Positions 1 through 64,000 of a stretch of 64,000 bases of DNA are shown in pieces. The notes beneath the pieces are model-generated. The model had not been told where the DNA came from. It saw only the letters and a list, made by a program, of their open reading frames with translations, and ran no database searches. How positions within the stretch are numbered: position 1 is the first letter of the stretch; every line of letters starts with the position of its first letter. The position numbers were made by a program, and so were the translations under genes. This DNA comes from Intrasporangium calvum DSM 43043 (lineage in GTDB: Bacteria > Actinomycetota > Actinomycetes > Actinomycetales > Dermatophilaceae). The stretch covers positions 2,108,001 through 2,172,000 of the forward strand of contig NC_014830.1 in the NCBI RefSeq assembly GCF_000184685.1, read 5' to 3'.

Positions 1-407
1 GAGAAGACGTGGAAGAGGCCGAGCTTGTCGAGGATGCCGACCCAGCCGCCGTAGCGCTCGGAGGGGGTGCCGGCGAGCCACTGCGCGTAGGTCTGCTCGT
101 CCGCGCGGGCTTCGGGCGTGGCCTGCATGAGCAGGGTGCCGAAGAGGGTGAGGATGCCGAGCAGCAGGATGATCCACAGACCCGTGCGCATCGAGATGAG
201 GAAGAGCCAGACGCGCCTGAGCGGGTGCTGGTTGCGGTGGTGCGGGTGGTTCGCGTCCTGCTTCTGGAGGCCGTCGAGGACGTCGACGCCGTGCTCGACG
301 TGCCCGAGGTCGTCGTCGACGCTGTCGACATGGCCAGGCACGTGGGCCGTGACGCGCGTCGCGACGCGCGAGCTGGCCTCCTGGCGGTTCCTGACGCTGG
401 TGGTCAT
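1..407 (-). CDS. resB: Cytochrome c biogenesis protein ResB (N-terminal part, cut by window edge)
   Basis: The reading frame opens at ATG 407 and runs off the left edge, so only about 135 residues are visible. ResB (Ccs1) works with CcsA/ResC in System II cytochrome c maturation, moving haem across the membrane and attaching it to CXXCH apocytochromes. After a hydrophilic, His-rich leader of about 70 residues comes the typical opening of the family, with a 'SMRTGLWIILLLGILTLFGT' first membrane segment near residues 83-102. An AAGAGG-like ribosome site precedes the ATG. It lies 82 nt after ccdA in the same direction, and multihaem cytochromes are upstream, which supports the role. The unusual leader and the unseen C-terminus are the uncertainties. 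Confidence 0.85.
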   Translation of the reverse strand, partial: MTTSVRNRQEASSRVATRVTAHVPGHVDSVDDDLGHVEHGVDVLDGLQKQDANHPHHRNQHPLRRVWLFLISMRTGLWIILLLGILTLFGTLLMQATPEARADEQTYAQWLAGTPSERYGGWVGILDKLGLFHVF

Positions 408-489
408 CTCGATGCCTCTTTCAGCTGGCGGTGGTGGTGGCGGGTGCTGCTGCAGGTCGTGGTGGAGGCGGGCTCCGGGCCGAGGCGGC

Positions 490-1227
490 TCATATCGTGA
501 ACCCGGGGACGTACTGGGAGAGACGGACGAAGAGGTTGGTCATCATCAGGAAGCCGACGATGACGAGCATCGATCCGGTGACCATCGAGACGGCGGCCTC
601 GTGGCGGACGAACCAGTTGAGGCGGTTGCCCAGGGCGCTCACCCCGAGCGCGACGAAGATGAAGGGCAGACCGAGCCCGACGGCATACGCGACGAGGAGC
701 GCAGCTCCCTCACCGACGCTCGAGCGGAGCGAGGCGAGGCCGATGATGCCGCTGAGGATCGGGCCGACGCACGGCGTCCAGCCGGCGGCGAAGACGACCC
801 CGAAGAGGACCGACCGGCCGACGTGCGGGCTCTGCTGCTCGACGGTGCCGTCGGCCCGGCGGCGGAGCAGGCTGCCCATGGACAGCCCGCTCTGCCGGGT
901 GAGGAAGGGGAGGGAGATGAGGCCAGCGACGTGCAGGCCCATCAGGATGAGCACCACTCCCCCGACCTTGCGCAGCACGTCGACCTGGTCGCGGAGCAGG
1001 TAGCCGACGAGCCCGATGGAGGCCCAGAGGGCGACGAAGACGACGGTGAAGCCGATGACGAACGCCACTGCCTGCTGGAGGGTGGTGCGCCGCGTGGGCC
1101 GGACCTCCGCCCCAGTGCCGCCGACGATGTAGCTGACGTAGGCCGGCACCATCGGCAGGCAGCACGGCGAGGCGAAGGAGACGATGCCTGCCAGGAACGC
1201 CACTGCGAGGGTGATGTTGCCGGTCAT
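490..1227 (-). CDS. ccdA: Cytochrome c biogenesis / thiol-disulfide carrier protein CcdA
   Basis: This 245-residue integral membrane protein has the six-helix layout and length of CcdA/DsbD-beta. It passes reducing equivalents from cytoplasmic thioredoxin to the outer face so that apocytochrome CXXCH cysteines are kept reduced before haem ligation. The redox cysteines are visible in the first helix ('FASPCCLPMVPAY', around residue 20) and in the 'GWTPCVGP' motif near residue 150. It is followed by resB and preceded by a TPR gene ending 46 nt away, so it probably belongs to one leftward maturation operon. A role in other extracytoplasmic disulfide pathways is possible, but the context favours cytochrome c. 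Confidence 0.93.
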   Translation of the reverse strand: MTGNITLAVAFLAGIVSFASPCCLPMVPAYVSYIVGGTGAEVRPTRRTTLQQAVAFVIGFTVVFVALWASIGLVGYLLRDQVDVLRKVGGVVLILMGLHVAGLISLPFLTRQSGLSMGSLLRRRADGTVEQQSPHVGRSVLFGVVFAAGWTPCVGPILSGIIGLASLRSSVGEGAALLVAYAVGLGLPFIFVALGVSALGNRLNWFVRHEAAVSMVTGSMLVIVGFLMMTNLFVRLSQYVPGFTI

Positions 1228-1273
1228 GTCAGTCTGCTCCGTGGTCCGCGTCGTCCGCTGGGTGGCTGGTCGG

Positions 1274-2143
1274 TTACTTGGTGGTGGTGGGCTGGCCGGA
1301 CGGCTTCGTGACGTCGCCGACCTGGGACTGGACGGTCTTGGCGAGCTCGCTGTTCGGGTCGATCTCGACGACCTTCTTCCACTCGGACTGCATGAGATCG
1401 GAGCGGCCGGTCGTCATGTAGAGGAAGCCGAGGTCGTAGTGCAGCTCGGCGTTGTCCGGGTGAGCGGCGACGCCGGCCTTCCAGGTCTTCTCGGCGGTGG
1501 CGTTGTCGCCGGAGTTGTAGGCGGCCGCGCCGAGGCTGATGAGCGCCTGCGCGTTCTTCGGGTCGATGTCGAGCGCCTTCTGCGAGAACGCCTTCGCGTT
1601 GGCCCAGTCGTTGGCGCCGAAGTAGAGGTCGGCGATGCCCTGGAGGGAGGCGATGTCCTTGGGGTTCGCCTCGACCTTCTTGGTCAGCTCGGCGAGCTTG
1701 GCGGGGTCGACGGCGGCGGCCGTCTGCGTCTGGCTGGTGTCCTGCGCCGTGGTCATCTCGGGGACGTCGGGCTTGCCCATCCAGTAGACGCCGAGGACGA
1801 CGCCGATGGTGACGAGGACGGCGATGATGCCGACGAGCATCCGGTTGGTCCGGTTCGGCTCGGTGGTCTCGGCCGCCGCACCTGCTCCGCTCGGCCGGGC
1901 GAGGGCCCGCAGCTCGGACTCGGGTCCGGTCAGCAGGGCGAAGACGCGGTCGACCTCCTGCTGCCGGCGGTCGGCCCACCCGCGGATGTCGGTCGGGGCC
2001 CCCTCGAGGTACTCGACGATCTGGTCGTGGGTGGCCTCCACCTCCTGGTCGTCCGCCCCCGCGTCGAGCCCGAGCCGGGCCAGGAGGTCGGACTTGACGC
2101 GCGTGGGGCTCGTCGTGGTGGTGGCGCCCTTGGCTCGGGACAT
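1274..2143 (-). CDS. Membrane-anchored TPR protein (CcmI/CycH-like role suspected)
   Basis: The protein has 289 residues. The start is set at ATG 2143 because AGGAG sits upstream at normal spacing; a longer frame to 2275 lacks this. Residues 1-100 are hydrophilic and acidic, one membrane helix lies near residues 103-123 ('MLVGIIAVLVTIGVVLGVYW'), and the remainder is a run of tetratricopeptide repeats with the expected W/L/G/Y/A/P spacing. TPR proteins next to ResB/CcdA often hold apocytochrome or assemble the maturation complex, as CcmI does in System I; that role is inferred here. The N-terminus is faintly J-domain-like ('LLARLGLDAGADDQEVEATH'), which I do not press. A dyad lies 81 nt upstream. 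Confidence 0.8.
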   Translation of the reverse strand: MSRAKGATTTTSPTRVKSDLLARLGLDAGADDQEVEATHDQIVEYLEGAPTDIRGWADRRQQEVDRVFALLTGPESELRALARPSGAGAAAETTEPNRTNRMLVGIIAVLVTIGVVLGVYWMGKPDVPEMTTAQDTSQTQTAAAVDPAKLAELTKKVEANPKDIASLQGIADLYFGANDWANAKAFSQKALDIDPKNAQALISLGAAAYNSGDNATAEKTWKAGVAAHPDNAELHYDLGFLYMTTGRSDLMQSEWKKVVEIDPNSELAKTVQSQVGDVTKPSGQPTTTK

Positions 2144-2223
2144 GGGTCTCACTCCTGGGTCAGAAGACAGTGGTCGGTGGTGAAGGTTGGTGAATCCAGT
2201 GTGCTTTTGAGCGATTTGCTGAA

Positions 2224-2252
2224 CTATCCGCCGCAAGGCACATGTCAGATAG
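2224..2252. promoter_or_regulatory. 29-bp dyad sequence upstream of the TPR-ccdA-resB genes (candidate operator)
   Basis: Arms CTATCCG and CAGATAG are inverted repeats with one mismatch, separated by 15 nt. The sequence matches 23 of 29 positions of the element at 8424-8452, which lies upstream of the second TPR gene. Sharing between two same-cluster upstream regions suggests a common regulator, possibly the nearby LuxR-type response regulator; that link is inference. Confidence 0.5.
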
Positions 2253-2351
2253 AGATCCGGTCCATGCCCGTCCATGCCCGTCCATGCCCCGTCCAGGTGG
2301 TCCCCCGGGTCACGGAGACCTGGCTCACATCCGGTGGCCGGCAGGCCATGT

Positions 2352-2366
2352 CGTATGCCGCCGGGC
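2352..2366 (+). repeat. Dispersed 15-bp motif, copy 1 (CGTATGCCGCCGGGC)
   Basis: One mismatch to the consensus CGTATGCCGCTGGGC. It lies 55 bp beyond the stop codon of the large multihaem cytochrome gene, in a 277-bp gap (2144-2420) that also holds the dyad at 2224-2252 and no other evident gene. Confidence 0.6.
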
Positions 2367-2420
2367 CCGCTTCCGGGGTCACCGACGTCGCGTGGTGGTC
2401 GGGTGCGGACGGGACGGCCA

Positions 2421-4790
2421 TCAGTTGCTGTAGGTCGCGCCCTGGTGGTCCTTGCCGTGGCAGGTCAGGGTGCAGGTGCCGCCGGTGGCCGTCTTCTTGA
2501 AGGTCGGGACGCCTCCCATCGCCTTGCTCGGCAGGACGTTCGGCGGGAAGCCGATGAGGCGGTCCCCCGCGACCTGCTGGCCGTCGGGCAGCTGGGTCGT
2601 GCCATGGCTGCTGAAGTGGCACTCGGCGCAGCGGGCGTTGCCCTGCCCAGCGCCCGGGGTGTCGATGTCGAGCCCGCCGCTGCCCTTGGTCGTGATGCCG
2701 GAGACGTGCAGGCCGTGGAAGACGAAGTTCGTGCCCTCGGCAGCGGCCGGCCGGACGCGGTTCAGGTACGGGGTCTCCATGTGGCAGGCAAGGCACAGGG
2801 CGAAGCCCTTGGCGTCGTAGTACTGGCCGGCCTTGGACAGGACGCGGTTCTCGTAGGGCCGGATGAGGATGCCGCGGTTCGTCGAGGCGTGGACCGTGAG
2901 GGTCGCGTCGGGCCCGTTCTCCGCCGGGTCGGCGGAGGTGCCGGTCGTGTTGCTCGCGTGGCAGCTGACGCAGCGGACGGTGTCGTTCGTCGTGAAGTTC
3001 CACAGCTTGTAGGGCGAGGGCCCGGCGAGGCTGTCGGCGAGCTTCTGGGTCTGGTTGCGGCCCGGGGCCTCGATCGGGTGATAGGAGCCGTTGGCCGGGT
3101 TGAAGTCCACGGCGAGGTCGGTGAAGCTCTGCGACGGCTTGCCTGCCACGTCCTCGGGGAGCGTCGTGAAGCCCGAGTGGCACTTGAGGCACAGCTGGTA
3201 CTCGGCCGTGACGGGCTGGACCATGCCGTCGAGCCAGGTGTACGTCGGCGCGGTGCCGGCAGCCCCGTTGGTCACGGCGACACCGCCCACCTTGGTGAAC
3301 CCGCCGGGGGCGGTCCAGCCGGTGGCGGTCATCGTCGACTTCGACGTCGTCGCGCCGTGCGGGTCGTGGCAGTCGCTGCACTGGCTGTGGCGGCTCAGCG
3401 CGCCCGCGAACTCGTTCTTGGAGTCGAGCGTGTGGTCCCCCGGGTCGGTGGTGTCGTGCGACCAGTAGGAGCGCGTCGTGGGGTCGTTCGCAGGCTGGCC
3501 GAGGGCGTACTGCGCCTGGACGTCCGCCCCTCCGGTTCCACCGGCGTGGCAGGTGTAGCACTGGTCGGTCTCGGACGACTTCTTCACGAGGTTCTGCGAC
3601 TTCGCCGAGTGCGTCTGGTGGCACACGCCGCACTGGCCGCTCGTCGTGGAGGCTCCCGGGTTGTGGATCGTGCCCGGCCCGTTGGGGCCGACCGTGATGA
3701 CCGCGTCGGTCGCCACGTCGGGGCCGGCGAGCGCGGTGTAGAGGGGGTAGCTCGTCTTCGTCGCGTCAGCCTCTGGCGCGCCGACGAGGGCGTAGGCGGT
3801 GGCCTGGGCCTCCGGGAGCCCGGAGACCTGCTCGCCGTCCTGCTGGCCGGGACTGGCGAGGGTCGCCGGCGCGGCTCCGACGGTGACGGTCGCCGGCTCG
3901 AGGAGCGGGATCGCTGACCCGTCGTCCGTGACGCGCAGCTCGTAGCTCGTCCCGTAGCCGGCGTCGATGGACAGCGTGACGGTGAACTCCTGCTCGGTGG
4001 CGGTGCCCGGCGGGAGGAAGTAGGGGGTGACCGGGTTGATCCCGCTGGAGCGCTGGCCGGCCACTGCGGTGAGGCCGTCGGGAATCGTCACGTGCAGCGA
4101 GTCGGCCGGGATCGGAGTCGATCTCGGCGCCGGCGCGGAGCCGGTCTCGGTGGCGACCCACTCCTCGGCGGAGTGGAGCGGCACGCCCGGCGTGGCGGCC
4201 TCGGGGACGACCTGGAAGTCGCCGGTCCCGGCGACCCGGAACTCGAGCTGGGGCGTCACCGTCACGGGGTCGGGCCCGCCGTTGAGCAGCGGGGCGACGA
4301 GACGGACGGACTGGAATGGGCCGAGGCCTGCGGCGGGCGCGCCTGCCGGCAGGTACCGCGGCGTCACGCCGGGGTCACCCAGCAGCGCGAGGGCGGCGGC
4401 TCCGCCGCTCAGGCCCGGGACCGGCAGTGAGAGCAGGTCGGTCGAGGCGGCGGTCAGGTCGGTCGATGACGTGGCGCTCGGTTCGGTCGACGGATCAGTG
4501 GCCGGGGCGGTCGTTGCCGCCGCTTCGGTGCCAGGGGTCGTCCCGGAGGTCGTCGGTGACGGCTCTGCGGTCGGCGGCGCCGTCGGCGTCTCGGTCGCCG
4601 AGCTCGTCGGAGTGGGGGTGGGCGACGGGCTGCTGGTCGTCGTCGCGGTCGGCGTGGGAAGGTCCTCGGCCGCCAGGCCGACGGCCGGCGTCGCCGTGAG
4701 CGCGAGGGCGAGGAGAGGCACCATGGCCACCGCAGCAGGCCATCCACCGAGCCGGGTGTGGCGCGGTGGGGTGGTCCGGTTGCGTGTCAT
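2421..4790 (-). CDS. Secreted multihaem c-type cytochrome with N-terminal beta-rich domain
   Basis: The protein has 789 residues and begins at ATG 4790 behind GGAGGA. A signal peptide ends near residue 41, followed by a long Thr/Ser/Pro/Glu-rich linker (about 45-110) suited to crossing a thick cell wall. A beta-rich segment (about 140-310) comes next, then a cytochrome region. Seven CXXCH haem sites lie near residues 387, 410, 471, 534, 607, 666 and 721, and a CTLTCH (CX3CH) site lies near 773. Several are followed by 'DPH' or 'H', as in the doubled-CXXCH cytochrome family. It presumably carries electrons outside the membrane. I cannot name a substrate, and no terminal reductase motif is recognisable. 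The maturation genes downstream fit. Confidence 0.88.
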   Translation of the reverse strand: MTRNRTTPPRHTRLGGWPAAVAMVPLLALALTATPAVGLAAEDLPTPTATTTSSPSPTPTPTSSATETPTAPPTAEPSPTTSGTTPGTEAAATTAPATDPSTEPSATSSTDLTAASTDLLSLPVPGLSGGAAALALLGDPGVTPRYLPAGAPAAGLGPFQSVRLVAPLLNGGPDPVTVTPQLEFRVAGTGDFQVVPEAATPGVPLHSAEEWVATETGSAPAPRSTPIPADSLHVTIPDGLTAVAGQRSSGINPVTPYFLPPGTATEQEFTVTLSIDAGYGTSYELRVTDDGSAIPLLEPATVTVGAAPATLASPGQQDGEQVSGLPEAQATAYALVGAPEADATKTSYPLYTALAGPDVATDAVITVGPNGPGTIHNPGASTTSGQCGVCHQTHSAKSQNLVKKSSETDQCYTCHAGGTGGADVQAQYALGQPANDPTTRSYWSHDTTDPGDHTLDSKNEFAGALSRHSQCSDCHDPHGATTSKSTMTATGWTAPGGFTKVGGVAVTNGAAGTAPTYTWLDGMVQPVTAEYQLCLKCHSGFTTLPEDVAGKPSQSFTDLAVDFNPANGSYHPIEAPGRNQTQKLADSLAGPSPYKLWNFTTNDTVRCVSCHASNTTGTSADPAENGPDATLTVHASTNRGILIRPYENRVLSKAGQYYDAKGFALCLACHMETPYLNRVRPAAAEGTNFVFHGLHVSGITTKGSGGLDIDTPGAGQGNARCAECHFSSHGTTQLPDGQQVAGDRLIGFPPNVLPSKAMGGVPTFKKTATGGTCTLTCHGKDHQGATYSN

Positions 4791-4831
4791 CGGTGCCTGT
4801 CCTCCATTTGTCGGAGAGTGAGGATGGGGGT

Positions 4832-4876
4832 GTGGGGCTGCGGGCGACCTGGGTGAGAAGCCACCCGCAGCCTCAC
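4832..4876 (-). terminator. Inverted repeat after the second multihaem cytochrome gene
   Basis: Arms at 4832-4844 and 4864-4876 pair at 12 of 13 positions (core GGCTGCGGG / CCCGCAGCC) with a 19-nt loop. It sits between the stop codon at 4921 and the start of the next leftward gene at 4790. No U-run is visible, as is common for actinobacterial terminators; a processing hairpin is the alternative. Confidence 0.6.
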
Positions 4877-4920
4877 GGTGATCTGGTCAGACTCGGCTGT
4901 TGTGTCTCAGCTGGGCCGGA

Positions 4921-6120
4921 TCAGACGTTGTGGCACATCACGCAGATGCCCCGGTCGTCGACTCGGAGGAGTCGGCTGTCCGAGCTGGGCGTGGTGCCGT
5001 CCGGCCACTCCACGCTCGAGTTCGGCATGACCGCGTTGGAGCCGTGCGCGACGTGGCACTGGATGCAGTTCCGGCTCCTGGCGTCCCTGTCACCGCTGAC
5101 GTTGTCACCGGTGTGCCGGTAGGTGAAGACCGCGTCACCAGAGTCGGTCTTGTACGACTGCGACGGGGCGAGGTAGCGCGTGTGGCAGGTCGTGCACCAC
5201 GCCGCGACGTTCGCCATGTACGGGCTCACCGCCACGGACGAGGTCTTGATCTTCGGCGTCGGGTCCACAATGGACGTTGCGCCGAGAATCGTCGTGGTCA
5301 ACTCCTCTGCCGGAACGTTCGTGTCGCCGACGCTCCAGTAGTTGTCCGTCGTGTAGACCTTGTTCGTCGTGTCCGGGATGAGGATGCCGTCGGGGAAAGC
5401 CGTGGCGCTGAAGCCCGAATCACTCGGAACGGGCCGGAGGATGCGGTACTGCTTGTTCCCATGCGGGTCGTGGCAGGACGTGCACTCCAGCTTGGGGCTG
5501 CTCATGACCTTGCCCGTGTTGGGCGTGGCCGAGAGGGCCCCGTTGCCCCACATGACGTTGACGCCACCGAGGTGGCTCGACGTCGTGGCCTCCTGCGTGG
5601 GGGCCGGTGGGATGAGCTGGTTCACTGAAGTCCAGCCGTGCGCCCCTAGGACGCCCATGTCCTTGGTGGCCTCGCTCGAACCGAGCATGGCCTTCTCGAA
5701 GCCGCCGCCTCGAAGCGGCAGGACCTGGGTGGAACCACGGACTACCGTTTGCACGGTCGTGCCGTCAGGATAGGTAGTGGACGAAGCGGTGTCATACCCG
5801 ACGCCGCCCTGCACGTCCGTCGTTGCGCCCGTGCCGCCCGTGCCGTGGCAGGAGAAGCAGAGTGCCTCCTCGGATGTTGCGTTGAGAAGGTACGGCGCCT
5901 TGGCCGTGTGGGCCCGGTGGCACGAGGCACATCGGCCCTGACCGGCGTCGCTGATCTTGACACCGTTTGTGGGTTGGCCATCGACGAACGTCGTGTTGTT
6001 CGTGGCCGTGGAAACGTGCGGACCGTTGTCGGCTTGCGCCGGCGTGGCCCCCATGAACAGCGCGGCGGAGGCGGCCGCCACGAGGACGACCCTCCGCATC
6101 ACTTTTCGGTCTGTTCTCAT
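4921..6120 (-). CDS. Secreted hexahaem c-type cytochrome
   Basis: The protein has 399 residues from ATG 6120; an in-frame ATG at 6099 is an alternative, and neither has a strong ribosome site. A signal peptide ('VVLVAAASAALFMGATPAQA') ends near residue 30. Six CXXCH sites lie near residues 64, 88, 213, 309, 352 and 393, the last three residues from the C-terminus-proximal 'CHNV'. Two sites carry the 'CHxxH' or 'CHDPH' pattern of doubled-motif cytochromes. There is no beta-rich leader, so it is probably a smaller partner of the 789-residue cytochrome downstream. The region before the start (6121-6200) is noticeably A/T-rich for this genome and likely holds the promoter. Confidence 0.85.
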   Translation of the reverse strand: MRTDRKVMRRVVLVAAASAALFMGATPAQADNGPHVSTATNNTTFVDGQPTNGVKISDAGQGRCASCHRAHTAKAPYLLNATSEEALCFSCHGTGGTGATTDVQGGVGYDTASSTTYPDGTTVQTVVRGSTQVLPLRGGGFEKAMLGSSEATKDMGVLGAHGWTSVNQLIPPAPTQEATTSSHLGGVNVMWGNGALSATPNTGKVMSSPKLECTSCHDPHGNKQYRILRPVPSDSGFSATAFPDGILIPDTTNKVYTTDNYWSVGDTNVPAEELTTTILGATSIVDPTPKIKTSSVAVSPYMANVAAWCTTCHTRYLAPSQSYKTDSGDAVFTYRHTGDNVSGDRDARSRNCIQCHVAHGSNAVMPNSSVEWPDGTTPSSDSRLLRVDDRGICVMCHNV

Positions 6121-6262
6121 GATCGTTGAGTCCAATCTGAGGTGTGAATTTGTGTATTCAGTTGTGTTGTGCCGTGAACCAGACCGTCCGCCTCGCCGTA
6201 GTGCCGGCGTGCCTCCGTCGGGCCACTCCTGCGGGGGTCCGGTGCGTGGACTACACAGGTCA
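6121..6262 (-). promoter_or_regulatory. A/T-rich upstream region of the hexahaem cytochrome gene
   Basis: The 142 bp between the NHL gene stop and the cytochrome start contain T/G-rich sequence (TTGTGTATTCAGTTGTGTTG around 6149-6168) unlike the surrounding DNA. A leftward promoter here is likely, but no clear -35/-10 pair can be assigned. No copy of the 29-bp dyad is present. Confidence 0.4.
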
Positions 6263-7348
6263 TCAGTAGCCCCACACCTGGATCCGGTTGTTCTCGCGGT
6301 CGGCGACGTAGACCCGACCGCGCGTATCGGTGGCGACACCGTTCGGGAAGAGGAAGGTGGCGTCCTCCCGACCTTGGTCGCCGAACGACCCGACATATGT
6401 CGGATGATCGGTCGGCTTGGCCGCGGCCGTGAAGACGCGCACCTGCTGGTCGGTGGTGTCGACGACGAACAGCCGCCCTTGGTCGTCGAGCGCCAGGCCA
6501 CGGGGCAGGCCGAGGTCACCGTCACCGATCCCCCGCGAGAGGAGCGGGGTCATGGTTCCGCTGGCCTCGAAGACGACGACTCGGCCGTTGTTGCTGTCGG
6601 TCACGTAGATCTCGCCCTGCGGACCCGGCACGATGGCGTTCGGGTAGTTGAGCTCGCCCTTGCCGAGCGTCTTGACCAGCCTGCCGTCCCCGGCGAGGAC
6701 GAGGATCCGGTGGTCCTTCGGCTCTGAGCTGGAGGCGTCGGCGACGTAGAGCGTGCCGTCCCCGGACACCCCGATCCCGAGCGGTGAGAACGTCAGCTTC
6801 TTGTCCTTGGGCGTGAAGGTCGAGCGGTAGGCGCCGGCACCGCTATACACGTAAACCTTGCCCGCGGCGCGGTCGCCGACGTAGACCTCCCCGGTCGTCG
6901 GGTTCACAGCCACATACACAGGAACGTGAGGCCCTTTGTCGGTGGCCGGCGGCCTGAGTTCCCCAAGTCTCTTGCCGTCCCGGTCGTAGACGAAGGCAGC
7001 CCCCTCCGTGCCGGACTGGGTGACGTAGATGCGCGAGCCATCCGGGGAGACGGCGACACCGAGGGGCTTGTCGACCCCGTAGAACGCCGTCTTGTAGGTG
7101 GGGACCTTGCCGGTCTGGAGACCGGGCAGCTCAGTGAGCGGCTTGCGGTTCATCAGGTACCAGGCGGCCAGGCCACCGAAGAGCACGAGCGCCACGACGA
7201 GCAGCCAGGCGATGATCTTGCGCCGCCGCCTGCGGCTGGGGTCGTCGACGCCTGCCGGAGGCGTGGCCGGAGGCCCACCGAGGTCGTCGAGCTCCTCGAG
7301 GAGGGCGTCGTCCGACGCGGGTGCCGGGCGGGTCTGGGTGTCACTCAT
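6263..7348 (-). CDS. Membrane-anchored NHL-repeat beta-propeller protein
   Basis: The protein has 361 residues. ATG 7348 is chosen because a GAGGA site precedes it and because it follows the TPR gene stop by 11 nt. An acidic cytoplasmic N-terminus (1-45) with an Arg cluster precedes one membrane helix (about 47-66), so the rest faces outward. Residues 80-361 show five to six NHL-type blades with recurring patterns such as 'PNAIVPGPQGEIYVTDSNNG' and 'PNGVATDTRGRVYVADRENN', ending 'NNRIQVWGY'. Such propellers act as protein or ligand scaffolds. Being sandwiched between a TPR protein and multihaem cytochromes suggests an assembly or docking role at the electron-transfer complex; that is inference. 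Confidence 0.82.
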   Translation of the reverse strand: MSDTQTRPAPASDDALLEELDDLGGPPATPPAGVDDPSRRRRRKIIAWLLVVALVLFGGLAAWYLMNRKPLTELPGLQTGKVPTYKTAFYGVDKPLGVAVSPDGSRIYVTQSGTEGAAFVYDRDGKRLGELRPPATDKGPHVPVYVAVNPTTGEVYVGDRAAGKVYVYSGAGAYRSTFTPKDKKLTFSPLGIGVSGDGTLYVADASSSEPKDHRILVLAGDGRLVKTLGKGELNYPNAIVPGPQGEIYVTDSNNGRVVVFEASGTMTPLLSRGIGDGDLGLPRGLALDDQGRLFVVDTTDQQVRVFTAAAKPTDHPTYVGSFGDQGREDATFLFPNGVATDTRGRVYVADRENNRIQVWGY

Positions 7349-7359
7349 GTCCGCTGTCC

Positions 7360-8325
7360 TCACTTCTTCGCCGTCGACGCCGGCGTCTCGCCGAGCGCCG
7401 AGAGCGACGACATCGCCGAGACGTTCGTCGGGTCCTTGGCCAGCGCCTTCTGGTACCAGGCGACCGCGCCCTTGGTGTCGCTCTCCGTCTCGGCGATGAG
7501 GCCGAGGCCGAGCAGGGCGTCGACTGCGGCGGGGCCCTTCGTCAAGGCGGCGAGCTGGGTCTTCGCCTCGTCGACGTGCTTGCCGCAGAAGGCGACCATC
7601 GCGGCGGCGTAGGACGCGAGCTCCGGCTTCTTCATTGTTGTGTAGGCCGTCTGCAGCTGCTGGTAGGGCTCGCACCAGCCGGTCGGCACGAAGCGGAGCG
7701 CGTTCTTGAAGGTCGCGACGGCCTTCTCCGGCTTGCCCTGCTGCAGCTGGGCCAGGCCGACCTGGTACATCGCGTCCGAGTCGGTGGGAGCGATGTTGAG
7801 CGAGTGGCTCAGCTGTTCGATCGCCAGCTCCGGCTTCTGCTGCTTGATGGCAATGACACCGAGGTAGTAGTAGGCCGCTCCGAGGAGCGAGTCCGAGCTG
7901 GCGAACTCGCCCTTGCGGCTCGCCTTGATGACCTTGGTCAGCGGTGCCGTGGCTCCCGCCAGGTCGCCCTTCTCGAGGAGGGCATAGCCCTTGGCCACGA
8001 GGGCGTCCTTGCTGTCGGGTGCCACCTTGAGCACCTGCTCGAACTGCGCCACGGCGTCCTCGTAGCGCTTGGCCTGCTGGTAGACGAGGCCGAGCTGGAG
8101 TCGCGCGTCGACGTTGTTGGGGCTCTTTCGGACGGCCGCCTCCGTCAGGTTGATCTGCTGCTGCAGCATCGACGGGGCCGGGGTGACGTACTGGTCCTTG
8201 TAGTAGAGGAATCCCACGGCAACGAGCCCGACGACGAGCACCGCCACCCCCAGCCGCAGGAAAAGGGTCAACATCCGGTCGGACGAACCGACCGCGAGTC
8301 GGTGCTCGCTTCGTGCATGTGCCAC
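7360..8325 (-). CDS. Membrane-anchored TPR protein of the cytochrome cluster
   Basis: The protein has 321 residues. GTG 8325 is preferred because CCTC (GAGG on the coding strand) lies 5 nt before it; an ATG at 8364 is possible. A single membrane helix near residues 20-41 ('FLRLGVAVLVVGLVAVGFLY') is followed by about six TPR units from residue 60 onward ('DARLQLGLVYQQAKRYEDAV'). Two cysteines sit in the later repeats. It overlaps nothing but is spaced only 11 nt from the NHL gene, so the two are likely co-transcribed. It resembles the 289-residue TPR protein in layout but has no long acidic leader. It is probably an assembly factor for the exported cytochromes, though no substrate is evident. 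Confidence 0.8.
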   Translation of the reverse strand: MAHARSEHRLAVGSSDRMLTLFLRLGVAVLVVGLVAVGFLYYKDQYVTPAPSMLQQQINLTEAAVRKSPNNVDARLQLGLVYQQAKRYEDAVAQFEQVLKVAPDSKDALVAKGYALLEKGDLAGATAPLTKVIKASRKGEFASSDSLLGAAYYYLGVIAIKQQKPELAIEQLSHSLNIAPTDSDAMYQVGLAQLQQGKPEKAVATFKNALRFVPTGWCEPYQQLQTAYTTMKKPELASYAAAMVAFCGKHVDEAKTQLAALTKGPAAVDALLGLGLIAETESDTKGAVAWYQKALAKDPTNVSAMSSLSALGETPASTAKK

Positions 8326-8643
8326 TGGTACCTCACCCGTCCTTTGTGGCGGTTCTGCCGGCATGCCTGCCGCTCGGAGGCGAAATCCTCCGTGTTCATC
8401 GTGTGCGCACCGGGCCCCGGGGCCTATCCGCCGCAGGGTAGAGATCGGATAGAGGCACCGGCGGGACTCGTCCCTACCCGCTCAAACCCATGGATCCCGT
8501 CACGTTTCGCTCCCAGCGCGATTCCGGGTCCGCAGATCGCCCTACACTCTCCTTGACGCAACAGTCACCCGGTCCGGCGAAGGAGCAGGTCGATCGCCAC
8601 CAAGTCCGCCACCACAGCAGGGCACGCCGAGAGCCCGAGTGCC
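8326..8643. other. Divergent intergenic region between the TPR gene and the sensor kinase
   Basis: This 318-bp gap separates leftward cytochrome-cluster genes from the rightward two-component genes, so both promoters should be here. It holds the 29-bp dyad at 8424-8452 and GC-rich sequence. No open frame with a credible ribosome site was found. Confidence 0.5.
8424..8452. promoter_or_regulatory. 29-bp dyad sequence, second copy (candidate operator)
   Basis: Arms CTATCCG and CGGATAG are a perfect 7-bp inverted repeat 15 nt apart. The spacing and the first 12 bases are identical to the copy at 2224-2252. It lies 99 bp before the TPR start and 192 bp before the kinase start, so it could control either direction. 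Confidence 0.5.
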
Positions 8644-10443
8644 GTGATCCACTCCCCCTCCGGGGAGCCTTCCTCCGACGGCCCACCCCCACCGCAGCCG
8701 CGCACGCCGCTCGTGAGCCGGCGGCTCCGGCTGGTCGGCATCGTCCTACCCGTGGCCGGGGCGGTCATCCTCGAGCTGGCGCGCTATGTCCTCGAGTCCC
8801 GGGGCTACTGGTCGCCGGGGCTCATGGAGACCTGGCACGTGGCGATGGTCATGCTCGTCATCGGCGGCATCGTCGTCTTCGCCCTGTTCATGTTCCGCCT
8901 CATCGACGACTCCGAGCGGCAGATCATCAGCCAGAACCGCGACCTCACCACCGCGAACGCCGTGGCCGGGGCCATCCAGGGCCAGTCGACGGTGTCGAGC
9001 ATCATCGACGGGACCCTCGACGCGATCGTGCGGTCGGCCGGAGCTGTTCAGGCGAGGATCCGGATCTTCGACACGCCGGGCGCGGCCGACTCCGAGACCT
9101 CGACGTACACCCTCGTGGCGACCCCCGGGCTCGAGTCGTCCGAGCACCCCAGCCTCGATGTGCCCCTCACCCACGGGGCGGTCACCGTCGGACGCCTCGC
9201 GATGTGGTACCCGGACGGGGTCGACCCGACCGAGCGGGTCGGGAGCTCGGCCCTGTCGAGTCTGACCACCCAGGTGGCCTGCGCGATCCAGCTCGCCGAG
9301 GCCGTCGCGGACCTCAACCGGCGCAAGATCGAGGGACATGCGCTCTACGACATCCTCCTGAGGGTCTCCAACCAGGACCCGACGACCCCCGTTCTCGACG
9401 CCGTCGCTCGGCACGCCATGGTCCGGCTGCACGCGGACGGCGCCGCCATCACGCTCAACCCAGAGACCGCCAGCTCGGTGCGGTTCGAGGCCGGCCCGGA
9501 AGCCCCGACCCTGCGCCCCGACGGAACCGCCGTGATGGCCTGCGGGACCCCCGTCGATGCGCGGAGCAGCAACCGCGGCCGCAACGGACGGACCAAGGAG
9601 CCGGCACCTCAGCACACCGCGAGCAAGGTCGTGTCCGGACCGGCCGGCCCGCTCGGCGAGATCACCGTGGCGCGGGTCGCCGGCTCGGCCTTCTCAGAGC
9701 GGGACTGCGGGTTCCTGTCCACGCTGGCGAGCCTCGTCGGCATCGCCCTCACCGGCGCCCAGATGCGAGAGCTGTCCCGCCAGCGGGCCATCCTCAACGA
9801 GCGCACCCGGATCGCCCGGGAGATGCACGACAGCCTCGCGCAGGTGCTCGGCGCCGTGCACCTGCGGCTGCGCGCCCTGGGGGCGACCTACGCCAGCCTG
9901 CCCCAGGACCAGGTCGCTGAGGAGATCGACTCCCTGGCCGAGGTGTGCGCCGAGTCCTACCGCGACGTCCGCGAGACGATCCTCGGCCTGCGCGACTCCC
10001 ACCAGCACGCCGAGCGCAGTCTCGAGGACAACCTCCGGGCCTACCTGACGAAGTACTCCTCCCAGTCCGGAATCGCCGCCACCCTCATCAACGAGGTCGG
10101 GCACGAGGTGAGCCTCTCGCCCCGCGCCGAGGTCCACCTCATCCGCGTCGTGCAGGAGGCGCTGACCAACGTGCGCAAGCATGCCCACGCGTCGTCGGTC
10201 ACGGTGAGCGTCAACGGCACCGACACGTCGACGAGCTTCGCCATCGAGGACGACGGGGTGGGCTTCGACCCGGTCCACACGGCGAGCGCGCAGGACGGCT
10301 ACGGCCTCTTCACGATGCGGGACCGCGCGGCCCTGCTGGGCGGCACGGTCGACATCGACTCCGTCCTCGGCCGCGGCACTCGCATCATGGTGACGGTGCC
10401 GGAGCGCCCGTTCGCCCCTCGTGCCGTCGGGAGCACCCGGTGA
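8644..10443 (+). CDS. NarX-like sensor histidine kinase with GAF-type sensing region
   Basis: The protein has 599 residues and opens at GTG 8644. Two membrane helices (about 29-48 and 66-87) are followed by a linker helix and two GAF-like regions (about 105-225 and 235-380). The HisKA_3 dimerisation box carries the phospho-acceptor His395 in 'REMHDSLAQVLGAVHLRLRA', and the ATPase domain has the N-box 'EALTNVRKHAH' (about 505), 'EDDGVGF' and 'GYGLFTMRDRA'. This is the NarX/DegS-type arrangement paired with LuxR-family regulators. It overlaps the regulator gene by 4 nt. Facing away from the cytochrome genes, it may sense a redox or electron-acceptor signal; the ligand is unknown. Confidence 0.93.
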   Translation: MIHSPSGEPSSDGPPPPQPRTPLVSRRLRLVGIVLPVAGAVILELARYVLESRGYWSPGLMETWHVAMVMLVIGGIVVFALFMFRLIDDSERQIISQNRDLTTANAVAGAIQGQSTVSSIIDGTLDAIVRSAGAVQARIRIFDTPGAADSETSTYTLVATPGLESSEHPSLDVPLTHGAVTVGRLAMWYPDGVDPTERVGSSALSSLTTQVACAIQLAEAVADLNRRKIEGHALYDILLRVSNQDPTTPVLDAVARHAMVRLHADGAAITLNPETASSVRFEAGPEAPTLRPDGTAVMACGTPVDARSSNRGRNGRTKEPAPQHTASKVVSGPAGPLGEITVARVAGSAFSERDCGFLSTLASLVGIALTGAQMRELSRQRAILNERTRIAREMHDSLAQVLGAVHLRLRALGATYASLPQDQVAEEIDSLAEVCAESYRDVRETILGLRDSHQHAERSLEDNLRAYLTKYSSQSGIAATLINEVGHEVSLSPRAEVHLIRVVQEALTNVRKHAHASSVTVSVNGTDTSTSFAIEDDGVGFDPVHTASAQDGYGLFTMRDRAALLGGTVDIDSVLGRGTRIMVTVPERPFAPRAVGSTR

Positions 10444-11126
10444 GCGAGCCGATCCGCATCCTGCTCGTCGACGACCAACCGCTCTTCCGGGGCGCCATCG
10501 CGGCGCTGCTCGCGCGCCAGCCGGACATGGAGGTCGTCGGTGAGGCCGAGAACGGGCTCGCCGGGGTGGAGCAGGCCCGGGCCCTGCGCCCTGACCTCGT
10601 CATCCTCGATGTCGAGATGCCGGTCATGAACGGCGTCGAGGCGGTGCGGCTCATCCGTGAGCAGGTCATGGACGTCAAGGTCATCATGCTGACCGTGTCC
10701 GACGTCGAGGACCACGTGCTCGAGGCCCTGCGCAACGGCGCCCACGGTTACCTGCTCAAGGACCTGCGCCCGGAGCAGCTGTACGACATGGTCCGGTCGG
10801 TGATGCGCAACGAGACGCCGATCTCCCCCGGTGTCGCCGGTCGCCTGCTGCGGGAGATCCGTCAGGCGGGCAAGCCGCGCGTGACGTCGCCGGCCGCCAC
10901 GACCGAGCAGTCGGTGACCCGTCGCGAGCTCGAGATCCTGCGGCTCGTGGCGGAGGGGCTGAGCAACAAGGAGATCGCCAAGCGCCTCGTCATCACCGAG
11001 GGCACGGTCAAGAACCACGTCCACAACGCCCTCGAGAAGCTCCACATGGACAACCGGATCCAGGCGGCCGCCTACGTGATCCGGCAGGGGCTGGGCGCCC
11101 CGGGCAGCGAGCCCGCCGGCCGTTGA
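10440..11126 (+). CDS. NarL/FixJ-family response regulator
   Basis: The protein has 228 residues and starts at GTG 10440, overlapping the kinase stop as GTGA, which implies translational coupling. The receiver domain shows the acidic pocket D11-D12, phosphorylation site D57 ('LVILDVEMP'), the switch Thr in 'MLTVSD' and Lys in 'LLKDLRP'. After a linker, a LuxR-type helix-turn-helix spans about 155-215 ('RRELEILRLVAEGLSNKEIA'). It is the cognate partner of the upstream kinase. The dyads at 2224 and 8424 are natural candidate targets, but no binding evidence can be read from sequence. Confidence 0.95.
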   Translation: MSEPIRILLVDDQPLFRGAIAALLARQPDMEVVGEAENGLAGVEQARALRPDLVILDVEMPVMNGVEAVRLIREQVMDVKVIMLTVSDVEDHVLEALRNGAHGYLLKDLRPEQLYDMVRSVMRNETPISPGVAGRLLREIRQAGKPRVTSPAATTEQSVTRRELEILRLVAEGLSNKEIAKRLVITEGTVKNHVHNALEKLHMDNRIQAAAYVIRQGLGAPGSEPAGR

Positions 11127-11260
11127 CGGCCGGCTCCGTTCGCCGCACCGGGTATAGGCCGACCCGTGCCGTTCCTGTAACCAGAGCCGGATGGCTGCGC
11201 GTCCCTCCGCGCACTTATCCTGAACGCGGAACGGCCGGATCCGCAGAGGAGAGTGACGGG

Positions 11261-11593
11261 GTGGAGCACGAGACGTCGGTGCTCGTCATCTGCGAGCACG
11301 AGCTCCTCGGCGAGGGTCTGGCTGCTCGGTTGCAGATGATGGGCGTCCAGGCGCTCGTCGCGGCCGCCCACAACGACCACGCGGTCGTCCTGGCCTTGCG
11401 GGCACACCCGGACGTCGTCGTCATCGAGACCCCGGACCCCGCCTGCCTCGACCGGGTCATGACGTTGAGCCCCTCCTCCCGCATCGTCGACGCGACGAGG
11501 TCGATCGGCCGGGGGTTCCCGACCGAGACGATGCGCTTCGACGCGATCCTGGAGGCGCTGCCGGTCAACCAGCGGCCGGAGGCCCTGGCTTGA
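11261..11593 (+). CDS. Orphan degenerate receiver-domain protein
   Basis: The protein has 110 residues. GTG 11261 is chosen because GAGGAG lies 8 nt upstream. The N-terminal pattern 'SVLVICEHELLGEGLAARLQ' follows the beta1-alpha1 pattern of response regulators (compare 'VLIVDDHELVREGL'). The beta3 segment 'PDVVVIETPDP' has Glu where the phosphorylated Asp should be, and the acidic pair is reduced to one Glu. No output domain follows. It is therefore either a phosphorylation-independent receiver or an unrelated small Rossmann-like protein. It lies 134 nt after the response regulator and its last 29 nt overlap the convergent membrane gene. Confidence 0.65.
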   Translation: MEHETSVLVICEHELLGEGLAARLQMMGVQALVAAAHNDHAVVLALRAHPDVVVIETPDPACLDRVMTLSPSSRIVDATRSIGRGFPTETMRFDAILEALPVNQRPEALA

Positions 11594-12062
11594 CGTAGGC
11601 GGCTCGCAGGTGCCGCGAGTTGAGCAGCGTCGCCACGACGAGCAGGATCACGGCCAGCACGACCTGCTCGATGATCATCCACGTCGGGTACAGCCCTGGG
11701 ATGAAGCAGCTCGCGACGGCGACGACGGGGAAGACGACCGAGAAGAGGCGCAGCCTGGAGTAGGCCCACCACCAGCCCCGTTGGGCCCGCCAGACGAAGT
11801 AGTACAGCGACGCCGTGAGCAGCGAGATCATCACCAGCCGGGTCCAGACGATCCAGCTCATCGACGCACCCATCTCGGTGCGCACGACCGCGAGGAGCAC
11901 GGCCGCGACGTCGAGGGAGAAGGCAGCCGTGATCCCCATCGCGACATCGGCGAGGATGCGGCGGCTCTCGGGGTGCTCGGTGTGCTCGGGCGGCACGCGC
12001 AACCGGGCCTTGCGCCCGCCACCGATGCGGTCCAGCACCCGGGCGACGACCTCGACGTCCAT
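11565..12062 (-). CDS. Four-helix membrane protein of unknown function
   Basis: The protein has 165 residues with a basic, charged N-terminus (1-35) and four predicted membrane helices at about 38-60, 68-88, 104-122 and 128-147. Trp and Tyr are abundant at the boundaries ('YYFVWRAQRGWWWAYSRL'). No family is recognised. It is 15 nt upstream of nothing on its strand except the convergent receiver gene, which it overlaps by 29 nt at the 3' end. It starts 15 nt after the end of thrS in the same direction, so read-through from thrS is plausible. Confidence 0.6.
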   Translation of the reverse strand: MDVEVVARVLDRIGGGRKARLRVPPEHTEHPESRRILADVAMGITAAFSLDVAAVLLAVVRTEMGASMSWIVWTRLVMISLLTASLYYFVWRAQRGWWWAYSRLRLFSVVFPVVAVASCFIPGLYPTWMIIEQVVLAVILLVVATLLNSRHLRAAYVKPGPPAAG

Positions 12063-12077
12063 GGTCTTCCCCGCCGC

Positions 12078-14072
12078 CTAGACCTGGGCCCGCGACGCGA
12101 TCGCCGCCAGGACCTCAGCGATGGCGTCGTCGATCGGGACGCCGTTCTTCTGGGACCCGTCCCGGAACCGGAACGAGACCGCGTCGGCGGCCCGGTCGTC
12201 CTCGCCGGCGATGAGGACGAAGGGGACCTTGGCCTTGGAGGCGTTGCGGATCTTCTTCGGGAAGCGGTCGTCGCTCGCGTCGAGCTCGACCCGGACCCCC
12301 TTGCGGCGCAGTCGGTCGAGGACCCCGCCGAGATAGTCGGCGTACTCGTCGGCGACGGGCACCCCCAGCACCTGGACCGGTGAGAGCCAGACGGGGAAGG
12401 CGCCGGCGTAGTGCTCGACGAGCACCCCGAGGAACCGCTCGATCGACCCGAACTTCGCCGAGTGGATCATGACCGGCTGCTGCCGCGTCCCGTCCGCCGC
12501 CTGGTACTCCAGGCCGAACCGCTCGGGCTGGTTGAAGTCGTACTGGATCGTCGACATCTGCCAGGTGCGGCCGATGGCGTCGCGGGCCTGCACGGAGATC
12601 TTCGGGCCGTAGAACGCGGCGCCGCCCGGGTCCGCGACGAGCTCGAGGCCGGATGCCGTCGCGACGTCCTCGAGGACCTTCGTGGCGACCTCCCACTGCT
12701 CGTCCGAGCCGATGAACTTCGCGGACTTCTCGCCCTCCGTGTCGCGCGTCGACAGCTCGAGGTAGAAGTCGTCGAGTCCGAAGTCCCGAAGGAGGGACAG
12801 GACGAAGTCGAGCAGGTGCTTGATCTCCGCCGGCGCCTGCTCGGGCGTGACGTAGGAGTGCGAGTCGTCCTGCGTCATCCCCCGGACCCGGGTCAACCCG
12901 TGGACGACGCCGGACTTCTCGTAGCGGTAGACGGAGCCGAACTCGAAGAACCGGAGCGGCAGCTCACGGTAGGAGCGCCCGCGCGACTGGTAGATGAGGT
13001 TGTGCATCGGGCAGTTCATCGCCTTGAGCTGGTACTTCGCACCCTCGAGCTCCATCGGGGGGAACATCGTGTCTGCGTAGTACGGCAGGTGCCCGGACGT
13101 GTGGAAGAGCCCGTCCTTGGTGATGTGGGGCGTCCCGACGTAGTCGAAGCCCTCCTCGATGTGCCGCCGGCGGACGTAGTCCTCCATCTCGCGCTTGATG
13201 ACCCCGCCCTTGGGGTGGAAGACGGGCAGTCCCGAGCCGAGCTCGTCGGGGAAGCTGAAGAGGTCGAGCTCCGCCCCCAGCCTGCGGTGGTCGCGGCGCT
13301 CGGCCTCGGCGAGCCGGTCGAGGTAGGCCTTCAGCTCGTCCTTGGTCGGCCACGCCGTGCCGTAGATCCGCTGCAGCTGCGGGTTCTTCTCGGAGCCGCG
13401 CCAGTAGGCCGCGGCCGAGCGCATCAGCTTGAAGGCGTTGCCGATGAGCTTCGTGCTGGGGATGTGCGGCCCGCGGCAGAGGTCGCCCCAGGCGCGGGTG
13501 CCGTCGCGTCGGACGTTGTCGTAGATCGTCAGCTCCCCCGCGCCGACCTCGACGCCGGCCCCCTCGGCGGCGTCGCCGGCGCCGCCCTTGAGCCCGACGA
13601 GCTCGCACTTGTAGGGCTCGTGGGCGAGCTCCTCGAGCGCGTCCGCATCGGTGACGACGCGGCGCTCGAAGGTCTGGCCCTCGTTGATGATCTTCTGCAT
13701 GGCCTTCTCGAGGGCCTTGAGGTCATCAGGGTGGAACGGGGTCTCGACGTCGAAGTCGTAGTAGAAGCCGTCGCGGATCGGCGGGCCGATGCCGAGCTTG
13801 GCCGTCGGGTCGAGCGACTGCACGGCCTGGGCGAGGACGTGGGCGGTGGAGTGGCGCAGGACGGCGAGCCCGTCCGCGCTGTCGACGGTCACCGGCTCGA
13901 CGACGTCGCCGTCCGCGACGAGGTGGAAGAGGTCGCGCAGCTCGCCGTTGACGCGGGCCACGACGACGTCGCGCCCCCCGGCGCCGGCCTGGTCGAGGAG
14001 CTCCCCGGCCGTCGTCTGCGCGTCGACCGATCGCTCGCTCCCGGCGACGGTGACGGTGATCGGTGCAGACAA
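12078..14072 (-). CDS. thrS: Threonine-tRNA ligase
   Basis: The enzyme charges tRNA-Thr in the cytoplasm. It has 664 residues with the standard order: TGS domain (1-62), editing domain with '[12 protein letters not shown]' (about 74), class II catalytic core with motif 2 '[11 protein letters not shown]' and the zinc-site Cys in '[12 protein letters not shown]', and the anticodon-binding domain (about 550-655). The start is TTG 14072, supported by AAGGAG at 14078-14083 on the complementary strand; no ATG fits better. A short perfect hairpin (14094-14108, GGCCGA/TCGGCC) lies just before the ribosome site and could affect initiation, but no T-box features are visible. Confidence 0.97.
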
Positions 14073-14117
14073 GGTGGCGCTCCTTCTTAGACCGGCCGAT
14101 GCTCGGCCGAACCAGGT

Positions 14118-14132
14118 CGTATGCCGCTGGGC
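14118..14132 (+). repeat. Dispersed 15-bp motif, copy 2 (exact consensus)
   Basis: Perfect CGTATGCCGCTGGGC in the divergent gap between thrS and the acetyltransferase gene. This is the only intergenic copy that is not near a gene's 3' end. Confidence 0.65.
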
Positions 14133-14263
14133 GCGGCTTCGCTCAAGGGTATCGACTGCACGGGGTTCGTCGCGAAACCGTTCCCCGACGCATGGACTCC
14201 CAGCCTCCTCTCAGGTTGGCCCATTCGTCGGACAGCAGCATCACAGGGCTCGACACTGGGCTC

Positions 14264-15109
14264 ATGACCGACGTGTCGAGCCTGACGGCAGCAGAGGCGA
14301 CGCAGCTCGCGGAGAGTGCCGAGGCGGAGTTCATGTTCGCCCTCGAGTCGGCAGCCCCGCCGGAGGCGCAACGGGCGCTGCGGATGAGCCAGGCCCGGCT
14401 CGGCGGCGGAGTCGTGCTCGTCATGGGCGAGGACCCCACCGGCGGCTACTGGAACAAGGCGCTCGGGTTCGGGGTGACCGAACCGGTGACCGAGGACCTC
14501 GTTGCCGACGTGGTGGGACGCTTCCGGACCGCGGGTCCCCCGGCCGGAGTGCTGCAGGTCGCACCGTCGGCCCTCCCGGAGGCGTGGCCGGACCTGTGCG
14601 CCCGGCACGGCATCACCGCGGGCCAGGTCTGGGCGAAGCTGCTGCGCCCGGCGGGACTCGACCCGGAGCGGGCCACGACCGATCTCGCCGTCGGTGCCGT
14701 GGGTCCGTCGGACGCCGATGCGTACGCCCGCGTCTATGCGCGCGGGTTCGGCATGCCCGAGGACCCGCACCTGCTGACGATGTTCGCCGCCGCGGCCGTC
14801 GGGGCGGGCGGGTTCACCGCCTACGGGGCCTGGGACGGCGACCGACTGGTGGCAGCAGCGCAGCTGCACGTCGCGGGTCCGGTGGCGGCCTTCTGCGGCG
14901 CTGCCACCCTCGAGGAGGCCCGCCGTCGCGGGGCCCAGTCGGCCTTCATGCAGCGTCGGGTGGGGGACGCTCGGGCGGCGGGCTGCGCGTGGCTGAGCGC
15001 GGAGACCTGGCAGGAGGGCGGGGAGGAGCACAACCCGTCGCTGCACAACATGAGACGAGCTGGGTTCGTCGAGGTCTACGACCGGGTCAACTGGGTCTGG
15101 CGTCCCTAG
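14264..15109 (+). CDS. GNAT-like acetyltransferase
   Basis: The protein has 281 residues from ATG 14264; an in-frame ATG at 14192 would add 24 residues but has no ribosome site. The C-terminal half has GNAT features: '[20 protein letters not shown]' (beta strands), an Arg/Gly-rich acetyl-CoA loop '[20 protein letters not shown]', and the closing '[19 protein letters not shown]'. The N-terminal half may be a degenerate second GNAT domain. The substrate cannot be predicted. Its stop codon overlaps that of the convergent alcohol dehydrogenase gene. Confidence 0.75.
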
Positions 15110-16152
15110 GCCAGCCCCGGGCCCCGGGTGAGGACGGCCACGCCGGCGAACCGGCCCTCGGCGAGGTCGTCGAGGGCGCGGTCAGCCGCGTCAAAGGGAT
15201 ACGTCGTGACCGTCGACCGGATCCCGAGCCGCGCGGCGAGGGCGAGCAGCTCCTCACCGTCCTGCCGCGTGTTCGCGGTCACCGACGTGAGGGTGCGCTC
15301 CCGGAAGAGATGGGCCTCGTACCGCAGGGGTGGCAGGTCGCTCACGTGGATGCCGGCGAGGGCCAGCGTGCCGCCCCGGTCGAGGCCCGCCAGCGCCACG
15401 GGGACGAGCTCCCCCGCTGGGGCGAAGAGGATCGAGGCGTCGAGCGGCACCGGCGGCAGGGCGTCGGCGGGGCCGGCGGAGGCGGCGCCGAGCTCGAGGG
15501 CCAGCCGACGGGCGTCATCGCCCCTCGTCAGGACATGGACCTCGGCTCCCTGGGCGATCGCGAGCTGGGCGGTGAGGTGGGCACTGGCCCCGAACCCGTA
15601 GATCCCGAGCCGGCCGCCCGGCGGCAGGGCCGCCCTACGGAGGGCCCGGTAGCCGATGATGCCGGCGCAGAGGAGGGGGGCGGCCTGCTCGGCGGCGAGC
15701 GGCTCGGGAATGCGGTAGGCGTACGCCTCGGGGACGGCCGTGAGCTGGGCGTACCCACCGTCCTCGTCCCACCCGGTGAACTGTGCTGCGGGACAGAGGT
15801 TCTCCCGACCGGACCGGCACCAGCGACAGGCCCCGCACGTGCTGCGGAGCCAGGCGACGCCGACCCGGTCCCCCACGGCCAGCCGGGACGTCCTCTCGCC
15901 GAGCGCGACCACGTGCCCGACGACCTCGTGCCCGGGCACGACGTTCGGGCGGTGCTCCGGCAGGTCACCGTCGGTGACGTGGAGGTCGGTGCGGCAGACG
16001 CCGCAGGCCTCGACCTCCACCAGGGCCTCGTCAACGCGAGGCCGCGGCACCGGACGCTCGACCCTCCGGACGCGCTCCGGCCCGGCCGCTCCGACCGTCT
16101 CCCACGCCGTCATCGACTCGGGAAGGCTGCGCCTGCTGTGCCCATGCCCCAT
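15106..16152 (-). CDS. Zinc-dependent alcohol dehydrogenase (MDR family)
   Basis: The protein has 348 residues. ATG 16152 is favoured because GGGGGGAGG lies 9 nt upstream; a shorter start at 16113 has none. The catalytic zinc site is marked by 'CGVCRTDLH' (Cys53) and 'GHEVVGHV', and the structural zinc lobe by '[15 protein letters not shown]' (four Cys). The NAD(P) fold follows at about 170-290, with an atypical glycine motif '[16 protein letters not shown]'. It should oxidise an alcohol or reduce an aldehyde in the cytoplasm. It converges on the acetyltransferase gene and appears monocistronic. Confidence 0.9.
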
Positions 16153-16320
16153 GGTGACCAGCCTCCCCCCGCGGGGCGCCGGCTGTCCCCAGTTCCTCCT
16201 CGACGAGACGCATCGCACCACCGACAGCACCGCCCAGGGCGCTGACGAGGACGAACAGCAGGAGGGTCCGCTCCCCCGCGCCGGCGGTCGCAGCGCCCCA
16301 GCCCCCGGGGCCGGTCCGCG

Positions 16321-16349
16321 GCGAGTGGAGGCGAGTGGAGGCGAGTGGA
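16321..16349. repeat. Short tandem repeat, 10-bp unit GCGAGTGGAG, three copies
   Basis: Three head-to-tail copies, the last missing its final base. The unit is not a multiple of three and lies in non-coding sequence. Confidence 0.85.
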
Positions 16350-16495
16350 CGGACCGGGTGTGCTCATGCACCCAGCGTCCCGTCCAGGACAGGGCTTGCG
16401 CGTCACCCACGAGTCGCGACGTCCTCCCCCTCAGGAGGGGGGCAGCTCCGCCCTGCGACCGAGCCCGGCACCTGCTGCACGGGCAGCGGCACCGG

Positions 16496-16510
16496 GCTCA
16501 GCGGCATACG
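16496..16510 (-). repeat. Dispersed 15-bp motif, copy 3 (one mismatch)
   Basis: GCTCAGCGGCATACG on the plus strand. It begins 12 bp beyond the stop codon of the HtdX-like dehydratase gene. Confidence 0.6.
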
Positions 16511-16521
16511 GAAAGGGCTGT

Positions 16522-17403
16522 CTACCAGGTGTGCTCGACGACCGCGTGCTCCACGTCGCCCTTCGCCGCAGCGAGGAGGGAGATCACGCTGCTGGACGTG
16601 AAGCTGCTGCGCAACCGCACCGTCGACGGCAGGCGCAGCGGCTTGCGGAACCAGACACGGCTCGTCACGCCGGCCTCCGGGATCCGCGGCCCCAGGGCTG
16701 CCAGGCCCCGGGCGTAGCTGAACATGCCGTGCGCGATCGCCGTGGGGAAACCCAGCGGTCGCGCGGTGAGGGCGTGCAGGTGGATCGGGTTCCAGTCCCC
16801 CGAGACCCGGGCGTACCGCCGCCCGACGCCCTCGTCGAAGCGCCACGTCGGGCCCGCAACGACCCGCCGCACCGGGTCGAGCGAGGGCGGCTCGGACGAC
16901 TCGGCGTCGGGATGGTCGTCGCCCTTGGAGAGGTAGGTGCTGACCCCCCTCCAGGCCGGCTCCCCTGCCACCGTCGCCTCGGACACGAGGTCGACCTGCC
17001 GCCCCCGCCGGTGCGGGCGGAGGTTCTCGGCCCACACCGAGAGGTCGAAGCTCTCGTCGACGCCGATGGGACGGGAGGAGGTGATGACGTTCTCGACGTG
17101 GACCGCCCCGGACAGCGCCAGCGGGAACTCTCGCTCGCTCATGAGCGCCATCTGCAGGGGGAACGAGAGGACGTGCGGGTAGGTCAGCGGCAGCGCCGGG
17201 CCGACCCTGAACCCGCAGAGGCCCGCGTAGTCCGCGAGGTGGTCGAGGTCGGCGCGCACCGCACCACGCACGGCACGGACGGCCGGCAGCGGCCCGGTCG
17301 TGGCCCGTCCCGTGATGAGGGTCGTCGCATAGATCCGGCGGAGGTCCGGTGCTCGGTCGAAGCGCAGCTCGCGGGGCTGCTCCGTCGAGGAGGCCACGTT
17401 CAT
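16522..17403 (-). CDS. MaoC-type 3-hydroxyacyl-thioester dehydratase (HtdX-like)
   Basis: The protein has 293 residues with two hot-dog regions. The C-terminal one has the hydratase-2 signature 'YARVSGDWNPIHLH' followed by 'FPTAIAHGMFSYA', where Asp and His are the catalytic pair. It hydrates enoyl-thioesters or dehydrates 3-hydroxyacyl-thioesters. It overlaps the upstream reductase gene by 4 nt (ATGA). The order dehydratase-FabG4-FadA2 resembles the mycobacterial Rv0241c-Rv0243 neighbourhood, from memory, where the dehydratase is HtdX. Whether it works in fatty acid elongation or breakdown is undecided. Confidence 0.85.
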   Translation of the reverse strand: MNVASSTEQPRELRFDRAPDLRRIYATTLITGRATTGPLPAVRAVRGAVRADLDHLADYAGLCGFRVGPALPLTYPHVLSFPLQMALMSEREFPLALSGAVHVENVITSSRPIGVDESFDLSVWAENLRPHRRGRQVDLVSEATVAGEPAWRGVSTYLSKGDDHPDAESSEPPSLDPVRRVVAGPTWRFDEGVGRRYARVSGDWNPIHLHALTARPLGFPTAIAHGMFSYARGLAALGPRIPEAGVTSRVWFRKPLRLPSTVRLRSSFTSSSVISLLAAAKGDVEHAVVEHTW

Positions 17404-18731
17404 GCCCCGAGCAGGCTCTGGCCGCAGACGCGGAGCACCTGGCCGTTGACCGCCGCTGCGCCGGGCTGGGCCAGCCAGGCGATCGTCTCGGCGACGTCCC
17501 GGGGCAGCCCGCCCTGCTGGAGCGAGTTCGACCTTCGCCCCACCTCGCGTGTCGCGAAGGGAACGGACCTGGTCATCTCCGTCTCGATGAAGCCGGGGGC
17601 GACGGCGTTGACGGTGATGCCGCGGTCGGCCACCTGCGTCGCCCCGGCCTGGACGACACCGATCAGCCCGGCCTTGCTCGCTGCGTAGTTGGTCTGGCCC
17701 CGGTTCCCGGCGATGCCGGCGATCGACGACAGGCAGACGATCCGACCTCCGTCGCCCAACCCGCCGTCGCCGAGGAACGCCTCGTTCATCCGGATGATCG
17801 AGCGCAGGTTGACGTCGAGCACGGCAGCCCACTTGTCCGCGGACATGTTGACGAAGAGCTTGTCCCGCAGGATGCCTGCGTTGTGCACGACGATGTCGAG
17901 GGAGCCGTGCCGGGACACGGCGTGCTCGAGGATCCGGCGCCCCGCGTCCTCCGCGGTGACGTCGAGCTGCAGGGCCGTGCCGCGGACCTCGTTGGCGACC
18001 GCCGCCAGGCTGTCGCCGGCCTGCGGCACGTCCACCGCGACGACGGTGGCACCGTCGCGGGCGAGCACCCTGGCGATCTCGGCACCGATCCCCCGGGCCG
18101 CCCCGGTGACGACGGCCACCTTCCCGACCAGGGGGCGCAGCGCGTCGGCCTCCGGGGTCGGCGTGGCGCCGACCCGCACGACCTGGCCGTCGACGTAGGC
18201 CGACCGGCCGGAGAGGAAGAACTCCACCGCAGACCACACTCCCCCTTCCGCGTCGGCCGGCGCCGGCGCGGAGGCGAGGACGTGGTTGGCCGTGGCGCCG
18301 AGACGCAGCTCCTTGCCGAGCGATCGGGTGAAGCCCTCCAACGCGCGCTGAGCCGCGATCTGCGCCACGTCGGTGAGGGTCGCCGGGTCGGTGCCGATGA
18401 CGACGACCCGGGAGTTCGTGGCCAGCTGCTTGACCGCCGGGGCGCCGAGGGCGTGGAGCGCGGTGAGCTCGGCCGGGTCGAGGGCGGCGGACAGGTCGAG
18501 GACGAGGGCTCCGAGGCGCCCGTCGAGCTCCTCGAGGCTGGTCCCGACGTTCAGGCCGGTCTGTTCGAGCCGGGCCACCAGGGACTTCTCGAAGTGGCCG
18601 CCGCCGGCAACGAGCACCGGTCCCTCGACGAGGGGGTCCCCAAGCGTGTGGCGGCGCAACATGGTCGGCTGGGGAACCCCCACCTTCCTGGCCAGGGGCG
18701 AGGTGACGATCGTCGTGAACAGGTCAGCCAT
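17400..18731 (-). CDS. fabG4: High-molecular-weight 3-oxoacyl-ACP/CoA reductase (FabG4 type)
   Basis: The protein has 443 residues, nearly twice ordinary FabG. Residues 1-205 form a flavodoxin-like extension without cofactor motif, as in mycobacterial FabG4. Residues 206-443 are a classical SDR with 'VTGAARGIGAEIA', the 'NAG' motif, Ser in 'CLSSIAG' and the 'YAASK' catalytic pair. FabG4 enzymes reduce 3-oxoacyl-thioesters with NADH. Its start is 3 nt after the thiolase stop and its stop overlaps the dehydratase start, so three successive enzymes (thiolase, reductase, dehydratase) are one transcription unit. Confidence 0.92.
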   Translation of the reverse strand: MADLFTTIVTSPLARKVGVPQPTMLRRHTLGDPLVEGPVLVAGGGHFEKSLVARLEQTGLNVGTSLEELDGRLGALVLDLSAALDPAELTALHALGAPAVKQLATNSRVVVIGTDPATLTDVAQIAAQRALEGFTRSLGKELRLGATANHVLASAPAPADAEGGVWSAVEFFLSGRSAYVDGQVVRVGATPTPEADALRPLVGKVAVVTGAARGIGAEIARVLARDGATVVAVDVPQAGDSLAAVANEVRGTALQLDVTAEDAGRRILEHAVSRHGSLDIVVHNAGILRDKLFVNMSADKWAAVLDVNLRSIIRMNEAFLGDGGLGDGGRIVCLSSIAGIAGNRGQTNYAASKAGLIGVVQAGATQVADRGITVNAVAPGFIETEMTRSVPFATREVGRRSNSLQQGGLPRDVAETIAWLAQPGAAAVNGQVLRVCGQSLLGA

Positions 18732-18734
18732 GGC

Positions 18735-20054
18735 TCACGCCTCCAGGATGGCGACGACGCCCTGCCCGCCGGCAGCGCAGATGGAGACGAGCCCGCGCAC
18801 GGGCTGCCCGGTCTCGTCGCGCTTCTGCCGGAGCTGCTTGGCGAGCGAGGCGACGATCCGGCCACCGGTCGCGGCGAAGGGGTGACCCGCCGCCAGCGAG
18901 GAGCCGTTGACGTTGAGCCGGGTGCGGTCGATCGACCCCAGTGGCGCCTCCAGGCCGAGTCGCTCGATGCAGAACTCCTCGTCCTCCCAGGCCTTGAGGT
19001 GGGTGAGCACCGTCGAGGCGAAGGCCTCGTGGATCTCGTAGAAGTCGAAGTCCTGCAGGGTGAGTCCGTTGCGGGCGAGCAGCCGGGGCACGGCATAGGC
19101 CGGTGCCATGAGGAGCCCCTCCTCGCCGTGGACGTAGTCGACCGCGGCGGCCTCCCCGTCGACGAACCAGGCGAGCGGGGTCAGGTGGTGCGCCTCGGCC
19201 CACTCCTCACTCGCGAGGAGCACGGCTGAGGCGCCGTCGGTCAGCGGTGTGGAGTTCCCGGCGGTCATCGTCGCGTTCTCGCCCCTGCCGAACACCGGCT
19301 TCAGCTTGGCGAGAGCCTCGCCACTCGAGTCGGGGCGGAGGTTGTTGTCACGCGTGAGGCCGAGGTAGGGCGTGACGAGGTCGTCGAAGAAGCCCCGGTC
19401 GTAGGCGGCGGCGAGGTTGCGGTGGCTCGCGGCGGCGAGCTCGTCCTGGGCCGCACGGGAGATGCCCCACTGGTCGGCGGTGACGGCCATGTGCTCCCCC
19501 ATCGACATCCCCGTCCGGGGCTCGCCGTTCTGGGGGATGGAGGGTGCCAGGTGGCTCGGGCGGAGGCCCGCGACGGCCTTGAGCTTGTCAGCCGGCGACG
19601 TCGCGCGGTTGACGGCCAGGAGGATCTTGCGCAGGTCCTCACTGACGGCGATCGGGGCGTCGCTGGCCGTGTCGGTCCCACCGGCGATGCCGGCCTCGAC
19701 CTGGCCGAGGGCGATCTTGTTCGCGACGAGGATGGCTGCCTCGAGACCGGTGCCACACGCCTGCTGGATGTCGTAGGCCGGGGTGCTGGGGTCGAGGCGG
19801 GTGCCGAGGACGGCCTCGCGGGTGAGGTTGAAGTCGCGGGAGTGCTTGAGGACGGCACCGGCGACGACCTCGCCGAGCCGCTCGCCCGCGAGTCCGTAGC
19901 GGGCGATGAGACCATCAAGGGCCGCCGTCAGGAGGTCCTGGTTCGAGGCGCGTGCGTAGGCGCCGTGGGCGCGGGCGAACGGGATGCGGTTGCCGCCGAG
20001 CACGGCGACGCGGCGCGCCTCGCGGGTCGGCCGCTTTCGGGTCTGGGGGGACAT
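18735..20054 (-). CDS. fadA2: Acetyl-CoA acyltransferase (FadA2-like thiolase)
   Basis: The thiolase has 439 residues and starts at ATG 20054 with AGGAGAG upstream. The nucleophilic Cys100 is in 'QQACGTGLEAAI'; the second-half motifs 'NEAFA'-equivalent 'YEIHEAFASTVL', 'GHPFAATGGR' and 'CAAGGQG' supply the His and acid/base Cys. It forms or cleaves 3-ketoacyl-CoA and is the first gene of the leftward operon. A TetR gene diverges 105 bp away, with a dyad between them, which suggests acyl-CoA-responsive repression. Confidence 0.92.
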   Translation of the reverse strand: MSPQTRKRPTREARRVAVLGGNRIPFARAHGAYARASNQDLLTAALDGLIARYGLAGERLGEVVAGAVLKHSRDFNLTREAVLGTRLDPSTPAYDIQQACGTGLEAAILVANKIALGQVEAGIAGGTDTASDAPIAVSEDLRKILLAVNRATSPADKLKAVAGLRPSHLAPSIPQNGEPRTGMSMGEHMAVTADQWGISRAAQDELAAASHRNLAAAYDRGFFDDLVTPYLGLTRDNNLRPDSSGEALAKLKPVFGRGENATMTAGNSTPLTDGASAVLLASEEWAEAHHLTPLAWFVDGEAAAVDYVHGEEGLLMAPAYAVPRLLARNGLTLQDFDFYEIHEAFASTVLTHLKAWEDEEFCIERLGLEAPLGSIDRTRLNVNGSSLAAGHPFAATGGRIVASLAKQLRQKRDETGQPVRGLVSICAAGGQGVVAILEA

Positions 20055-20121
20055 GGAGCTCTCCTGCGTGGTCCGGGTGGGGCCAACTGGCCCAGCTCAG
20101 ATCAAGATAACCGAAACTTCT

Positions 20122-20143
20122 GGTAGTCGATACAGCGAGTACC
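20122..20143. promoter_or_regulatory. Candidate TetR operator in the fadA2/tetR divergent promoter region
   Basis: GGTAGTCG (20122-20129) and CGAGTACC (20136-20143) form an inverted repeat with one mismatch and a 6-nt spacer. It lies 16 bp before the TetR start and 67 bp before fadA2, the usual place for an operator serving both genes. The nearby AAGATAACC stretch is A/T-rich. Confidence 0.5.
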
Positions 20144-20159
20144 TGTTAGTTTGCGGGAC

Positions 20160-20849
20160 ATGATGAACCCGGACCGCGACGAGGCCCCCGCCACGGACGG
20201 CCGGACGGTGCGCTGGGCGCGGCACCGCGAGGAGCGTCGCAGGAGCCTCGTGGACGCGACCATCCGCGCCATCCGACGCCACGGCGCCACCGTCGGCATG
20301 GACGACATCGCCGCAGAGGCGGGAACGAGCAAGACCGTCATCTACCGGCACTTCGAGGACCGGGCCGGCCTCTACCGGGCCGTGGCCCAGCGGGTCGACG
20401 CGCGGGTCGTCGGGGGCATCGCCGCCGCCCTCGAGCGGTCGAGCGCCGCGGGCAAGGACCCGCGCGAGCTCATCTCGTCCACGGTCGATGCCTACCTCGA
20501 GCTCGTCGAGTCGGACACCGAGCTGTACCGCTTCGTGGTCAACCGTCCGATCGTCGACCGACCGCTGCCGGACGACCCGGTGGGTGAGCTCGTGGGCCAC
20601 GTCACGGACCAGCTCAGCCGACTGCTCGACGGACGTCTTGGCGGGGAGCCCCGGCACGCTCCTGACCCCGCGACGACCCGGGTCTGGGCGGTGGCGCTCG
20701 TCGGCTCCGTCCAGGCGGTCGCCGACGACTGGCTGGCCGCTCCCGGCACCTCCTCCCGACCCACGCGGCGCGACCTCGTCGAGTCACTGAGCGAGCTGGC
20801 GTGGAACGGACTGTCCCCCATCCTCTCCGACCGGCGGTCCGACCGATGA
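20160..20849 (+). CDS. TetR-family transcriptional regulator
   Basis: The protein has 229 residues from ATG 20160; ATG 20163 and TTG 20151 are alternative starts. The DNA-binding domain is clear at about 20-75: 'SLVDATIRAIRRHGATVGMD', then 'IAAEAGTSKTVIYRHFEDRA' with the family's 'YRHF' recognition helix. The C-terminal ligand pocket is not diagnostic. Being divergent from the thiolase-reductase-dehydratase operon, it most likely represses that operon and itself, responding to an acyl-CoA. Confidence 0.9.
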   Translation: MMNPDRDEAPATDGRTVRWARHREERRRSLVDATIRAIRRHGATVGMDDIAAEAGTSKTVIYRHFEDRAGLYRAVAQRVDARVVGGIAAALERSSAAGKDPRELISSTVDAYLELVESDTELYRFVVNRPIVDRPLPDDPVGELVGHVTDQLSRLLDGRLGGEPRHAPDPATTRVWAVALVGSVQAVADDWLAAPGTSSRPTRRDLVESLSELAWNGLSPILSDRRSDR

Positions 20850-20877
20850 CGACCACCACCCCCGGGCCGACGGCACG

Positions 20878-21393
20878 TCAGAGACGGACGTAGCGCCCTC
20901 GCCGGTGCAGGAGCGGCTCCAGGTCCTCCCCCACCTCGACGTGCTCGACCACCGCTTCGAGCAGGACCGACCAGCCGACGTCCCGGCGCGACCCCGGGTC
21001 GACCCGTACACCGAGCCAGGATGTCGTCGACACGAGGCGTGGACCCCAGTCGGTCTGCTCCCACGCGTCCCGCCGGAACGGGCCGCCCGGCGCCGGGAAC
21101 TGGCCCGCGAACACCTCCGCGAGGTCGCGGTGCCGCCAGGACAACAGTGCGACCACCGCCGCCGAGGTCTCCTCCATCCGGTCGAGCAGGTCGGCGTCGG
21201 GGTGCACGAGCACGACGACCCGCGGCGGCTCCCCGGCCGCGACGAGGAAGGAGGTCACGGTCAGACCGGCCCGTCCCGCCCCCGCACCGGCCGTCCAGAG
21301 GGAGACGGACCCGCCCACGCGCCCGCGGAACCGTCGGATCGGGTCCCGTTCGGCGTCGTCCGGCTCGAACGGGTGGCTCGAGTGGATCGTCAC
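20878..21393 (-). CDS. Flavin reductase-like FMN-binding protein
   Basis: The protein has 171 residues and starts at GTG 21393, overlapping the MOSC gene stop as GTGA. The fold of the flavin reductase family is suggested by 'SVSLWTAGAGAGRAGLTVTS', 'PPRVVVLVHPDADLLDRMEE' and the C-terminal 'LLHRRGRYVRL'. Such proteins bind FMN and reduce it with NAD(P)H or act as FMN-bound stress proteins. It ends 29 nt from the convergent TetR gene. The pairing with a MOSC gene is the only context. Confidence 0.75.
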   Translation of the reverse strand: MTIHSSHPFEPDDAERDPIRRFRGRVGGSVSLWTAGAGAGRAGLTVTSFLVAAGEPPRVVVLVHPDADLLDRMEETSAAVVALLSWRHRDLAEVFAGQFPAPGGPFRRDAWEQTDWGPRLVSTTSWLGVRVDPGSRRDVGWSVLLEAVVEHVEVGEDLEPLLHRRGRYVRL

Positions 21394-21740
21394 TCGGGAC
21401 CCGCGGCGAGCAGCACGTCCTCGACGGCCACCTCACCTGCCTCCACGACGTCTGCGTAGACGCCCGGGCAGTTCGAGGGGCGTTTCGTGACGGTCAGGGT
21501 GCAGCCGCCGATGCGGATGACCGACCCGACGAGCGAGATGAGGGCCTCCGGCTCGATGTCGAGGACGATGTTCGCCTTCGGATGGGTGTCGACGTACTCC
21601 TCAGCCGAGACGAGGTGCACGGCGTGCTTCTTGGCCCGGTTGCCCTTCGGCCCCGTGGGCGTCACCTCGACCGAGTCGATCTCCTGCCCCGGCGAGTCCG
21701 ACTCGGGGTAGATGAAAAGGCTGCTCACCTTCGCCGGCAT
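21390..21740 (-). CDS. Short MOSC-domain-like protein
   Basis: The protein has 116 residues from ATG 21740; the ribosome site (GGTGG) is weak. The core 'GPKGNRAKKHAVHLVSAEEY', 'VGSVIRIGGCTLTVTKRPSN' and a conserved Cys in 'SNCPGVYADV' match the small MOSC proteins. These carry metal-sulfur clusters by a conserved Cys and are often linked to molybdenum cofactor chemistry. The length is below the usual 150 or more, so it is a minimal form. It is translationally coupled to the flavin reductase gene. Confidence 0.7.
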   Translation of the reverse strand: MPAKVSSLFIYPESDSPGQEIDSVEVTPTGPKGNRAKKHAVHLVSAEEYVDTHPKANIVLDIEPEALISLVGSVIRIGGCTLTVTKRPSNCPGVYADVVEAGEVAVEDVLLAAGPE

Positions 21741-21794
21741 GTCCACCAACCGCTTTCCGCCGCCAGATCGGGAGCGCGCGTCCGCGCGGACCCA

Positions 21795-21809
21795 GCCCAG
21801 CGGCATAGG
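21795..21809 (-). repeat. Dispersed 15-bp motif, copy 4 (one mismatch)
   Basis: GCCCAGCGGCATAGG on the plus strand, between tRNA-Val(CAC) and the MOSC gene, 55 bp upstream of the MOSC start. Confidence 0.6.
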
Positions 21810-21921
21810 GCCACGTCTGGTGACCTTGGAACCGCTTCTGGCGTGAGTGTATGACGGATCCGGCTGCCACGGTGAGACCTCGCCGGCGGAGCCGGGGTCG
21901 GCTGCGGACCGGGAGGAGTGG

Positions 21922-21995
21922 TGGACGTGAAGGGACTCGAACCCCTGGCCTCTCGCGTGTGAAGCGAACGCTCTAACCAACTGAGCTACACGTCC
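21922..21995 (-). tRNA. tRNA-Val (anticodon CAC)
   Basis: A 74-nt cloverleaf with a perfect 7-bp acceptor stem (GGACGTG/CACGTCC), D arm GCTC...GAGC, anticodon loop TTCACAC and T arm with GGTTCGAGTCC. It reads the GUG codon. CCA is not encoded. Confidence 0.95.
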
Positions 21996-22036
21996 TGGCG
22001 GTGCGGGAAAACAATAGCGGGTGGGCGTCCGCGCCC

Positions 22037-22549
22037 CTAATCGAGCCCAGGCAGCCGGGCCAGCTGCTGGGCGGCCCAGTCCGGTGTCCACCCAGGGAGC
22101 CCGAACAGGACGAAGGTGAGCCAGAGGGCCCCCCACACGAGCAGCAGCGCGGCGAACCCGATGGCACACCGGAGCCACAACGGCTGGGTCATCACCCACC
22201 GGTTCCACCGGTGGACGTAGCCCTTGACGAAGTCGAGCCAGCGCTGCGCGAACTCGAACTCGCTGGCGAGGATGACCAGCCCCAGGATGACCACGGCCCA
22301 ACCCGGCCCCGGGGCGGGCACCATGATGAGTCCGCCCACGGTGACGACCGACCCGACCACGCCGACTGCGCTGCGCCAGGCCAGGTGGGTGGCCGGGTGA
22401 CGGCGCAGCCGGGCACGCCACGCCCAGCGGTCCTCGTGTGCGCCCAGGGTCACGTCGGGGTCCGAGTAGTCGACGCCGCCGGTTTCCCCCTCACCTGCGA
22501 CGGGCCGCGGGGCTGCCACGGTGTCGGCGCTGCTCGCGGCCTCGTTCAC
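22037..22549 (-). CDS. PGPGW-motif transmembrane protein
   Basis: The protein has 170 residues and starts at GTG 22549, overlapping the pabC stop as GTGA. A charged N-terminus (1-55) is followed by a first helix, the signature 'VPAPGPGWAVVILGLVILAS' around residues 75-94, and a second helix pair near 125-150. The family (putative transmembrane protein PGPGW) has no assigned function. Coupling to pabC probably reflects operon packing and not a folate role. Confidence 0.8.
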   Translation of the reverse strand: MNEAASSADTVAAPRPVAGEGETGGVDYSDPDVTLGAHEDRWAWRARLRRHPATHLAWRSAVGVVGSVVTVGGLIMVPAPGPGWAVVILGLVILASEFEFAQRWLDFVKGYVHRWNRWVMTQPLWLRCAIGFAALLLVWGALWLTFVLFGLPGWTPDWAAQQLARLPGLD

Positions 22550-23391
22550 GGGTCGAGGTCCTGCCCGGCTCGGGTCCGGAACACGTCGCGCAACCGGGTC
22601 GTCACCGGTCCCACGGGGAGCTGCCGGTCGTCGACCGCGTGGATCGGGAGGACGTCCTTGGTGGAGCTGGTGATGAAGACCTCGTCCGCGGTGTCCAGGA
22701 TGCCGAGCGGCAGCGGGGTCTCGCGGATCGTGACGCCAGCGTCCACCGCCCACTCGAGGACGAGCTCGCGGGTGATACCGGCCAACAGGCCGGAGTCGGC
22801 GGGCGGGGTGAGGACCTCCCCGTCGAGGACGACGAAGACGTTGCTGCCGGTGCACTCGCACAGCTCACCGCGGGTGTTGCCGAAGACCGCCTCGATCGCG
22901 CCGACCTGCTTGGCCCGGGCGAGCGCGACGACGTTCTCGGCGTAGGAGGTGGTCTTGAGCCCGGCGACGGGCGAACGCTCGTTGCGCGTCCAGGGGACGA
23001 CGGTCAGGGCGCCGGAGGCCGGGGGCCGCGCCTGCGGCCCGGCGAGCACGACGTAGGTCAGGTCCGCCTCGCCGCGGTCGGAGCCGAGCGGACCGACGCC
23101 TCCGGTGACGCTGTAGCGCAGCCGCCCGAAGTCGATCGGCTCCCCCTCGAGCACCGCGTCGATGCCCTTGGCCACGAACGCGAGGTCCACCGGTGGCAGC
23201 CCGAGGCCCGCCGCCGAGCGTTGCAGCCGGGCGTGGTGCCGGGAGAGCGCGAACGGCTGCCCACGGTCGATCTTGGCCGTCTCGAAGACCCCGTCACCAA
23301 CGGTGACGGCGTGGTCGAGGGCCGAGATGGACGGGCCGGTCGGGTCGACGAGATCGCCACCCACCCAGACCCGAGGAAGGCTGCCGGTCAT
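22546..23391 (-). CDS. pabC: Aminodeoxychorismate lyase (class IV PLP enzyme)
   Basis: The enzyme has 281 residues and converts 4-amino-4-deoxychorismate to p-aminobenzoate and pyruvate for folate synthesis. The fold-type IV signature is visible: the PLP Lys in 'GLKTTSYAENVVALARAK' (about 150), the Glu of 'ECTGSNVFVV' (about 183) and the phosphate loop 'FITSSTKDVLPIH' (about 240). The start at ATG 23391 is only 4 nt from the pabB stop. A branched-chain or D-amino acid transaminase is the alternative, but the pabB neighbour decides it. Confidence 0.9.
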   Translation of the reverse strand: MTGSLPRVWVGGDLVDPTGPSISALDHAVTVGDGVFETAKIDRGQPFALSRHHARLQRSAAGLGLPPVDLAFVAKGIDAVLEGEPIDFGRLRYSVTGGVGPLGSDRGEADLTYVVLAGPQARPPASGALTVVPWTRNERSPVAGLKTTSYAENVVALARAKQVGAIEAVFGNTRGELCECTGSNVFVVLDGEVLTPPADSGLLAGITRELVLEWAVDAGVTIRETPLPLGILDTADEVFITSSTKDVLPIHAVDDRQLPVGPVTTRLRDVFRTRAGQDLDP

Positions 23392-23395
23392 GTCG

Positions 23396-24430
23396 TCATG
23401 GTGCCACAGTGCCGGCTGCGAGACCGACGAGCCGGGCCGCCTTGAGCTCGGTCTCGGCCCACTCCCCAGCGGGATCGGAGTGCCACGTGATCCCGGCGCC
23501 GGTGCCGAACCGCAGCCACCGCGTGCCCCCCTCGTCCCGCTCCGCCCAGAAGGTCCGGATCCCGACGGCGAGCTCGGCCTCCCCGGCATCCGCGTCGACC
23601 CAGCCGACCGCGCCGCAGTAGGGCCCGCGCGGTGCCGCCTCGAGGTCGGCGATCGCCCTCAGCGCACTCGACTTCGGCGCCCCCGAGACCGACCCTGGCG
23701 GGTAGGCCGCGCCGAAGATGTCGGGCCAGGTGACCCCCACCCGGAGGCGGCCGCTCACCGTCGACACGAGGTGCACGAGGCCCGGGTGCGGCTCGAGCGC
23801 GCACAGCTCGTCGACCGACACCGTCCCCGGCTCACACACCCCCGACAGGTCGTTGCGCATGAGGTCGACGATCATGACGTTCTCGGCGTGGTCCTTGGGG
23901 AGCATCTGCTCCGCAGTCGGGGCGGTGCCCTTGATCGGCCTGGTCACGAGGCGCCCGGCCCGCCGCGCGAGGAACAGCTCCGGCGAGGCGCTGACCACGT
24001 CGACCCCCGCCGCCACACAGCGGATGCGCGCCGCGTGCGGTGCCGGGTTCCCCTGCCGCAGCAGCTGGTCGAGCCCGTCGAGGTCGGCATCGACAGCCAG
24101 CCGGTGGCTGAGGACGCGACAGAGGTTCACCTGGTAGACGGTGCCGTCGGCGATCCGCCGCCGGACCTCCTCCACCCCCGCGACGTATGCCGCTGAGCTG
24201 AGTGAGCTGTGCCAGCGACGGTCGAGGGGGGCCCAGCCCACGGCCCGTCGGGCGGGCCCGGTCGGGTCGCCGCGGCGCACGTCGCCGAAGCGGATCGCCG
24301 TGACTGCACCCTCGAAGGTCGCGACGACGGCCCAGAACCCCGCCCCGGAGATGGCCTCGAGGGCGTCGCCACCCCGCCGCACGTCGATGACCTCGCGCGC
24401 CTGGCGGTCCCGGAATCGAGCGTGGTCCAC
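23396..24430 (-). CDS. pabB: Aminodeoxychorismate synthase component I
   Basis: The protein has 344 residues, starting at GTG 24430 after AGGA. It is shorter than many PabB proteins because only the chorismate-binding domain is present. Signatures are 'TRPIKGTAP', the 'GAAYPPGSVSGAPK' loop and the closing 'FGTGAGITWHSDPAGEWAET'. It aminates chorismate using ammonia from a glutaminase subunit, which is not in this window. A copy of the dispersed 15-bp motif is embedded at 24184-24198 and is translated as part of 'LSSAAYVAG'. Confidence 0.92.
   Translation of the reverse strand: MDHARFRDRQAREVIDVRRGGDALEAISGAGFWAVVATFEGAVTAIRFGDVRRGDPTGPARRAVGWAPLDRRWHSSLSSAAYVAGVEEVRRRIADGTVYQVNLCRVLSHRLAVDADLDGLDQLLRQGNPAPHAARIRCVAAGVDVVSASPELFLARRAGRLVTRPIKGTAPTAEQMLPKDHAENVMIVDLMRNDLSGVCEPGTVSVDELCALEPHPGLVHLVSTVSGRLRVGVTWPDIFGAAYPPGSVSGAPKSSALRAIADLEAAPRGPYCGAVGWVDADAGEAELAVGIRTFWAERDEGGTRWLRFGTGAGITWHSDPAGEWAETELKAARLVGLAAGTVAP
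24184..24198 (+). repeat. Dispersed 15-bp motif, copy 5, inside pabB
   Basis: CGTATGCCGCTGAGC, one mismatch, within the coding sequence and in frame with 'AAYVAG' on the opposite strand. Confidence 0.5.
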
Positions 24431-24464
24431 CCGCAGATCCTAGGGGTCCGGGGCCCCGGCCCCG

Positions 24465-24947
24465 TCAGGCCGCGAGGGCCTTCTCGATGTCGGCGGCCAG
24501 CCCGGCCGGCTCGGCCTGCGGCGTGTACCGGCTGATCACGTGGCCGTCGCGGCCGACGAGGAACTTGGTGAAGTTCCACTTGATCCGGTCCCCGAGCAGA
24601 CCGCCCTTCTCCGACTTGAGCCAGGCCCAGAGGGGGTGCGTGTCGGCGCCGTTGACGTCGACCTTCGCCATCATCGGGAAGGTGACGCCGTAGTTCTTCT
24701 GGCAGAAGGCGCCGATCTCCTCCTCCGAGCCGGGCTCCTGCTCGCCGAACTGGTTGCACGGGAAGCCGATCACGGTCAGACCACGGTCGCGGTAGGTCTC
24801 CCAGAGCTGCTGCAGGCCGGCGAGCTGCGGGGTGAAGCCGCACTCGCTCGCGGTGTTCACGACGAGGATCACCTGGCCGGAGAAGTCGGACAGGGACTGC
24901 TCCTGCCCGTCGATCGTCGTTGCGCGGAAGTCGCCGAGCTCGGCCAC
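24465..24947 (-). CDS. Glutathione peroxidase-family thiol peroxidase
   Basis: The protein has 160 residues and starts at GTG 24947 behind AAGGAG. The catalytic tetrad is visible: Cys36 in 'NTASECGFTPQ', Gln in 'GFPCNQFGEQEP' (about 71), and Trp/Asn in 'IKWNFTKFLV' (about 125). With Cys and not selenocysteine, it likely uses thioredoxin or mycothiol as reductant to remove peroxides; actinobacteria generally lack glutathione. Genes on both sides point the same way, but spacing suggests its own transcript. Confidence 0.93.
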   Translation of the reverse strand: MAELGDFRATTIDGQEQSLSDFSGQVILVVNTASECGFTPQLAGLQQLWETYRDRGLTVIGFPCNQFGEQEPGSEEEIGAFCQKNYGVTFPMMAKVDVNGADTHPLWAWLKSEKGGLLGDRIKWNFTKFLVGRDGHVISRYTPQAEPAGLAADIEKALAA

Positions 24948-25030
24948 CGGTACTCCTTGGGTCAGAGGGCTTCGGGCTTTCAGGGGTGAGCGAGGACGCG
25001 ACACGGGTGTGCGCCCTGCATCGGGAGCAA

Positions 25031-25045
25031 GCCCAGCGGCATACG
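25031..25045 (-). repeat. Dispersed 15-bp motif, copy 6 (exact consensus)
   Basis: GCCCAGCGGCATACG on the plus strand, ending 2 bp beyond the stop codon of the LigD-like gene. Confidence 0.65.
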
Positions 25046-25047
25046 GC

Positions 25048-26016
25048 TTATTCCTCCGGCTCGGGAGGGGTGTCCTGACCCGCCCTCTCGTCCCGCTCCG
25101 CCCACTCGAGCAGCGGCGCGAGGTCGAAGACGGCGTCGTCGATGCCCGCGTGGAGGTCACCGAGCCGGGCGAACCGGTCCGGCATCGTCGCGATGGTGAA
25201 GTCGTCCGGGACGGCGTCGTCGATCTCGTCCCACGTCACGGGAGCCGACACCGTCCCCCGGCTGTTGCCCCGCACGCTGTAGGCCGCGGCGATGGTGTGG
25301 TCGCGGGCGTTCTGGTTGTAGTCGACGAAGAGGTCGTCCGGCGCGCGGTCGCGGCGCCACCAGGCCGTCGTCACGTCGTCGGGGAGGCGCCGCTCGACCT
25401 CCCGCGCGAAGGCCAGCGCAGCCCGGCGGACGTCCTGGAAGCCGTGCACCGGCGCGATCCGGACGTAGATGTGCAGGCCCCGGCCACCCGAGGTCTTGGG
25501 CCACCCGACCGCCCCCAGCTCGCCCAGGATCTCGCGGCTCACGTGGGCGGCCCGCCGTACCGTGTCGTAGCCGCACCTGGGCATGGGGTCGAGGTCGATC
25601 CGCCACTCGTCGGGCTTCTCGGTGTCCGCGCGGCGGGAGTTCCACGGATGGAACTCGACGGTGGACATCTGAACGGCCCAGATGACATCGGCGAGGCGCT
25701 GGACGCACAGCTCGTCGGCGTGCAGGCCGAAGCGGGGGAAGTGCAGCCGCACCGTCTCCACCCACGGCGGCGCACCCGCCGGCAGCCGCTTCTGGTGCAC
25801 CTTGGGACCCTCCACGCCCTTGGGGAAGCGGTGGAGCATGCACGGGCGGTCGCGGAGGGCGTTGACGATCCCCGGCCCGACCGACAGGTAGTAGTTCGCG
25901 AGGTCGAGCTTGGTCTGGCCGCCCTCGGAGAAGTACACCCGGTCGGGGTTGGTCAGGCGGACGTCGTAGCCGTCGACGTCGAGGACGAGGGCTGGGGTCT
26001 GCTTCGCCGCGGCCAT
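25048..26016 (-). CDS. Stand-alone LigD-type primase-polymerase domain
   Basis: The protein has 322 residues and corresponds to the polymerase domain of LigD alone. Catalytic acidic residues are in 'WRIDLDPMP' (two Asp) and 'LFVDYNQN' (third Asp), with the His motif 'TSGGRGLHIYVRI'. LigD PolDom fills short gaps with ribo- or deoxyribonucleotides at double-strand breaks during Ku-dependent end joining. No Ku, ligase or phosphoesterase gene is in the window, so partners must be elsewhere. The gene starts at ATG 26016, with a divergent secreted-protein gene upstream. Confidence 0.92.
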   Translation of the reverse strand: MAAAKQTPALVLDVDGYDVRLTNPDRVYFSEGGQTKLDLANYYLSVGPGIVNALRDRPCMLHRFPKGVEGPKVHQKRLPAGAPPWVETVRLHFPRFGLHADELCVQRLADVIWAVQMSTVEFHPWNSRRADTEKPDEWRIDLDPMPRCGYDTVRRAAHVSREILGELGAVGWPKTSGGRGLHIYVRIAPVHGFQDVRRAALAFAREVERRLPDDVTTAWWRRDRAPDDLFVDYNQNARDHTIAAAYSVRGNSRGTVSAPVTWDEIDDAVPDDFTIATMPDRFARLGDLHAGIDDAVFDLAPLLEWAERDERAGQDTPPEPEE

Positions 26017-26183
26017 GGGCTCACCCTACGGCCGGTCCTGGACGCGACGAGGGCGACGGACATTTCGGGCTGCCGATCCCGGCTGGGAGCCGTAGTGTCG
26101 AGGCACGCGGCACTCCCGTACCACACCACACCGCGCGAACCGACCAAGACACGACGACCACCACACTTGCAGGAGCCTCCACC

Positions 26184-26714
26184 ATGAAGTCCCTCCACCA
26201 CGTGATCAGCACGCTCGTGGCTCTCCTCGTCGCCGTGCTGCTCGCGGCGATCGTCCCGACCAGTGCGTCAGCCGCGACGCCCCTGACTGCCCCCTCCGGG
26301 ACGGCCGCGACCGCGCCCGACCTGACGAGCACCGACGCCGACGGGGCGAGCGTCAACTGCTCCAGCACGCGAGAGCTCGGCACCAGCAAGGTGGTGCGCG
26401 ACAAGGGCATGAACGCGTTCACCGTCCGGCAGTACATCGGCTGGTGCTGGGACTCGCGTGGCTCCGCCTGGATGAACTTCGCGTCCGTCTACGTGTGGGC
26501 GCAGTACCACAACCTCGGCTTCGGCTACCGGGCCCAGGCCGGCATCGTCGTCGGTGGCAGCGGCGACACCGTGGGCTACACCGTCGGTGGCAACCGGCAG
26601 CGGCTCGTCTACTCGACGCCGGTCCGGACGACCAGCTCCTGCACGCAGGGGTGGGGCAAGCTGCTCCGGGGCGGCTCGGAGAGCGCCCAGGGGCTGACCT
26701 CGCTCGTCTGCTGA
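26184..26714 (+). CDS. Small secreted four-cysteine protein of unknown function
   Basis: The protein has 176 residues and starts at ATG 26184 with GCAGGAG upstream. A signal peptide ends at 'TSASA' near residue 30. The mature part has four Cys (about residues 55, 88, 153 and the C-terminal residue 176), enough for two disulfides, and is rich in Trp, Tyr, Gly and Ser ('SRGSAWMNFASVYVWAQYHN'). No family is recognised. The stop codon lies inside a perfect tandem duplication, and a strong hairpin follows. Confidence 0.7.
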   Translation: MKSLHHVISTLVALLVAVLLAAIVPTSASAATPLTAPSGTAATAPDLTSTDADGASVNCSSTRELGTSKVVRDKGMNAFTVRQYIGWCWDSRGSAWMNFASVYVWAQYHNLGFGYRAQAGIVVGGSGDTVGYTVGGNRQRLVYSTPVRTTSSCTQGWGKLLRGGSESAQGLTSLVC

Positions 26715-26751
26715 CATCACCCCCGCGCCCGCTGACATCACCCCCGCGCCC
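26710..26751. repeat. Perfect tandem duplication of 21 bp over the stop codon
   Basis: Units at 26710-26730 and 26731-26751 are identical. Each contains TGA, so the duplication repeats the stop codon in the same frame. Confidence 0.9.
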
Positions 26752-26760
26752 GACGGCGAA

Positions 26761-26787
26761 GGCCCCCGACCATCAGGATCGGGGGCC
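26761..26787 (+). terminator. Hairpin after the secreted-protein gene
   Basis: GGCCCCCGA (26761-26769) pairs perfectly with TCGGGGGCC (26779-26787) around a 9-nt loop. It lies between the secreted-protein gene and the convergent tRNA cluster and could end transcription from both sides. Confidence 0.75.
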
Positions 26788-26795
26788 GTCAACGG

Positions 26796-26868
26796 AGCGG
26801 ACGACCGGGCTCGAACCGGCGACCTCAACCTTGGCAAGGTTGCGCTCTACCAACTGAGCTACGTCCGC
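26796..26868 (-). tRNA. tRNA-Gly (anticodon GCC), downstream copy
   Basis: A 73-nt cloverleaf with acceptor GCGGACG/CGTCCGC and anticodon loop TTGCCAA. It is identical base for base to the gene at 27121-27193 and is the last of the cluster. Confidence 0.95.
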
Positions 26869-26884
26869 GGGTGAACCGAGAGCA

Positions 26885-26920
26885 ACGGCGTCCGGCCCGC
26901 TCTCGCGGGCCGGACGCCGT
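26885..26920 (-). terminator. Perfect 16-bp hairpin with TCTC loop inside the tRNA cluster
   Basis: Arms 26885-26900 and 26905-26920 are fully complementary with a 4-nt loop. It lies between tRNA-Val(GAC) and the second tRNA-Gly, so it either terminates a three-tRNA transcript (Gly-Cys-Val) or serves as a processing structure. Confidence 0.75.
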
Positions 26921-26931
26921 GTCCCGGGTGG

Positions 26932-27003
26932 TGGGCGATACTGGGTTTGAACCAGTGACCTCTTCCGTGTCAAGGAAGCGCGCTACCACTGCGCCAATCG
27001 CCC
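26932..27003 (-). tRNA. tRNA-Val (anticodon GAC)
   Basis: A 72-nt cloverleaf with acceptor GGGCGAT/ATCGCCC, anticodon stem CTTCC/GGAAG and loop TTGACAC. It decodes GUC/GUU valine codons. Confidence 0.95.
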
Positions 27004-27022
27004 TTGTGCTGGTCTTGCACCG

Positions 27023-27093
27023 AGGTGGAGACGGGATTTGAACCCGTGTAAACGGCTTTGCAGGCCGCTGCCTCGCCTCTCGGCCACTCCACC
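27023..27093 (-). tRNA. tRNA-Cys (anticodon GCA)
   Basis: A 71-nt cloverleaf with acceptor GGTGGAG/CTCCACC and anticodon loop CTGCAAA. It is the sole Cys tRNA in the window and sits in the Gly-Cys-Val order common in actinobacteria. Confidence 0.95.
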
Positions 27094-27120
27094 ATGAAGG
27101 CAAGTTGCCTTTTGCCTCCG

Positions 27121-27193
27121 AGCGGACGACCGGGCTCGAACCGGCGACCTCAACCTTGGCAAGGTTGCGCTCTACCAACTGAGCTACGTCCGC
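27121..27193 (-). tRNA. tRNA-Gly (anticodon GCC), upstream copy
   Basis: First gene of the leftward cluster, 73 nt and identical to the copy at 26796-26868. The 27-nt spacer to tRNA-Cys is short enough for one precursor. Confidence 0.95.
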
Positions 27194-27234
27194 GGGAACA
27201 CCAGCGGTGTAACTTCCCCGCTCGTGCTTGGTAG

Positions 27235-27263
27235 ACAGTAGCGGATCGATCCAGCAGATACAA
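27235..27263 (-). promoter_or_regulatory. Candidate sigma-A-type promoter of the tRNA cluster
   Basis: On the coding strand TTGTAT (27263-27258), a 17-nt spacer and TACTGT (27240-27235) match the expected layout. The first tRNA begins 41 nt downstream. It lies between that tRNA and the stop of the YihY gene. Confidence 0.5.
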
Positions 27264-27271
27264 AACCGTCC

Positions 27272-28375
27272 TCAGCCCCCCGGTTTGCCGTCGGCCCGGG
27301 GCCGCGCGACCCCCTCCACGAGCTCCCGGTCGATGGCCTCGGCGAGGTGCGAGAGCTCCCGCTTGGTGAACTGCTGGTCGCGGCTCCGCTGGTTGCCGAG
27401 CGCCGGATCGACCCTCACGGGAGCCCGGACCAGGGGCCTGCGGGAGACGAGAGCGCCGGCCCAGCTGGCCAGCCTGGTGCCGGCCCCGTCGCGCAGCTCG
27501 ACGGGCCACAGCACGCGGGTCGCGGCGTTGAGGCCGGCACCGATGAGGATGGCGATCGCGAGGACGTACAGCCAGATGAGCAGCACGATCGGGGTGCTGA
27601 GCGGCCCGTAGATCGACGAGCCCCCGAGGGAGGCCTCGAGCGCGCTGCGGACGACGAGGGAGGCGAGCAGCCAGATCGCGAGCGCCAGGAGAGCTCCGGG
27701 GACGTTGCGCCACCACCGGCCCCTGCGGGGCGTGGCAATGTGGAACAGCGTCGTGAGCAGGGCGATGGACAGGACGAGGACGAGGGGCCAGTAGGCGCTG
27801 GTGAGGAGCTTGAGCCGGTCCGGCAGCCATCCCTCGATGATGGCCGGGCCGAGGAGGACCAGGGGCAGCAGGACGACGGCGACGACGATGCCGACCGTGT
27901 AGAGGCCGAAGGTGAGGAAGCGCTGGCGCAGGATCCCTCGACTGTCCCCCTGCCCGTACATGATCGAGATCGTGTCGACGAAGACGTTCAGGGCCCGGGA
28001 CCCCGACCACAGGGCGAGGAGGAACCCGACGGAGATGAGGTCCGGGCGGCCGTCACGGAGCACGTCGCGGACCGTCGGGAGGAGCAGCTCCTCGATGCTC
28101 CCCTGAGTGAGGAAGCCGGACGCGTAGTCGGTGATCACCGCGAGGAGCCGTTCGACGCTGTCGGCGCCGAGGATGTTGCCGAGGTAGCCCACGCCACCGA
28201 AGAGGCCGAGGACGAAGGGCGGGAGCGAGAGGAGCAGGAAGAAGCCTCCCTCGGCGGCGAGGCCCGTGACGCGATAGTTGAGGCAGACGCGAATGGTCTC
28301 GAGGGTCAGTCTGGCGAGAGGCACCGCCCCCGGGATCCTCTCGAGGGTGCGCCGCACCGCCGCCTTGACCATCAT
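27272..28375 (-). CDS. YihY/BrkB-family inner membrane protein
   Basis: The protein has 367 residues from ATG 28375; ATG 28372 and an upstream GTG at 28429 are alternatives. Six membrane helices with the family pattern are seen, beginning with 'LAAEGGFFLLLSLPPFVLGL', then 'FLLALWSGSRALNVFVDTIS' and 'YGPLSTPIVLLIWLYVLAIA'. The hydrophilic tail (about 300-367) ends in a Lys/Glu-rich helix 'FTKRELSHLAEAIDRELVEG'. The family was once called ribonuclease BN, but its role is unknown, possibly transport. It precedes the tRNA cluster. Confidence 0.9.
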   Translation of the reverse strand: MMVKAAVRRTLERIPGAVPLARLTLETIRVCLNYRVTGLAAEGGFFLLLSLPPFVLGLFGGVGYLGNILGADSVERLLAVITDYASGFLTQGSIEELLLPTVRDVLRDGRPDLISVGFLLALWSGSRALNVFVDTISIMYGQGDSRGILRQRFLTFGLYTVGIVVAVVLLPLVLLGPAIIEGWLPDRLKLLTSAYWPLVLVLSIALLTTLFHIATPRRGRWWRNVPGALLALAIWLLASLVVRSALEASLGGSSIYGPLSTPIVLLIWLYVLAIAILIGAGLNAATRVLWPVELRDGAGTRLASWAGALVSRRPLVRAPVRVDPALGNQRSRDQQFTKRELSHLAEAIDRELVEGVARPRADGKPGG

Positions 28376-28473
28376 CGCCCTTGAGGCTAGCCGTCCGGCC
28401 GGGGCTGCCCCTGGTGACGCGCGCGACACGAGGCGGGAAGGGTCCCCGCCGGCGGTCGTCCTAGTCTGCAGGG

Positions 28474-30111
28474 ATGAGCACGCACGAGGTGACCAACCAG
28501 GTCGAGCCCTTCGTCGACCGGGACTTCCTTTCCGAGGACCGGGCCCTGGCGGAGGCGGTGGGCCGGTGGGTGGCCGCGGAGGAGGTCGCGCCGCTGGGCG
28601 AGCTCGGTCGGCTGGCCGGGTCGCCCGAGGCCCAGGACCACGGCCGCCTCGCGGACGCGAACCGGCCGGTGCTGCGGACCCACGACGCCCGTGGCAACCG
28701 GATCGACGAGGTGGAGTTCCATCCGTCGTGGCACTGGCTCATGGCGCGCGCCGTCGGTGCGGGGCTCACCGCGGAGCCGTGGACGGCGCCGGTGGGGCGC
28801 GGCGCTCACGCGCGCCGGGCGGCCGGCTTCATGATCTGGTCACGCGTGGAGGCCGGGCACGGCTGCCCGATCTCGATGTCGTATGCCGCTGGGCCGGCGC
28901 TGCGACACGACGCCGAGCTCGCGTCGCGCTGGCTTCCCAAGCTGGCCAGTCGGACGTACGACTTCGGCATCCGGCCGCTCGCCGAGAAGGCCGGCGTCAT
29001 CGCGGGGATGGGGATGACCGAGAAGCAGGGCGGCTCCGACGTCCGGGCCAACGCGACGACGGCGACCCTGACGCCGGGCGGTCCGCTGCCCGGGGAGACG
29101 TACCGCCTGACCGGCCACAAGTGGTTCCTGTCGGCGCCGATGAGCGACGTCTTTCTGGTGCTCGCCCAGGCCCCGGCCGGCTTGACGTGCCTCGTCGTGC
29201 CTCGGGCGCTCGAGGACGGGACCCGCAACCCCTTCGCCCTCCAGCGGCTCAAGGACAAGCTGGGGAACCACTCCAACGCCTCGAGCGAGGTCGAGTTCGA
29301 CGGCACGTGGGGGTCCCGCCTGGGCGACGAGGGCCGTGGGGTGCGGACCATCATCGAGATGGTCGGCGCCACCCGGCTGGACACCGTCCTCGGGTCGACG
29401 GCGACGATGCGGGACGCCGTCACCCGTGCCGTGCACCATGCCCGCCAGAGGACCGCGTTCGGGCGACTGCTGGTCGACCAGCCCCTGATGCGCAACGTCC
29501 TCGCCGACCTGGCGCTCGAGGCGGAGGCCGCGACCGTCCTCGCGATGCGACTTGCTCACGCCTTCGACGCGGGTGAGGCCGATTTCGCGCGGATCGGGGT
29601 GGCGGTGGGCAAGTACTGGGTGTGCAAGCGGACGGCGCCCATGGTGGCCGAGGCGCTCGAGTGCCTCGGGGGCAACGGCTACGTCGAGGAGAACGTGCTG
29701 GCCCGGCTCTACCGCGAGGCGCCGCTCAACTCGATCTGGGAGGGCTCGGGCAACGTCAACGCCCTCGACGTGATCCGGGCCATCAGTCGGGAGCCTGCGA
29801 GCCTCGAGGCGCTCACGAAGGAGCTCCACCGGGTCCGAGGGGTCAGTCGAGCGCTCGACGACCACATGGATGACGCCGTCCAGCAGGCGCACTCCCTGCG
29901 ACCGGACTCCCCCGAGGCCGCGTTCACCGCCCGGTCCGCGGTCGAGGGGCTCGCCGTGGCGCTGCAGGCGGCCCTCCTCCTCGAGCACTCGCCCACCGTG
30001 GCCGAGGCCTTCATCGCGAGCCGGATCCAGGGCGGCCACGGTCACACCTTCGGCACCCTGCCGGTGGACCTGGCGGGCTCGGTGGGCCCGGTCCTCGACC
30101 GCATCGGCTGA
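28474..30111 (+). CDS. aidB: AidB-like acyl-CoA dehydrogenase family protein
   Basis: The protein has 545 residues, the length of E. coli AidB (about 541), longer than ordinary acyl-CoA dehydrogenases. FAD-domain motifs include 'GMTEKQGGSDVRANATTAT' and 'RTAFGRLLVDQPLMRNVLAD', then 'ALECLGGNGYVEENVLARLY' and 'SIWEGSGNVNALD' with the Glu region. AidB is a flavoprotein of the alkylation response that binds DNA; an isovaleryl-CoA-type dehydrogenase role is the alternative. A dispersed 15-bp motif lies in frame at 28880-28894 ('SYAAGPAL'). Confidence 0.88.
   Translation: MSTHEVTNQVEPFVDRDFLSEDRALAEAVGRWVAAEEVAPLGELGRLAGSPEAQDHGRLADANRPVLRTHDARGNRIDEVEFHPSWHWLMARAVGAGLTAEPWTAPVGRGAHARRAAGFMIWSRVEAGHGCPISMSYAAGPALRHDAELASRWLPKLASRTYDFGIRPLAEKAGVIAGMGMTEKQGGSDVRANATTATLTPGGPLPGETYRLTGHKWFLSAPMSDVFLVLAQAPAGLTCLVVPRALEDGTRNPFALQRLKDKLGNHSNASSEVEFDGTWGSRLGDEGRGVRTIIEMVGATRLDTVLGSTATMRDAVTRAVHHARQRTAFGRLLVDQPLMRNVLADLALEAEAATVLAMRLAHAFDAGEADFARIGVAVGKYWVCKRTAPMVAEALECLGGNGYVEENVLARLYREAPLNSIWEGSGNVNALDVIRAISREPASLEALTKELHRVRGVSRALDDHMDDAVQQAHSLRPDSPEAAFTARSAVEGLAVALQAALLLEHSPTVAEAFIASRIQGGHGHTFGTLPVDLAGSVGPVLDRIG
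28880..28894 (+). repeat. Dispersed 15-bp motif, copy 7 (exact consensus), inside the aidB-like gene
   Basis: CGTATGCCGCTGGGC, translated in the gene's frame as part of 'MSYAAGPALR', a position where the family commonly has a similar 'YA' segment. Confidence 0.55.
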
Positions 30112-30117
30112 CCCGAG

Positions 30118-31119
30118 TCAGCTGGCGGCCAGCCGCTTCTTCTCCGTCTCGACGTCGAAGTCCGCCTCGGGCCACTGGAGGTCCATCTCGCGGAGCGCCT
30201 CGAGCAGGAGCTGCTGGACGGCGAGCCGGGCGTACCACTTGCGGTCGGCGGGGACGACGTGCCATGGCGCGCCGACCGTCGAGGTCTTGTCGAAGACCGC
30301 CTGGTAGGCCTCCATGTACTCGAGCCAGTGGCTCCGCTCGTCCACGTCGCCGGGGTTGAACTTGTAGAACTTGTCGGGGCGCTCCAGCCGGCGCATGAGG
30401 CGGGACTTCTGCTCCTCCTTGCTGATGTGCGTCATCACCTTGACGACCTTCGTCCCGCCCGCGGCGAGCTCGCGCTCGAAGGCGTTGATCCGGGCGTACC
30501 GCTTGGACCACACGTCCTGCGGGACGAGCTCGTGAACCCGCACGATGAGGACGTCCTCGTAGTGCGACCGGTCGAAGACCCCGAGCTGGCCGGGACCGGG
30601 AACCGCCTTCTCGATGCGCCAGAGGAAGTCGTGTGCGAGCTCCTCCTCGGTCGGCGCCTTGAACGCGGTCGCCCGCACGCCTTGCGGGTTGACCGAGATG
30701 ACGTGGCGCATGATGCCGCCCTTGCCCGAGGTGTCCATCCCCTGCACGACGAGAAGCAGCGCGCGCTTGGAGCCGGCGGTCGACTCGGCCCAGAGTCGCT
30801 CGAGCAGGTCGGTCAGCTCCTCCTCGGCTGACGCCATAGCGGCCTTGCCGGCGAGCTTGTCGCCGTCGAAGGCGGGCGTCGAGGACGGGTCGAGGTCCGC
30901 GAGCGCGAAGTCCTTGTCGACCCGCAGCGCATCCGCGAAGCCACCCATGGGGTGGAGCCCGTCGGCCACGAACTGGTCGGCCAGGTCGGCGACCGCCCGC
31001 TCCTCGTCAGCCTTCTTCTTCGACTCGAGCGCGTCGGCGTCCGTCCGCGCGCCGGACGCGTCGCCCTTACGTGCCTTTGCGTCGGCTTTGCCCTTGTCAT
31101 CGCTCTTGCCTTTGCCCAT
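30118..31119 (-). CDS. ppk2: Polyphosphate kinase 2 (PPK2) family protein
   Basis: The protein has 333 residues. PPK2 enzymes transfer phosphate between polyphosphate and nucleotides. The Walker A loop 'VVQGMDTSGKGG' (about 133), the Walker B region 'GVFDRSHYEDVLIVRVHELV' (about 196) and the lid 'RRLERPDKFYKFNPGD' are all present. A Lys/Ala/Asp-rich leader (1-50) precedes the domain. One-domain PPK2 of this kind can act on nucleoside mono- or diphosphates; the class cannot be fixed by eye. It converges on the aidB-like gene with a 6-nt gap. Confidence 0.92.
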   Translation of the reverse strand: MGKGKSDDKGKADAKARKGDASGARTDADALESKKKADEERAVADLADQFVADGLHPMGGFADALRVDKDFALADLDPSSTPAFDGDKLAGKAAMASAEEELTDLLERLWAESTAGSKRALLLVVQGMDTSGKGGIMRHVISVNPQGVRATAFKAPTEEELAHDFLWRIEKAVPGPGQLGVFDRSHYEDVLIVRVHELVPQDVWSKRYARINAFERELAAGGTKVVKVMTHISKEEQKSRLMRRLERPDKFYKFNPGDVDERSHWLEYMEAYQAVFDKTSTVGAPWHVVPADRKWYARLAVQQLLLEALREMDLQWPEADFDVETEKKRLAAS

Positions 31120-31182
31120 GGCGCCATCCTGCCGGACACGGCAGCCGTTGGACCGGAGGCACGGCCACCTAGGGTTTGTCCC

Positions 31183-31947
31183 ATGCGCCTGCTCCTACCC
31201 GCCGGCGGCGACCTCACGCCGGCCGCCGACCTCGACCTCGCGGACCTCGCGGCCGTCTATGCGGCGCCGAGCGACCCCTGGCTGCGCTGCAACATGGTGA
31301 CGACGGTCGACGGTGGAGCCACCGGCCCGGACGGCCGGTCGGGATCGATCAACACCGCGGCGGACCACATCGTCTTCGAGCTGCTCCGGGGTCTGAGCCA
31401 CGCGGTGATCGTCGGCGCCGGCACGATCCGGGCCGAGGGCTACACCGGACTCACGGTGTCGCCGGACGTCCTGCCGCTCCGTCGAGACCTCGGGATCGAC
31501 GAACCCCTTCCCCTCATCGCCGTGAGCCGCTCGGGCCGGCTCCCGGAGAGTGCGCAGGGCGCGGCCGGCGGCCCGGCGCTCCTTGCCACGTGCGCCCGCG
31601 CGCCCGGCCTGGCCGAGGCGCAGTCGATCCTCGGCCGGGAGCACGTCCTCGTCTGCGGCGAGGACGAGGTGGACCTCCCGCTGCTCGTCGCCCGGCTGCA
31701 CGAGCGCGGCTGGACCCGGCTGCTCTGCGAGGGAGGCCCGCACCTCACCGGCTCCTTCCTGGCGGTCCGCCTCGTCGACGAGCTGTGCTTCACGATCGCA
31801 CCCAGAGTCGTCGGGGGGATGCACCCGAGACCGGTGGGACCGGCCGCATCACCCCTCGAGCTCGAGCTCGGCAGCCTCGTCGAGGCGGACGGCACCCTCA
31901 TGGGTCGCTGGTTCACCCCGCGGCGCCCCAGCGGCTCGGGCGACTGA
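31183..31947 (+). CDS. RibD C-terminal/dihydrofolate reductase-fold pyrimidine reductase family protein
   Basis: The protein has 254 residues from ATG 31183. The reductase fold shows 'NMVTTVDGGATGPDGRSGSI' (substrate loop), 'AVIVGAGTIRAEGYTGL' (NADPH glycines) and 'LLCEGGPHLTGSFLAVRLVD' (second nucleotide-binding loop). It lacks a deaminase domain. The M. tuberculosis homologue by position (Rv2671, from memory) has been studied as a RibD/DHFR-like reductase. Its last 99 nt overlap the convergent hydrolase gene. Confidence 0.85.
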   Translation: MRLLLPAGGDLTPAADLDLADLAAVYAAPSDPWLRCNMVTTVDGGATGPDGRSGSINTAADHIVFELLRGLSHAVIVGAGTIRAEGYTGLTVSPDVLPLRRDLGIDEPLPLIAVSRSGRLPESAQGAAGGPALLATCARAPGLAEAQSILGREHVLVCGEDEVDLPLLVARLHERGWTRLLCEGGPHLTGSFLAVRLVDELCFTIAPRVVGGMHPRPVGPAASPLELELGSLVEADGTLMGRWFTPRRPSGSGD

Positions 31948-33162
31948 TGGTCGGCCGTCCAGCTCGCCCGAAGCCGGCGACAGACCGGTGACGAACGAGG
32001 ACACGACGGACTCCCACCGCTCCGGGTCGTAGTTCCACTCTCGGCAGTGCCGGGCCCGGTGCCAGGGCTCGAACCGCACGATGTCGGGTCGACGCTCGGC
32101 CAGGGCAGCAGCAGGGGCGAAGGGGACGACCGTGTCCCCGGTCGAGTGGATGAGCAGAATCGGCACGTCGAGCTCGTCGGCGCGGGCGACCCAGTCGGTG
32201 TGAGCCAGGTCGATCGGCTCGATCAGACCGACCAGGGACCGCCCCCGCGGCGAGCCCATGAGGCCGCGCGCCACCCGCACCAAGGGGCTCGGCAGGTGGT
32301 TGAGACGCCCGTGGTGCCGGAGCACGGCGTCCCAGTCGATGACGGCCGAGTCCAGGCACACCCCGACGATGCGGTCGGCGTAGCGCGACCGGTGCAGGGT
32401 CTGCAGCACGATCGCACCGCCCATCGACCACCCGAAGAGGACGATCCGCTCGGCGCCTCGTGCCACTGCCGTCGAGATGGCCACCTCCACGTCCCGCCAC
32501 TCCGACAGACCGAGGTTGTAGCGTCCGTCCGGCCCCCGTGGGGCGTCGCGGTCGTTGCGGTAGGCCGCGACGAGGCAGGTCCACCCGGCATCGCGCAGCA
32601 CTGGCACCGCGCGCAGCGCCTCCTCCTTGCGGGCGCCGCGGCCGTGGACGAGAACCGCCCAGTTCTCTCCGCCAGCAGGGTCGGCCGGCCGCACGATCCA
32701 GGCGGGCAGCGCCCCGACGTCCGAGCTGACGACGACGTCCTCGTCCGGCAGGCCCAGGCTCACGCTCGGCCGGTCCCAGTAGTAGTACTGGTTCCACCGG
32801 GCCGGCCCCACCCCGAGCGACCCGCGGTCGACGGCGACGAGCGCCCGTCGGACGGTCCCGGCCACCTCGTCGCGGTCGAGGATCTGCCCGACACGCGCAT
32901 GACCTGCTCCCCCGTCGAGCCAGACGCCATACCGTCCGGGGACGTCCGGATCGGGCCCCGAGGCGAAGGTCACCGACTCGTCGTCGTACGCCACGATCGC
33001 GACGTCGTCGGGCTGCAGCTCGTCCGGGGTGAGGACGCGGCGGGCGAACCAGGCGGCCGCTGCGACGGATCCGGCGGCGGCACCCACCGCGGACCCCCCG
33101 CCGGCGGCACCTGCGATGAGGACCGGGCGGGTCACCAGCTGACGAAGCTTCACGCGGCCCAT
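31849..33162 (-). CDS. Alpha/beta hydrolase with membrane-anchoring N-terminus
   Basis: The protein has 437 residues from ATG 33162. An Ala/Gly-rich hydrophobic stretch near residues 14-42 likely anchors it to the membrane. The hydrolase domain spans about 165-400: nucleophile Ser in 'LFGWSMGGAIVLQ' (about 249), acid in 'IHSTGDTVVPFAP' and a His in the 'EPWHRARHCREWNYD' region. The substrate is unknown. The coding end runs 99 nt into the opposite-strand RibD-like gene, beyond the catalytic part, so a shorter ancestral end is possible. Confidence 0.8.
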   Translation of the reverse strand: MGRVKLRQLVTRPVLIAGAAGGGSAVGAAAGSVAAAAWFARRVLTPDELQPDDVAIVAYDDESVTFASGPDPDVPGRYGVWLDGGAGHARVGQILDRDEVAGTVRRALVAVDRGSLGVGPARWNQYYYWDRPSVSLGLPDEDVVVSSDVGALPAWIVRPADPAGGENWAVLVHGRGARKEEALRAVPVLRDAGWTCLVAAYRNDRDAPRGPDGRYNLGLSEWRDVEVAISTAVARGAERIVLFGWSMGGAIVLQTLHRSRYADRIVGVCLDSAVIDWDAVLRHHGRLNHLPSPLVRVARGLMGSPRGRSLVGLIEPIDLAHTDWVARADELDVPILLIHSTGDTVVPFAPAAALAERRPDIVRFEPWHRARHCREWNYDPERWESVVSSFVTGLSPASGELDGRPSVARAAGAPRGEPATHEGAVRLDEAAELELEG

Positions 33163-33287
33163 CGTGCCAAACCCGAGTCACCGGGGCCGCCGACACACGC
33201 AGCATCGCTGCCGGGCGGTGCTGCGAGGCCAGGCCCGGCATCACCCCCGGCGGGCACAAACGGGCCGCCGCGAACGTTCGAGGGAAC

Positions 33288-33707
33288 ATGAGCAGCGACA
33301 AGACCTATGCCGTCCAGCGCAGCGATGACGAGTGGCGCGAGCAGCTGACCCCCGCCGAGTTCAACGTCTTGCGCCGAGCCGGCACGGAGGCGCCGTTCCG
33401 CGGCGAGTACACCGACACGAGGACCCGAGGGGTCTACTCCTGCCGCGCGTGTGGCGCCGAGCTGTTCCGCAGCGACACGAAGTTCGACTCCCACTGCGGG
33501 TGGCCGTCGTTCTATGCCCCCTTGGCCGGCGACCGGGTCGAGTACATCGAGGACAGCAGCATGGGGATGCGACGCGTCGAGGTCCGGTGCGCGAGCTGTG
33601 GCTCCCACCTCGGCCACGTCTTCGAGGGTGAGGGCTACGGCACCCCCACGGACCAGCGCTACTGCATCAACTCGATCAGCCTCCGCCTGGCCGCCGACGA
33701 CGAGTGA
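33288..33707 (+). CDS. msrB: Peptide-methionine (R)-S-oxide reductase
   Basis: The protein has 139 residues and reduces methionine-R-sulfoxide in oxidised proteins. Two zinc-binding CXXC pairs ('SCRACGAEL' and 'RCASCGSHLGHVF') and the catalytic Cys in 'RYCINSISL' are intact, with the substrate loop 'FDSHCGWPSFY'. The second resolving Cys, if any, is in the same loop. A partner msrA is not in the window. It appears monocistronic, facing the haem genes. Confidence 0.96.
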   Translation: MSSDKTYAVQRSDDEWREQLTPAEFNVLRRAGTEAPFRGEYTDTRTRGVYSCRACGAELFRSDTKFDSHCGWPSFYAPLAGDRVEYIEDSSMGMRRVEVRCASCGSHLGHVFEGEGYGTPTDQRYCINSISLRLAADDE

Positions 33708-33779
33708 GCCGGGTGTCGCTGGGCCCGGTGGGACCCTCTGGCCGGTGGGTGTGCGGTCGGGCGGAGAGTTCCACGGTGC

Positions 33780-34481
33780 TCAGCGCAGGTTCGCCACCAG
33801 CTCGCGCGCCTCGACCTTGGGGCCGGTGAAGAACGGGATCTCCTCGCGCACGTGGTTGCGGGCGCGGGAGGCGCGCAGCTCACGCATGAGGTCGACGATC
33901 CGGAACAGCTCGTCGGCCTCGAAGGCGAGCAGCCACTCGTAGTCCCCCAGCGCGAACGAGGCGATCGTGTTGGCCCGCACGTCCGGGTAGTCACGGGCCA
34001 TCTGGCCGTGCTCTCGGAGCATGTCACGGCGGTCCTGCTCGTCGAGCAGGTACCAGTCGTAGGAACGGACGAAGGGGTAGACGCAGACGTACTTTCGGGC
34101 GACCTCGTCCGCCATGAAGGCGGGGATGTGGCTCTTGTTGAACTCGGCTGGACGGTGCAGGGCGGCGGAGGACCAGACCGGCTCGAGGTGCGCGCCGAGC
34201 TCCGAGCGAAGCAGTCGGTGGTAGGCGGACTGGAGCTGCTCGATGGTGGCCGCGTGCCACCAGATCATGAAGTCCGCGTCGCCGCGGAGGCCGGCGACGT
34301 CATAGATGCCGCGCACGACGACGCCCTCGGCGGCCAAGGTCACGAGGAAGGACTCGAGCTCGTCGGAAAGGGACTCCCGGTCGTCGCCGAGCGGGGTGAC
34401 GCTGCTGAACACCGACCACATCGAGTAGCGGATGGTCTCGTTGATCTCGCGCATCTGGGCCGGTGTCAGCTTCTCACTCAT
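33780..34481 (-). CDS. hemQ: Coproheme decarboxylase (HemQ, chlorite dismutase fold)
   Basis: The protein has 233 residues; the start is set at ATG 34481, though in-frame ATGs at 34490 and 34493 overlap the hemY stop and could be used. HemQ performs the last step of the coproporphyrin-dependent haem pathway, converting coproheme to haem b with peroxide. Family features include '[11 protein letters not shown]' near the start, the Tyr-bearing '[15 protein letters not shown]' region and '[20 protein letters not shown]', with the proximal His in 'FNKSHIPAF' or nearby. hemY and hemE lie upstream on the same strand. Confidence 0.92.
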
Positions 34482-34489
34482 GGCGCCCA

Positions 34490-35899
34490 TCATCCCAAGC
34501 CGGCCGCACCCTCCTGCACTCGGGTCAGGATGACCTCCGCTGCCCGGCGACCCGACGCGATGCAGGCCGGGATGCCGACGCCGCTCAGGGCGGCACCGGC
34601 CAGGGCGACGTCCGCAGCCGGCTCGACCAGCCCGGACACCAGCTCGCGGTGTCCCACGGCGTACTGCGGCAGGCCGCCGCCCCAGCGCTGCACGTGCACG
34701 GCCAACGGGGTCGGGAGCGAACGCCCGAGCACGGTGGTCAGGTCGGCGAGCGAGACCTCGACGAGCTCGTCGTCGGACCGGTGCAGGGTGGCCTCCTCGC
34801 GGTGGCGGCCGAGCGAGGCCCGCAGGACGGTGCGGTCCGGGTGTGCGGCCGCGAGCCACGGCCACTTGACGGTGCTGAACGTCGATGCCTTGATCGTCAG
34901 ACGCTCCGTCGGTGGGACCAGGAAGCCGCTGCCGTCGAGGACGTCCGGCGGCGGCCCGTCGAGGACGAGCGTGACGATCGCCATCGACGCCGACTCGATC
35001 CGGGCCAGCCTCGAGGCAGCATCCGGTGCCAGCTCCTGGAGCAGACGCGCCGTGGGGGCGGCGGGTGTGGCGAGGACCACCGCGTCGAAGACGTCCTGGT
35101 GCACGTCGGTCGTCGGACCGCTCGAGACGACGAGACGGCCACCCCGCCGCTCGAGGCCCCGCACCACGGCGCCGGTGCGCACCTCGACACCGAGGCCGAC
35201 GAGGCGGTCGGCGAGGAAGGCGGGCAGGGTGCCCAGCCCGCCGATGACGGTGGCGAAGACTGGTGGTCGGTCGCTGTCCTTCCCCGAGCGGTCGGCCGGC
35301 ACGAGCGAGCGGCTCAGCGCGAGGACCGAGGTGCCCTCCCGTGCGGCCTTGGCCAGCTGGGGCACCGCCATCCCCAGCGACAGGTTGCGCGAGTCCCCCG
35401 CATAGACCCCGGCGAGCAGCGGCTCGACGAGCTTGTCCGTCACCGCGGAGCCGAGCCGGGCGTCGATGAACGTGCCCACCGCGATGTCGCCCTCCACCGG
35501 TGGCGTCAACACCTCGGCCCGGAGTCGCTCCAGCTCGGTCTCGGTCAGCAGGCCGCGCACCGTCTCCGGGTCGGAGGGCACGCCCATGAGGGTGCCCCGC
35601 GGCATGGGGCGGCGCGTCCCGTCGATGACGACAGAGGCCGGGACCCGAGCCGGGTGGGCGACCTGGTCGGCGAGACCGATCTCGTCCATGAGCTGGAGTC
35701 CCTCGGGGCGGAACGTGAGGAACGCCTCGGCGCCGACGTCGAGAGTGAGCCCTCCGACGTCCTCGACGCGCAGCTTGCCGCCGACGCGGGAGCTCCCCTC
35801 CAGGATCGTCACGTGGAGGTCCGGCTCCGACCGGACGAGGTGCCACGCCGCCGCGAGCCCTGCGATGCCTGCGCCTACCACACCCACGTGAGCCGTCAT
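34490..35899 (-). CDS. hemY: Coproporphyrinogen III oxidase / protoporphyrinogen oxidase-like (HemY)
   Basis: The protein has 469 residues from ATG 35899, chosen because it begins the dinucleotide fold '[18 protein letters not shown]' and has a GGAAGAG site. It is an FAD enzyme that oxidises coproporphyrinogen III to coproporphyrin III in monoderm bacteria. The '[11 protein letters not shown]' motif and the C-terminal '[20 protein letters not shown]' FAD-binding end are present. Its stop overlaps possible hemQ starts, so the two are co-translated. hemH is absent here and must be elsewhere. Confidence 0.94.
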
Positions 35900-36014
35900 G
35901 GACGACACTCTTCCATCCTGGGGCTCAACGTTTCGCCCCTGTCGTGTGTCCTCATGAACAGAGGGATGGCACTCGGAGCCGGCACGGCCCGAGGCCCCCG
36001 CCGAGGAGGACACC

Positions 36015-37055
36015 ATGGTCAGGTTCGATCGTCTCCGGCCCAGCGGGCCTCGTCAGCAGCGCGCGTGGCTCGTCATCGGCCTGGTCCTCCTGGTCCTTGC
36101 CCTCGCTGTTCCGCTGGGGCTCAAGGTCCTGCAGCCGTCCGGGTCGGGGGATGAGAGTGCGCCGATGCCGGCCAGCGGGGGCCTGACCGAGCCGCAGGGC
36201 TCCCGGGACCTGGCGCCGCTCACCCCGGACACCGCCGGAGGCTCGTCAGGGTCGGGGTCGAGCTCCGACGGAGCGGTGCCGGGCGCGGTGGCGTCGTCGG
36301 TCGGGACCAAGCTGGCGCGCACGGCCTGGCTAGGGATCAAGGTGGACGACGTCGCGGTCGCCGGTGCCAGGGTCCGAGCCATCGCTGAGGCAGCGGGCGG
36401 GCAGATCCTCTCGGAGAGCATCGTGACGGCACCCGACCCCACGGGTTCGCTGGGATCCGTGACCGAAGGTGGGGGGATGCCGAAGGAGGACATCGTCCCA
36501 CCGGTGGGGATGAACGAGGCCCGGATCACCCTCGGCGTCCCGGCTGACCGGCTCGACCAGGTGCTCGCAGACCTCTCGTCGGCCAGGGTCGGCACCGTGT
36601 CGTACCGGTCGTCCCAAGCCGAGAACGTGACCGAGGCCTACGTCGACACGCAGGCCCGGCTCCAGCCGGCCAAGGAGTCCATCGCCCGGGTCCGCGCACT
36701 CATGGTCAAGGCGACCACCCTCGACCAGATCGTCCTGCTCGAGGGAGAGCTGGCACGGCGGCAGGCCGACCTCGACTCTCTCGAGCAGCGGCTGGCGGAG
36801 CTCGAGCGCCGGACCAGCACCTCGACCGTCTCGGTGACACTGTGGACGGACTCGACCGCGTCCCCCGAGCCGGAGGAGAACGGGTTCGTCCAGAGCCTGC
36901 GCAAGGCGTGGGGGGCCTTCCTCGACTCGGTCATGGTCGTGGTGACCGGTCTCGCCGTCCTCCTGCCCTGGTTGCTCCTGGCGCTGGTCGTCGCGTGGTT
37001 CGTCCGGCGGTGGCTGCGTCATCGCAGCCGCGGAGCCTCGAGCGCAACCGACTGA
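36015..37055 (+). CDS. DUF4349 domain-containing membrane protein
   Basis: The protein has 346 residues behind a strong GAGGAGGA site. An N-terminal helix (about 19-39) exports a Ser/Gly-rich linker and a folded domain (100-270) with 'ARITLGVPADRLDQVLADLS' and 'VDTQARLQPAKESIARVRAL', then a coiled coil ('LEGELARRQADLDSLEQRLA') and a C-terminal helix (about 308-330) with a basic tail. This matches DUF4349, whose role is unknown but likely at the envelope. It is convergent with murJ, sharing the repeat-rich spacer. Confidence 0.85.
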   Translation: MVRFDRLRPSGPRQQRAWLVIGLVLLVLALAVPLGLKVLQPSGSGDESAPMPASGGLTEPQGSRDLAPLTPDTAGGSSGSGSSSDGAVPGAVASSVGTKLARTAWLGIKVDDVAVAGARVRAIAEAAGGQILSESIVTAPDPTGSLGSVTEGGGMPKEDIVPPVGMNEARITLGVPADRLDQVLADLSSARVGTVSYRSSQAENVTEAYVDTQARLQPAKESIARVRALMVKATTLDQIVLLEGELARRQADLDSLEQRLAELERRTSTSTVSVTLWTDSTASPEPEENGFVQSLRKAWGAFLDSVMVVVTGLAVLLPWLLLALVVAWFVRRWLRHRSRGASSATD

Positions 37056-37063
37056 GCGCCCCC

Positions 37064-37144
37064 TCGAGTGTGCACTTCGTGCCAGCCCACCCCCGGCCGG
37101 AACTGCACACTCGACCAGCGACGCGACCGCGACTGCACACTCGA
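37064..37144. repeat. Three copies of an 11-bp sequence (TGCACACTCGA) between convergent genes
   Basis: Copies at 37104-37114 and 37134-37144 read forward; the one at 37064-37074 is inverted. The inverted copy can pair with either of the others, giving alternative hairpins in the gap between DUF4349 and murJ. A bidirectional terminator is the simplest reading. Confidence 0.7.
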
Positions 37145-37161
37145 CTGCGTGGGCGAGCTGG

Positions 37162-38829
37162 TCAGGCGAGCCGGCGACGCACCATGTCCGCCACGTCACG
37201 GACCTCGCGGACGTGCAGCGCATGGGCCAGGGCCAGGTAGACGACGGCGAAGAGCAGGCCCGCGAAGCCGAGCACGATCCCACTCGTGAAGATCCGGTCC
37301 ACGGCGCTCGAGGGCGCAGTCGGGTCGCCGAGTATCGGCGAGAGGACCGTCATCGTGCCCCACGCCAGCAACCCCGCCCCCGCGGCCGCGACACCGATGC
37401 GAGCGGTCGAGTTGACGATCTCGGCGAGCCCGAGCAGACCGAGCTTGCGGCGGAGGAGCAGGATGCCGGTGGTGGAGCTCGCGACGTTGCCGAGGGTCTG
37501 TGCGGTGGCGACGACGGCGATGGCCCACTTCGGGTCGAGGGCGAGGGTGATGATGCCCCCGGTCAGGGAGACCGTCGTCAGGACAGCCTGCATCAGCAGG
37601 GGCGACCGGCCGTCCTCGAGCGCGAAGAAGACCCGGTAGCAGAGCAGGTCGACGCCGAACGGGACGATCCCGAGGATCATGACGACGAGCACGATGCCTG
37701 CGAGCTCGATGGACGGTCCGTCGATACCGGGCGTGAGCAGGGCGACGATCGGCGTGGCGGCCACCATGACGAAGACCATGACGGGGACATTGGCGACCAG
37801 CGGCAGCAGCATGCCCCTGCGGAAGTCGGCCTTGAAGCCGGCGACGTCCTGGTCGGCGGCCGCCTTCGACAACCGCGGGAAGAGCGCCGTGATGATCGAG
37901 ACCGCGATGAAGGCGTGCGGAAGCATGAAGATCGTGAAGGCCACCGCGTAGACCGACGTGGCGCGGAGGGGGTCGTCCGGGGGGCGGCCGGACCGGTGCG
38001 CCGCCGTGTTGAGCACCCACTGGGTGATGAAGAAGCCGACCTGCGAGACGGCGAGCCCGACGAAGGCCCAGACCGCGAGTCGGCTGACGCCGCCCAGACC
38101 GACGCCCCGGAGGCCCCACCGGGGGCGGTAGCGGAACCCCGTGCGGAAGAGGGCCGGCAGCAGAAAGGCGGCCTGCGCGATGACCGACACCGTCGCCGAG
38201 CCGGCGAACAGCCAGATCATCGGTGTGGTCCACTGCTCGGGGCCCCGAGGCAGCGGCTGCCCCTGGGCAGTCACGACCTGGGGTGCCGGGTAGACGACGA
38301 TGAAGATGACGAGCCCGATGACCGCCACGACGTTGGCGATGAAGGGAGCCCAGGCGAAGGCCCCGAACCGGTTCCTGGCGTTGAGGATCTGCCCGAAGAG
38401 CGCGAACGCGCCGTAGAAGAAGATCTGCGGGAGGCAGATGTAGGCGAACGCGAGCGCCAGCCCCTCGACGTCAGCTCGCCCACCGGACAGGAACGAGACG
38501 AAGGCGCCGGCGCCGACGAGGACCAGGACGGTGATTCCGGCCATGGCCACCAGGGCGATGGTGATGACGCGGTCGGTGAACTCCTTGCCGCCGTCCTCGA
38601 GCTTCATCGCGCGGCTCAGGGACGGGATCAGGACGGCGTTGAGGATCCCGCCCGCGGCGAGCAGGTAGAAGACGTTGGGCAGGGTGTTCGCGAGGTTGAA
38701 CGCGTCGCCGGCAGCCCGGGTGCCGATGATCGCCGTCAGGAGGGCCGCGCGCACCACGCCGAGGGCGCGGGACGCGAAGGACCCGCCCACCATGACGAGG
38801 CTCGACCGGGCGAGCGACCCCTGCGTCAT
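37162..38829 (-). CDS. murJ: Lipid II flippase MurJ
   Basis: The protein has 555 residues and about 14 membrane helices, the standard MurJ size without the long pseudokinase tail seen in mycobacteria. The conserved opening 'SLVMVGGSFASRALGVVRAA' and 'GDAFNLANTLPNVFYLLAAG' mark the MOP-superfamily fold, with 'SKAAADQDVAGF' and 'LLCYRVFFALEDGRSPL' later. It exports lipid II for peptidoglycan synthesis. Its ATG 38829 overlaps the hemE stop by one base (TGATG), coupling it to haem genes for no obvious functional reason. Confidence 0.92.
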   Translation of the reverse strand: MTQGSLARSSLVMVGGSFASRALGVVRAALLTAIIGTRAAGDAFNLANTLPNVFYLLAAGGILNAVLIPSLSRAMKLEDGGKEFTDRVITIALVAMAGITVLVLVGAGAFVSFLSGGRADVEGLALAFAYICLPQIFFYGAFALFGQILNARNRFGAFAWAPFIANVVAVIGLVIFIVVYPAPQVVTAQGQPLPRGPEQWTTPMIWLFAGSATVSVIAQAAFLLPALFRTGFRYRPRWGLRGVGLGGVSRLAVWAFVGLAVSQVGFFITQWVLNTAAHRSGRPPDDPLRATSVYAVAFTIFMLPHAFIAVSIITALFPRLSKAAADQDVAGFKADFRRGMLLPLVANVPVMVFVMVAATPIVALLTPGIDGPSIELAGIVLVVMILGIVPFGVDLLCYRVFFALEDGRSPLLMQAVLTTVSLTGGIITLALDPKWAIAVVATAQTLGNVASSTTGILLLRRKLGLLGLAEIVNSTARIGVAAAGAGLLAWGTMTVLSPILGDPTAPSSAVDRIFTSGIVLGFAGLLFAVVYLALAHALHVREVRDVADMVRRRLA

Positions 38830-39905
38830 CAGCGCGCCGACACCTCGTGGACCAGGGCGGTCACCCTGGTCAGCACGTCGGGGTCGACGCTGGGCAGGAC
38901 GCCGTGCCCGAGGTTGAAGATGTGACCCGGCGCGTGCCGGCCCTCCTCCACGATCTCGCGGACCCGTCGCTCGAGCGCGTCCCACGGTGCGAAGAGCAGC
39001 GCCGGGTCGAGGTTGCCCTGAACGGCGTAGTCAGGGCCGAGCCGCTCGACCGCGTCGGTCAGCCCGACCCGGTAGTCGACACCGACGACCTCGGCACCGG
39101 CCTCCCCCATGAGGCGGAGCAGCTCACCCGTGCCGACGCCGAAGTGGATCCGTGGGACCTCGAGGTCCGCCACGGCCGCCAGCGCCGAGGCCGAGTGGCG
39201 CTGGACGTGACGGGTGTAGTCGGCCCGCGACAGCGCGCCGACCCAGGAGTCGAAGAGCTGCACGGCGCTGGCCCCGGCCCCGGCCTGGACGCGCAGGAAC
39301 GCACCCGAGATCTGGGCCAGCCGGGCACAGAGGGCGTCCCAGAGGTCAGGGTCGCCGTGCATCAGCGCCTTGGTGTGCTCGTGGTTCTTCGACGGGCCGC
39401 CCTCGACGAGGTAGGACGCGAGGGTGAACGGGGCCCCCGCGAACCCGATGAGCGGGGTGGCGCCGAGCTCGGACACCAGCTGCTGGACGGCCTCGGTGAT
39501 GTAGGGGACGTGCTCCGGGGTGAGGTCGACGAGCTGCTCGAGGTCCTTGGCCCGCCGGATCGGCCGCGCGACGACGGGGCCGACCCCGGGGACGATGTCC
39601 AGGTCGATCCCGATGGCCTTGAGCGGCACCACGATGTCACTGAAGAAGATCGCGGCGTCCACCCCGTGGCGGCGCACCGGCTGCAGCGTGATCTCGGTGA
39701 TCAGCTCGGGTCGCATGCACGACTCGAGCATCGGGATGCCCTCGCGCACGGCTCGGTACTCGGGCAGCGACCGACCTGCTTGGCGCATGAACCACACGGG
39801 GGTCCGGGAGACGGGTTGACGGCGGGCTGCACGGACGAGATCGCTGTCTCGGGGGCTGCCCGGCTCCGCCGGGGCGGAGGCAGGGAGCGAGGCTGGGGTC
39901 GGCAC
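38829..39905 (-). CDS. hemE: Uroporphyrinogen decarboxylase
   Basis: The enzyme has 358 residues, starts at GTG 39905 and removes four carboxyl groups from uroporphyrinogen III to give coproporphyrinogen III. Signatures are '[16 protein letters not shown]' near the start, '[17 protein letters not shown]', the catalytic Asp region 'FFSDIVVPL' and '[13 protein letters not shown]' at the end. A Pro/Ala leader of about 25 residues precedes the core, so a later start cannot be excluded. It feeds HemY and HemQ encoded downstream on the same strand but separated by murJ and DUF4349. Confidence 0.95.
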
Positions 39906-39997
39906 CGCTCAATCCTGCCACGCGAGCAGGCATGACCCGGTCACGCGTCCCGGCGTGCCCTGCGGACAAAACCACCCCGGCGGCATACCCTCATCGG

Positions 39998-40582
39998 GTG
40001 CACACGAGAACGTTGCCGGGCAACCACGGCGCGGACTTCGCGAAGGTGCTCACCGCCCTTCGCGACGTCCGGGTGCGCTCCGAAGTGCGCCTCACCGAGG
40101 TACCTGCCCCCACCCGGATCGCGCCCTTCGCCGCGGCGCTCACCGCTGACGTCATCGACCCGGCCGACCCGGACGCGGAGCTCGCGACCGGACGCTTCGT
40201 CGTCCTGCACGACCCTTCGGGCCCCGAGACGTGGGACGGCACCTGGCGCATCGTGACGTTCGCGCGGGCCGAGCTCGAGCCGGAGCTGGCGAGCGACCCC
40301 ATGCTCGGGGCCGTGGGCTGGTCCTGGCTCACGGACTCGCTCCGCGGCCGTGGCGTCGGCTGGACCGCGCAGGCCGGCACCGTGACCCGCGTGCTGAGCG
40401 AGAGCTTCGGCGGGCTCGCCGACCGCGACCCGAGCGTCGAGATGGAGATCCGGGCGTCGTGGACTCCCCTGGGCGGCGAGCTGACCGAGCACCTCCGCGC
40501 CTGGGCGGACCTGCTGTGCACCATCGGCGGGATCCCCCCGCTGCCCGACGGGGTCGTGCCGCTGCCCGGACAGCGCCGGTGA
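39998..40582 (+). CDS. DUF3000 family protein
   Basis: The protein has 194 residues from GTG 39998; the upstream frame to 39932 has no ribosome site. The family is restricted to actinobacteria and usually sits just before an RNase D gene, as here. Visible conserved stretches are 'DPMLGAVGWSWLTDSLRGRG' and 'ASWTPLGGELTEHLRAWADL'. No enzymatic motif is seen. The stop overlaps the RNase D start as GTGA, so the proteins may act together, perhaps in RNA metabolism; this is inference. Confidence 0.82.
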   Translation: MHTRTLPGNHGADFAKVLTALRDVRVRSEVRLTEVPAPTRIAPFAAALTADVIDPADPDAELATGRFVVLHDPSGPETWDGTWRIVTFARAELEPELASDPMLGAVGWSWLTDSLRGRGVGWTAQAGTVTRVLSESFGGLADRDPSVEMEIRASWTPLGGELTEHLRAWADLLCTIGGIPPLPDGVVPLPGQRR

Positions 40583-41835
40583 GTGCCGAGCCGAGCTCGC
40601 CGGCGACGCCCGAGCCCACCAGGCCGCTGACGCCACTGACCATGCCGAGTGACGGGGTCCCTGAGGTCGTCACCGACGAGCGTGCGCTGCTCCGTGCGGC
40701 CGCGGCCATCGCCGCGGGCTCCGGCCCGATCGGGGTGGATGCCGAGCGAGCCTCGGGTTACCGCTACGGCCAGCGCGCCTACCTGGTCCAGGTCCGCCGG
40801 CAGGGAGCGGGAACCGTCCTCCTCGACCCGGTCGCCGTGCCGGACCTCAGCCCGCTCGACCGCGCCATCGGTGACGCCGAGTGGATCCTCCACGCCGCCA
40901 CCCATGACCTCGTGTGCCTCGCCGAGGTCGGGCTGCAGCCCCGGGTCCTCTTCGACACCGAGCTGGGGGGCCGGCTCGCCGGGCTGCCCCGCGTCGGCCT
41001 GGGGGCCATGGTCGAGCACTACCTGGGCCTGCAGCTCGCCAAGGAGCACTCCGCCGTCGACTGGTCGATCCGGCCGCTGCCCGAGCCCTGGCTTCGCTAT
41101 GCGGCTCTCGACGTCGAGGTCCTCGTCGACCTGCGGCACGCGGTGCACGCGGACCTCGAGCGGCAGGGCAAGGCCGGGTGGGCCGCGGAGGAGTTCCAGT
41201 CCCTGCTGCAGTTCACCGGACCCGAGCCGCGGGTCGACCCGTGGCGACGCACCTCGGGGATCCACCGCATCCGGGCCCGCCGCGGCACGGCCATCGTCCG
41301 GGAGCTCTGGGTCTGGCGGGACGAGCTCGCCCGACAGCGCGATGTGTCACCCGGGCGGATCGTGCCCGACGCCGCCATCGCCGAGATCGCCATCGCGCAC
41401 CAGCGCGCGGAGCGTCCACCCCGGACCCTCACCTCGTCGGACCCTCGCCTCGCCCGCTCCATCCGCCGACACCAGGAGGCGCTGATCGACGTGGTCGGCG
41501 CGGCGCTCGCGCTGCCGGAGGAGGACCTGCCGCCCCTGGCCCTCCCCTCGACCGGCCCTCCCCCGCCGCGCACCTGGGCCGATCGAGACCCTGTGGCCGC
41601 CGCCCGCCTGGCGCGGGCCCGGGAGCTGCTCGCCGGTCTGTCCGAAGAGCTCGTCATCCCGGTCGAGAACGTCCTGACCCCCGACCTGCTCCGTCGCTAC
41701 CTCTGGGAAGGGCCGGCGGCCCCGACCACGGCAGCGGTCGCCGAGGAACTGGCGGCGATGGGCGCTCGCACGTGGCAGACGAGGCTGGCCGCCCCACTGA
41801 TCGCCCTGGCCTGCGCCGAGCACCCCCGCGCCTGA
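40579..41835 (+). CDS. rnd: RNase D-like 3'-5' exonuclease with HRDC domain
   Basis: The protein has 418 residues from GTG 40579. The DEDDy exonuclease residues are seen as 'GVDAERASGYRYG' (Asp, Glu), 'HAATHDLVCLAEVG' (Asp) and 'RYAALDVEVLVDL' (Tyr, Asp). The HRDC domain follows at about 225-300 ('ELWVWRDELARQRDVSPGRI'). RNase D trims tRNA and other RNA 3' ends. It is coupled to the DUF3000 gene. Downstream the dispersed motif at 41925 appears. Confidence 0.92.
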   Translation: MSAEPSSPATPEPTRPLTPLTMPSDGVPEVVTDERALLRAAAAIAAGSGPIGVDAERASGYRYGQRAYLVQVRRQGAGTVLLDPVAVPDLSPLDRAIGDAEWILHAATHDLVCLAEVGLQPRVLFDTELGGRLAGLPRVGLGAMVEHYLGLQLAKEHSAVDWSIRPLPEPWLRYAALDVEVLVDLRHAVHADLERQGKAGWAAEEFQSLLQFTGPEPRVDPWRRTSGIHRIRARRGTAIVRELWVWRDELARQRDVSPGRIVPDAAIAEIAIAHQRAERPPRTLTSSDPRLARSIRRHQEALIDVVGAALALPEEDLPPLALPSTGPPPPRTWADRDPVAAARLARARELLAGLSEELVIPVENVLTPDLLRRYLWEGPAAPTTAAVAEELAAMGARTWQTRLAAPLIALACAEHPRA

Positions 41836-41924
41836 TCGTCCCGCTGCGGCACCCATCTGGTCACGTGGCTCCGGCAAGAGGCAGGGAGGAAGCCCTCGGG
41901 AGCTGGACCGGACCCGCCGAGCGA

Positions 41925-41939
41925 GCCCAGCGGCATCCG
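41925..41939 (-). repeat. Dispersed 15-bp motif, copy 8 (one mismatch)
   Basis: GCCCAGCGGCATCCG on the plus strand, 89 bp beyond the RNase D stop and before the fadA promoter. Confidence 0.6.
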
Positions 41940-41979
41940 GCCTCGTCGTCGCCCGTGAGGACCGTCACTGGACCACCCG

Positions 41980-42008
41980 TTGGCGACAAAGTTACTGAGC
42001 AGTAGGAT
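41980..42008 (+). promoter_or_regulatory. Candidate sigma-A-type promoter of the fadA-fadB operon
   Basis: TTGGCG (41980-41985), a 17-nt spacer and TAGGAT (42003-42008) fit the actinobacterial consensus layout. The fadA start codon is 33 nt downstream, with TAGGAGG just before it. Confidence 0.6.
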
Positions 42009-42012
42009 CAGC

Positions 42013-42024
42013 GGGAACGTTCCC
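42013..42024. promoter_or_regulatory. 12-bp perfect palindrome GGGAACGTTCCC (candidate operator)
   Basis: It lies 4 bp after the -10 hexamer, spanning the expected transcription start, 17 bp before the fadA start. Bound protein here would block transcription. Confidence 0.5.
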
Positions 42025-42041
42025 TCTCCCTAGGAGGCTCC

Positions 42042-43286
42042 GTGCCCCGCCAGCTCAATGAGGTCGTCTTCGTCGACGGCGTCCGAACCCCGTTCGGCAA
42101 GGCGGGTGACAAGGGCATCTACGCCCAGACCCGCGCCGACGACCTCGTCATCCGCTGCATCCGGGAGCTGCTCACCCGCAACCCGGCCCTCCCCACCCAC
42201 CGCGTCGGCGAGGTTGCCATCGCCGCGACGACCCAGATCGGCGACCAGGGCCTGACCATCGGTCGCACCGCCGCCCTCCTCGCCGGGCTCCCGACCTCCA
42301 CTCCCGGGTACTCGATCGACCGGATGTGCGCCGGCGCCATGACCGCCGTGACGAGCACCGCGAGCGCCATCGCCTTCGGCGCCTACGACATCGCCATCGC
42401 CGGCGGCGTGGAGCACATGGGCCGCCACCCGATGGGCGAGGGCGTCGACCCCAACCCGCGCATCGTCGCCGAGCGGCTCGTCGACCCCGACGCCCTCGTC
42501 ATGGGCAAGACCGCCGAGAACCTCCACGACCGGTTCCCGCAGCTGACGAAGGAGCGGGCCGACACGTTCGCCGTCGGAAGCCAGGACAAGCTCGCCAAGG
42601 CGTACGCCAACCACAAGATCCAACCCGACCTCGTCCCCGTCGCCGTCCGTCACGCGGAGCTCGGCTGGGGCCTGGCGACCGAGGACGAGCCCCCTCGGCC
42701 CGGCACCACACTCGCTGACCTGGCCGCCCTCAAGACCCCGTTCCGTCCGCACGGCAACGTCACCGCCGGCAACGCGGCCGGACTCAACGACGGCGCGACG
42801 GCGTGCCTGCTCGCCTCCGAGGCGGCCGCCACCGAGCTCGGCCTGCCGGTGCGGATGCGGCTCGTGTCCTACGCCTTCGTCGGTGTCGAACCCGAGGTGA
42901 TGGGCGTGGGCCCCGTCCCGGCCACCGAGCAGGCGCTCACCAAGGCGGGCCTCACCATCGCCGACATCGGCCTCTTCGAGCTGAACGAGGCGTTCGCGGT
43001 CCAGGTCCTCGCATTCCTCGACCACTTCGGCATCGCCGACGACGACCCTCGCGTCAACGAGTACGGCGGGGCCATCGCGGTCGGCCACCCGCTCGCCAGC
43101 TCCGGAGTCCGCCTCATGACCCAGCTGGCGCGCCAGTTCGAGGGGCACCCGGACGTCCGCTACGGGCTGACCTCGATGTGCATCGGCCTCGGCATGGGCG
43201 GCACCGTCATCTGGGAGAACCCCCACCACCCGGACTACCAGAGCGACACCGTCGCTTCCGCCACCACCACGGAGGACGCCCAGTGA
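42042..43286 (+). CDS. fadA: Acetyl-CoA acyltransferase (beta-oxidation thiolase)
   Basis: The protein has 414 residues from GTG 42042. The nucleophile is Cys96 in 'SIDRMCAGAMTAVTS'; the C-terminal motifs 'LFELNEAFAVQVLAF', 'AIAVGHPLASSGVRLM' and 'TSMCIGLGMGG' complete the site. It carries out the thiolytic step of fatty acid beta-oxidation. The stop overlaps the start of fadB as GTGA, giving a two-gene operon in the order thiolase then multifunctional enzyme. Confidence 0.95.
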   Translation: MPRQLNEVVFVDGVRTPFGKAGDKGIYAQTRADDLVIRCIRELLTRNPALPTHRVGEVAIAATTQIGDQGLTIGRTAALLAGLPTSTPGYSIDRMCAGAMTAVTSTASAIAFGAYDIAIAGGVEHMGRHPMGEGVDPNPRIVAERLVDPDALVMGKTAENLHDRFPQLTKERADTFAVGSQDKLAKAYANHKIQPDLVPVAVRHAELGWGLATEDEPPRPGTTLADLAALKTPFRPHGNVTAGNAAGLNDGATACLLASEAAATELGLPVRMRLVSYAFVGVEPEVMGVGPVPATEQALTKAGLTIADIGLFELNEAFAVQVLAFLDHFGIADDDPRVNEYGGAIAVGHPLASSGVRLMTQLARQFEGHPDVRYGLTSMCIGLGMGGTVIWENPHHPDYQSDTVASATTTEDAQ

Positions 43287-45418
43287 CTGCCACGACGACG
43301 CCAGCAGCCGCGACGCCGAGCCTGCAGTTCGGCGAGGAGGTCGTGACCCACGCCCACGTCCGCGACGTCACCCTCCCGGGCGGCGCGGGCGCCCTCGCCC
43401 TGATCACCATCGACAACGGGCTCGACCACACGCGCCCCACGACGTTCGGCCCCCAGTCGATCGCGGAGCTCCACGCCGCCGTCGATGCCCTCCGGACCCG
43501 GGCCGAGGACGGCCAGATCGCGGCCGTGGCCGTCACGGGGAAGCCGTTCATCTTCGCGGTCGGCGCCGACCTGACCGGGATCCCCCTCCTCACAGAGCGG
43601 GACCAGGCACTCGCCGTCGCCCGGGCCGGCCACGCAGCCTTCGCCGCCCTGGCCGACCTGCCGGTGCCGACGTTCGCGTTCGTCAACGGCGCGGCCATGG
43701 GTGGCGGGGTCGAGCTGGCCCTGTCGGCGACCTACCGCACGATCAGCTCGGGCGTCCCCGCCGTCGCGCTCCCCGAGGTCTTCCTCGGAATCGTCCCCGG
43801 CTGGGGCGGCTGCTGGCTGCTGCCCAACCTCGTCGGCGTCGAGAAGGCCCTCAAGGTCATCGTCGACAACCCGCTGTCCCAGAACCGGATGCTCCGCGGC
43901 CCGGAGGCGTTCTCCCTGGGGATCGCGGACGCGATCTTCGAGCCGGCCGACTTCCTCGAGCGTTCGATCGCGTGGGCCGGCGGCGTCCTGACCGGCGCGG
44001 TGACCGTCGACCGGCCCCCGGTCGACCGGGACGAGGCGAGCTGGACCGCCGCGGTCAGCACGGCCAGGCGCCTCGCCGACGTCAAGACGGGCCGCCACGC
44101 GAAGTCGCCCTACGCCGCGCTGGACCTCGTGGCGGCCGCGCGCGCCACCACCCGTGACGAGGGCTTCGCGGCCGAGGACGAGGCACTGGCCGACCTCATC
44201 ATGAGTGACGAGCTGCGCGCCGGGCTCTACGCGTTCGAGCTCGTCCAGAAGCGGGCCAAGCGCCCCGCCGGCGCCCCCGACAAGGCGCTCGCGCGCACCG
44301 TGACCAAGGTCGGGATCGTGGGTGCCGGGTTGATGGCGAGCCAGCTCGCCCTCCTGTTCGTCCAGCGCCTCCAGGTCCCGGTCGTGCTCACCGACATCGA
44401 TGACGACCGGGTCGCCAAGGGCGTCGGCTACGTGCACGCCGAGCTCGACAGGCTCGCGGCCAAGGGCCGGATCAGCCGGGACCGTCTGACCCGCTACCGG
44501 TCTCTCGTCAGCGGCTCGACGAGCAAGGCCGGCTTCGCTGATGCCGACTTCGTCATCGAGGCGGTCTTCGAGGAGATGTCGGTCAAGAAGCAGGTCTTCG
44601 CCGAGCTGGAGCAGGTCACCGGTGCCGAGTGCGTCTTCGCGACGAACACGTCGAGCCTCTCGATCACCGAGATGGCCGCCGATCTCCAGCACCCGGAGCG
44701 GGTGGTGGGCTTCCACTTCTTCAACCCGGTCGCCGTGATGCCGCTTCTCGAGATCATCCCCGGCGCGCAGACCGACGACGCGACGCTGGCGACCGCCTTC
44801 GCGGTCGGCAAGGACCTGAAGAAGACGTGCATCCGCGCCGCCGACCGGCCGTCGTTCATCGTCAACCGGCTGCTCGGCCGGTTCATGGGAGAGGCGGCCC
44901 GGATCGTCGACGAGGGCACCCCGATCGAGGTGGTCGACCGGGCGTTCGCCGGGCTGGCCCCGATGCCCCCGTTCGTCCTCATCGGCCTCGTGGGACCGGC
45001 GATCGCCCTGCACAACGGCGAGACGCTGGTCCGGGCCTTCCCGGACCGGTTCTACGCGTCGCCGACGCTTCAGCGTCTCGTCGCGGCGAAGCTGCCCGGC
45101 TTCTACGACCTCAGCTCGGGCCGGCCGGTCCTCACCCCAGAGGCGGCCGAGCTCATCGAGAGGCCGGCCGACCCGGTCGTGCTCGACGTGGACCAGGTGC
45201 GCGAACGGGTGCTCACCGTGCTCGCCGACGAGGCGCGCCGGATGCTCGACGAGGAGGTCGCCCAGTCCCCCATGGACATCGACCTCGCGATGATCACCGG
45301 GGCCGGCTTCCAGTTCTGGAACGGTGGCATCACGCCGCTCCTCGACCGCACCGGCGTCGCGGAGCGCGTCACCGGCCACCGCTTCCTGCCGGCGGGCGTG
45401 TCCACGCTTCCTTCCTGA
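43283..45418 (+). CDS. fadB: Fatty acid oxidation multifunctional protein (enoyl-CoA hydratase/3-hydroxyacyl-CoA dehydrogenase)
   Basis: The protein has 711 residues, starting at GTG 43283 with GGAGG upstream. The crotonase domain (about 35-260) has the oxyanion loop 'NGAAMGGGVELALS' and the catalytic 'LPEVFLGIVPGWGG'. The dehydrogenase domain (about 335-700) begins 'KVGIVGAGLMASQLALLF', a GxGxxA variant of the NAD loop, and has 'FATNTSSLSITEMA', 'GFHFFNPVAVMPLLEII' and the C-terminal helices. Together with FadA it forms the beta-oxidation complex. The dispersed-motif palindrome follows the stop. Confidence 0.94.
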   Translation: MTATTTPAAATPSLQFGEEVVTHAHVRDVTLPGGAGALALITIDNGLDHTRPTTFGPQSIAELHAAVDALRTRAEDGQIAAVAVTGKPFIFAVGADLTGIPLLTERDQALAVARAGHAAFAALADLPVPTFAFVNGAAMGGGVELALSATYRTISSGVPAVALPEVFLGIVPGWGGCWLLPNLVGVEKALKVIVDNPLSQNRMLRGPEAFSLGIADAIFEPADFLERSIAWAGGVLTGAVTVDRPPVDRDEASWTAAVSTARRLADVKTGRHAKSPYAALDLVAAARATTRDEGFAAEDEALADLIMSDELRAGLYAFELVQKRAKRPAGAPDKALARTVTKVGIVGAGLMASQLALLFVQRLQVPVVLTDIDDDRVAKGVGYVHAELDRLAAKGRISRDRLTRYRSLVSGSTSKAGFADADFVIEAVFEEMSVKKQVFAELEQVTGAECVFATNTSSLSITEMAADLQHPERVVGFHFFNPVAVMPLLEIIPGAQTDDATLATAFAVGKDLKKTCIRAADRPSFIVNRLLGRFMGEAARIVDEGTPIEVVDRAFAGLAPMPPFVLIGLVGPAIALHNGETLVRAFPDRFYASPTLQRLVAAKLPGFYDLSSGRPVLTPEAAELIERPADPVVLDVDQVRERVLTVLADEARRMLDEEVAQSPMDIDLAMITGAGFQFWNGGITPLLDRTGVAERVTGHRFLPAGVSTLPS

Positions 45419-45433
45419 GGCACCGACGACGAG

Positions 45434-45514
45434 GCTGTATGCCGCTGGGCTCGGTCCCTCGCCGCCCGCTCAGCTCGAGCGCGGGGCGGGGACCCGGCCC
45501 AGCGGCATACGGCT
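45434..45514. repeat. Large inverted repeat built from two copies (9 and 10) of the dispersed motif
   Basis: Motif copies at 45436-45450 (forward) and 45497-45511 (reverse) form the arms; 17-nt arms 45435-45451-type pair with one mismatch around a 46-nt loop that itself contains CAGCTCGAGC. It starts 16 bp after the fadB stop, so it could fold in the 3' end of that mRNA. Confidence 0.75.
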
Positions 45515-45645
45515 GCTTCCGTCTCGCGACGGGGGGCCGCTGACGGGACGGGACGTTCGACCCTGCCGGCGCGGCCCGCGGAGGGTCACCCTTGGTGGAT
45601 CCGCCGGCGACGCGGGCGGACCGACCTGAGGTGGAGGGGAGCACG

Positions 45646-46521
45646 ATGATCGTCGTCGTCGGCGGGACGGGCCGGTTGGGCGGGCGCGTCGTCAGTGATC
45701 TGGTGGAGCGGGGCGAGACCGTGCGGGTGGTGGCCAGACACGCCCCGGTGGGCGGGCCGGGAGGCGGGCCGGGGGCCTTCGTCGCAGCCGACGTCCGGGA
45801 GCCGGACACGCTCGAGCAGGCCCTCGACGGCGCCACGGTGGTCGTCTCGGCGGTGCACGGGATGGATCCGGCGTCGGGAGAGTCGCCGGCGGTTGTCGAC
45901 CGGGACGGGAATCGCAACCTCATCTCGGCGGCACGCCGTGCCGGGGCCCGGATCGTGCTCGTCTCAGTCGTCGGAGCGGACCGGGACCATCCGATGGAGC
46001 TCTTCCGGATGAAGTCCGACGCGGAGCGGTTCCTCCGGAACGGACCGATGGACTGGACCGTCGTGCGCGCCTCGGCGTTCGCCGAGACCTGGGCCGACGT
46101 CATCCGCAGCACGACGAACCGCAAGGGCGTCCCCAAGGTCTTCGGACGCGGGCAGAACCCGATCAACTTCGTCACCGTGGACGACGTCGCCGCTGCCGTG
46201 ACCCGGGCCGCCGCCGACCCCGACCTGCGTGGTGAGGTGATCGAGGTCGGAGGTCCCGACAACCTCACGATGGAGCAGTTCGCCCGGCTCGTCACCGGCC
46301 AGCCTGCCGTGGGTCACATCCCCCGGGCCGCCCTGCGCGTCATGGGGATCGCCCTCGCGCCGTTCCGCCCCGGACCGGCCCGGCTGATCCGGACCGCGCT
46401 CGTCCAGGACGGAGTCGACCTCACCTTCGACCCCCGGGGCAGCCGAGCACGCCACCCGTGGCTGCCGTGCACGCCCGTCGGCGCGGTGCTGGGGTCCTCC
46501 CCCATGCCCGAGTTGCAGTAA
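45646..46521 (+). CDS. NmrA-like NAD(P)-binding protein
   Basis: The protein has 291 residues from ATG 45646 behind GGAGGGG. The dinucleotide loop is 'IVVVGGTGRLGGRVVSDLVE', followed by 'GATVVVSAVHG', 'ARIVLVSVVGAD' and 'DWTVVRASAFAETW', the pattern of atypical SDRs of the NmrA/NAD(P)H-azoreductase type. No classical Tyr-x3-Lys pair is visible, so it may sense the cofactor or reduce a quinone-like compound. It is not coupled to its neighbours. The stop codon overlaps the palindrome that precedes the next gene. Confidence 0.82.
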   Translation: MIVVVGGTGRLGGRVVSDLVERGETVRVVARHAPVGGPGGGPGAFVAADVREPDTLEQALDGATVVVSAVHGMDPASGESPAVVDRDGNRNLISAARRAGARIVLVSVVGADRDHPMELFRMKSDAERFLRNGPMDWTVVRASAFAETWADVIRSTTNRKGVPKVFGRGQNPINFVTVDDVAAAVTRAAADPDLRGEVIEVGGPDNLTMEQFARLVTGQPAVGHIPRAALRVMGIALAPFRPGPARLIRTALVQDGVDLTFDPRGSRARHPWLPCTPVGAVLGSSPMPELQ

Positions 46522-46536
46522 CTCATATATGAGTTA
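46519..46536. promoter_or_regulatory. 18-bp perfect palindrome before the XRE/MurA-like gene (candidate auto-operator)
   Basis: TAACTCATATATGAGTTA is fully self-complementary and strikingly A/T-rich. TTGCAG (46513-46518) abuts its left side and TAGCCT (46535-46540) its right, so it fills the spacer of a possible promoter, with GTG 46547 only 10 bp away. The overlap with the previous stop codon is complete. Confidence 0.65.
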
Positions 46537-46546
46537 GCCTCGATCC

Positions 46547-48076
46547 GTGTCTGAAAGCTACCTCACCCGAATCGGCGGCCTCATCCGCGACGCCCGCCGC
46601 CACAAGGCGATGACCCAGGCGGAGCTCGCCGAGCTCCTGGGGACCTCGCAAGGTGCCGTCACACGGATCGAGGCCGGCAAGCAGAACCTCAGCCTCGACA
46701 TGCTGGCCAAGATCGGTGATGCCCTCGACTCCGAGTTCGTCTCCGTCGGGCACTCCGGGCCACAGCACCTGCGCATCGTCGGGGGCAAGCAGCTCTCCGG
46801 CTCCATCGACGTCAAGACCTCGAAGAACGCGGCCGTCGCCCTGCTCTGCGGCTCCCTGCTCAACCGGGGCCGGACGACCCTGCGGAGCCTCGCCCGGATC
46901 GAGGAGGTCAACCGGATCCTCGAGGTGCTCTCCTCGATCGGCGTCCGGACCCGCTGGCTGCCCGACAGCAACGACCTGGAGATCATCCCCCCGGCGCAGC
47001 TGCACCTCGAGGACATCGATGTCGCCGCCGCGCGGCGCACCCGCACGGTCATCATGTTCCTCGGGCCGCTGCTGCACGAGCACCCGAACTTCCAGCTCCC
47101 CTACGCCGGTGGCTGCGACCTCGGCACCCGCACGGTCGAGCCCCACCTCGCGGCGCTTCGGCACTTCGGCCTCGAGGTGACCGCGACGCACGGCTTCTAC
47201 GAGGCGCGGTCCGACCGCTCGGTCAACCCGAGCCGAGCCATCGTGCTGACGGAGCGGGGCGACACGGTCACCGAGAACGTCCTCATGGCCGCCGCCCGCC
47301 ATGACGGACGCACCGTGATCCGCAACGCGTCCCCCAACTACATGGTCCAGGACCTGTGCTTCTTCCTCGAGAAGCTCGGGGTCCGGATCGAGGGCATCGG
47401 CTCGACCACGTTGGTCGTCCACGGCAGGTCGCAGATCGACGTCGACGTCGACTACTCGCCCAGCGAGGACCCCATCGAGGCGATGAGCCTGCTCGCGGCC
47501 GCCGTCGTCACGGACTCGCGCATCACCATCCGCCGCGTGCCGATCGAGTTCCTCGAGATCGAGCTGGCGACCCTCGAGGAGATGGGGATGAAGTACGACC
47601 TCAGCTCCGAGTACACCTCCGCGAACGGCAAGACGCGGCTCGTGGACCTGACCACGATCCCGGGTCCCCTGAGGGCGCCGACCGACAAGATCCACCCGAT
47701 GCCCTTCCCGGGGCTCAACATCGACAACCTGCCCTTCTTCGCGCTCATCGGCGCCGTGGCTGAGGGCAGCACCATGATCCACGACTGGGTCTACGAGAAC
47801 CGGGCAATCTACCTGACCGAGCTGACCAAGGTCGGCGCGCGGGTGCAGCTGCTCGACCCGCACCGCGTCATGATCGAGGGCCCGACCCGGTGGCGGGCTG
47901 CCGAGGTCGTCTGCCCGCCGGCACTGCGCCCCGGTGTCGTCGTCCTCCTCGCCATGCTCGCCGCACCCGGCACGTCCGTCCTGCGCAATGTGTACGTCAT
48001 CAACCGCGGCTACGAGGACCTCGCGGAGCGCCTCAACGCGCTCGGCGCGACGATCGAGGTGTTCCGCGACATCTGA
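46547..48076 (+). CDS. XRE-type helix-turn-helix fused to a MurA-like enolpyruvyl transferase domain
   Basis: The protein has 509 residues from GTG 46547. Residues 8-66 form an XRE helix-turn-helix ('AMTQAELAELLGTSQGAVTR'). Residues 75-505 are the EPT/MurA fold: 'GSIDVKTSKNAAVALLCGSL', 'LPYAGGCDLGTR' with the Cys at the position of the MurA active-site Cys, 'ASPNYMVQDLCFFLEKLGV', and 'PFPGLNIDNLPFFALIGAVA'. True MurA makes the first committed peptidoglycan precursor. Here the fused DNA-binding domain suggests a regulator that may sense UDP-GlcNAc or PEP, or a moonlighting enzyme. There is no ribosome site, so a leaderless mRNA is likely. Confidence 0.88.
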   Translation: MSESYLTRIGGLIRDARRHKAMTQAELAELLGTSQGAVTRIEAGKQNLSLDMLAKIGDALDSEFVSVGHSGPQHLRIVGGKQLSGSIDVKTSKNAAVALLCGSLLNRGRTTLRSLARIEEVNRILEVLSSIGVRTRWLPDSNDLEIIPPAQLHLEDIDVAAARRTRTVIMFLGPLLHEHPNFQLPYAGGCDLGTRTVEPHLAALRHFGLEVTATHGFYEARSDRSVNPSRAIVLTERGDTVTENVLMAAARHDGRTVIRNASPNYMVQDLCFFLEKLGVRIEGIGSTTLVVHGRSQIDVDVDYSPSEDPIEAMSLLAAAVVTDSRITIRRVPIEFLEIELATLEEMGMKYDLSSEYTSANGKTRLVDLTTIPGPLRAPTDKIHPMPFPGLNIDNLPFFALIGAVAEGSTMIHDWVYENRAIYLTELTKVGARVQLLDPHRVMIEGPTRWRAAEVVCPPALRPGVVVLLAMLAAPGTSVLRNVYVINRGYEDLAERLNALGATIEVFRDI

Positions 48077-48102
48077 CCGCCATCTGACCGCCATCTGACC
48101 GC
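48070..48102. repeat. Tandem repeat, 11-bp unit CATCTGACCGC, three copies, over the stop codon
   Basis: Copies at 48070-48080, 48081-48091 and 48092-48102 are identical. TGA in each unit places stop codons in all three frames in succession. Confidence 0.88.
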
Positions 48103-48140
48103 ACCTCCTCGCGGGGCCAGCGGCGGACCACACCCTCGTC

Positions 48141-48172
48141 CCCGATTTGTGGCGGCAAGGCACATGATCGGG
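48141..48172. promoter_or_regulatory. Dyad upstream of the 3-hydroxybutyrate dehydrogenase-like gene (candidate operator)
   Basis: CCCGAT...TTGTG on the left and CACAT...ATCGGG on the right form nested inverted repeats (outer 6 bp perfect, inner TGTG/CACA) around GCGGCAAGG. It is 28 bp before the start codon. The neighbouring GAF/PucR regulator is a plausible binder. Confidence 0.5.
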
Positions 48173-48199
48173 CTGTCGGCCGGTTCATAGTCTTCCCGC

Positions 48200-49033
48200 A
48201 TGCCAGACGCCCGCAACGATGCCCGCGACGACGAGTCCGGGCCCCGCCCCGCACGCGGGACCACGGACGACGCGGTGGCGACCAACCCGGTGGACCTCAC
48301 CGGCCGTACGGCGCTCGTCACGGGGGCCGCGAGCGGGATCGGGGCAGCCATCGCCCGAGCCCTGAGCCGGGCCGGCGCGACCGTCCATGCCGTCGACCGC
48401 GACGACGCCGGGCTCACCGCCCTCGCGGAGGAGGCGACGCTGACGACGGTCGTCGCGGACCTGGCCGACCTCGACGCCCTGGCCGACCTGCCGACGGACG
48501 TGGACATCCTCGTCAACAACGCGGGCATCCAGCACGTGAGCCCGATCGAGGAGTTCCCGCTCGACCGGTTCGACTTCATCCTCGACCTCATGCTCGTGTC
48601 ACCCTTCCGCCTCATCCGCCAGTCGCTGCCGCACATGTATGCCGGCGGTTGGGGACGGGTCATCAACATCTCGAGCGTGCACGGCCTCCGGGCGAGCCCC
48701 TTCAAGTCGGCCTACGTCACCGCCAAGCACGGGCTGGAGGGACTCTCGAAGGTGGTCGCCCTGGAAGGCGCACCGCACGGGGTGACGTCCGTGTGCATCA
48801 ACCCGGCCTATGTGCGCACCCCTCTCGTCGAGACCCAGATCGCCGACCAGGCCCGCACCCACGGCATCCCCGAGAGCGAGGTCATCGAGAAGATCATGCT
48901 CTCGCCGGTCGCTGTCAAGCGGCTCGTCGAGCCGGCCGAGGTCGCCGCCCTCGCCCTGTTCCTCTGCGGCCCCGCCGCCGCGTCGGTCACCGGGACGTCC
49001 TTCGTCATGGACGGCGGCTGGACTGCCCACTGA
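48200..49033 (+). CDS. bdhA: 3-hydroxybutyrate dehydrogenase-like SDR
   Basis: The protein has 277 residues. After a hydrophilic leader of about 30 residues comes the SDR core: 'GRTALVTGAASGIGAAIARA', 'DILVNNAGIQHVSPIEEFPL', Ser in 'INISSVHGLRASPFKSAY' and the 'YVTAKHG' pair. 'NNAGIQHVSPIEEFP' and 'NPAYVRTPLVETQI' are typical of 3-hydroxybutyrate dehydrogenases, which interconvert 3-hydroxybutyrate and acetoacetate with NAD. The regulator gene follows 32 nt later on the same strand. A start at GTG 48276 would remove the leader. Confidence 0.85.
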   Translation: MPDARNDARDDESGPRPARGTTDDAVATNPVDLTGRTALVTGAASGIGAAIARALSRAGATVHAVDRDDAGLTALAEEATLTTVVADLADLDALADLPTDVDILVNNAGIQHVSPIEEFPLDRFDFILDLMLVSPFRLIRQSLPHMYAGGWGRVINISSVHGLRASPFKSAYVTAKHGLEGLSKVVALEGAPHGVTSVCINPAYVRTPLVETQIADQARTHGIPESEVIEKIMLSPVAVKRLVEPAEVAALALFLCGPAAASVTGTSFVMDGGWTAH

Positions 49034-49065
49034 GGGGCCCGTCCGCTGCCCCACGGATCCTGCCT

Positions 49066-50937
49066 ATGATCGGCCACGTGACGACGTCCGCGGACACGGT
49101 GACCGAGCAGGTGCTCCACCTGCTCGAGCTGCTGGCCTCCGGAGCCACCGTCGCCGACATCGCCGCCACCACGGCCCCACCCGCCGCCCGGGACCTGGCG
49201 CTGCGCATCGCTCACACCCGCGACGTCCACCAGCACCGGGAGGCCGGGCTCACCGCCCTCCTCGACACCTCCCGCGAGCTCGCCACCGAGCACGATCCGG
49301 CGCAGGTCCTCGAGGCGATCGTCCGCCGGGCCCGGCACCTGCTCCAGACCGACCTCGCCTACCTCACGCTCTACGACGCAGAGGCCGACGACATCTTCAT
49401 GCGGGCCACTTCTGGATCGGTCTCGGCCGCGTTCCAGTCGGTCCGGCTGGCCCTCGGCGACGGCCTCGGAGGGCTGGTCGCCTCGACCCGCAAGCCCTAC
49501 TGGACCGCCGACTACTGGTCAGACGACCGGTTCCAGCACACCGGGACCATTGACGGAGCCGTGGGCGAGGAGGGCATCGTCTCCATCTGCGGCACGCCGC
49601 TCATCGTCGAGTCCGACTTCGTCGGGGTGCTGTTCGCGGCGAACCGTACCGCCCGGCCCTTCACCCGGGAGGACGTGGCGCTGCTGACCAACCTCGCGAC
49701 CCTCGCTGCCGTGACCCTCGTCCAGACCCGCGCCCTCGCGGACGCAGAGCACGCCGTGCAGGCGCTCAAGGAGGCGCACGAGACGGTTCGCCAGTACGCC
49801 GCGGGAATCGAGAAGGCGGCCGCGGCCCACGACCGCTTCGCCAATCTGGTCCTCGGTGGGGGCGGGGTCGAGGGCATCACCCACGCGGTGGCCGAGCTCC
49901 TCGGCGGCTGGGCGGTGCTGCTCGACGAGAACGGCGCGGTCCGCTCGTCCACCGGTCCGGCGCCGGACCTCGTTCGCAGCCCCGAGGCCCAGCTGCTGCA
50001 GGACCGGGCCGCGACGGCGGGCGGCCGACTCGTCCACGAGGGCGGGACCTACGCCGTGATGATCAACGCCGCGCACGAGCGCCTCGGCACCCTCCTCCTC
50101 GGGGAGGTCGGCTCCCTTCACGATGCGGACGCGCGGACCGTCGAGCGCGCCGGGATGGTGACCTCGCTCGTGCTGCTCTTCGAGCGCAACGCGGCCGACG
50201 CGCGACAGGCCGAGCGCAACCGGGTGCTGTCAGACCTCGTCGCCGGCCGGGGCACGGAGGCCGAGCGGGTCCAGCTCGCCCGCGGGGCCGGCTTCGACCC
50301 GGTGGTCGTGCCGTTCTGCCTGCTCGTCATGCTTGGCGAGGACACCGCGACGACCCGTGCGCTCATCATGTCGGCGAGCACGGCCGCGGGCGAAGGCTCG
50401 CTCGTCGGAGCCGATGACGACCACATCGTGGCTCTCGTGCCGGCCAGCGACGCCGATGCGCTGGCCAAGTCCATCGCTGCGCGTGTCGGCCGCAGGTCTC
50501 CGGTGACCGTGGCTGGGGTCGGACCCGTCGCCGGGATCGGCGGCATCCCCGCGGCCCATGAGGAGGGAGCCCGGACCGCCCGGGCCCTCATCGCGCTCGG
50601 TCGCCGTGGCCAGGGCGCGGCCGCCACCCAGCTCGGCTTCGCCGGCCTCATCGTCGGCTCGGACCCCGACGTCGCCGACTACGTCAACCGCATCCTGGCC
50701 CCGGTGCTGGACTATGACGAACGGCGGGGGACCGACCTCCTCGGCACCCTCGAGGCCTACTTCGCGGCGGGGTCGAGCCCACGGCACGCGGCCGCCGGCC
50801 TGCACGTCCACGTCAACACCGTGTCGCAACGACTGGAGCGCATCGGGGCCCTGCTCGGTCCCTCGTGGCAGCACCCGGAGGAGGCGCTCGAGCTGCAGCT
50901 CGCCCTGCGCCTCCGTCGGCTCCTCGTCGCGACCTGA
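49066..50937 (+). CDS. GAF-domain PucR/CdaR-family transcriptional regulator
   Basis: The protein has 623 residues from ATG 49066; GTG 49078 is an equal alternative. A GAF domain covers about 65-215 ('DTSRELATEHDPAQVLEAIV' to 'FTREDVALLTNLATLAAVTL'), a coiled linker follows, and the C-terminal PucR helix-turn-helix is at about 560-615 ('LEAYFAAGSSPRHAAAGLHV', 'HVNTVSQRLERIGALLG'). Such proteins activate catabolic genes in response to a small ligand. Location next to the bdhA-like gene, and facing the liv operon, makes both candidate targets. Confidence 0.9.
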   Translation: MIGHVTTSADTVTEQVLHLLELLASGATVADIAATTAPPAARDLALRIAHTRDVHQHREAGLTALLDTSRELATEHDPAQVLEAIVRRARHLLQTDLAYLTLYDAEADDIFMRATSGSVSAAFQSVRLALGDGLGGLVASTRKPYWTADYWSDDRFQHTGTIDGAVGEEGIVSICGTPLIVESDFVGVLFAANRTARPFTREDVALLTNLATLAAVTLVQTRALADAEHAVQALKEAHETVRQYAAGIEKAAAAHDRFANLVLGGGGVEGITHAVAELLGGWAVLLDENGAVRSSTGPAPDLVRSPEAQLLQDRAATAGGRLVHEGGTYAVMINAAHERLGTLLLGEVGSLHDADARTVERAGMVTSLVLLFERNAADARQAERNRVLSDLVAGRGTEAERVQLARGAGFDPVVVPFCLLVMLGEDTATTRALIMSASTAAGEGSLVGADDDHIVALVPASDADALAKSIAARVGRRSPVTVAGVGPVAGIGGIPAAHEEGARTARALIALGRRGQGAAATQLGFAGLIVGSDPDVADYVNRILAPVLDYDERRGTDLLGTLEAYFAAGSSPRHAAAGLHVHVNTVSQRLERIGALLGPSWQHPEEALELQLALRLRRLLVAT

Positions 50938-50948
50938 CGAGGCGATCG

Positions 50949-51884
50949 TCAGCCCGACCTCCCCAGGTGCCGGTCGATCGCGTCCACCACCGCGGTGACC
51001 CCCGGCTCGTCGAGGATGACGTCGTAGTGGTTGGCGTCGACGGCCGTGACGCGAACGCCGGGCGGCAGGTCGAGCGCGGCGAGTCGCCCCTCGTCGTACA
51101 GGCCCTGTGGCTCGTTCAGCAGGCCCCGGTGGGCCCAGACGAGCTCGACCGGCCTGCCGAGGTCGTCCGCACGCCGGACGGCTCCGTGGGTCACCGGGTC
51201 GGCGAGGACGTCCGCGCCGTCGACCCGGACGGCCTCCAGCACGCACGAGCTGCGCCACCGGCCGGAGCCAGCCTCGTCCTCGACGAGGTCGTGGCTGAGG
51301 TACTCACGGACCGCATCGCCGGCCGCGCCACGCAACGCCGGGCCGAGACTCGGATGGTGCTCCCAGAAGGCGAGGTAGTCCTCGAGGCCGTCGAAGCGCA
51401 TGGCGAGCCGGTCCATGGCCGGCCCGATCACCGCCGTCAGCGCTGCGTCGATGTCGAGGTCCGGGGGGGCCGGGAAGGCCAGGCCTCCGTCGACCAGGAC
51501 CGCTGCGGAGAACCGCTCGGGATGGGTCGCCAGCGCCAAGGCAGCGACGAACGCTCCCATCGAGTGCCCGACGAGGAGCGGAGCCGCCCCGAAGACGGAC
51601 GCGATGGACGTCAGGTCCTTCACGTGAGCAGCCAGACCGTAGGGCGCCGGCACACGGCGACTGCCGCCACGGCCACGCAGGTCGGGTGCGAGGAAGCGGA
51701 TCGATCCGGGGCCATGGCGACGCCCGACCTCGTCGGCCACCCTGCGCCACGACAGACCGTTCGCGGTGATCCCGTGGACGGCCACGATGACCGGGGCGTC
51801 CTCGCGGGCGACCCCCAGGGTCAGGTCGTGGATCGCGAGACTGCCGACCGGCTGCTCGATGACGAATGCAGGCGCGATGCTCAT
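50949..51884 (-). CDS. Alpha/beta hydrolase, last gene of the liv-type operon
   Basis: The protein has 311 residues from ATG 51884, overlapping the livM stop as ATGA. Features are the oxyanion 'VAVHGITANGLSWRRVADEV', nucleophile Ser in 'LLVGHSMGAFVAAL' (about 115) and the catalytic His in 'VDANHYDVILDEPG' (about 290). The cytoplasmic hydrolase should cleave an ester, amide or C-C bond. Its position in a transport operon suggests it acts on the imported compound. No closer family name can be given from sequence. Confidence 0.9.
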   Translation of the reverse strand: MSIAPAFVIEQPVGSLAIHDLTLGVAREDAPVIVAVHGITANGLSWRRVADEVGRRHGPGSIRFLAPDLRGRGGSRRVPAPYGLAAHVKDLTSIASVFGAAPLLVGHSMGAFVAALALATHPERFSAAVLVDGGLAFPAPPDLDIDAALTAVIGPAMDRLAMRFDGLEDYLAFWEHHPSLGPALRGAAGDAVREYLSHDLVEDEAGSGRWRSSCVLEAVRVDGADVLADPVTHGAVRRADDLGRPVELVWAHRGLLNEPQGLYDEGRLAALDLPPGVRVTAVDANHYDVILDEPGVTAVVDAIDRHLGRSG

Positions 51885-52918
51885 GTTGCGCGACCTCTCC
51901 TGACGAGCCGGCCCCCGAGTCCGGTCAGGCCGGCCGGAGCGAAGTAGACGATGACGATGAAGAAGAGCCCGAGCACGAAGAGCGGCTCGGCGAGGACCTG
52001 CTGGGCGACGTCGGGCAGCGCGTCGGCGAAGCCGGCCCCGCTGAGCTCGACGAGACGCGCATCCGCGTAGGTGTAGAGGAAGCCGCCGAGCAGTGCCCCC
52101 CAGGTGCTCCCGGCTCCTCCGAGGACGACCATGATCAACAGCGCCAGCGTGAACTCGGTGGTCGTGACATGCGGGCTGGAGCCGCCGAGGACGAGGGCGT
52201 GGACGACGCCCCCGAGCCCCCCGAGAAAGGCGCCGACCACGATCGCCAGGAGCTTGACGCGGTAGGTGTCGAAGCCGAGGACCGCGGCGCGGGCCTCGTT
52301 CTCCCGGATGGCCGCCATCGCGTGTCCCGCCCTGGAGCGGACGAGCAGGGTCACCGCGACGAAGGACACGACGACGAAGCCGAGGGCGAGCCAGTACCGG
52401 TATGGCGCGTGGGCCACCCCGACGAGGAGGTCCGGCACGGCGCTGCGGTTGAGGGACTTGCCCTCCTCGCCCCCGGTCACTCCGCCCGGGTTGCGCATGA
52501 CGATGATGGACGCCGCCTGGGCGAACGCGAGGGTGACCATGGCGAAGGCGATCCCACTTACCCGCAGGGCGATTCCCCCGACCACGAGAGCGAGCAACGT
52601 CGTCGTCGCGAGCGAGACGACGATCGCCACCGGCAGCGGCAGGGACCAGTCCGCGAGGGAGATCGTCAGGAGGTAGCTGCCGGCCGCGACGAAGAGGGCG
52701 TGCCCGAAGCTGAGCAGGCCGGTCCGTCCGAAGAGGACGTCGTAGCTGAGTGCGACGCCCGCGATGACGAGGCACGTTGCGAGCAGCTGCAGGCTTCCCG
52801 GACCGTTCACCCGCCCCGGGAGGACCCCGGGCAGCTCGATGGGCAGGTAGGGCAGGTAGACGAGCACGGCGACGACGAGCGCGGCCGGGAGGACCTTGAC
52901 CAGCGAGGCGGGCCTCAT
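51881..52918 (-). CDS. livM: Branched-chain amino acid-type ABC transporter permease (LivM)
   Basis: The protein has 345 residues with about nine membrane helices. The LivM hallmarks are 'ALSYDVLFGRTGLLSFGHAL' in the first half and 'AIRENEARAAVLGFDTYRVK' followed by 'AFLGGLGGVVHALVLG' in the cytoplasmic EAA-like loop. It pairs with LivH to form the channel. It overlaps livH upstream and the hydrolase downstream by 4 nt each. Ligands of this family include branched-chain amino acids, urea, amides and aromatic acids. Confidence 0.93.
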   Translation of the reverse strand: MRPASLVKVLPAALVVAVLVYLPYLPIELPGVLPGRVNGPGSLQLLATCLVIAGVALSYDVLFGRTGLLSFGHALFVAAGSYLLTISLADWSLPLPVAIVVSLATTTLLALVVGGIALRVSGIAFAMVTLAFAQAASIIVMRNPGGVTGGEEGKSLNRSAVPDLLVGVAHAPYRYWLALGFVVVSFVAVTLLVRSRAGHAMAAIRENEARAAVLGFDTYRVKLLAIVVGAFLGGLGGVVHALVLGGSSPHVTTTEFTLALLIMVVLGGAGSTWGALLGGFLYTYADARLVELSGAGFADALPDVAQQVLAEPLFVLGLFFIVIVYFAPAGLTGLGGRLVRRGRAT

Positions 52919-53799
52919 GCGGGGGCTCCCTTCAGGGACGTCGGACGCAGCAGCAGGACCAGGGCCAACAAGAGGACGACGGACAGGTCACCGACCCCGC
53001 TGGCCGCATAGAAGTTGGCGAGCTGCTGGACGAGACCCACGGCCACGGCAGCCACCGCCGTCCCCACCAGCGAACCCATGCCACCGATGACCACGACGAT
53101 GAAGGCGTAGATGAGCAGTGAGCCGCCCTGAGCGGGCGAGACCGTGCCGGCGTACTGGGAGTAGAGCAACCCGGCGAGCGCCGCCGCCGCCCCACCGAGG
53201 GCGAAGACGACGGTGAAGGTGCGGTGCACGTTGATCCCGAGCGCCTCCACCATGGTCCGGTTCTCCACCCCCGCCCGGATGATGAGCCCGAGCCGCGTGT
53301 AGTGGAGCAGCGCGAGCAGCCCGAGGAAGACGGCGACTGCGACGAGGATGAAGAGGAACCGGTCGTTCGGCAACCGCGCGCCGAGAACCAGGGTCGTTCC
53401 GCCCATCCACTCGGGCTTCTCGACGGTGCGTGGGTCGGCGCCCCAGATGCCCTGCGCCGCCGCCACGCTCGCCAGGGCCAGGCCGACCGTGACCAGAACC
53501 TGCTGGATGTGGTGCCGGTAGAGGGGCCGGATGAGGACCACCTCCACGAGAAGGCCGATGACGGCCCCGACGGCCAGGGCCACGACGACCGCGACCAGCA
53601 GGCGGGTCGCGACGGACCAGCTGCCGGGGAGGGCCCCCATGGTCAGCCACCCGGCGTAGGAGCCGGCCATCATGAACGCGCCGTGGGCGAAGTTCAGCAC
53701 GCCCATCAGCCCGTAGATGATGCTGAGGCCACTGGCCGCGAGGAAGTACAGCGCGCCGAGTCCGACGCCGGTGACCATGATGAGGACGAAGTCGGTCAT
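52915..53799 (-). CDS. livH: Branched-chain amino acid-type ABC transporter permease (LivH)
   Basis: The protein has 294 residues and about eight helices. The opening 'GALYFLAASGLSIIYGLMGV' with 'LNFAHGAFMMAGSYAGWL' is characteristic of LivH, as is 'VENRTMVEALGINVHRTFTV' for the ATPase-contacting loop. Its GTG/ATG start overlaps the livF stop by 4 nt. With LivM it makes the heterodimeric pore of the importer. Confidence 0.93.
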   Translation of the reverse strand: MTDFVLIMVTGVGLGALYFLAASGLSIIYGLMGVLNFAHGAFMMAGSYAGWLTMGALPGSWSVATRLLVAVVVALAVGAVIGLLVEVVLIRPLYRHHIQQVLVTVGLALASVAAAQGIWGADPRTVEKPEWMGGTTLVLGARLPNDRFLFILVAVAVFLGLLALLHYTRLGLIIRAGVENRTMVEALGINVHRTFTVVFALGGAAAALAGLLYSQYAGTVSPAQGGSLLIYAFIVVVIGGMGSLVGTAVAAVAVGLVQQLANFYAASGVGDLSVVLLLALVLLLRPTSLKGAPA

Positions 53800-54560
53800 G
53801 CCACTCCCTCGCGTCGCATCGAGACGCCGAGCAGCTCACGCGTGAGGTCTGCGTCCGCGACGAGCTCGGCCGCTCCCCCGCGATGGACGACCTGGCCTGC
53901 GTCGAGGACCACCACGGTGTCGGCGATCCGCCGCACCAGCGGCAGGTTCTGCTCGACCAGCAGGATCGGGGTGGTGCGGGCCACCTCGGCCAGCACGTCG
54001 GCGACCTCGGTGACGAGCTTGGGCGCGAGACCCTTCGTGGGCTCGTCGACGAGCAGGACCGACGTGGTCCGCAGCAGGACCCGAGCCAGCGAGACCATCT
54101 GCTGCTGGCCCCCGGACAGGGTCCCCGCTCGTTGCTTGCCGCGGGCGACGAGGTCGGGAAACAGTCGACCGACGATCGGCGCGTCCACGCCGAGGTCAGG
54201 GTCGACGAGGCGCAGGTTCTCGTCGACGGTGAGACCCCCGAACACCTCGCGGTCCTCGGGGACGTACCCGATGCCGGCACGGATGATCCGCGGTGTCGGC
54301 TCGTCCTGGATCTCCTTTCCCCGCAAGACGATTCGTCCGCTGCGGGGGGCGAGTCCGATGATCGCCTTGAGTGTGGTGGTCTTTCCCACGCCGTTTCGTC
54401 CGAGCAGGGCCGTCACGCCGGTCGCCGGCACGTCGAACGAGACGCCCTGCAGGACGTGGGAGCCCCCGTACCGGACGTGGAGGTCCGCGACGGTGAGGAC
54501 CGGGCCGACCTCCGAGGGGGACGGCGACCTGGGGTCGCGAGCGGTGGGCTGTTCAGTCAC
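53796..54560 (-). CDS. livF: ABC transporter ATP-binding protein (LivF)
   Basis: The protein has 254 residues. Walker A 'LLGRNGVGKTTTLKAI' (about 52), the Q-loop region 'GIGYVPEDREVFGGLTVDEN', signature 'LSGGQQQMVSLARVL' (about 137) and Walker B 'VLLVDEPTKGLAP' (about 158) are all intact. The 'PEDREVF' segment is diagnostic for LivF against LivG. It powers import together with LivG and overlaps both neighbours by 4 nt. Confidence 0.94.
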   Translation of the reverse strand: MTEQPTARDPRSPSPSEVGPVLTVADLHVRYGGSHVLQGVSFDVPATGVTALLGRNGVGKTTTLKAIIGLAPRSGRIVLRGKEIQDEPTPRIIRAGIGYVPEDREVFGGLTVDENLRLVDPDLGVDAPIVGRLFPDLVARGKQRAGTLSGGQQQMVSLARVLLRTTSVLLVDEPTKGLAPKLVTEVADVLAEVARTTPILLVEQNLPLVRRIADTVVVLDAGQVVHRGGAAELVADADLTRELLGVSMRREGVA

Positions 54561-55315
54561 AGGGCTTCTCCCAGGTAGGCCTGTTGGACGCGTTCGTCAT
54601 GCGTGACCGCGCGGGGCGAACCGGTGGCGAGGAGCTGCCCGTGGTGCAGCACGGCCACGCGGTCCGCGAGGCCGAGGACGACGTGCATGTGGTGCTCCAC
54701 CATCGCGACGGCGACACCCGAGTCGCGGACCTCGCCGATGATCTCCGTCAGCCCGTCGACGTCTTCGGCGGAGACCCCGGCCATCGGCTCGTCGAGGAGC
54801 AGCGCCTTGGGGTTCGACGCCAGCGCCATGGCCAGCTCCAGCTTGCGCCGGTCCCCGTGGGACAGGTCCCGAGCCAGCGTGGCGCCCCGTCCGCGGATCC
54901 GCACTCGGTGCAGCAGTGCCTCGACCCCCTCACCGGCATCGGGAGTCCGCCGCGGTCGGGCCGTGCGGAACGGCGAGAACGGCGCCGAACCACTCGCCTG
55001 GACGGCGAGGTGGACGTTCTCCCCCGCCGTGAGGCCGTCGAAGAGGGCGGAGGTCTGGAACGACCGTGACAGACCGAGGCGGGCCCGACGGGTTGCGGAC
55101 CGCCTCGTCACGTCATCGCCGGCGAGGTGCACGGTGCCGGTCGTCGGGCGGGTGACACCGCTCAGGATGTTGACGAGCGAGGACTTGCCCGCCCCGTTGG
55201 GGCCGATGATGCCGAGCAGCTCACCGGCCCCGACGTCGAGCGTTACGTCATCGAGGATCTGGGCGCCACCGACCCGCCAGCCGATGGCGCGCCCACTGAT
55301 GACGGCTGCGGTCAC
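54557..55315 (-). CDS. livG: ABC transporter ATP-binding protein (LivG)
   Basis: The protein has 252 residues, starting at GTG 55315, which overlaps the binding-protein stop as GTGA. Walker A is 'IIGPNGAGKSSLVNIL' (about 35), the signature is the LivG variant 'DLSHGDRRKLELAMALA' and Walker B is 'ALLLDEPMAGVSAED'. The tail 'VLHHGQLLATGSPRAVTHDE' is typical. It forms the ATPase heterodimer with LivF. Confidence 0.94.
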   Translation of the reverse strand: MTAAVISGRAIGWRVGGAQILDDVTLDVGAGELLGIIGPNGAGKSSLVNILSGVTRPTTGTVHLAGDDVTRRSATRRARLGLSRSFQTSALFDGLTAGENVHLAVQASGSAPFSPFRTARPRRTPDAGEGVEALLHRVRIRGRGATLARDLSHGDRRKLELAMALASNPKALLLDEPMAGVSAEDVDGLTEIIGEVRDSGVAVAMVEHHMHVVLGLADRVAVLHHGQLLATGSPRAVTHDERVQQAYLGEAL

Positions 55316-56532
55316 TTGAACGGGGTGACCGGAGGAGCCACGGTTGCCGCGTCGAGGGTCTCGCCGAGGACCGGCACGATGGTGCTGCCCTCCTGCTTGA
55401 GCGTGGCCGTGAACATCGGCTGCAGCACGGCGTGGTCCTCGGGCCGGATCTGGATCTGGCCCTTGGGGCCCTCGAACGACCACCCCTCCAGGGCAGCGAC
55501 CATGGCATCCACGTCGGTGTCGCTCGCCTCGATGGCGTGGACGATCATCTGCGCCGCGACGAATCCGTCGTTGGTGAACAGGTCGACGGTCGCGCCCTGG
55601 TCGGAGAGTCCCTTCTCGAGGGCCTGGTAGGCCGCATTGTCGGCCGCCCCATCGAAGAAGTGGGACAGGAAGTTGATCTGCGTCGACGCCTTGCCGAAGA
55701 TCGCGTGCGTCGGCTTGATGTCGAGCCCGGTCACCACCTTGGTCGACTCGAAGACGCCCTGCTGCTCGAGGGTCGACCACATCGACGCAGCGTTGGCCCC
55801 GGCCCACGCGACGAAGAGCAGGTCTGGGGAAGCGCCCTTGATCTTCGTGGCGAACGGGGTCACGTCGGTGGCCGCCGCCGGCACCTCCACGGAGTCGACC
55901 GTGGCACCCTTGCCTCCGAGGACGGCCGTGACGGCCGCGACGTTGGCCTTGCCGAAGGCGCTGTCCTGGGCGAGCACGGTGACCTTCTTGCCGGACACGT
56001 CACCGAGCATCGAGCCCGCGGTGGCGACGTCCTGGTAGGTCTGCCGACCGGAACGGAACGTGTACTTGTTGGCGCCCGTGACCGCGTCGGCGGCGGCCGG
56101 CCCGGAGATGAACAGGACCTTGTTGTCGTTCGCGATCGGGGCGACCTGGAGCGCGACCCCGGACGACGTCGAGCCGGCGATGATCTGGTTGCCCTGCCCG
56201 ATGAGGTCGGTCGCTGCGGCGACCGCCTTCGCCGGGTCGCCGGCGTCGTCCTGCTCCGTGATCTCGACCTTGTGCCCGTTGACCTCGCCGGTCCCCTGGG
56301 TGGCGTACCCCAGGCCGGCCTCGAAGCCCTGCCGGTACTGTTCGCCGTAGGTGGCCAGCGGGCCGGACTTCGAGTAGACCAGACCGACCTTCACCGGCGC
56401 TGCCGACGTGCCCCCGCCCGCACCTGGGGTGCCCTGCTCGGCAGGCGCGCCCGGCTCTCCCGGCGTGCCACATGCTGCCACGGACATGCTGAGCAGCGCT
56501 CCCGCCAGCACGACACTCCAACGCTTGGACAC
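55312..56532 (-). CDS. livK: ABC transporter substrate-binding lipoprotein (LivK-type)
   Basis: The protein has 406 residues from GTG 56532 behind GGAGGA. A lipoprotein signal with lipobox 'SVAACG' places it on the outer face of the membrane, followed by a Gly/Ala/Pro linker (24-48). The type I periplasmic fold includes 'VKVGLVYSKSGPLATYGEQY', 'AGSTSSGVALQVAPIANDNK' and 'ANKYTFRSGRQTYQDVATAG'. It captures the substrate for LivHMFG. The pocket residues do not tell leucine-type binding from aromatic or amide ligands. As first gene it follows the likely promoter in 56533-56758. Confidence 0.93.
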   Translation of the reverse strand: MSKRWSVVLAGALLSMSVAACGTPGEPGAPAEQGTPGAGGGTSAAPVKVGLVYSKSGPLATYGEQYRQGFEAGLGYATQGTGEVNGHKVEITEQDDAGDPAKAVAAATDLIGQGNQIIAGSTSSGVALQVAPIANDNKVLFISGPAAADAVTGANKYTFRSGRQTYQDVATAGSMLGDVSGKKVTVLAQDSAFGKANVAAVTAVLGGKGATVDSVEVPAAATDVTPFATKIKGASPDLLFVAWAGANAASMWSTLEQQGVFESTKVVTGLDIKPTHAIFGKASTQINFLSHFFDGAADNAAYQALEKGLSDQGATVDLFTNDGFVAAQMIVHAIEASDTDVDAMVAALEGWSFEGPKGQIQIRPEDHAVLQPMFTATLKQEGSTIVPVLGETLDAATVAPPVTPFK

Positions 56533-56722
56533 CTTTGTCCTCCACCTCTGGTGGGCGCTCGCTCCTGGTCGTCGCGAGATCCGTTGTCACCCAGCCGTCT
56601 CGGCGAAGGTAGTTGAGCCGTCAGCGCCGCTCCGTGGGGTCACCGCCCACAATGAGCCCGATTCCATGTGCGCTCTCGACAGCAGCCGCCATCTCGCGAA
56701 CCGCGCGGACGAGCCCGACCGA

Positions 56723-56737
56723 GCCCAGCGGCATACG
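56723..56737 (-). repeat. Dispersed 15-bp motif, copy 11 (exact consensus)
   Basis: GCCCAGCGGCATACG on the plus strand, ending 21 bp beyond the dxs stop, in the 226-bp gap upstream of livK. A short CGGCA/TGCCG inverted pair overlaps it. Confidence 0.65.
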
Positions 56738-56758
56738 GCCGAGTGCCGCTCCGACGGC

Positions 56759-58627
56759 TCAGGTCAGCCGCGCGGTCAGCCCGGCGACGACGGTGTCAGG
56801 GGTCAGCCCGACCTCCTCGAGGACCTGGCCTCGCGAGGCGTGGGTGAGGAAGCGCTTGGGGATGCCGAAGCAGTGCACCGGCACGTCCAGGCCCGCGTCG
56901 CGCAGGGCGAGCGTGACGGCTGCGCCGACGCCCCCGCTCACGAGGTTGTCCTCGACGACCGCGACCGCGCCGGCCGAGCGGGCCAGCTCGACGACCGCCG
57001 GGTCGACCGGGAGCACCCAGCGCGGGTCGACGACCCGGACCGAGTGGCCGTGGGCGGCGAGCTTCTCGCCCACGTCGACGGACATCCCGGCGAACGCCCC
57101 CACCCCGACGACGAGGACGTCGACCGCGTCCGGCCCGCTCTCGTGGAGGACGTCGACGCCACCGACGGAGCGGAGCGCCGCGACCGGCTCGGCGACGTCG
57201 CCCTTGGGGAAGCGCAGCACGGTCGGACCGTCGGACACGTCGAGCGCCTCGCGCAGCTGCAGCTTGACCTGCTCGCCGTCGCGCGGCGCAGCGAGGCGCA
57301 GCCCGGGGACGATCGAGGTCAACGTCATGTCCCACATGCCGTTGTGGGAGGCGCCGTCGCTCCCCGTGATCCCCGCCCGGTCGAGGACGAACGTGACCCC
57401 GGCCCGGTGGAGCGCACAGTCCATGAGGACCTGGTCGAAGGCGCGGTTGAGGAACGTCGCGTAGACCGCGACCACGGGGTGCAGCCCGCTGAAGGCGAGA
57501 CCCGAGGCCATGGTGACGGCGTGCTGCTCGGCGATGCCGACGTCGAAGACCCGGTCGGGGTAGGCGGCGGCGAAGCCGTCGAGCCCCACGGGGATGAGCA
57601 TCGCGGCGGTGATCGCCACGACATCCGGACGCTCGGCCCCGATGCGCACCATCTCGTCGTTGAACTCGTCGGTCCAGATCCGCCCCGAGACCTCGAAGGG
57701 CAGTCCCGTCTCAGGGTTGATCTTGCCGATGCCGTGCATGTGGTCGGCGACGTCGTCGATGGCCGGCTGGTAGCCACGGCCCTTCTGGGTGATGACGTGG
57801 ACGATGACCGGTCCGCCGAAGTCCTTCGCCTGCCGCAGCGCCTTCTCGACGGCCTGCTCGTCATGGCCGTCGACGGGCCCGTAGTACTTCAGGCCGAGGT
57901 CCTCGAACATCCCCTGCGGGGCAACGATGTCCTTGATCCCCTTCTTGACCCCGTGGAGCGTCTCGAACATGGCGCCACCGACGACGGGCGTCCGGGCGAG
58001 CGATCGCTTCCCCCAGTCGAGGAACCGCTCGTAGCCCTGGGTCGTGCGCAGCGTCGCGAGGTGCTCGGCGAGGCCGCCGATGGTCGGCGCGTAGGAGCGC
58101 TCGTTGTCGTTGACGACGATGACGAGCGGCAGGTCCTTGTCGACGGCGATGTTGTTGATCGCCTCCCATGCCATGCCCCCCGTGAGGGCTCCGTCCCCGA
58201 TGACCGCCACCGTGTGGCGTCCCATCTCCCCCCGCAGCCGGCGGCCCTTGGCGATGCCGTCGGCCCACGAGAGCGCGGTGGAGGCGTGCGAGTTCTCGAC
58301 GACGTCGTGCTCGGACTCGGCGCGGCACGGGTAGCCGGAGAGGCCGCCCTGCTTCTTGAGCCTGCTGAAGTCGTGCCGGCCGGTGAGCAGCTTGTGGACG
58401 TAGGACTGGTGCCCGGTGTCGAAGACGATCGTGTCGCGCGGCGAGTCGAAGACCCGGTGCAGGGCGATGGTCAGCTCGACGACGCCGAGGTTGGGGCCGA
58501 GGTGTCCCCCGGTCTGGCTGACCTCGGTGACGAGGAAGGAGCGGATCTCCTCGGCGAGCGTCGGCAGGTCGGCTGCCGGGAGCGCCTTGAGGTCCGCTGG
58601 GCTCTCGATCTGGTCGAGCAGGCTCAC
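56759..58627 (-). CDS. dxs: 1-deoxy-D-xylulose-5-phosphate synthase
   Basis: The enzyme has 622 residues and condenses pyruvate with glyceraldehyde-3-phosphate, using thiamine diphosphate, as the first step of the MEP isoprenoid pathway. Features are '[19 protein letters not shown]' and '[16 protein letters not shown]' at the start, the ThDP motif '[16 protein letters not shown]' (about 150), and the transketolase-like second half with '[15 protein letters not shown]' and '[17 protein letters not shown]'. It is the conserved marker to the right of the variable segment. Its gene starts at ATG 58627. Confidence 0.97.
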
Positions 58628-58756
58628 GCTGGCCGGGTCCTCTCGTTCGGGGGTCGATCGAGTCTACGGCGTGTCGGCTCCGGCTCCCGAACCCGCGGGG
58701 CTGGGCCGCGCGCTTTCGTCACCAACCTCACACCACCCCCCCCACCACCCGATGGC

Positions 58757-58771
58757 CGTATGCCGCTGAGC
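58757..58771 (+). repeat. Dispersed 15-bp motif, copy 12 (one mismatch)
   Basis: CGTATGCCGCTGAGC, 51 bp beyond the stop of the small hypothetical gene and between it and dxs. Confidence 0.6.
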
Positions 58772-58821
58772 TGGGTCCACGACAGGGCGCGCTCGGCGTC
58801 CTTCCGTCCTTCGGGGGCGGG

Positions 58822-59190
58822 TCACAGCCGCGGCGCGAAGACCTTGCCCTGGAGAGCCTCGTGGAGGAGGCGGGCGGAGCGGGACGCGGCGAGCAGCCGG
58901 ATCCCCTCGGCCTCGATCTGGCCGAGGATCTCGTCGAGGGCGTCTGCGGGGACGTGCGGGCCGATCTCGACGCGGGCCTCGCGCCACGCCTGGCGCATCG
59001 CGCCGACCTGTCCCTCGAGGTGCCGGCCAGTGAGCCAGGCGAGGGCGATCGGGTGCTTGCGCCACCCGGTATAGGCACGGTAGTCGGGCGGGCACTGGTC
59101 GAGCAGCCACAGCACCGCGCGGTCCTGCCAGCCGGGCGTGTGGGCCGGGGGGACTCCCTCCGGCCAGCCGGGTGGGGTGACCGCTGCCAT
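58822..59190 (-). CDS. Conserved-looking hypothetical protein, 122 residues
   Basis: The start at ATG 59190 gives a compact soluble protein; a longer frame to 59295 crosses unlikely sequence. It is rich in Trp and Pro at the start ('TPPGWPEGVPPAHTPGWQDR') and helical and amphipathic later ('ADALDEILGQIEAEGIRLLA'). No domain is recognised. The codon bias and neat fit between dxs and the aconitase terminator support a real gene. The name is left open; a small actinobacterial family of this type is plausible from the 'RKHPIALAWLTGRHLEGQV' stretch. Confidence 0.65.
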   Translation of the reverse strand: MAAVTPPGWPEGVPPAHTPGWQDRAVLWLLDQCPPDYRAYTGWRKHPIALAWLTGRHLEGQVGAMRQAWREARVEIGPHVPADALDEILGQIEAEGIRLLAASRSARLLHEALQGKVFAPRL

Positions 59191-59286
59191 GCGCCCATTG
59201 TCCCCGCCTCGGACCCAGGTGGCCAAAGCGGGCGCTCCTACCTGGCGGCAAGGACCCGGCAGCACACCAACACCCGGCAGCACACG

Positions 59287-59358
59287 GCAACACACCCGGA
59301 AACCGAGCGCCTACCCCTGATGCTTCAGGGGCCGGCACTCGGTTTCCGGGTGTGTTGC
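59287..59358 (-). terminator. Nested 21-bp hairpin after the aconitase gene
   Basis: Outer arms 59287-59307 and 59338-59358 pair perfectly over 21 bp; an inner stem CCCCTGA/TCAGGGG (59314-59320, 59325-59331) sits on a 4-nt loop. The stem begins 8 bp beyond the acn stop. This is among the strongest hairpins in the window. Confidence 0.85.
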
Positions 59359-59365
59359 GGGTGGG

Positions 59366-62170
<2,805 letters not shown>

Positions 62171-62217
62171 AGCGGGCTCCTTCCAGCAACTGAAGTTGGA
62201 TGTCGTGCTCGTCAATT

Positions 62218-62235
62218 TATCTTGATATCAAGATA
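62218..62235. promoter_or_regulatory. 18-bp perfect palindrome upstream of acn (candidate operator)
   Basis: TATCTTGATATCAAGATA is fully self-complementary and A/T-rich, 48 bp before the GTG start. Aconitase genes in actinobacteria are known to be regulated at the promoter by TetR- and MarR-family repressors (for example AcnR, TamR); whether this is such a site is not shown. Confidence 0.65.
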
Positions 62236-62294
62236 TCTAACCACACGCCGCGACCATTGTCAGCCTGTGCCGTCCCCGTGCCAAGGGATGGACG

Positions 62295-62309
62295 CGGATG
62301 CCGCTGAGC
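62295..62309 (+). repeat. Dispersed 15-bp motif, copy 13 (two mismatches)
   Basis: CGGATGCCGCTGAGC, 59 bp beyond the stop of the RNA methyltransferase gene and between it and the acn promoter. Confidence 0.5.
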
Positions 62310-62367
62310 TCGCTCCCAGCCCCTCGCGACGGCGTTTGACGTGGTCGACCCCCGCACCGGGTGACGC

Positions 62368-63624
62368 TCAGGGGCCGGGCTCGAGCACGGCGATGCACTC
62401 GACGTGATGGGTCATCGGGAAGGCGTCCCACGCCTCCACGTGCGCCAGCCGGTAGCCGTGTGCACCGGCCGCCTGGACGTCGCGGGCGAGCGCCGCAGGA
62501 TCGCACGCGACGTAGACGACACGCCGGGGCTGCAGCGCTGCGAGGTCGGCCATCACTGCCGGTCCGGCACCGGTGCGGGGCGGGTCGAGGACGACGAGGT
62601 CGGCGCTGATGCCCTGGGCCACGAGGGAGGCGAGCTCGCGCTCGACCCGGTTGGTCCGCCACTCGACGTTCTCGAGATGCTCGGTGTTGAGCGCGCCGTT
62701 CGCCACCGCGGCCCGGTCACCCTCCACGCCGAGGACGAAGCCATCCGGCGCGACGAGCTCCCCGAGCCGCATGGTGAACAGCCCTGAGCCGGCGTACAGG
62801 TCGATCACCCGGTCACCCGGCGCGGGCTCCAGGAGCGAGACGACTCGCGAGAGGAAGGTCGAGGCGGCACCGGGGTGCACCTGCCAGAAGCCGCGAGCGG
62901 CGACGACGTACTCCCCCGCCCATTCCCCGTCGACGACGCGCTCGCCGACGAGGCCCCCGCCGGCGTCGAGGCCCTTGGCCAGTGGGAGCGGGACGAGCAC
63001 CGGCTCCTCGGGATGTGCCGCGTCCACCACGTCGACCGCGGTGCAGCCTGACCAGTCCGTGTCCAGGACGCCGGATCCGACCACACCCCGCGTCGCGATG
63101 AGGCAGTCGTCGACGGGGACGATGTGGCGCGACCGGTGACCCCGCAGTCCGGCCCGCCCCGAGCGGTTCACGGCGAACTCGACGCGGGTGCGCCAGCGCA
63201 GGCCGTCCTCGTCGCCCGGCACCGGCTGGACCTCCGGGTCCACGTCGAGGCCGGCTAGCCGGGCCAGCTGCTCACGGACCACGGCCGCCTTGAGCTCGCG
63301 CTGGTACGGCAGGGTGGCGTGCTGGAAGTCGCAGCCGCCGCAGACTCGCGCCGCGGCATAGGGGCAGGGTGGCACCACGCGGTGCGGCGAGGCGGTGAGG
63401 ACCTCGACGGCGTCAGCGCGCACGAACCGGTCCCCGATCCGGCCCTCGGTCACCCGTGCGACGACCCTTTCCCCCGGCAGGGCATGGCGCACGAAGATGA
63501 CCTGCCCCTCGTGCCGGGCGACGCAGTGGCCGCCGTGGGCGACGGGTCCGACGTCGACGGTCCACTCGACCCCGGCCAGGCTCGGCCGGCCCGCCGGACG
63601 CTCGCGTGGGCGACGAGCGTTCAC
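62368..63624 (-). CDS. TrmA/RlmD-family 23S rRNA or tRNA uridine-C5 methyltransferase
   Basis: The protein has 418 residues from GTG 63624, overlapping the permease stop as GTGA. A TRAM-like N-terminus (about 18-75) is followed by Cys residues in 'CPYAAARVCGGCDFQHA', likely ligating a 4Fe-4S cluster with a later Cys. The SAM-binding 'VIDLYAGSGLFTMRLGELVA', 'LVVLDPPRTGAG' and the catalytic Cys in 'VVYVACDPAALARDV' follow. It methylates C5 of a uridine in structured RNA; the target nucleotide cannot be assigned. Confidence 0.92.
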   Translation of the reverse strand: MNARRPRERPAGRPSLAGVEWTVDVGPVAHGGHCVARHEGQVIFVRHALPGERVVARVTEGRIGDRFVRADAVEVLTASPHRVVPPCPYAAARVCGGCDFQHATLPYQRELKAAVVREQLARLAGLDVDPEVQPVPGDEDGLRWRTRVEFAVNRSGRAGLRGHRSRHIVPVDDCLIATRGVVGSGVLDTDWSGCTAVDVVDAAHPEEPVLVPLPLAKGLDAGGGLVGERVVDGEWAGEYVVAARGFWQVHPGAASTFLSRVVSLLEPAPGDRVIDLYAGSGLFTMRLGELVAPDGFVLGVEGDRAAVANGALNTEHLENVEWRTNRVERELASLVAQGISADLVVLDPPRTGAGPAVMADLAALQPRRVVYVACDPAALARDVQAAGAHGYRLAHVEAWDAFPMTHHVECIAVLEPGP

Positions 63625-64000
63625 ACGCCGCCGCCGCGGACGGAACCTGGGATGGGCGGCTCGTCGATCCACTCGCGCTCGGCGCCCTCGGCCGAGACGA
63701 GCTGCCAGGGCACGCTGACCACCATGACGCCGGGGGTGAAGAGCAGGCGGGCCTTGAGGCGCAGCGCGCTGTGGTTGTGCAGCAGCTGCTCCCACCAGTG
63801 GCCCACGACGTACTCGGGCAGGTAGACGGTCACGACGTCGCGAGGGTTGCCGCTGCGGATCGACCGCACGTAGTCGAGGATGGGCCGGGTGATCTGGCGG
63901 TACGGCGAGGAGAGGACCTTGAGGGTGACCGGGATCTCGCGCCGCTCCCACTCGGCGATGAGCGCCTTCGTGTCGTCGGGGTCGACGTCCACCGTGATGG
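63621..64000 (-). CDS. APC-family permease, C-terminal cytoplasmic domain (partial)
   Basis: The frame enters from the right edge and stops at 63621, giving about 126 visible residues with no membrane helix. 'VTLKVLSSPYRQITRPILDY' and 'DVVTVYLPEYVVGHWWEQLL' followed by 'HNHSALRLKARLLFTPGVMV' match the soluble tail of APC-type permeases found next to TrmA and TrkA genes in actinobacteria (compare Rv2690c, from memory). The substrate cannot be deduced from this part. Coupled translation with the methyltransferase is likely. Confidence 0.75.
   Translation of the reverse strand, partial: ITVDVDPDDTKALIAEWERREIPVTLKVLSSPYRQITRPILDYVRSIRSGNPRDVVTVYLPEYVVGHWWEQLLHNHSALRLKARLLFTPGVMVVSVPWQLVSAEGAEREWIDEPPIPGSVRGGGV

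Follow-up and report, generated by a model that had tools for sequence, protein, structure and literature searches.

The systems closest to the locus analysed here include those of Dethiobacter alkaliphilus, which is Gram-positive, and Geobacter sulfurreducens, in whose osc (omcS-companion) operon OscD is propeller-like and OscH is a prolyl isomerase. NHL- and TPR-containing multihaem clusters have been published for D. alkaliphilus, where the majority of cytochromes over-expressed on ferrihydrite or thiosulfate are encoded in them (PMC10376724, in its accessible part), and the roles of the osc products are summarised in the accessible part of PMC13194489. In Thermincola ferriacetica, which has the set ImdcA-PdcA-CwcA-OcwA, a hexahaem cytochrome is proposed to cross the thick wall (PMC7911101, accessible part). 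The ImcH family of Geobacter has a homologue in Intrasporangium calvum itself, listed as an exception with one transmembrane segment (PMC6295460, accessible part).

An ImcH homologue and NHL/TPR proteins beside multihaems are thus already in print, and the sequence-only reading, which could not name the combination found in I. calvum, overstated its novelty; for the whole module, the exchange of its maturation genes and its cis element, we found no description in the literature. Compared by description, the I. calvum locus shares with the Dethiobacter clusters multihaems, a CymA-like quinol oxidase and NHL and TPR proteins, whereas the terms ResB and CcsA, both represented in the I. calvum module, do not occur in the Dethiobacter paper (PMC10376724). 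With the osc operon it shares a hexahaem OmcS-like cytochrome and a beta-propeller helper in one cluster, NHL and OscD being likened by description; it differs in its monoderm host, its own maturation genes and its decahaem quinol-dehydrogenase-type gene, and Pfam scans of 16 region proteins found no prolyl isomerase as a counterpart of OscH. The likeness to Thermincola, again by description, lies in the inner-membrane decahaem and in a hexahaem cytochrome; the Thermincola paper makes no mention of NHL in its accessible part (PMC7911101).

Gene content of the locus

The window is a stretch of 64,000 nucleotides of the I. calvum DSM 43043 chromosome (4,024,382 bp), at the left end of which we identified the following features.

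1..407, minus strand: N-terminal part of ResB (whole gene at genome 2106863-2108407), PF05140 over the whole protein (E 7.8e-70)
490..1227, minus strand: CcdA (DsbD_TM family), thiol-disulfide membrane protein, PF02683 (E 6.3e-16)
1274..2143, minus strand: TPR2, membrane-anchored, TPR families, one hydrophobic segment
2224..2245, minus strand: weak TPR2-type copy of the candidate cis element, PWM score 12.0, inside the longer TPR2 open reading frame
2421..4790, minus strand: CytB, PF09699, seven CXXCH and one C-terminal CX3CH in the haem domain
4921..6120, minus strand: CytA, probably exported hexahaem cytochrome, OmcS-like, PF09699 (E 6.4e-19)
6263..7348, minus strand: NHL beta-propeller, PF01436 (E 1.6e-30), N-terminal membrane segment at residues 45-63
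7360..8364, minus strand: TPR1, first gene of the operon, TPR families, hydrophobic segment at residues 32-50
8424..8445, minus strand: cis element, candidate regulator site before TPR1, from motif discovery against shuffles and a PWM scan
8644..10443, plus strand: histidine kinase, PF07730 and PF02518, weak GAF-like PF13185 match below cut-off
10440..11126, plus strand: LuxR/NarL-type response regulator, PF00072 and PF00196

Every gene listed by the sequence-only reading is present on the strand it gave, and its 13 CXXCH plus one CX3CH were recovered (six in CytA; seven and the CX3CH in CytB). The module is not self-contained, as had been claimed: the same-strand run continues for about 7.6 kb to the left of the window, through the rest of ResB, CcsA/ResC (suggested beforehand as something to look for on this side), a ResA-type thioredoxin, a decahaem NapC/NirT protein, a MerR-like gene and NrfH-NrfA. 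The region at positions 1-11126 is the right part, and most, of a longer operon, in which no gap between TPR1 and the decahaem gene exceeds 277 bp. The adjoining decahaem quinol-dehydrogenase-type protein and NrfHA were absent from the earlier reading, as were the recurrence of the module in Chloroflexota and the common cis element described below. A Kyte-Doolittle scan gave one hydrophobic segment each for TPR1, NHL and TPR2; the TPR2 reading frame spans 1274-2275, with a likely start at 2143. A riboswitch before TPR1 or TPR2 was considered and rejected, as the one Rfam match in positions 1-11200 is sub-threshold and lies elsewhere.

Together with its leftward extension the operon encodes a System II (Ccs) set: ResB (PF05140), which is cut by the window edge and forms a single frame in locus L004, CcsA (PF01578), CcdA (PF02683) and the ResA-type thioredoxin (PF00578). 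Their nearer counterparts are in Chloroflexota module loci, not in the second set of the same genome, as exemplified by ResB (385 bits versus 66.6 bits). The decahaem protein (PF03264, E 3.4e-11) has one transmembrane segment and ten CXXCH, the first of them CTTCH; at E 0.01 the genome has two NapC/NirT-family places, this one and NrfH. The I. calvum ImcH homologue reported earlier (PMC6295460, accessible part) is probably this protein. Set against ImcH by description, it shares the NapC/NirT-like N-terminal domain, the membrane anchor and multiple haems, but ImcH has three transmembrane segments and an adjacent CX3CH, whereas the I. calvum protein has one segment and no CX3CH; three remote relatives do have an ImcH-like CX3CH.

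Recurrence of the module and its upstream element

The core order TPR1-NHL-CytA-CytB-TPR2-maturation genes-decahaem recurs in other Actinomycetota and in Chloroflexota, often with the kinase and regulator upstream. Counting only loci with room for the gene in question among the 31 with the closest CytB, we found TPR1 in 17/17, NHL in 18/18, CytA in 20/23, TPR2 in 16/22 and the decahaem gene in 10/14; 12 of the 31 were annotated gene by gene, and a further four CytB loci of intermediate and 45 of low score were counted. Nearly all of the relatives are MAG contigs, and the bacteria concerned are distant and mostly uncultured. Two of eight matching genomes (G022 and G151), with no further module gene nearby, were dropped, and the NHL tree was built without L082 and L083. 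Synteny across the 31 loci agrees with the earlier claim that the genes form a single module, inherited together and equipped for its own cytochrome maturation. The best explanation appears to be a respiratory operon that is co-inherited but patchy in its distribution. Gene content, conserved order, predicted haem sites and candidate cis element are what sequence comparison demonstrates of this module.

The maturation genes vary between loci. ResB is present in 12 of the 19 loci with room for it, Ccm (System I) genes replace System II in four (L046, L050, L052, L053), and three (L056, L058, L060) have neither. Related cytochromes are thus apparently matured by two unrelated haem-attachment systems, which constitutes a natural experiment.

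In close loci with room, the kinase is found upstream in 5/10 and the regulator in 8/13; regulator identity is 55-76% in 13 module loci outside I. calvum and 31-37% in two remote ones. The kinase was previously labelled NarX-like, of a NarX/NarL-like pair. The label fits only its catalytic half, as NarQ/NarX models match residues 347-587 only and far below cut-off, but the NarX-like periplasmic sensor domain is missing: the two predicted transmembrane segments (residues 28-46 and 66-84) leave about 19 residues between them, and there is no large periplasmic sensor.

A conserved element of about 31 bp, containing a 22-bp motif, precedes TPR1 in 14 of 19 loci. Near-duplicates (L034, L062, L053) and regions too near a contig edge were omitted from motif discovery. 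In I. calvum the element at 8424-8445 is the core of a dyad, CTATCCG-N15-CGGATAG, at 8424-8452, and is the only exact genome match to the searched consensus. The TPR2-type copy falls below the PWM count threshold of 14, and in relatives the 5' end of TPR2 carries stronger ones. Genome-wide, the one exact and 40 two-mismatch matches, versus 20 for a reversed control pattern, point to no clear further targets. A palindrome, TAYCC-N5-7-GGRTA, had been considered as the regulator site, but no more than 3 of 105 upstream regions contained it, and it gave way to the 22-bp motif. The module-specific element provides a handle for finding further copies of the module and for probing the regulator.

CytA, CytB and the resemblance to OmcS

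Conservation among relatives shows that the haem motifs of CytA and CytB are no accident of sequence. Exactly six CXXCH occur in 30 of 31 CytA-related reading frames, and seven in one. An alignment of 32 sequences contains the six CXXCH and exactly six invariant distal histidines outside the motifs, from which we infer bis-histidine ligation of the haems; CytA is probably exported, given its N-terminal hydrophobic segment. A CytA profile matched OmcS at E 5.9e-10, the best match among solved chains. When controls were applied to this score, it was reached by 0/300 shuffles with C and H fixed, 15/300 segment permutations, 146/1000 unit permutations (383/1000 by best single stretch) and 90/1000 shuffles with motif environments fixed (253/1000 by best single stretch). 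Because the permutation and environment controls reach the score, much of the E-value comes from the surroundings of the haem motifs. In an hhalign order test, 0/250 (global) and 1/250 (local) permutations reached the observed score; the global test favours the natural CytA order, but in part mirrors spacing, and the default hhalign output aligned 31 columns only.

In view of these mixed controls, we claim that CytA resembles the hexahaem OmcS in sequence, not that it belongs to the same family. The AlphaFold model of CytA has a low mean pLDDT (47.8), and the single match from its fold search was meaningless. The CytA histidine aligned with residue 16 of the OmcS chain is invariant; we take the OmcS residue to be the bridging ligand between subunits. 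One axial histidine of OmcS is supplied by a neighbouring molecule (PMC6584659, accessible part). For Geobacter wires and OmcS, filament widths of 4-6 nm and a rise near 4.7 nm are given (PMC12954529).

CytB consists of an N-terminal hydrophobic segment, on which its predicted export rests, a Thr/Ser/Pro-rich linker, a beta-sandwich domain and the haem domain. The CX3CH is kept in 79 of 80 relatives, the sole exception being cut by a contig end, and all eight haem motifs are invariant across 44 aligned sequences. As the alignment was restricted to those relatives (43 of 80) that have exactly seven CXXCH, the invariance of these seven motifs is partly by choice, but that of the CX3CH is not. 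In residues 1-180 of the predicted part of CytB, pLDDT block means are 88-98, and the fold search with this model returned weak beta-sandwich matches only, none at E <=0.001. The eight phylum matches other than G000 cover only the haem half of CytB, and a search of plasmids found no CytB relatives. When the genome was searched for doubled-CXXCH domains, CytA and CytB were the only proteins listed; hmmscan added NrfA and NrfH, encoded in the same operon, as weak matches.

A putative electron conduit and its alternatives

On balance we favour, as reasonably likely on sequence grounds, a dedicated conduit carrying electrons from menaquinol to the outside through the monoderm cell wall, each step of which is inferred from protein families and gene arrangement. 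The decahaem NapC/NirT (ImcH-like) protein would oxidise menaquinol on the outer side of the membrane, and the electrons would then move on through CytA, with six haems, and CytB, with eight haem sites and a flexible linker that might span the wall. ResA-CcdA-ResB-CcsA would serve as a second haem-loading set, dedicated to this system, TPR1, TPR2 and NHL may be anchored helpers holding or docking apocytochromes (for NHL, the sequence-only reading suggested a putative role as assembly hub), and the conserved kinase and regulator may act via the common upstream element. The dedicated extracellular electron transfer proposed by the sequence-only reading remains what gene families and arrangement best suggest; among the papers listed by a literature search, none described the reduction of metals or electrodes by I. 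calvum.

The finding of nrfHA raised a nitrite-only reading, in which all of these genes make up one operon for nitrite ammonification: the decahaem protein, CytA and CytB would feed or store electrons for NrfHA, and Ccs would load NrfHA. The operon does run into nrfHA, on the same strand downstream of the decahaem gene after one MerR-like gene, likewise in strain PheN6; NrfH scores above the TIGR03153 cut-off, NrfAH is functional in I. calvum C5, and nrfHA transcripts rise along with nitrite (PMC6349771, accessible part), so that some link to nitrite is conceivable. However, NrfA adjoins the module in just one of 14 loci with room, that of the sister strain I. calvum PheN6, and a full-length NrfA (E<1e-100) occurs in 3 of the 31 genomes that carry the module, which argues that the module is not basically a nitrite system. 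In known systems, moreover, NrfH alone suffices to connect quinol to NrfA, the kinase has no room for a NarX-like periplasmic domain, and a search of the gap between the MerR-like gene and NrfH did not find the cis element (best score -4.2). With the rarity of NrfA and the element-free gap, this reading became unlikely. NrfH and NrfA, as known from nitrite ammonification, adjoin in I. calvum but lie outside the conserved module; they are local neighbours and may use its maturation genes too. The I. calvum nrf genes thus end a larger operon of probably different purpose, which is a caution.

The conduit could also run inward: Fe(II), humics or a partner cell would be the electron source, and the quinone pool, oxygen or nitrate would receive the electrons. 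Some multihaem conduits operate in both directions (PMC6295460, accessible part), I. calvum respires aerobically and with nitrate (PMC6349771, accessible part), and five Chloroflexota loci have a Rieske/cytochrome b pair after the decahaem gene, so that the electron entry point may differ there; we nevertheless consider this direction quite unlikely, given that ImcH-type proteins are so far implicated in quinol oxidation only (PMC6295460, accessible part). That CytA and CytB form a wall-bound electron store or a detoxification path, not a respiratory exit, fits the fact that neither matched a Pfam domain with known substrate and that their function is argued from families, but seems very unlikely beside a co-inherited quinol-dehydrogenase-type gene and, often, regulator. 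Possible, though doubtful, is a portable nanowire operon of monoderm bacteria, in which CytA would polymerise as OmcS does, CytB would cap the polymer or anchor it through the wall, NHL and TPR proteins would assemble it, and Systems II and I would be swapped under one regulator and element across two phyla.

If the nanowire reading were true, a culturable, oxygen-growing soil actinobacterium would make cytochrome wires. If the menaquinol-to-outside conduit is real, electron export of the Geobacter type would reach ordinary soil Actinomycetota and also Chloroflexota, and a cultured strain is at hand for testing it.

Gene content and conservation of the module

The window covers bases 2,108,001-2,172,000 of a single contig. 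All of the genes named in the sequence-only reading are present in it, and that reading's count of 13 CXXCH plus one CX3CH across the multihaem cytochromes CytA (4921..6120, minus strand) and CytB (2421..4790, minus strand) was confirmed. A leftward search for ccsA, which it had proposed, recovered CcsA in the adjoining stretch L004 (genome 2,098,001-2,118,000), where the same-strand run continues:

L004, first: the remainder of ResB
L004, after ResB: CcsA (PF01578, E 4.9e-41)
L004, after CcsA: ResA-type thioredoxin
L004, after ResA: decahaem protein of ~569 residues, one membrane segment, PF03264 (NapC/NirT) E 3.4e-11, ten CXXCH
L004, between decahaem and NrfH: small MerR-like regulator
L004, next: NrfH (TIGR03153 above cut-off)
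L004, last: NrfA (PF02335, E 1.2e-127; all five haem motifs CXXCH)
L004:2428-4372 (genome 2100428-2102372): nrfH and nrfA, the last genes of the run in I. calvum

Within the window, the intergenic gaps are 11 bp between the anchored TPR protein TPR1 and the propeller protein NHL, 142 bp for NHL-CytA, 130 bp for CytA-CytB, 277 bp between CytB and the second TPR protein, TPR2 (taking its start at 2143), 46 bp for TPR2-CcdA and 82 bp for CcdA-ResB. Further left they are 31 bp (ResB-CcsA), 72 bp (CcsA-ResA), 41 bp (decahaem-MerR-like), 183 bp (MerR-like-NrfH) and 7 bp (NrfH-NrfA), and the ResA and decahaem genes overlap by a few bases. The genes from TPR1 to NrfA would form one transcript. Past the two-component genes lies a 165-residue ORF without a Pfam match (window 11565-12062, minus strand), followed by a gene that, by reading of the sequence, is probably thrS.

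Scanning genome contigs with the CytB alignment yielded 455 relatives, and the 80 best-scoring loci (L034-L113) were retained. The closest of these come from Actinomycetota and Chloroflexota, plus a few unnamed bacteria; almost all are metagenome bins, and the close strain I. calvum PheN6 is L034. The co-inheritance anticipated by the sequence-only reading was borne out at the 31 best-CytB loci among these 80, each gene being scored only where the flanking DNA reached far enough. Upstream of CytB we found TPR1 (17/17), NHL (18/18), CytA (20/23), the response regulator (8/13) and the kinase (5/10), and downstream TPR2 (16/22), CcdA (12/20), ResB (12/19), CcsA (11/15), ResA (10/14) and the decahaem protein (10/14). 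At the 45 remotest of the 80 loci, NHL was still frequent (18/26), CytA (8/36) and TPR1 (7/24) less so. The CytB relatives form a family that extends far beyond the module, and an NHL gene often lies close by. Three Chloroflexota loci (L041, L042, L059) carry extra CytA-like genes between NHL and CytB.

The distribution is patchy. CytA was detected at E 0.001 or better in 8 of 186 family genomes, six of which carry additional module genes (G000, G041, G049, G180, G181, G182) and two of which do not; with 396 genomes sampled from the order and 396 from the phylum, the CytB profile at E 1e-20 matched 1 and 9, respectively, both counts including G000. On the NHL tree, a single change (support 64/86) accounts for the Actinomycetota rows and two for those of Chloroflexota; seven rows fall outside any group. 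The patchiness within Actinomycetota suggests transfer or repeated loss, the tree favouring neither.

Haem loading, nitrite reduction and the decahaem protein

A second ResA-CcdA-ResB-CcsA set, separate from the operon (L006:5845-10033, genome ~724-728 kb), is only 25-38% identical to the operon set and is likely the housekeeping one; by our reading of its neighbours, it adjoins haem biosynthesis genes. The operon set is nearer to those of the Chloroflexota loci than to this second set (385 vs 66.6 bits for ResB, 295 vs 121 for CcsA, 254 vs 120 for CcdA and 166 vs 52.8 for ResA). ResB is encoded at 12 of the 19 close loci that have room for it, and four others (L046, L050, L052, L053), with no ResB in the locus DNA examined, carry System I genes in its place: CcmE (PF03100, E 6.4e-18), a fused ABC-CcmB (PF03379, E 5e-30) and CcmF (PF16327, E 3.8e-42), the DNA of L046 stopping short of CcmF. 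In the remaining three (L056, L058, L060) neither was found. The System I genes lie on the same strand after the decahaem and thioredoxin genes in L046 and L050; in L052 and L053, where CytA was not found at the locus, they occupy the opposite strand together with TPR2, upstream of TPR1. The NHL tree shows L052 and L053 to be near-copies, so these rows represent about three independent cases. CytB, NHL, TPR1 and TPR2 are retained in all four, and this exchange of System II for System I points to haem loading as one of the tasks of the unit.

At root, the module is probably not a nitrite system. NrfH and NrfA follow it at only one of the 14 best-CytB loci with room, that of I. calvum PheN6. Full-length NrfA (E<1e-100) was found in 3 of the 31 genomes reached via module loci (PheN6, a Propionibacterium bin and a Micrococcales bin) and short partial matches alone in six more, absence from any single bin being weak evidence given that bins may be incomplete. 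A search of eight family genomes gave full-length NrfA in G000, G041 and G180 and none in G049, which is 97% complete and has the module. In strain C5, NrfAH is reported to be functional, with nrfH and nrfA transcripts increasing along with nitrite production (PMC6349771); the text of that article contains none of the terms TPR, gene cluster or NarX.

At E 0.01, the NapC/NirT family is represented at only two places in the genome, the decahaem protein and NrfH. One study describes a single ImcH homologue in actinobacteria, that of I. calvum having one membrane segment, and gives CX3CH as a motif typical of ImcH (PMC6295460); this homologue is presumably the operon's decahaem protein. Ten CXXCH occur in 12 of 17 decahaem relatives, and three remote ones have eight CXXCH plus a CX3CH, the latter being the ImcH-typical motif.

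The two cytochromes

A genome search with Paired_CXXCH_1 recovered CytA and CytB only, hmmscan adding NrfA and NrfH as weak matches above the cut-off, and a CXXCHxxH pattern search found the operon and two simple repeats. In CytB, a beta-sandwich domain is confidently predicted by structure modeling, and eight haem motifs are invariant across 44 aligned sequences. The C-terminal CX3CH is conserved in 79 of 80 relatives from many phyla: in 75 it lies no more than 60 residues from the end, in four it lies further in, and the remaining relative is cut by a contig end. Because it is conserved without selection (43 of the 44 sequences were selected for seven CXXCH and none for CX3CH), this predicted site is almost certainly a true haem site.

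Exactly six CXXCH are present in 30 of 31 CytA relatives, and alignment reveals six invariant histidines outside the motifs: one ahead of motif 1, one each ahead of motifs 3 and 5, and one inside CXXCHxxH at motifs 1, 3 and 5. Against all solved chains, a deep CytA profile matched OmcS best (E 5.9e-10), one aligned stretch spanning motifs 1-5 and a second reaching motif 6; next came the MtrA-like 6r2q and OmcE (7tfs). The latter is also named in PMC12954529. Sequence controls for the OmcS likeness were mixed. The observed score was reached by 0/300 shuffles keeping only C and H, 15/300 segment permutations, 146/1000 unit permutations and 90/1000 shuffles keeping motif surroundings, and, by best single stretch, by 383/1000 and 253/1000 of the last two; in profile alignment, the natural order exceeded 250/250 permutations globally and 249/250 locally. 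The CytA structure model (pLDDT 47.8) was too poor for use. Of the 12 axial histidines in OmcS, 11 belong to the subunit itself and one is supplied by a neighbor (PMC6584659), and a coriobacterial genome is reported to encode an OmcS homologue at 28% identity (PMC7399161).

Regulation, and the module as a probable electron conduit

The divergent two-component genes had been described as NarX/NarL-like. That likeness holds for the kinase catalytic half, which matches NarQ/NarX models, and does not extend to the rest of the kinase; because the match is confined to this half and only ~19 residues separate the two membrane segments, the kinase is unlikely to be a nitrate sensor of the NarX type. 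In 13 module loci beyond I. calvum the response regulator is conserved at 55-76% identity, and in two remote loci at 31-37%.

Motif discovery identified a 22-bp element upstream of TPR1 in 14 of 19 regions (score gain 214.6 vs 71.6-80.8 in five shuffled sets), with a wider consensus from 17 sites close to CTGTAcC-n-gaT-n-TCTACC-nnn-CG-n-CGGATGGGa. Further sites occur across L034-L066, and the window holds two copies:

8424-8445: element before TPR1
2224-2245: weak copy at the TPR2 5' end

Module loci totalling 468,241 bp contained 26 sites in a scan, against 5 in 1,404,723 bp of shuffled DNA. TPR1 sites had served to train the matrix, so independent support comes from those at the TPR2 5' end (L035, L036, L039, L051, L057 and probably L037, gene starts being uncertain) and from second sites in L059 and L062. 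The former, a variant ending in CAAAT, belong to Actinomycetota and are weak in both I. calvum strains (score 12.0); the latter are additional copies, a strong one just before an extra CytA-like gene at L059:6545 and the same copy at L062:6542. The element before TPR1 is common to Actinomycetota and Chloroflexota, and the searched consensus has one exact match in the genome, before TPR1. It is a candidate binding site of the response regulator.

Five Chloroflexota loci (L041, L042, L045, L059, L062) encode a Rieske protein and a cytochrome b after the decahaem gene, and L038 and L047 have neither in ~3 kb past it. Like the I. calvum module, multihaem clusters of Dethiobacter include NHL and TPR proteins, for which a role in complex assembly has been suggested (PMC10376724); also described are an osc operon of folding, secretion and morphology proteins for OmcS (PMC13194489) and a wall-crossing electron path in Thermincola (PMC7911101). 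No description of the whole module, the maturation exchange or the element was found in open-licence literature, weak evidence of absence. The module consists of known kinds of parts and, as a unit, has no name that we found in that literature. The region is a genuine, conserved module dedicated to electron transfer; it most likely serves as an extracellular conduit that takes its electrons from menaquinol.
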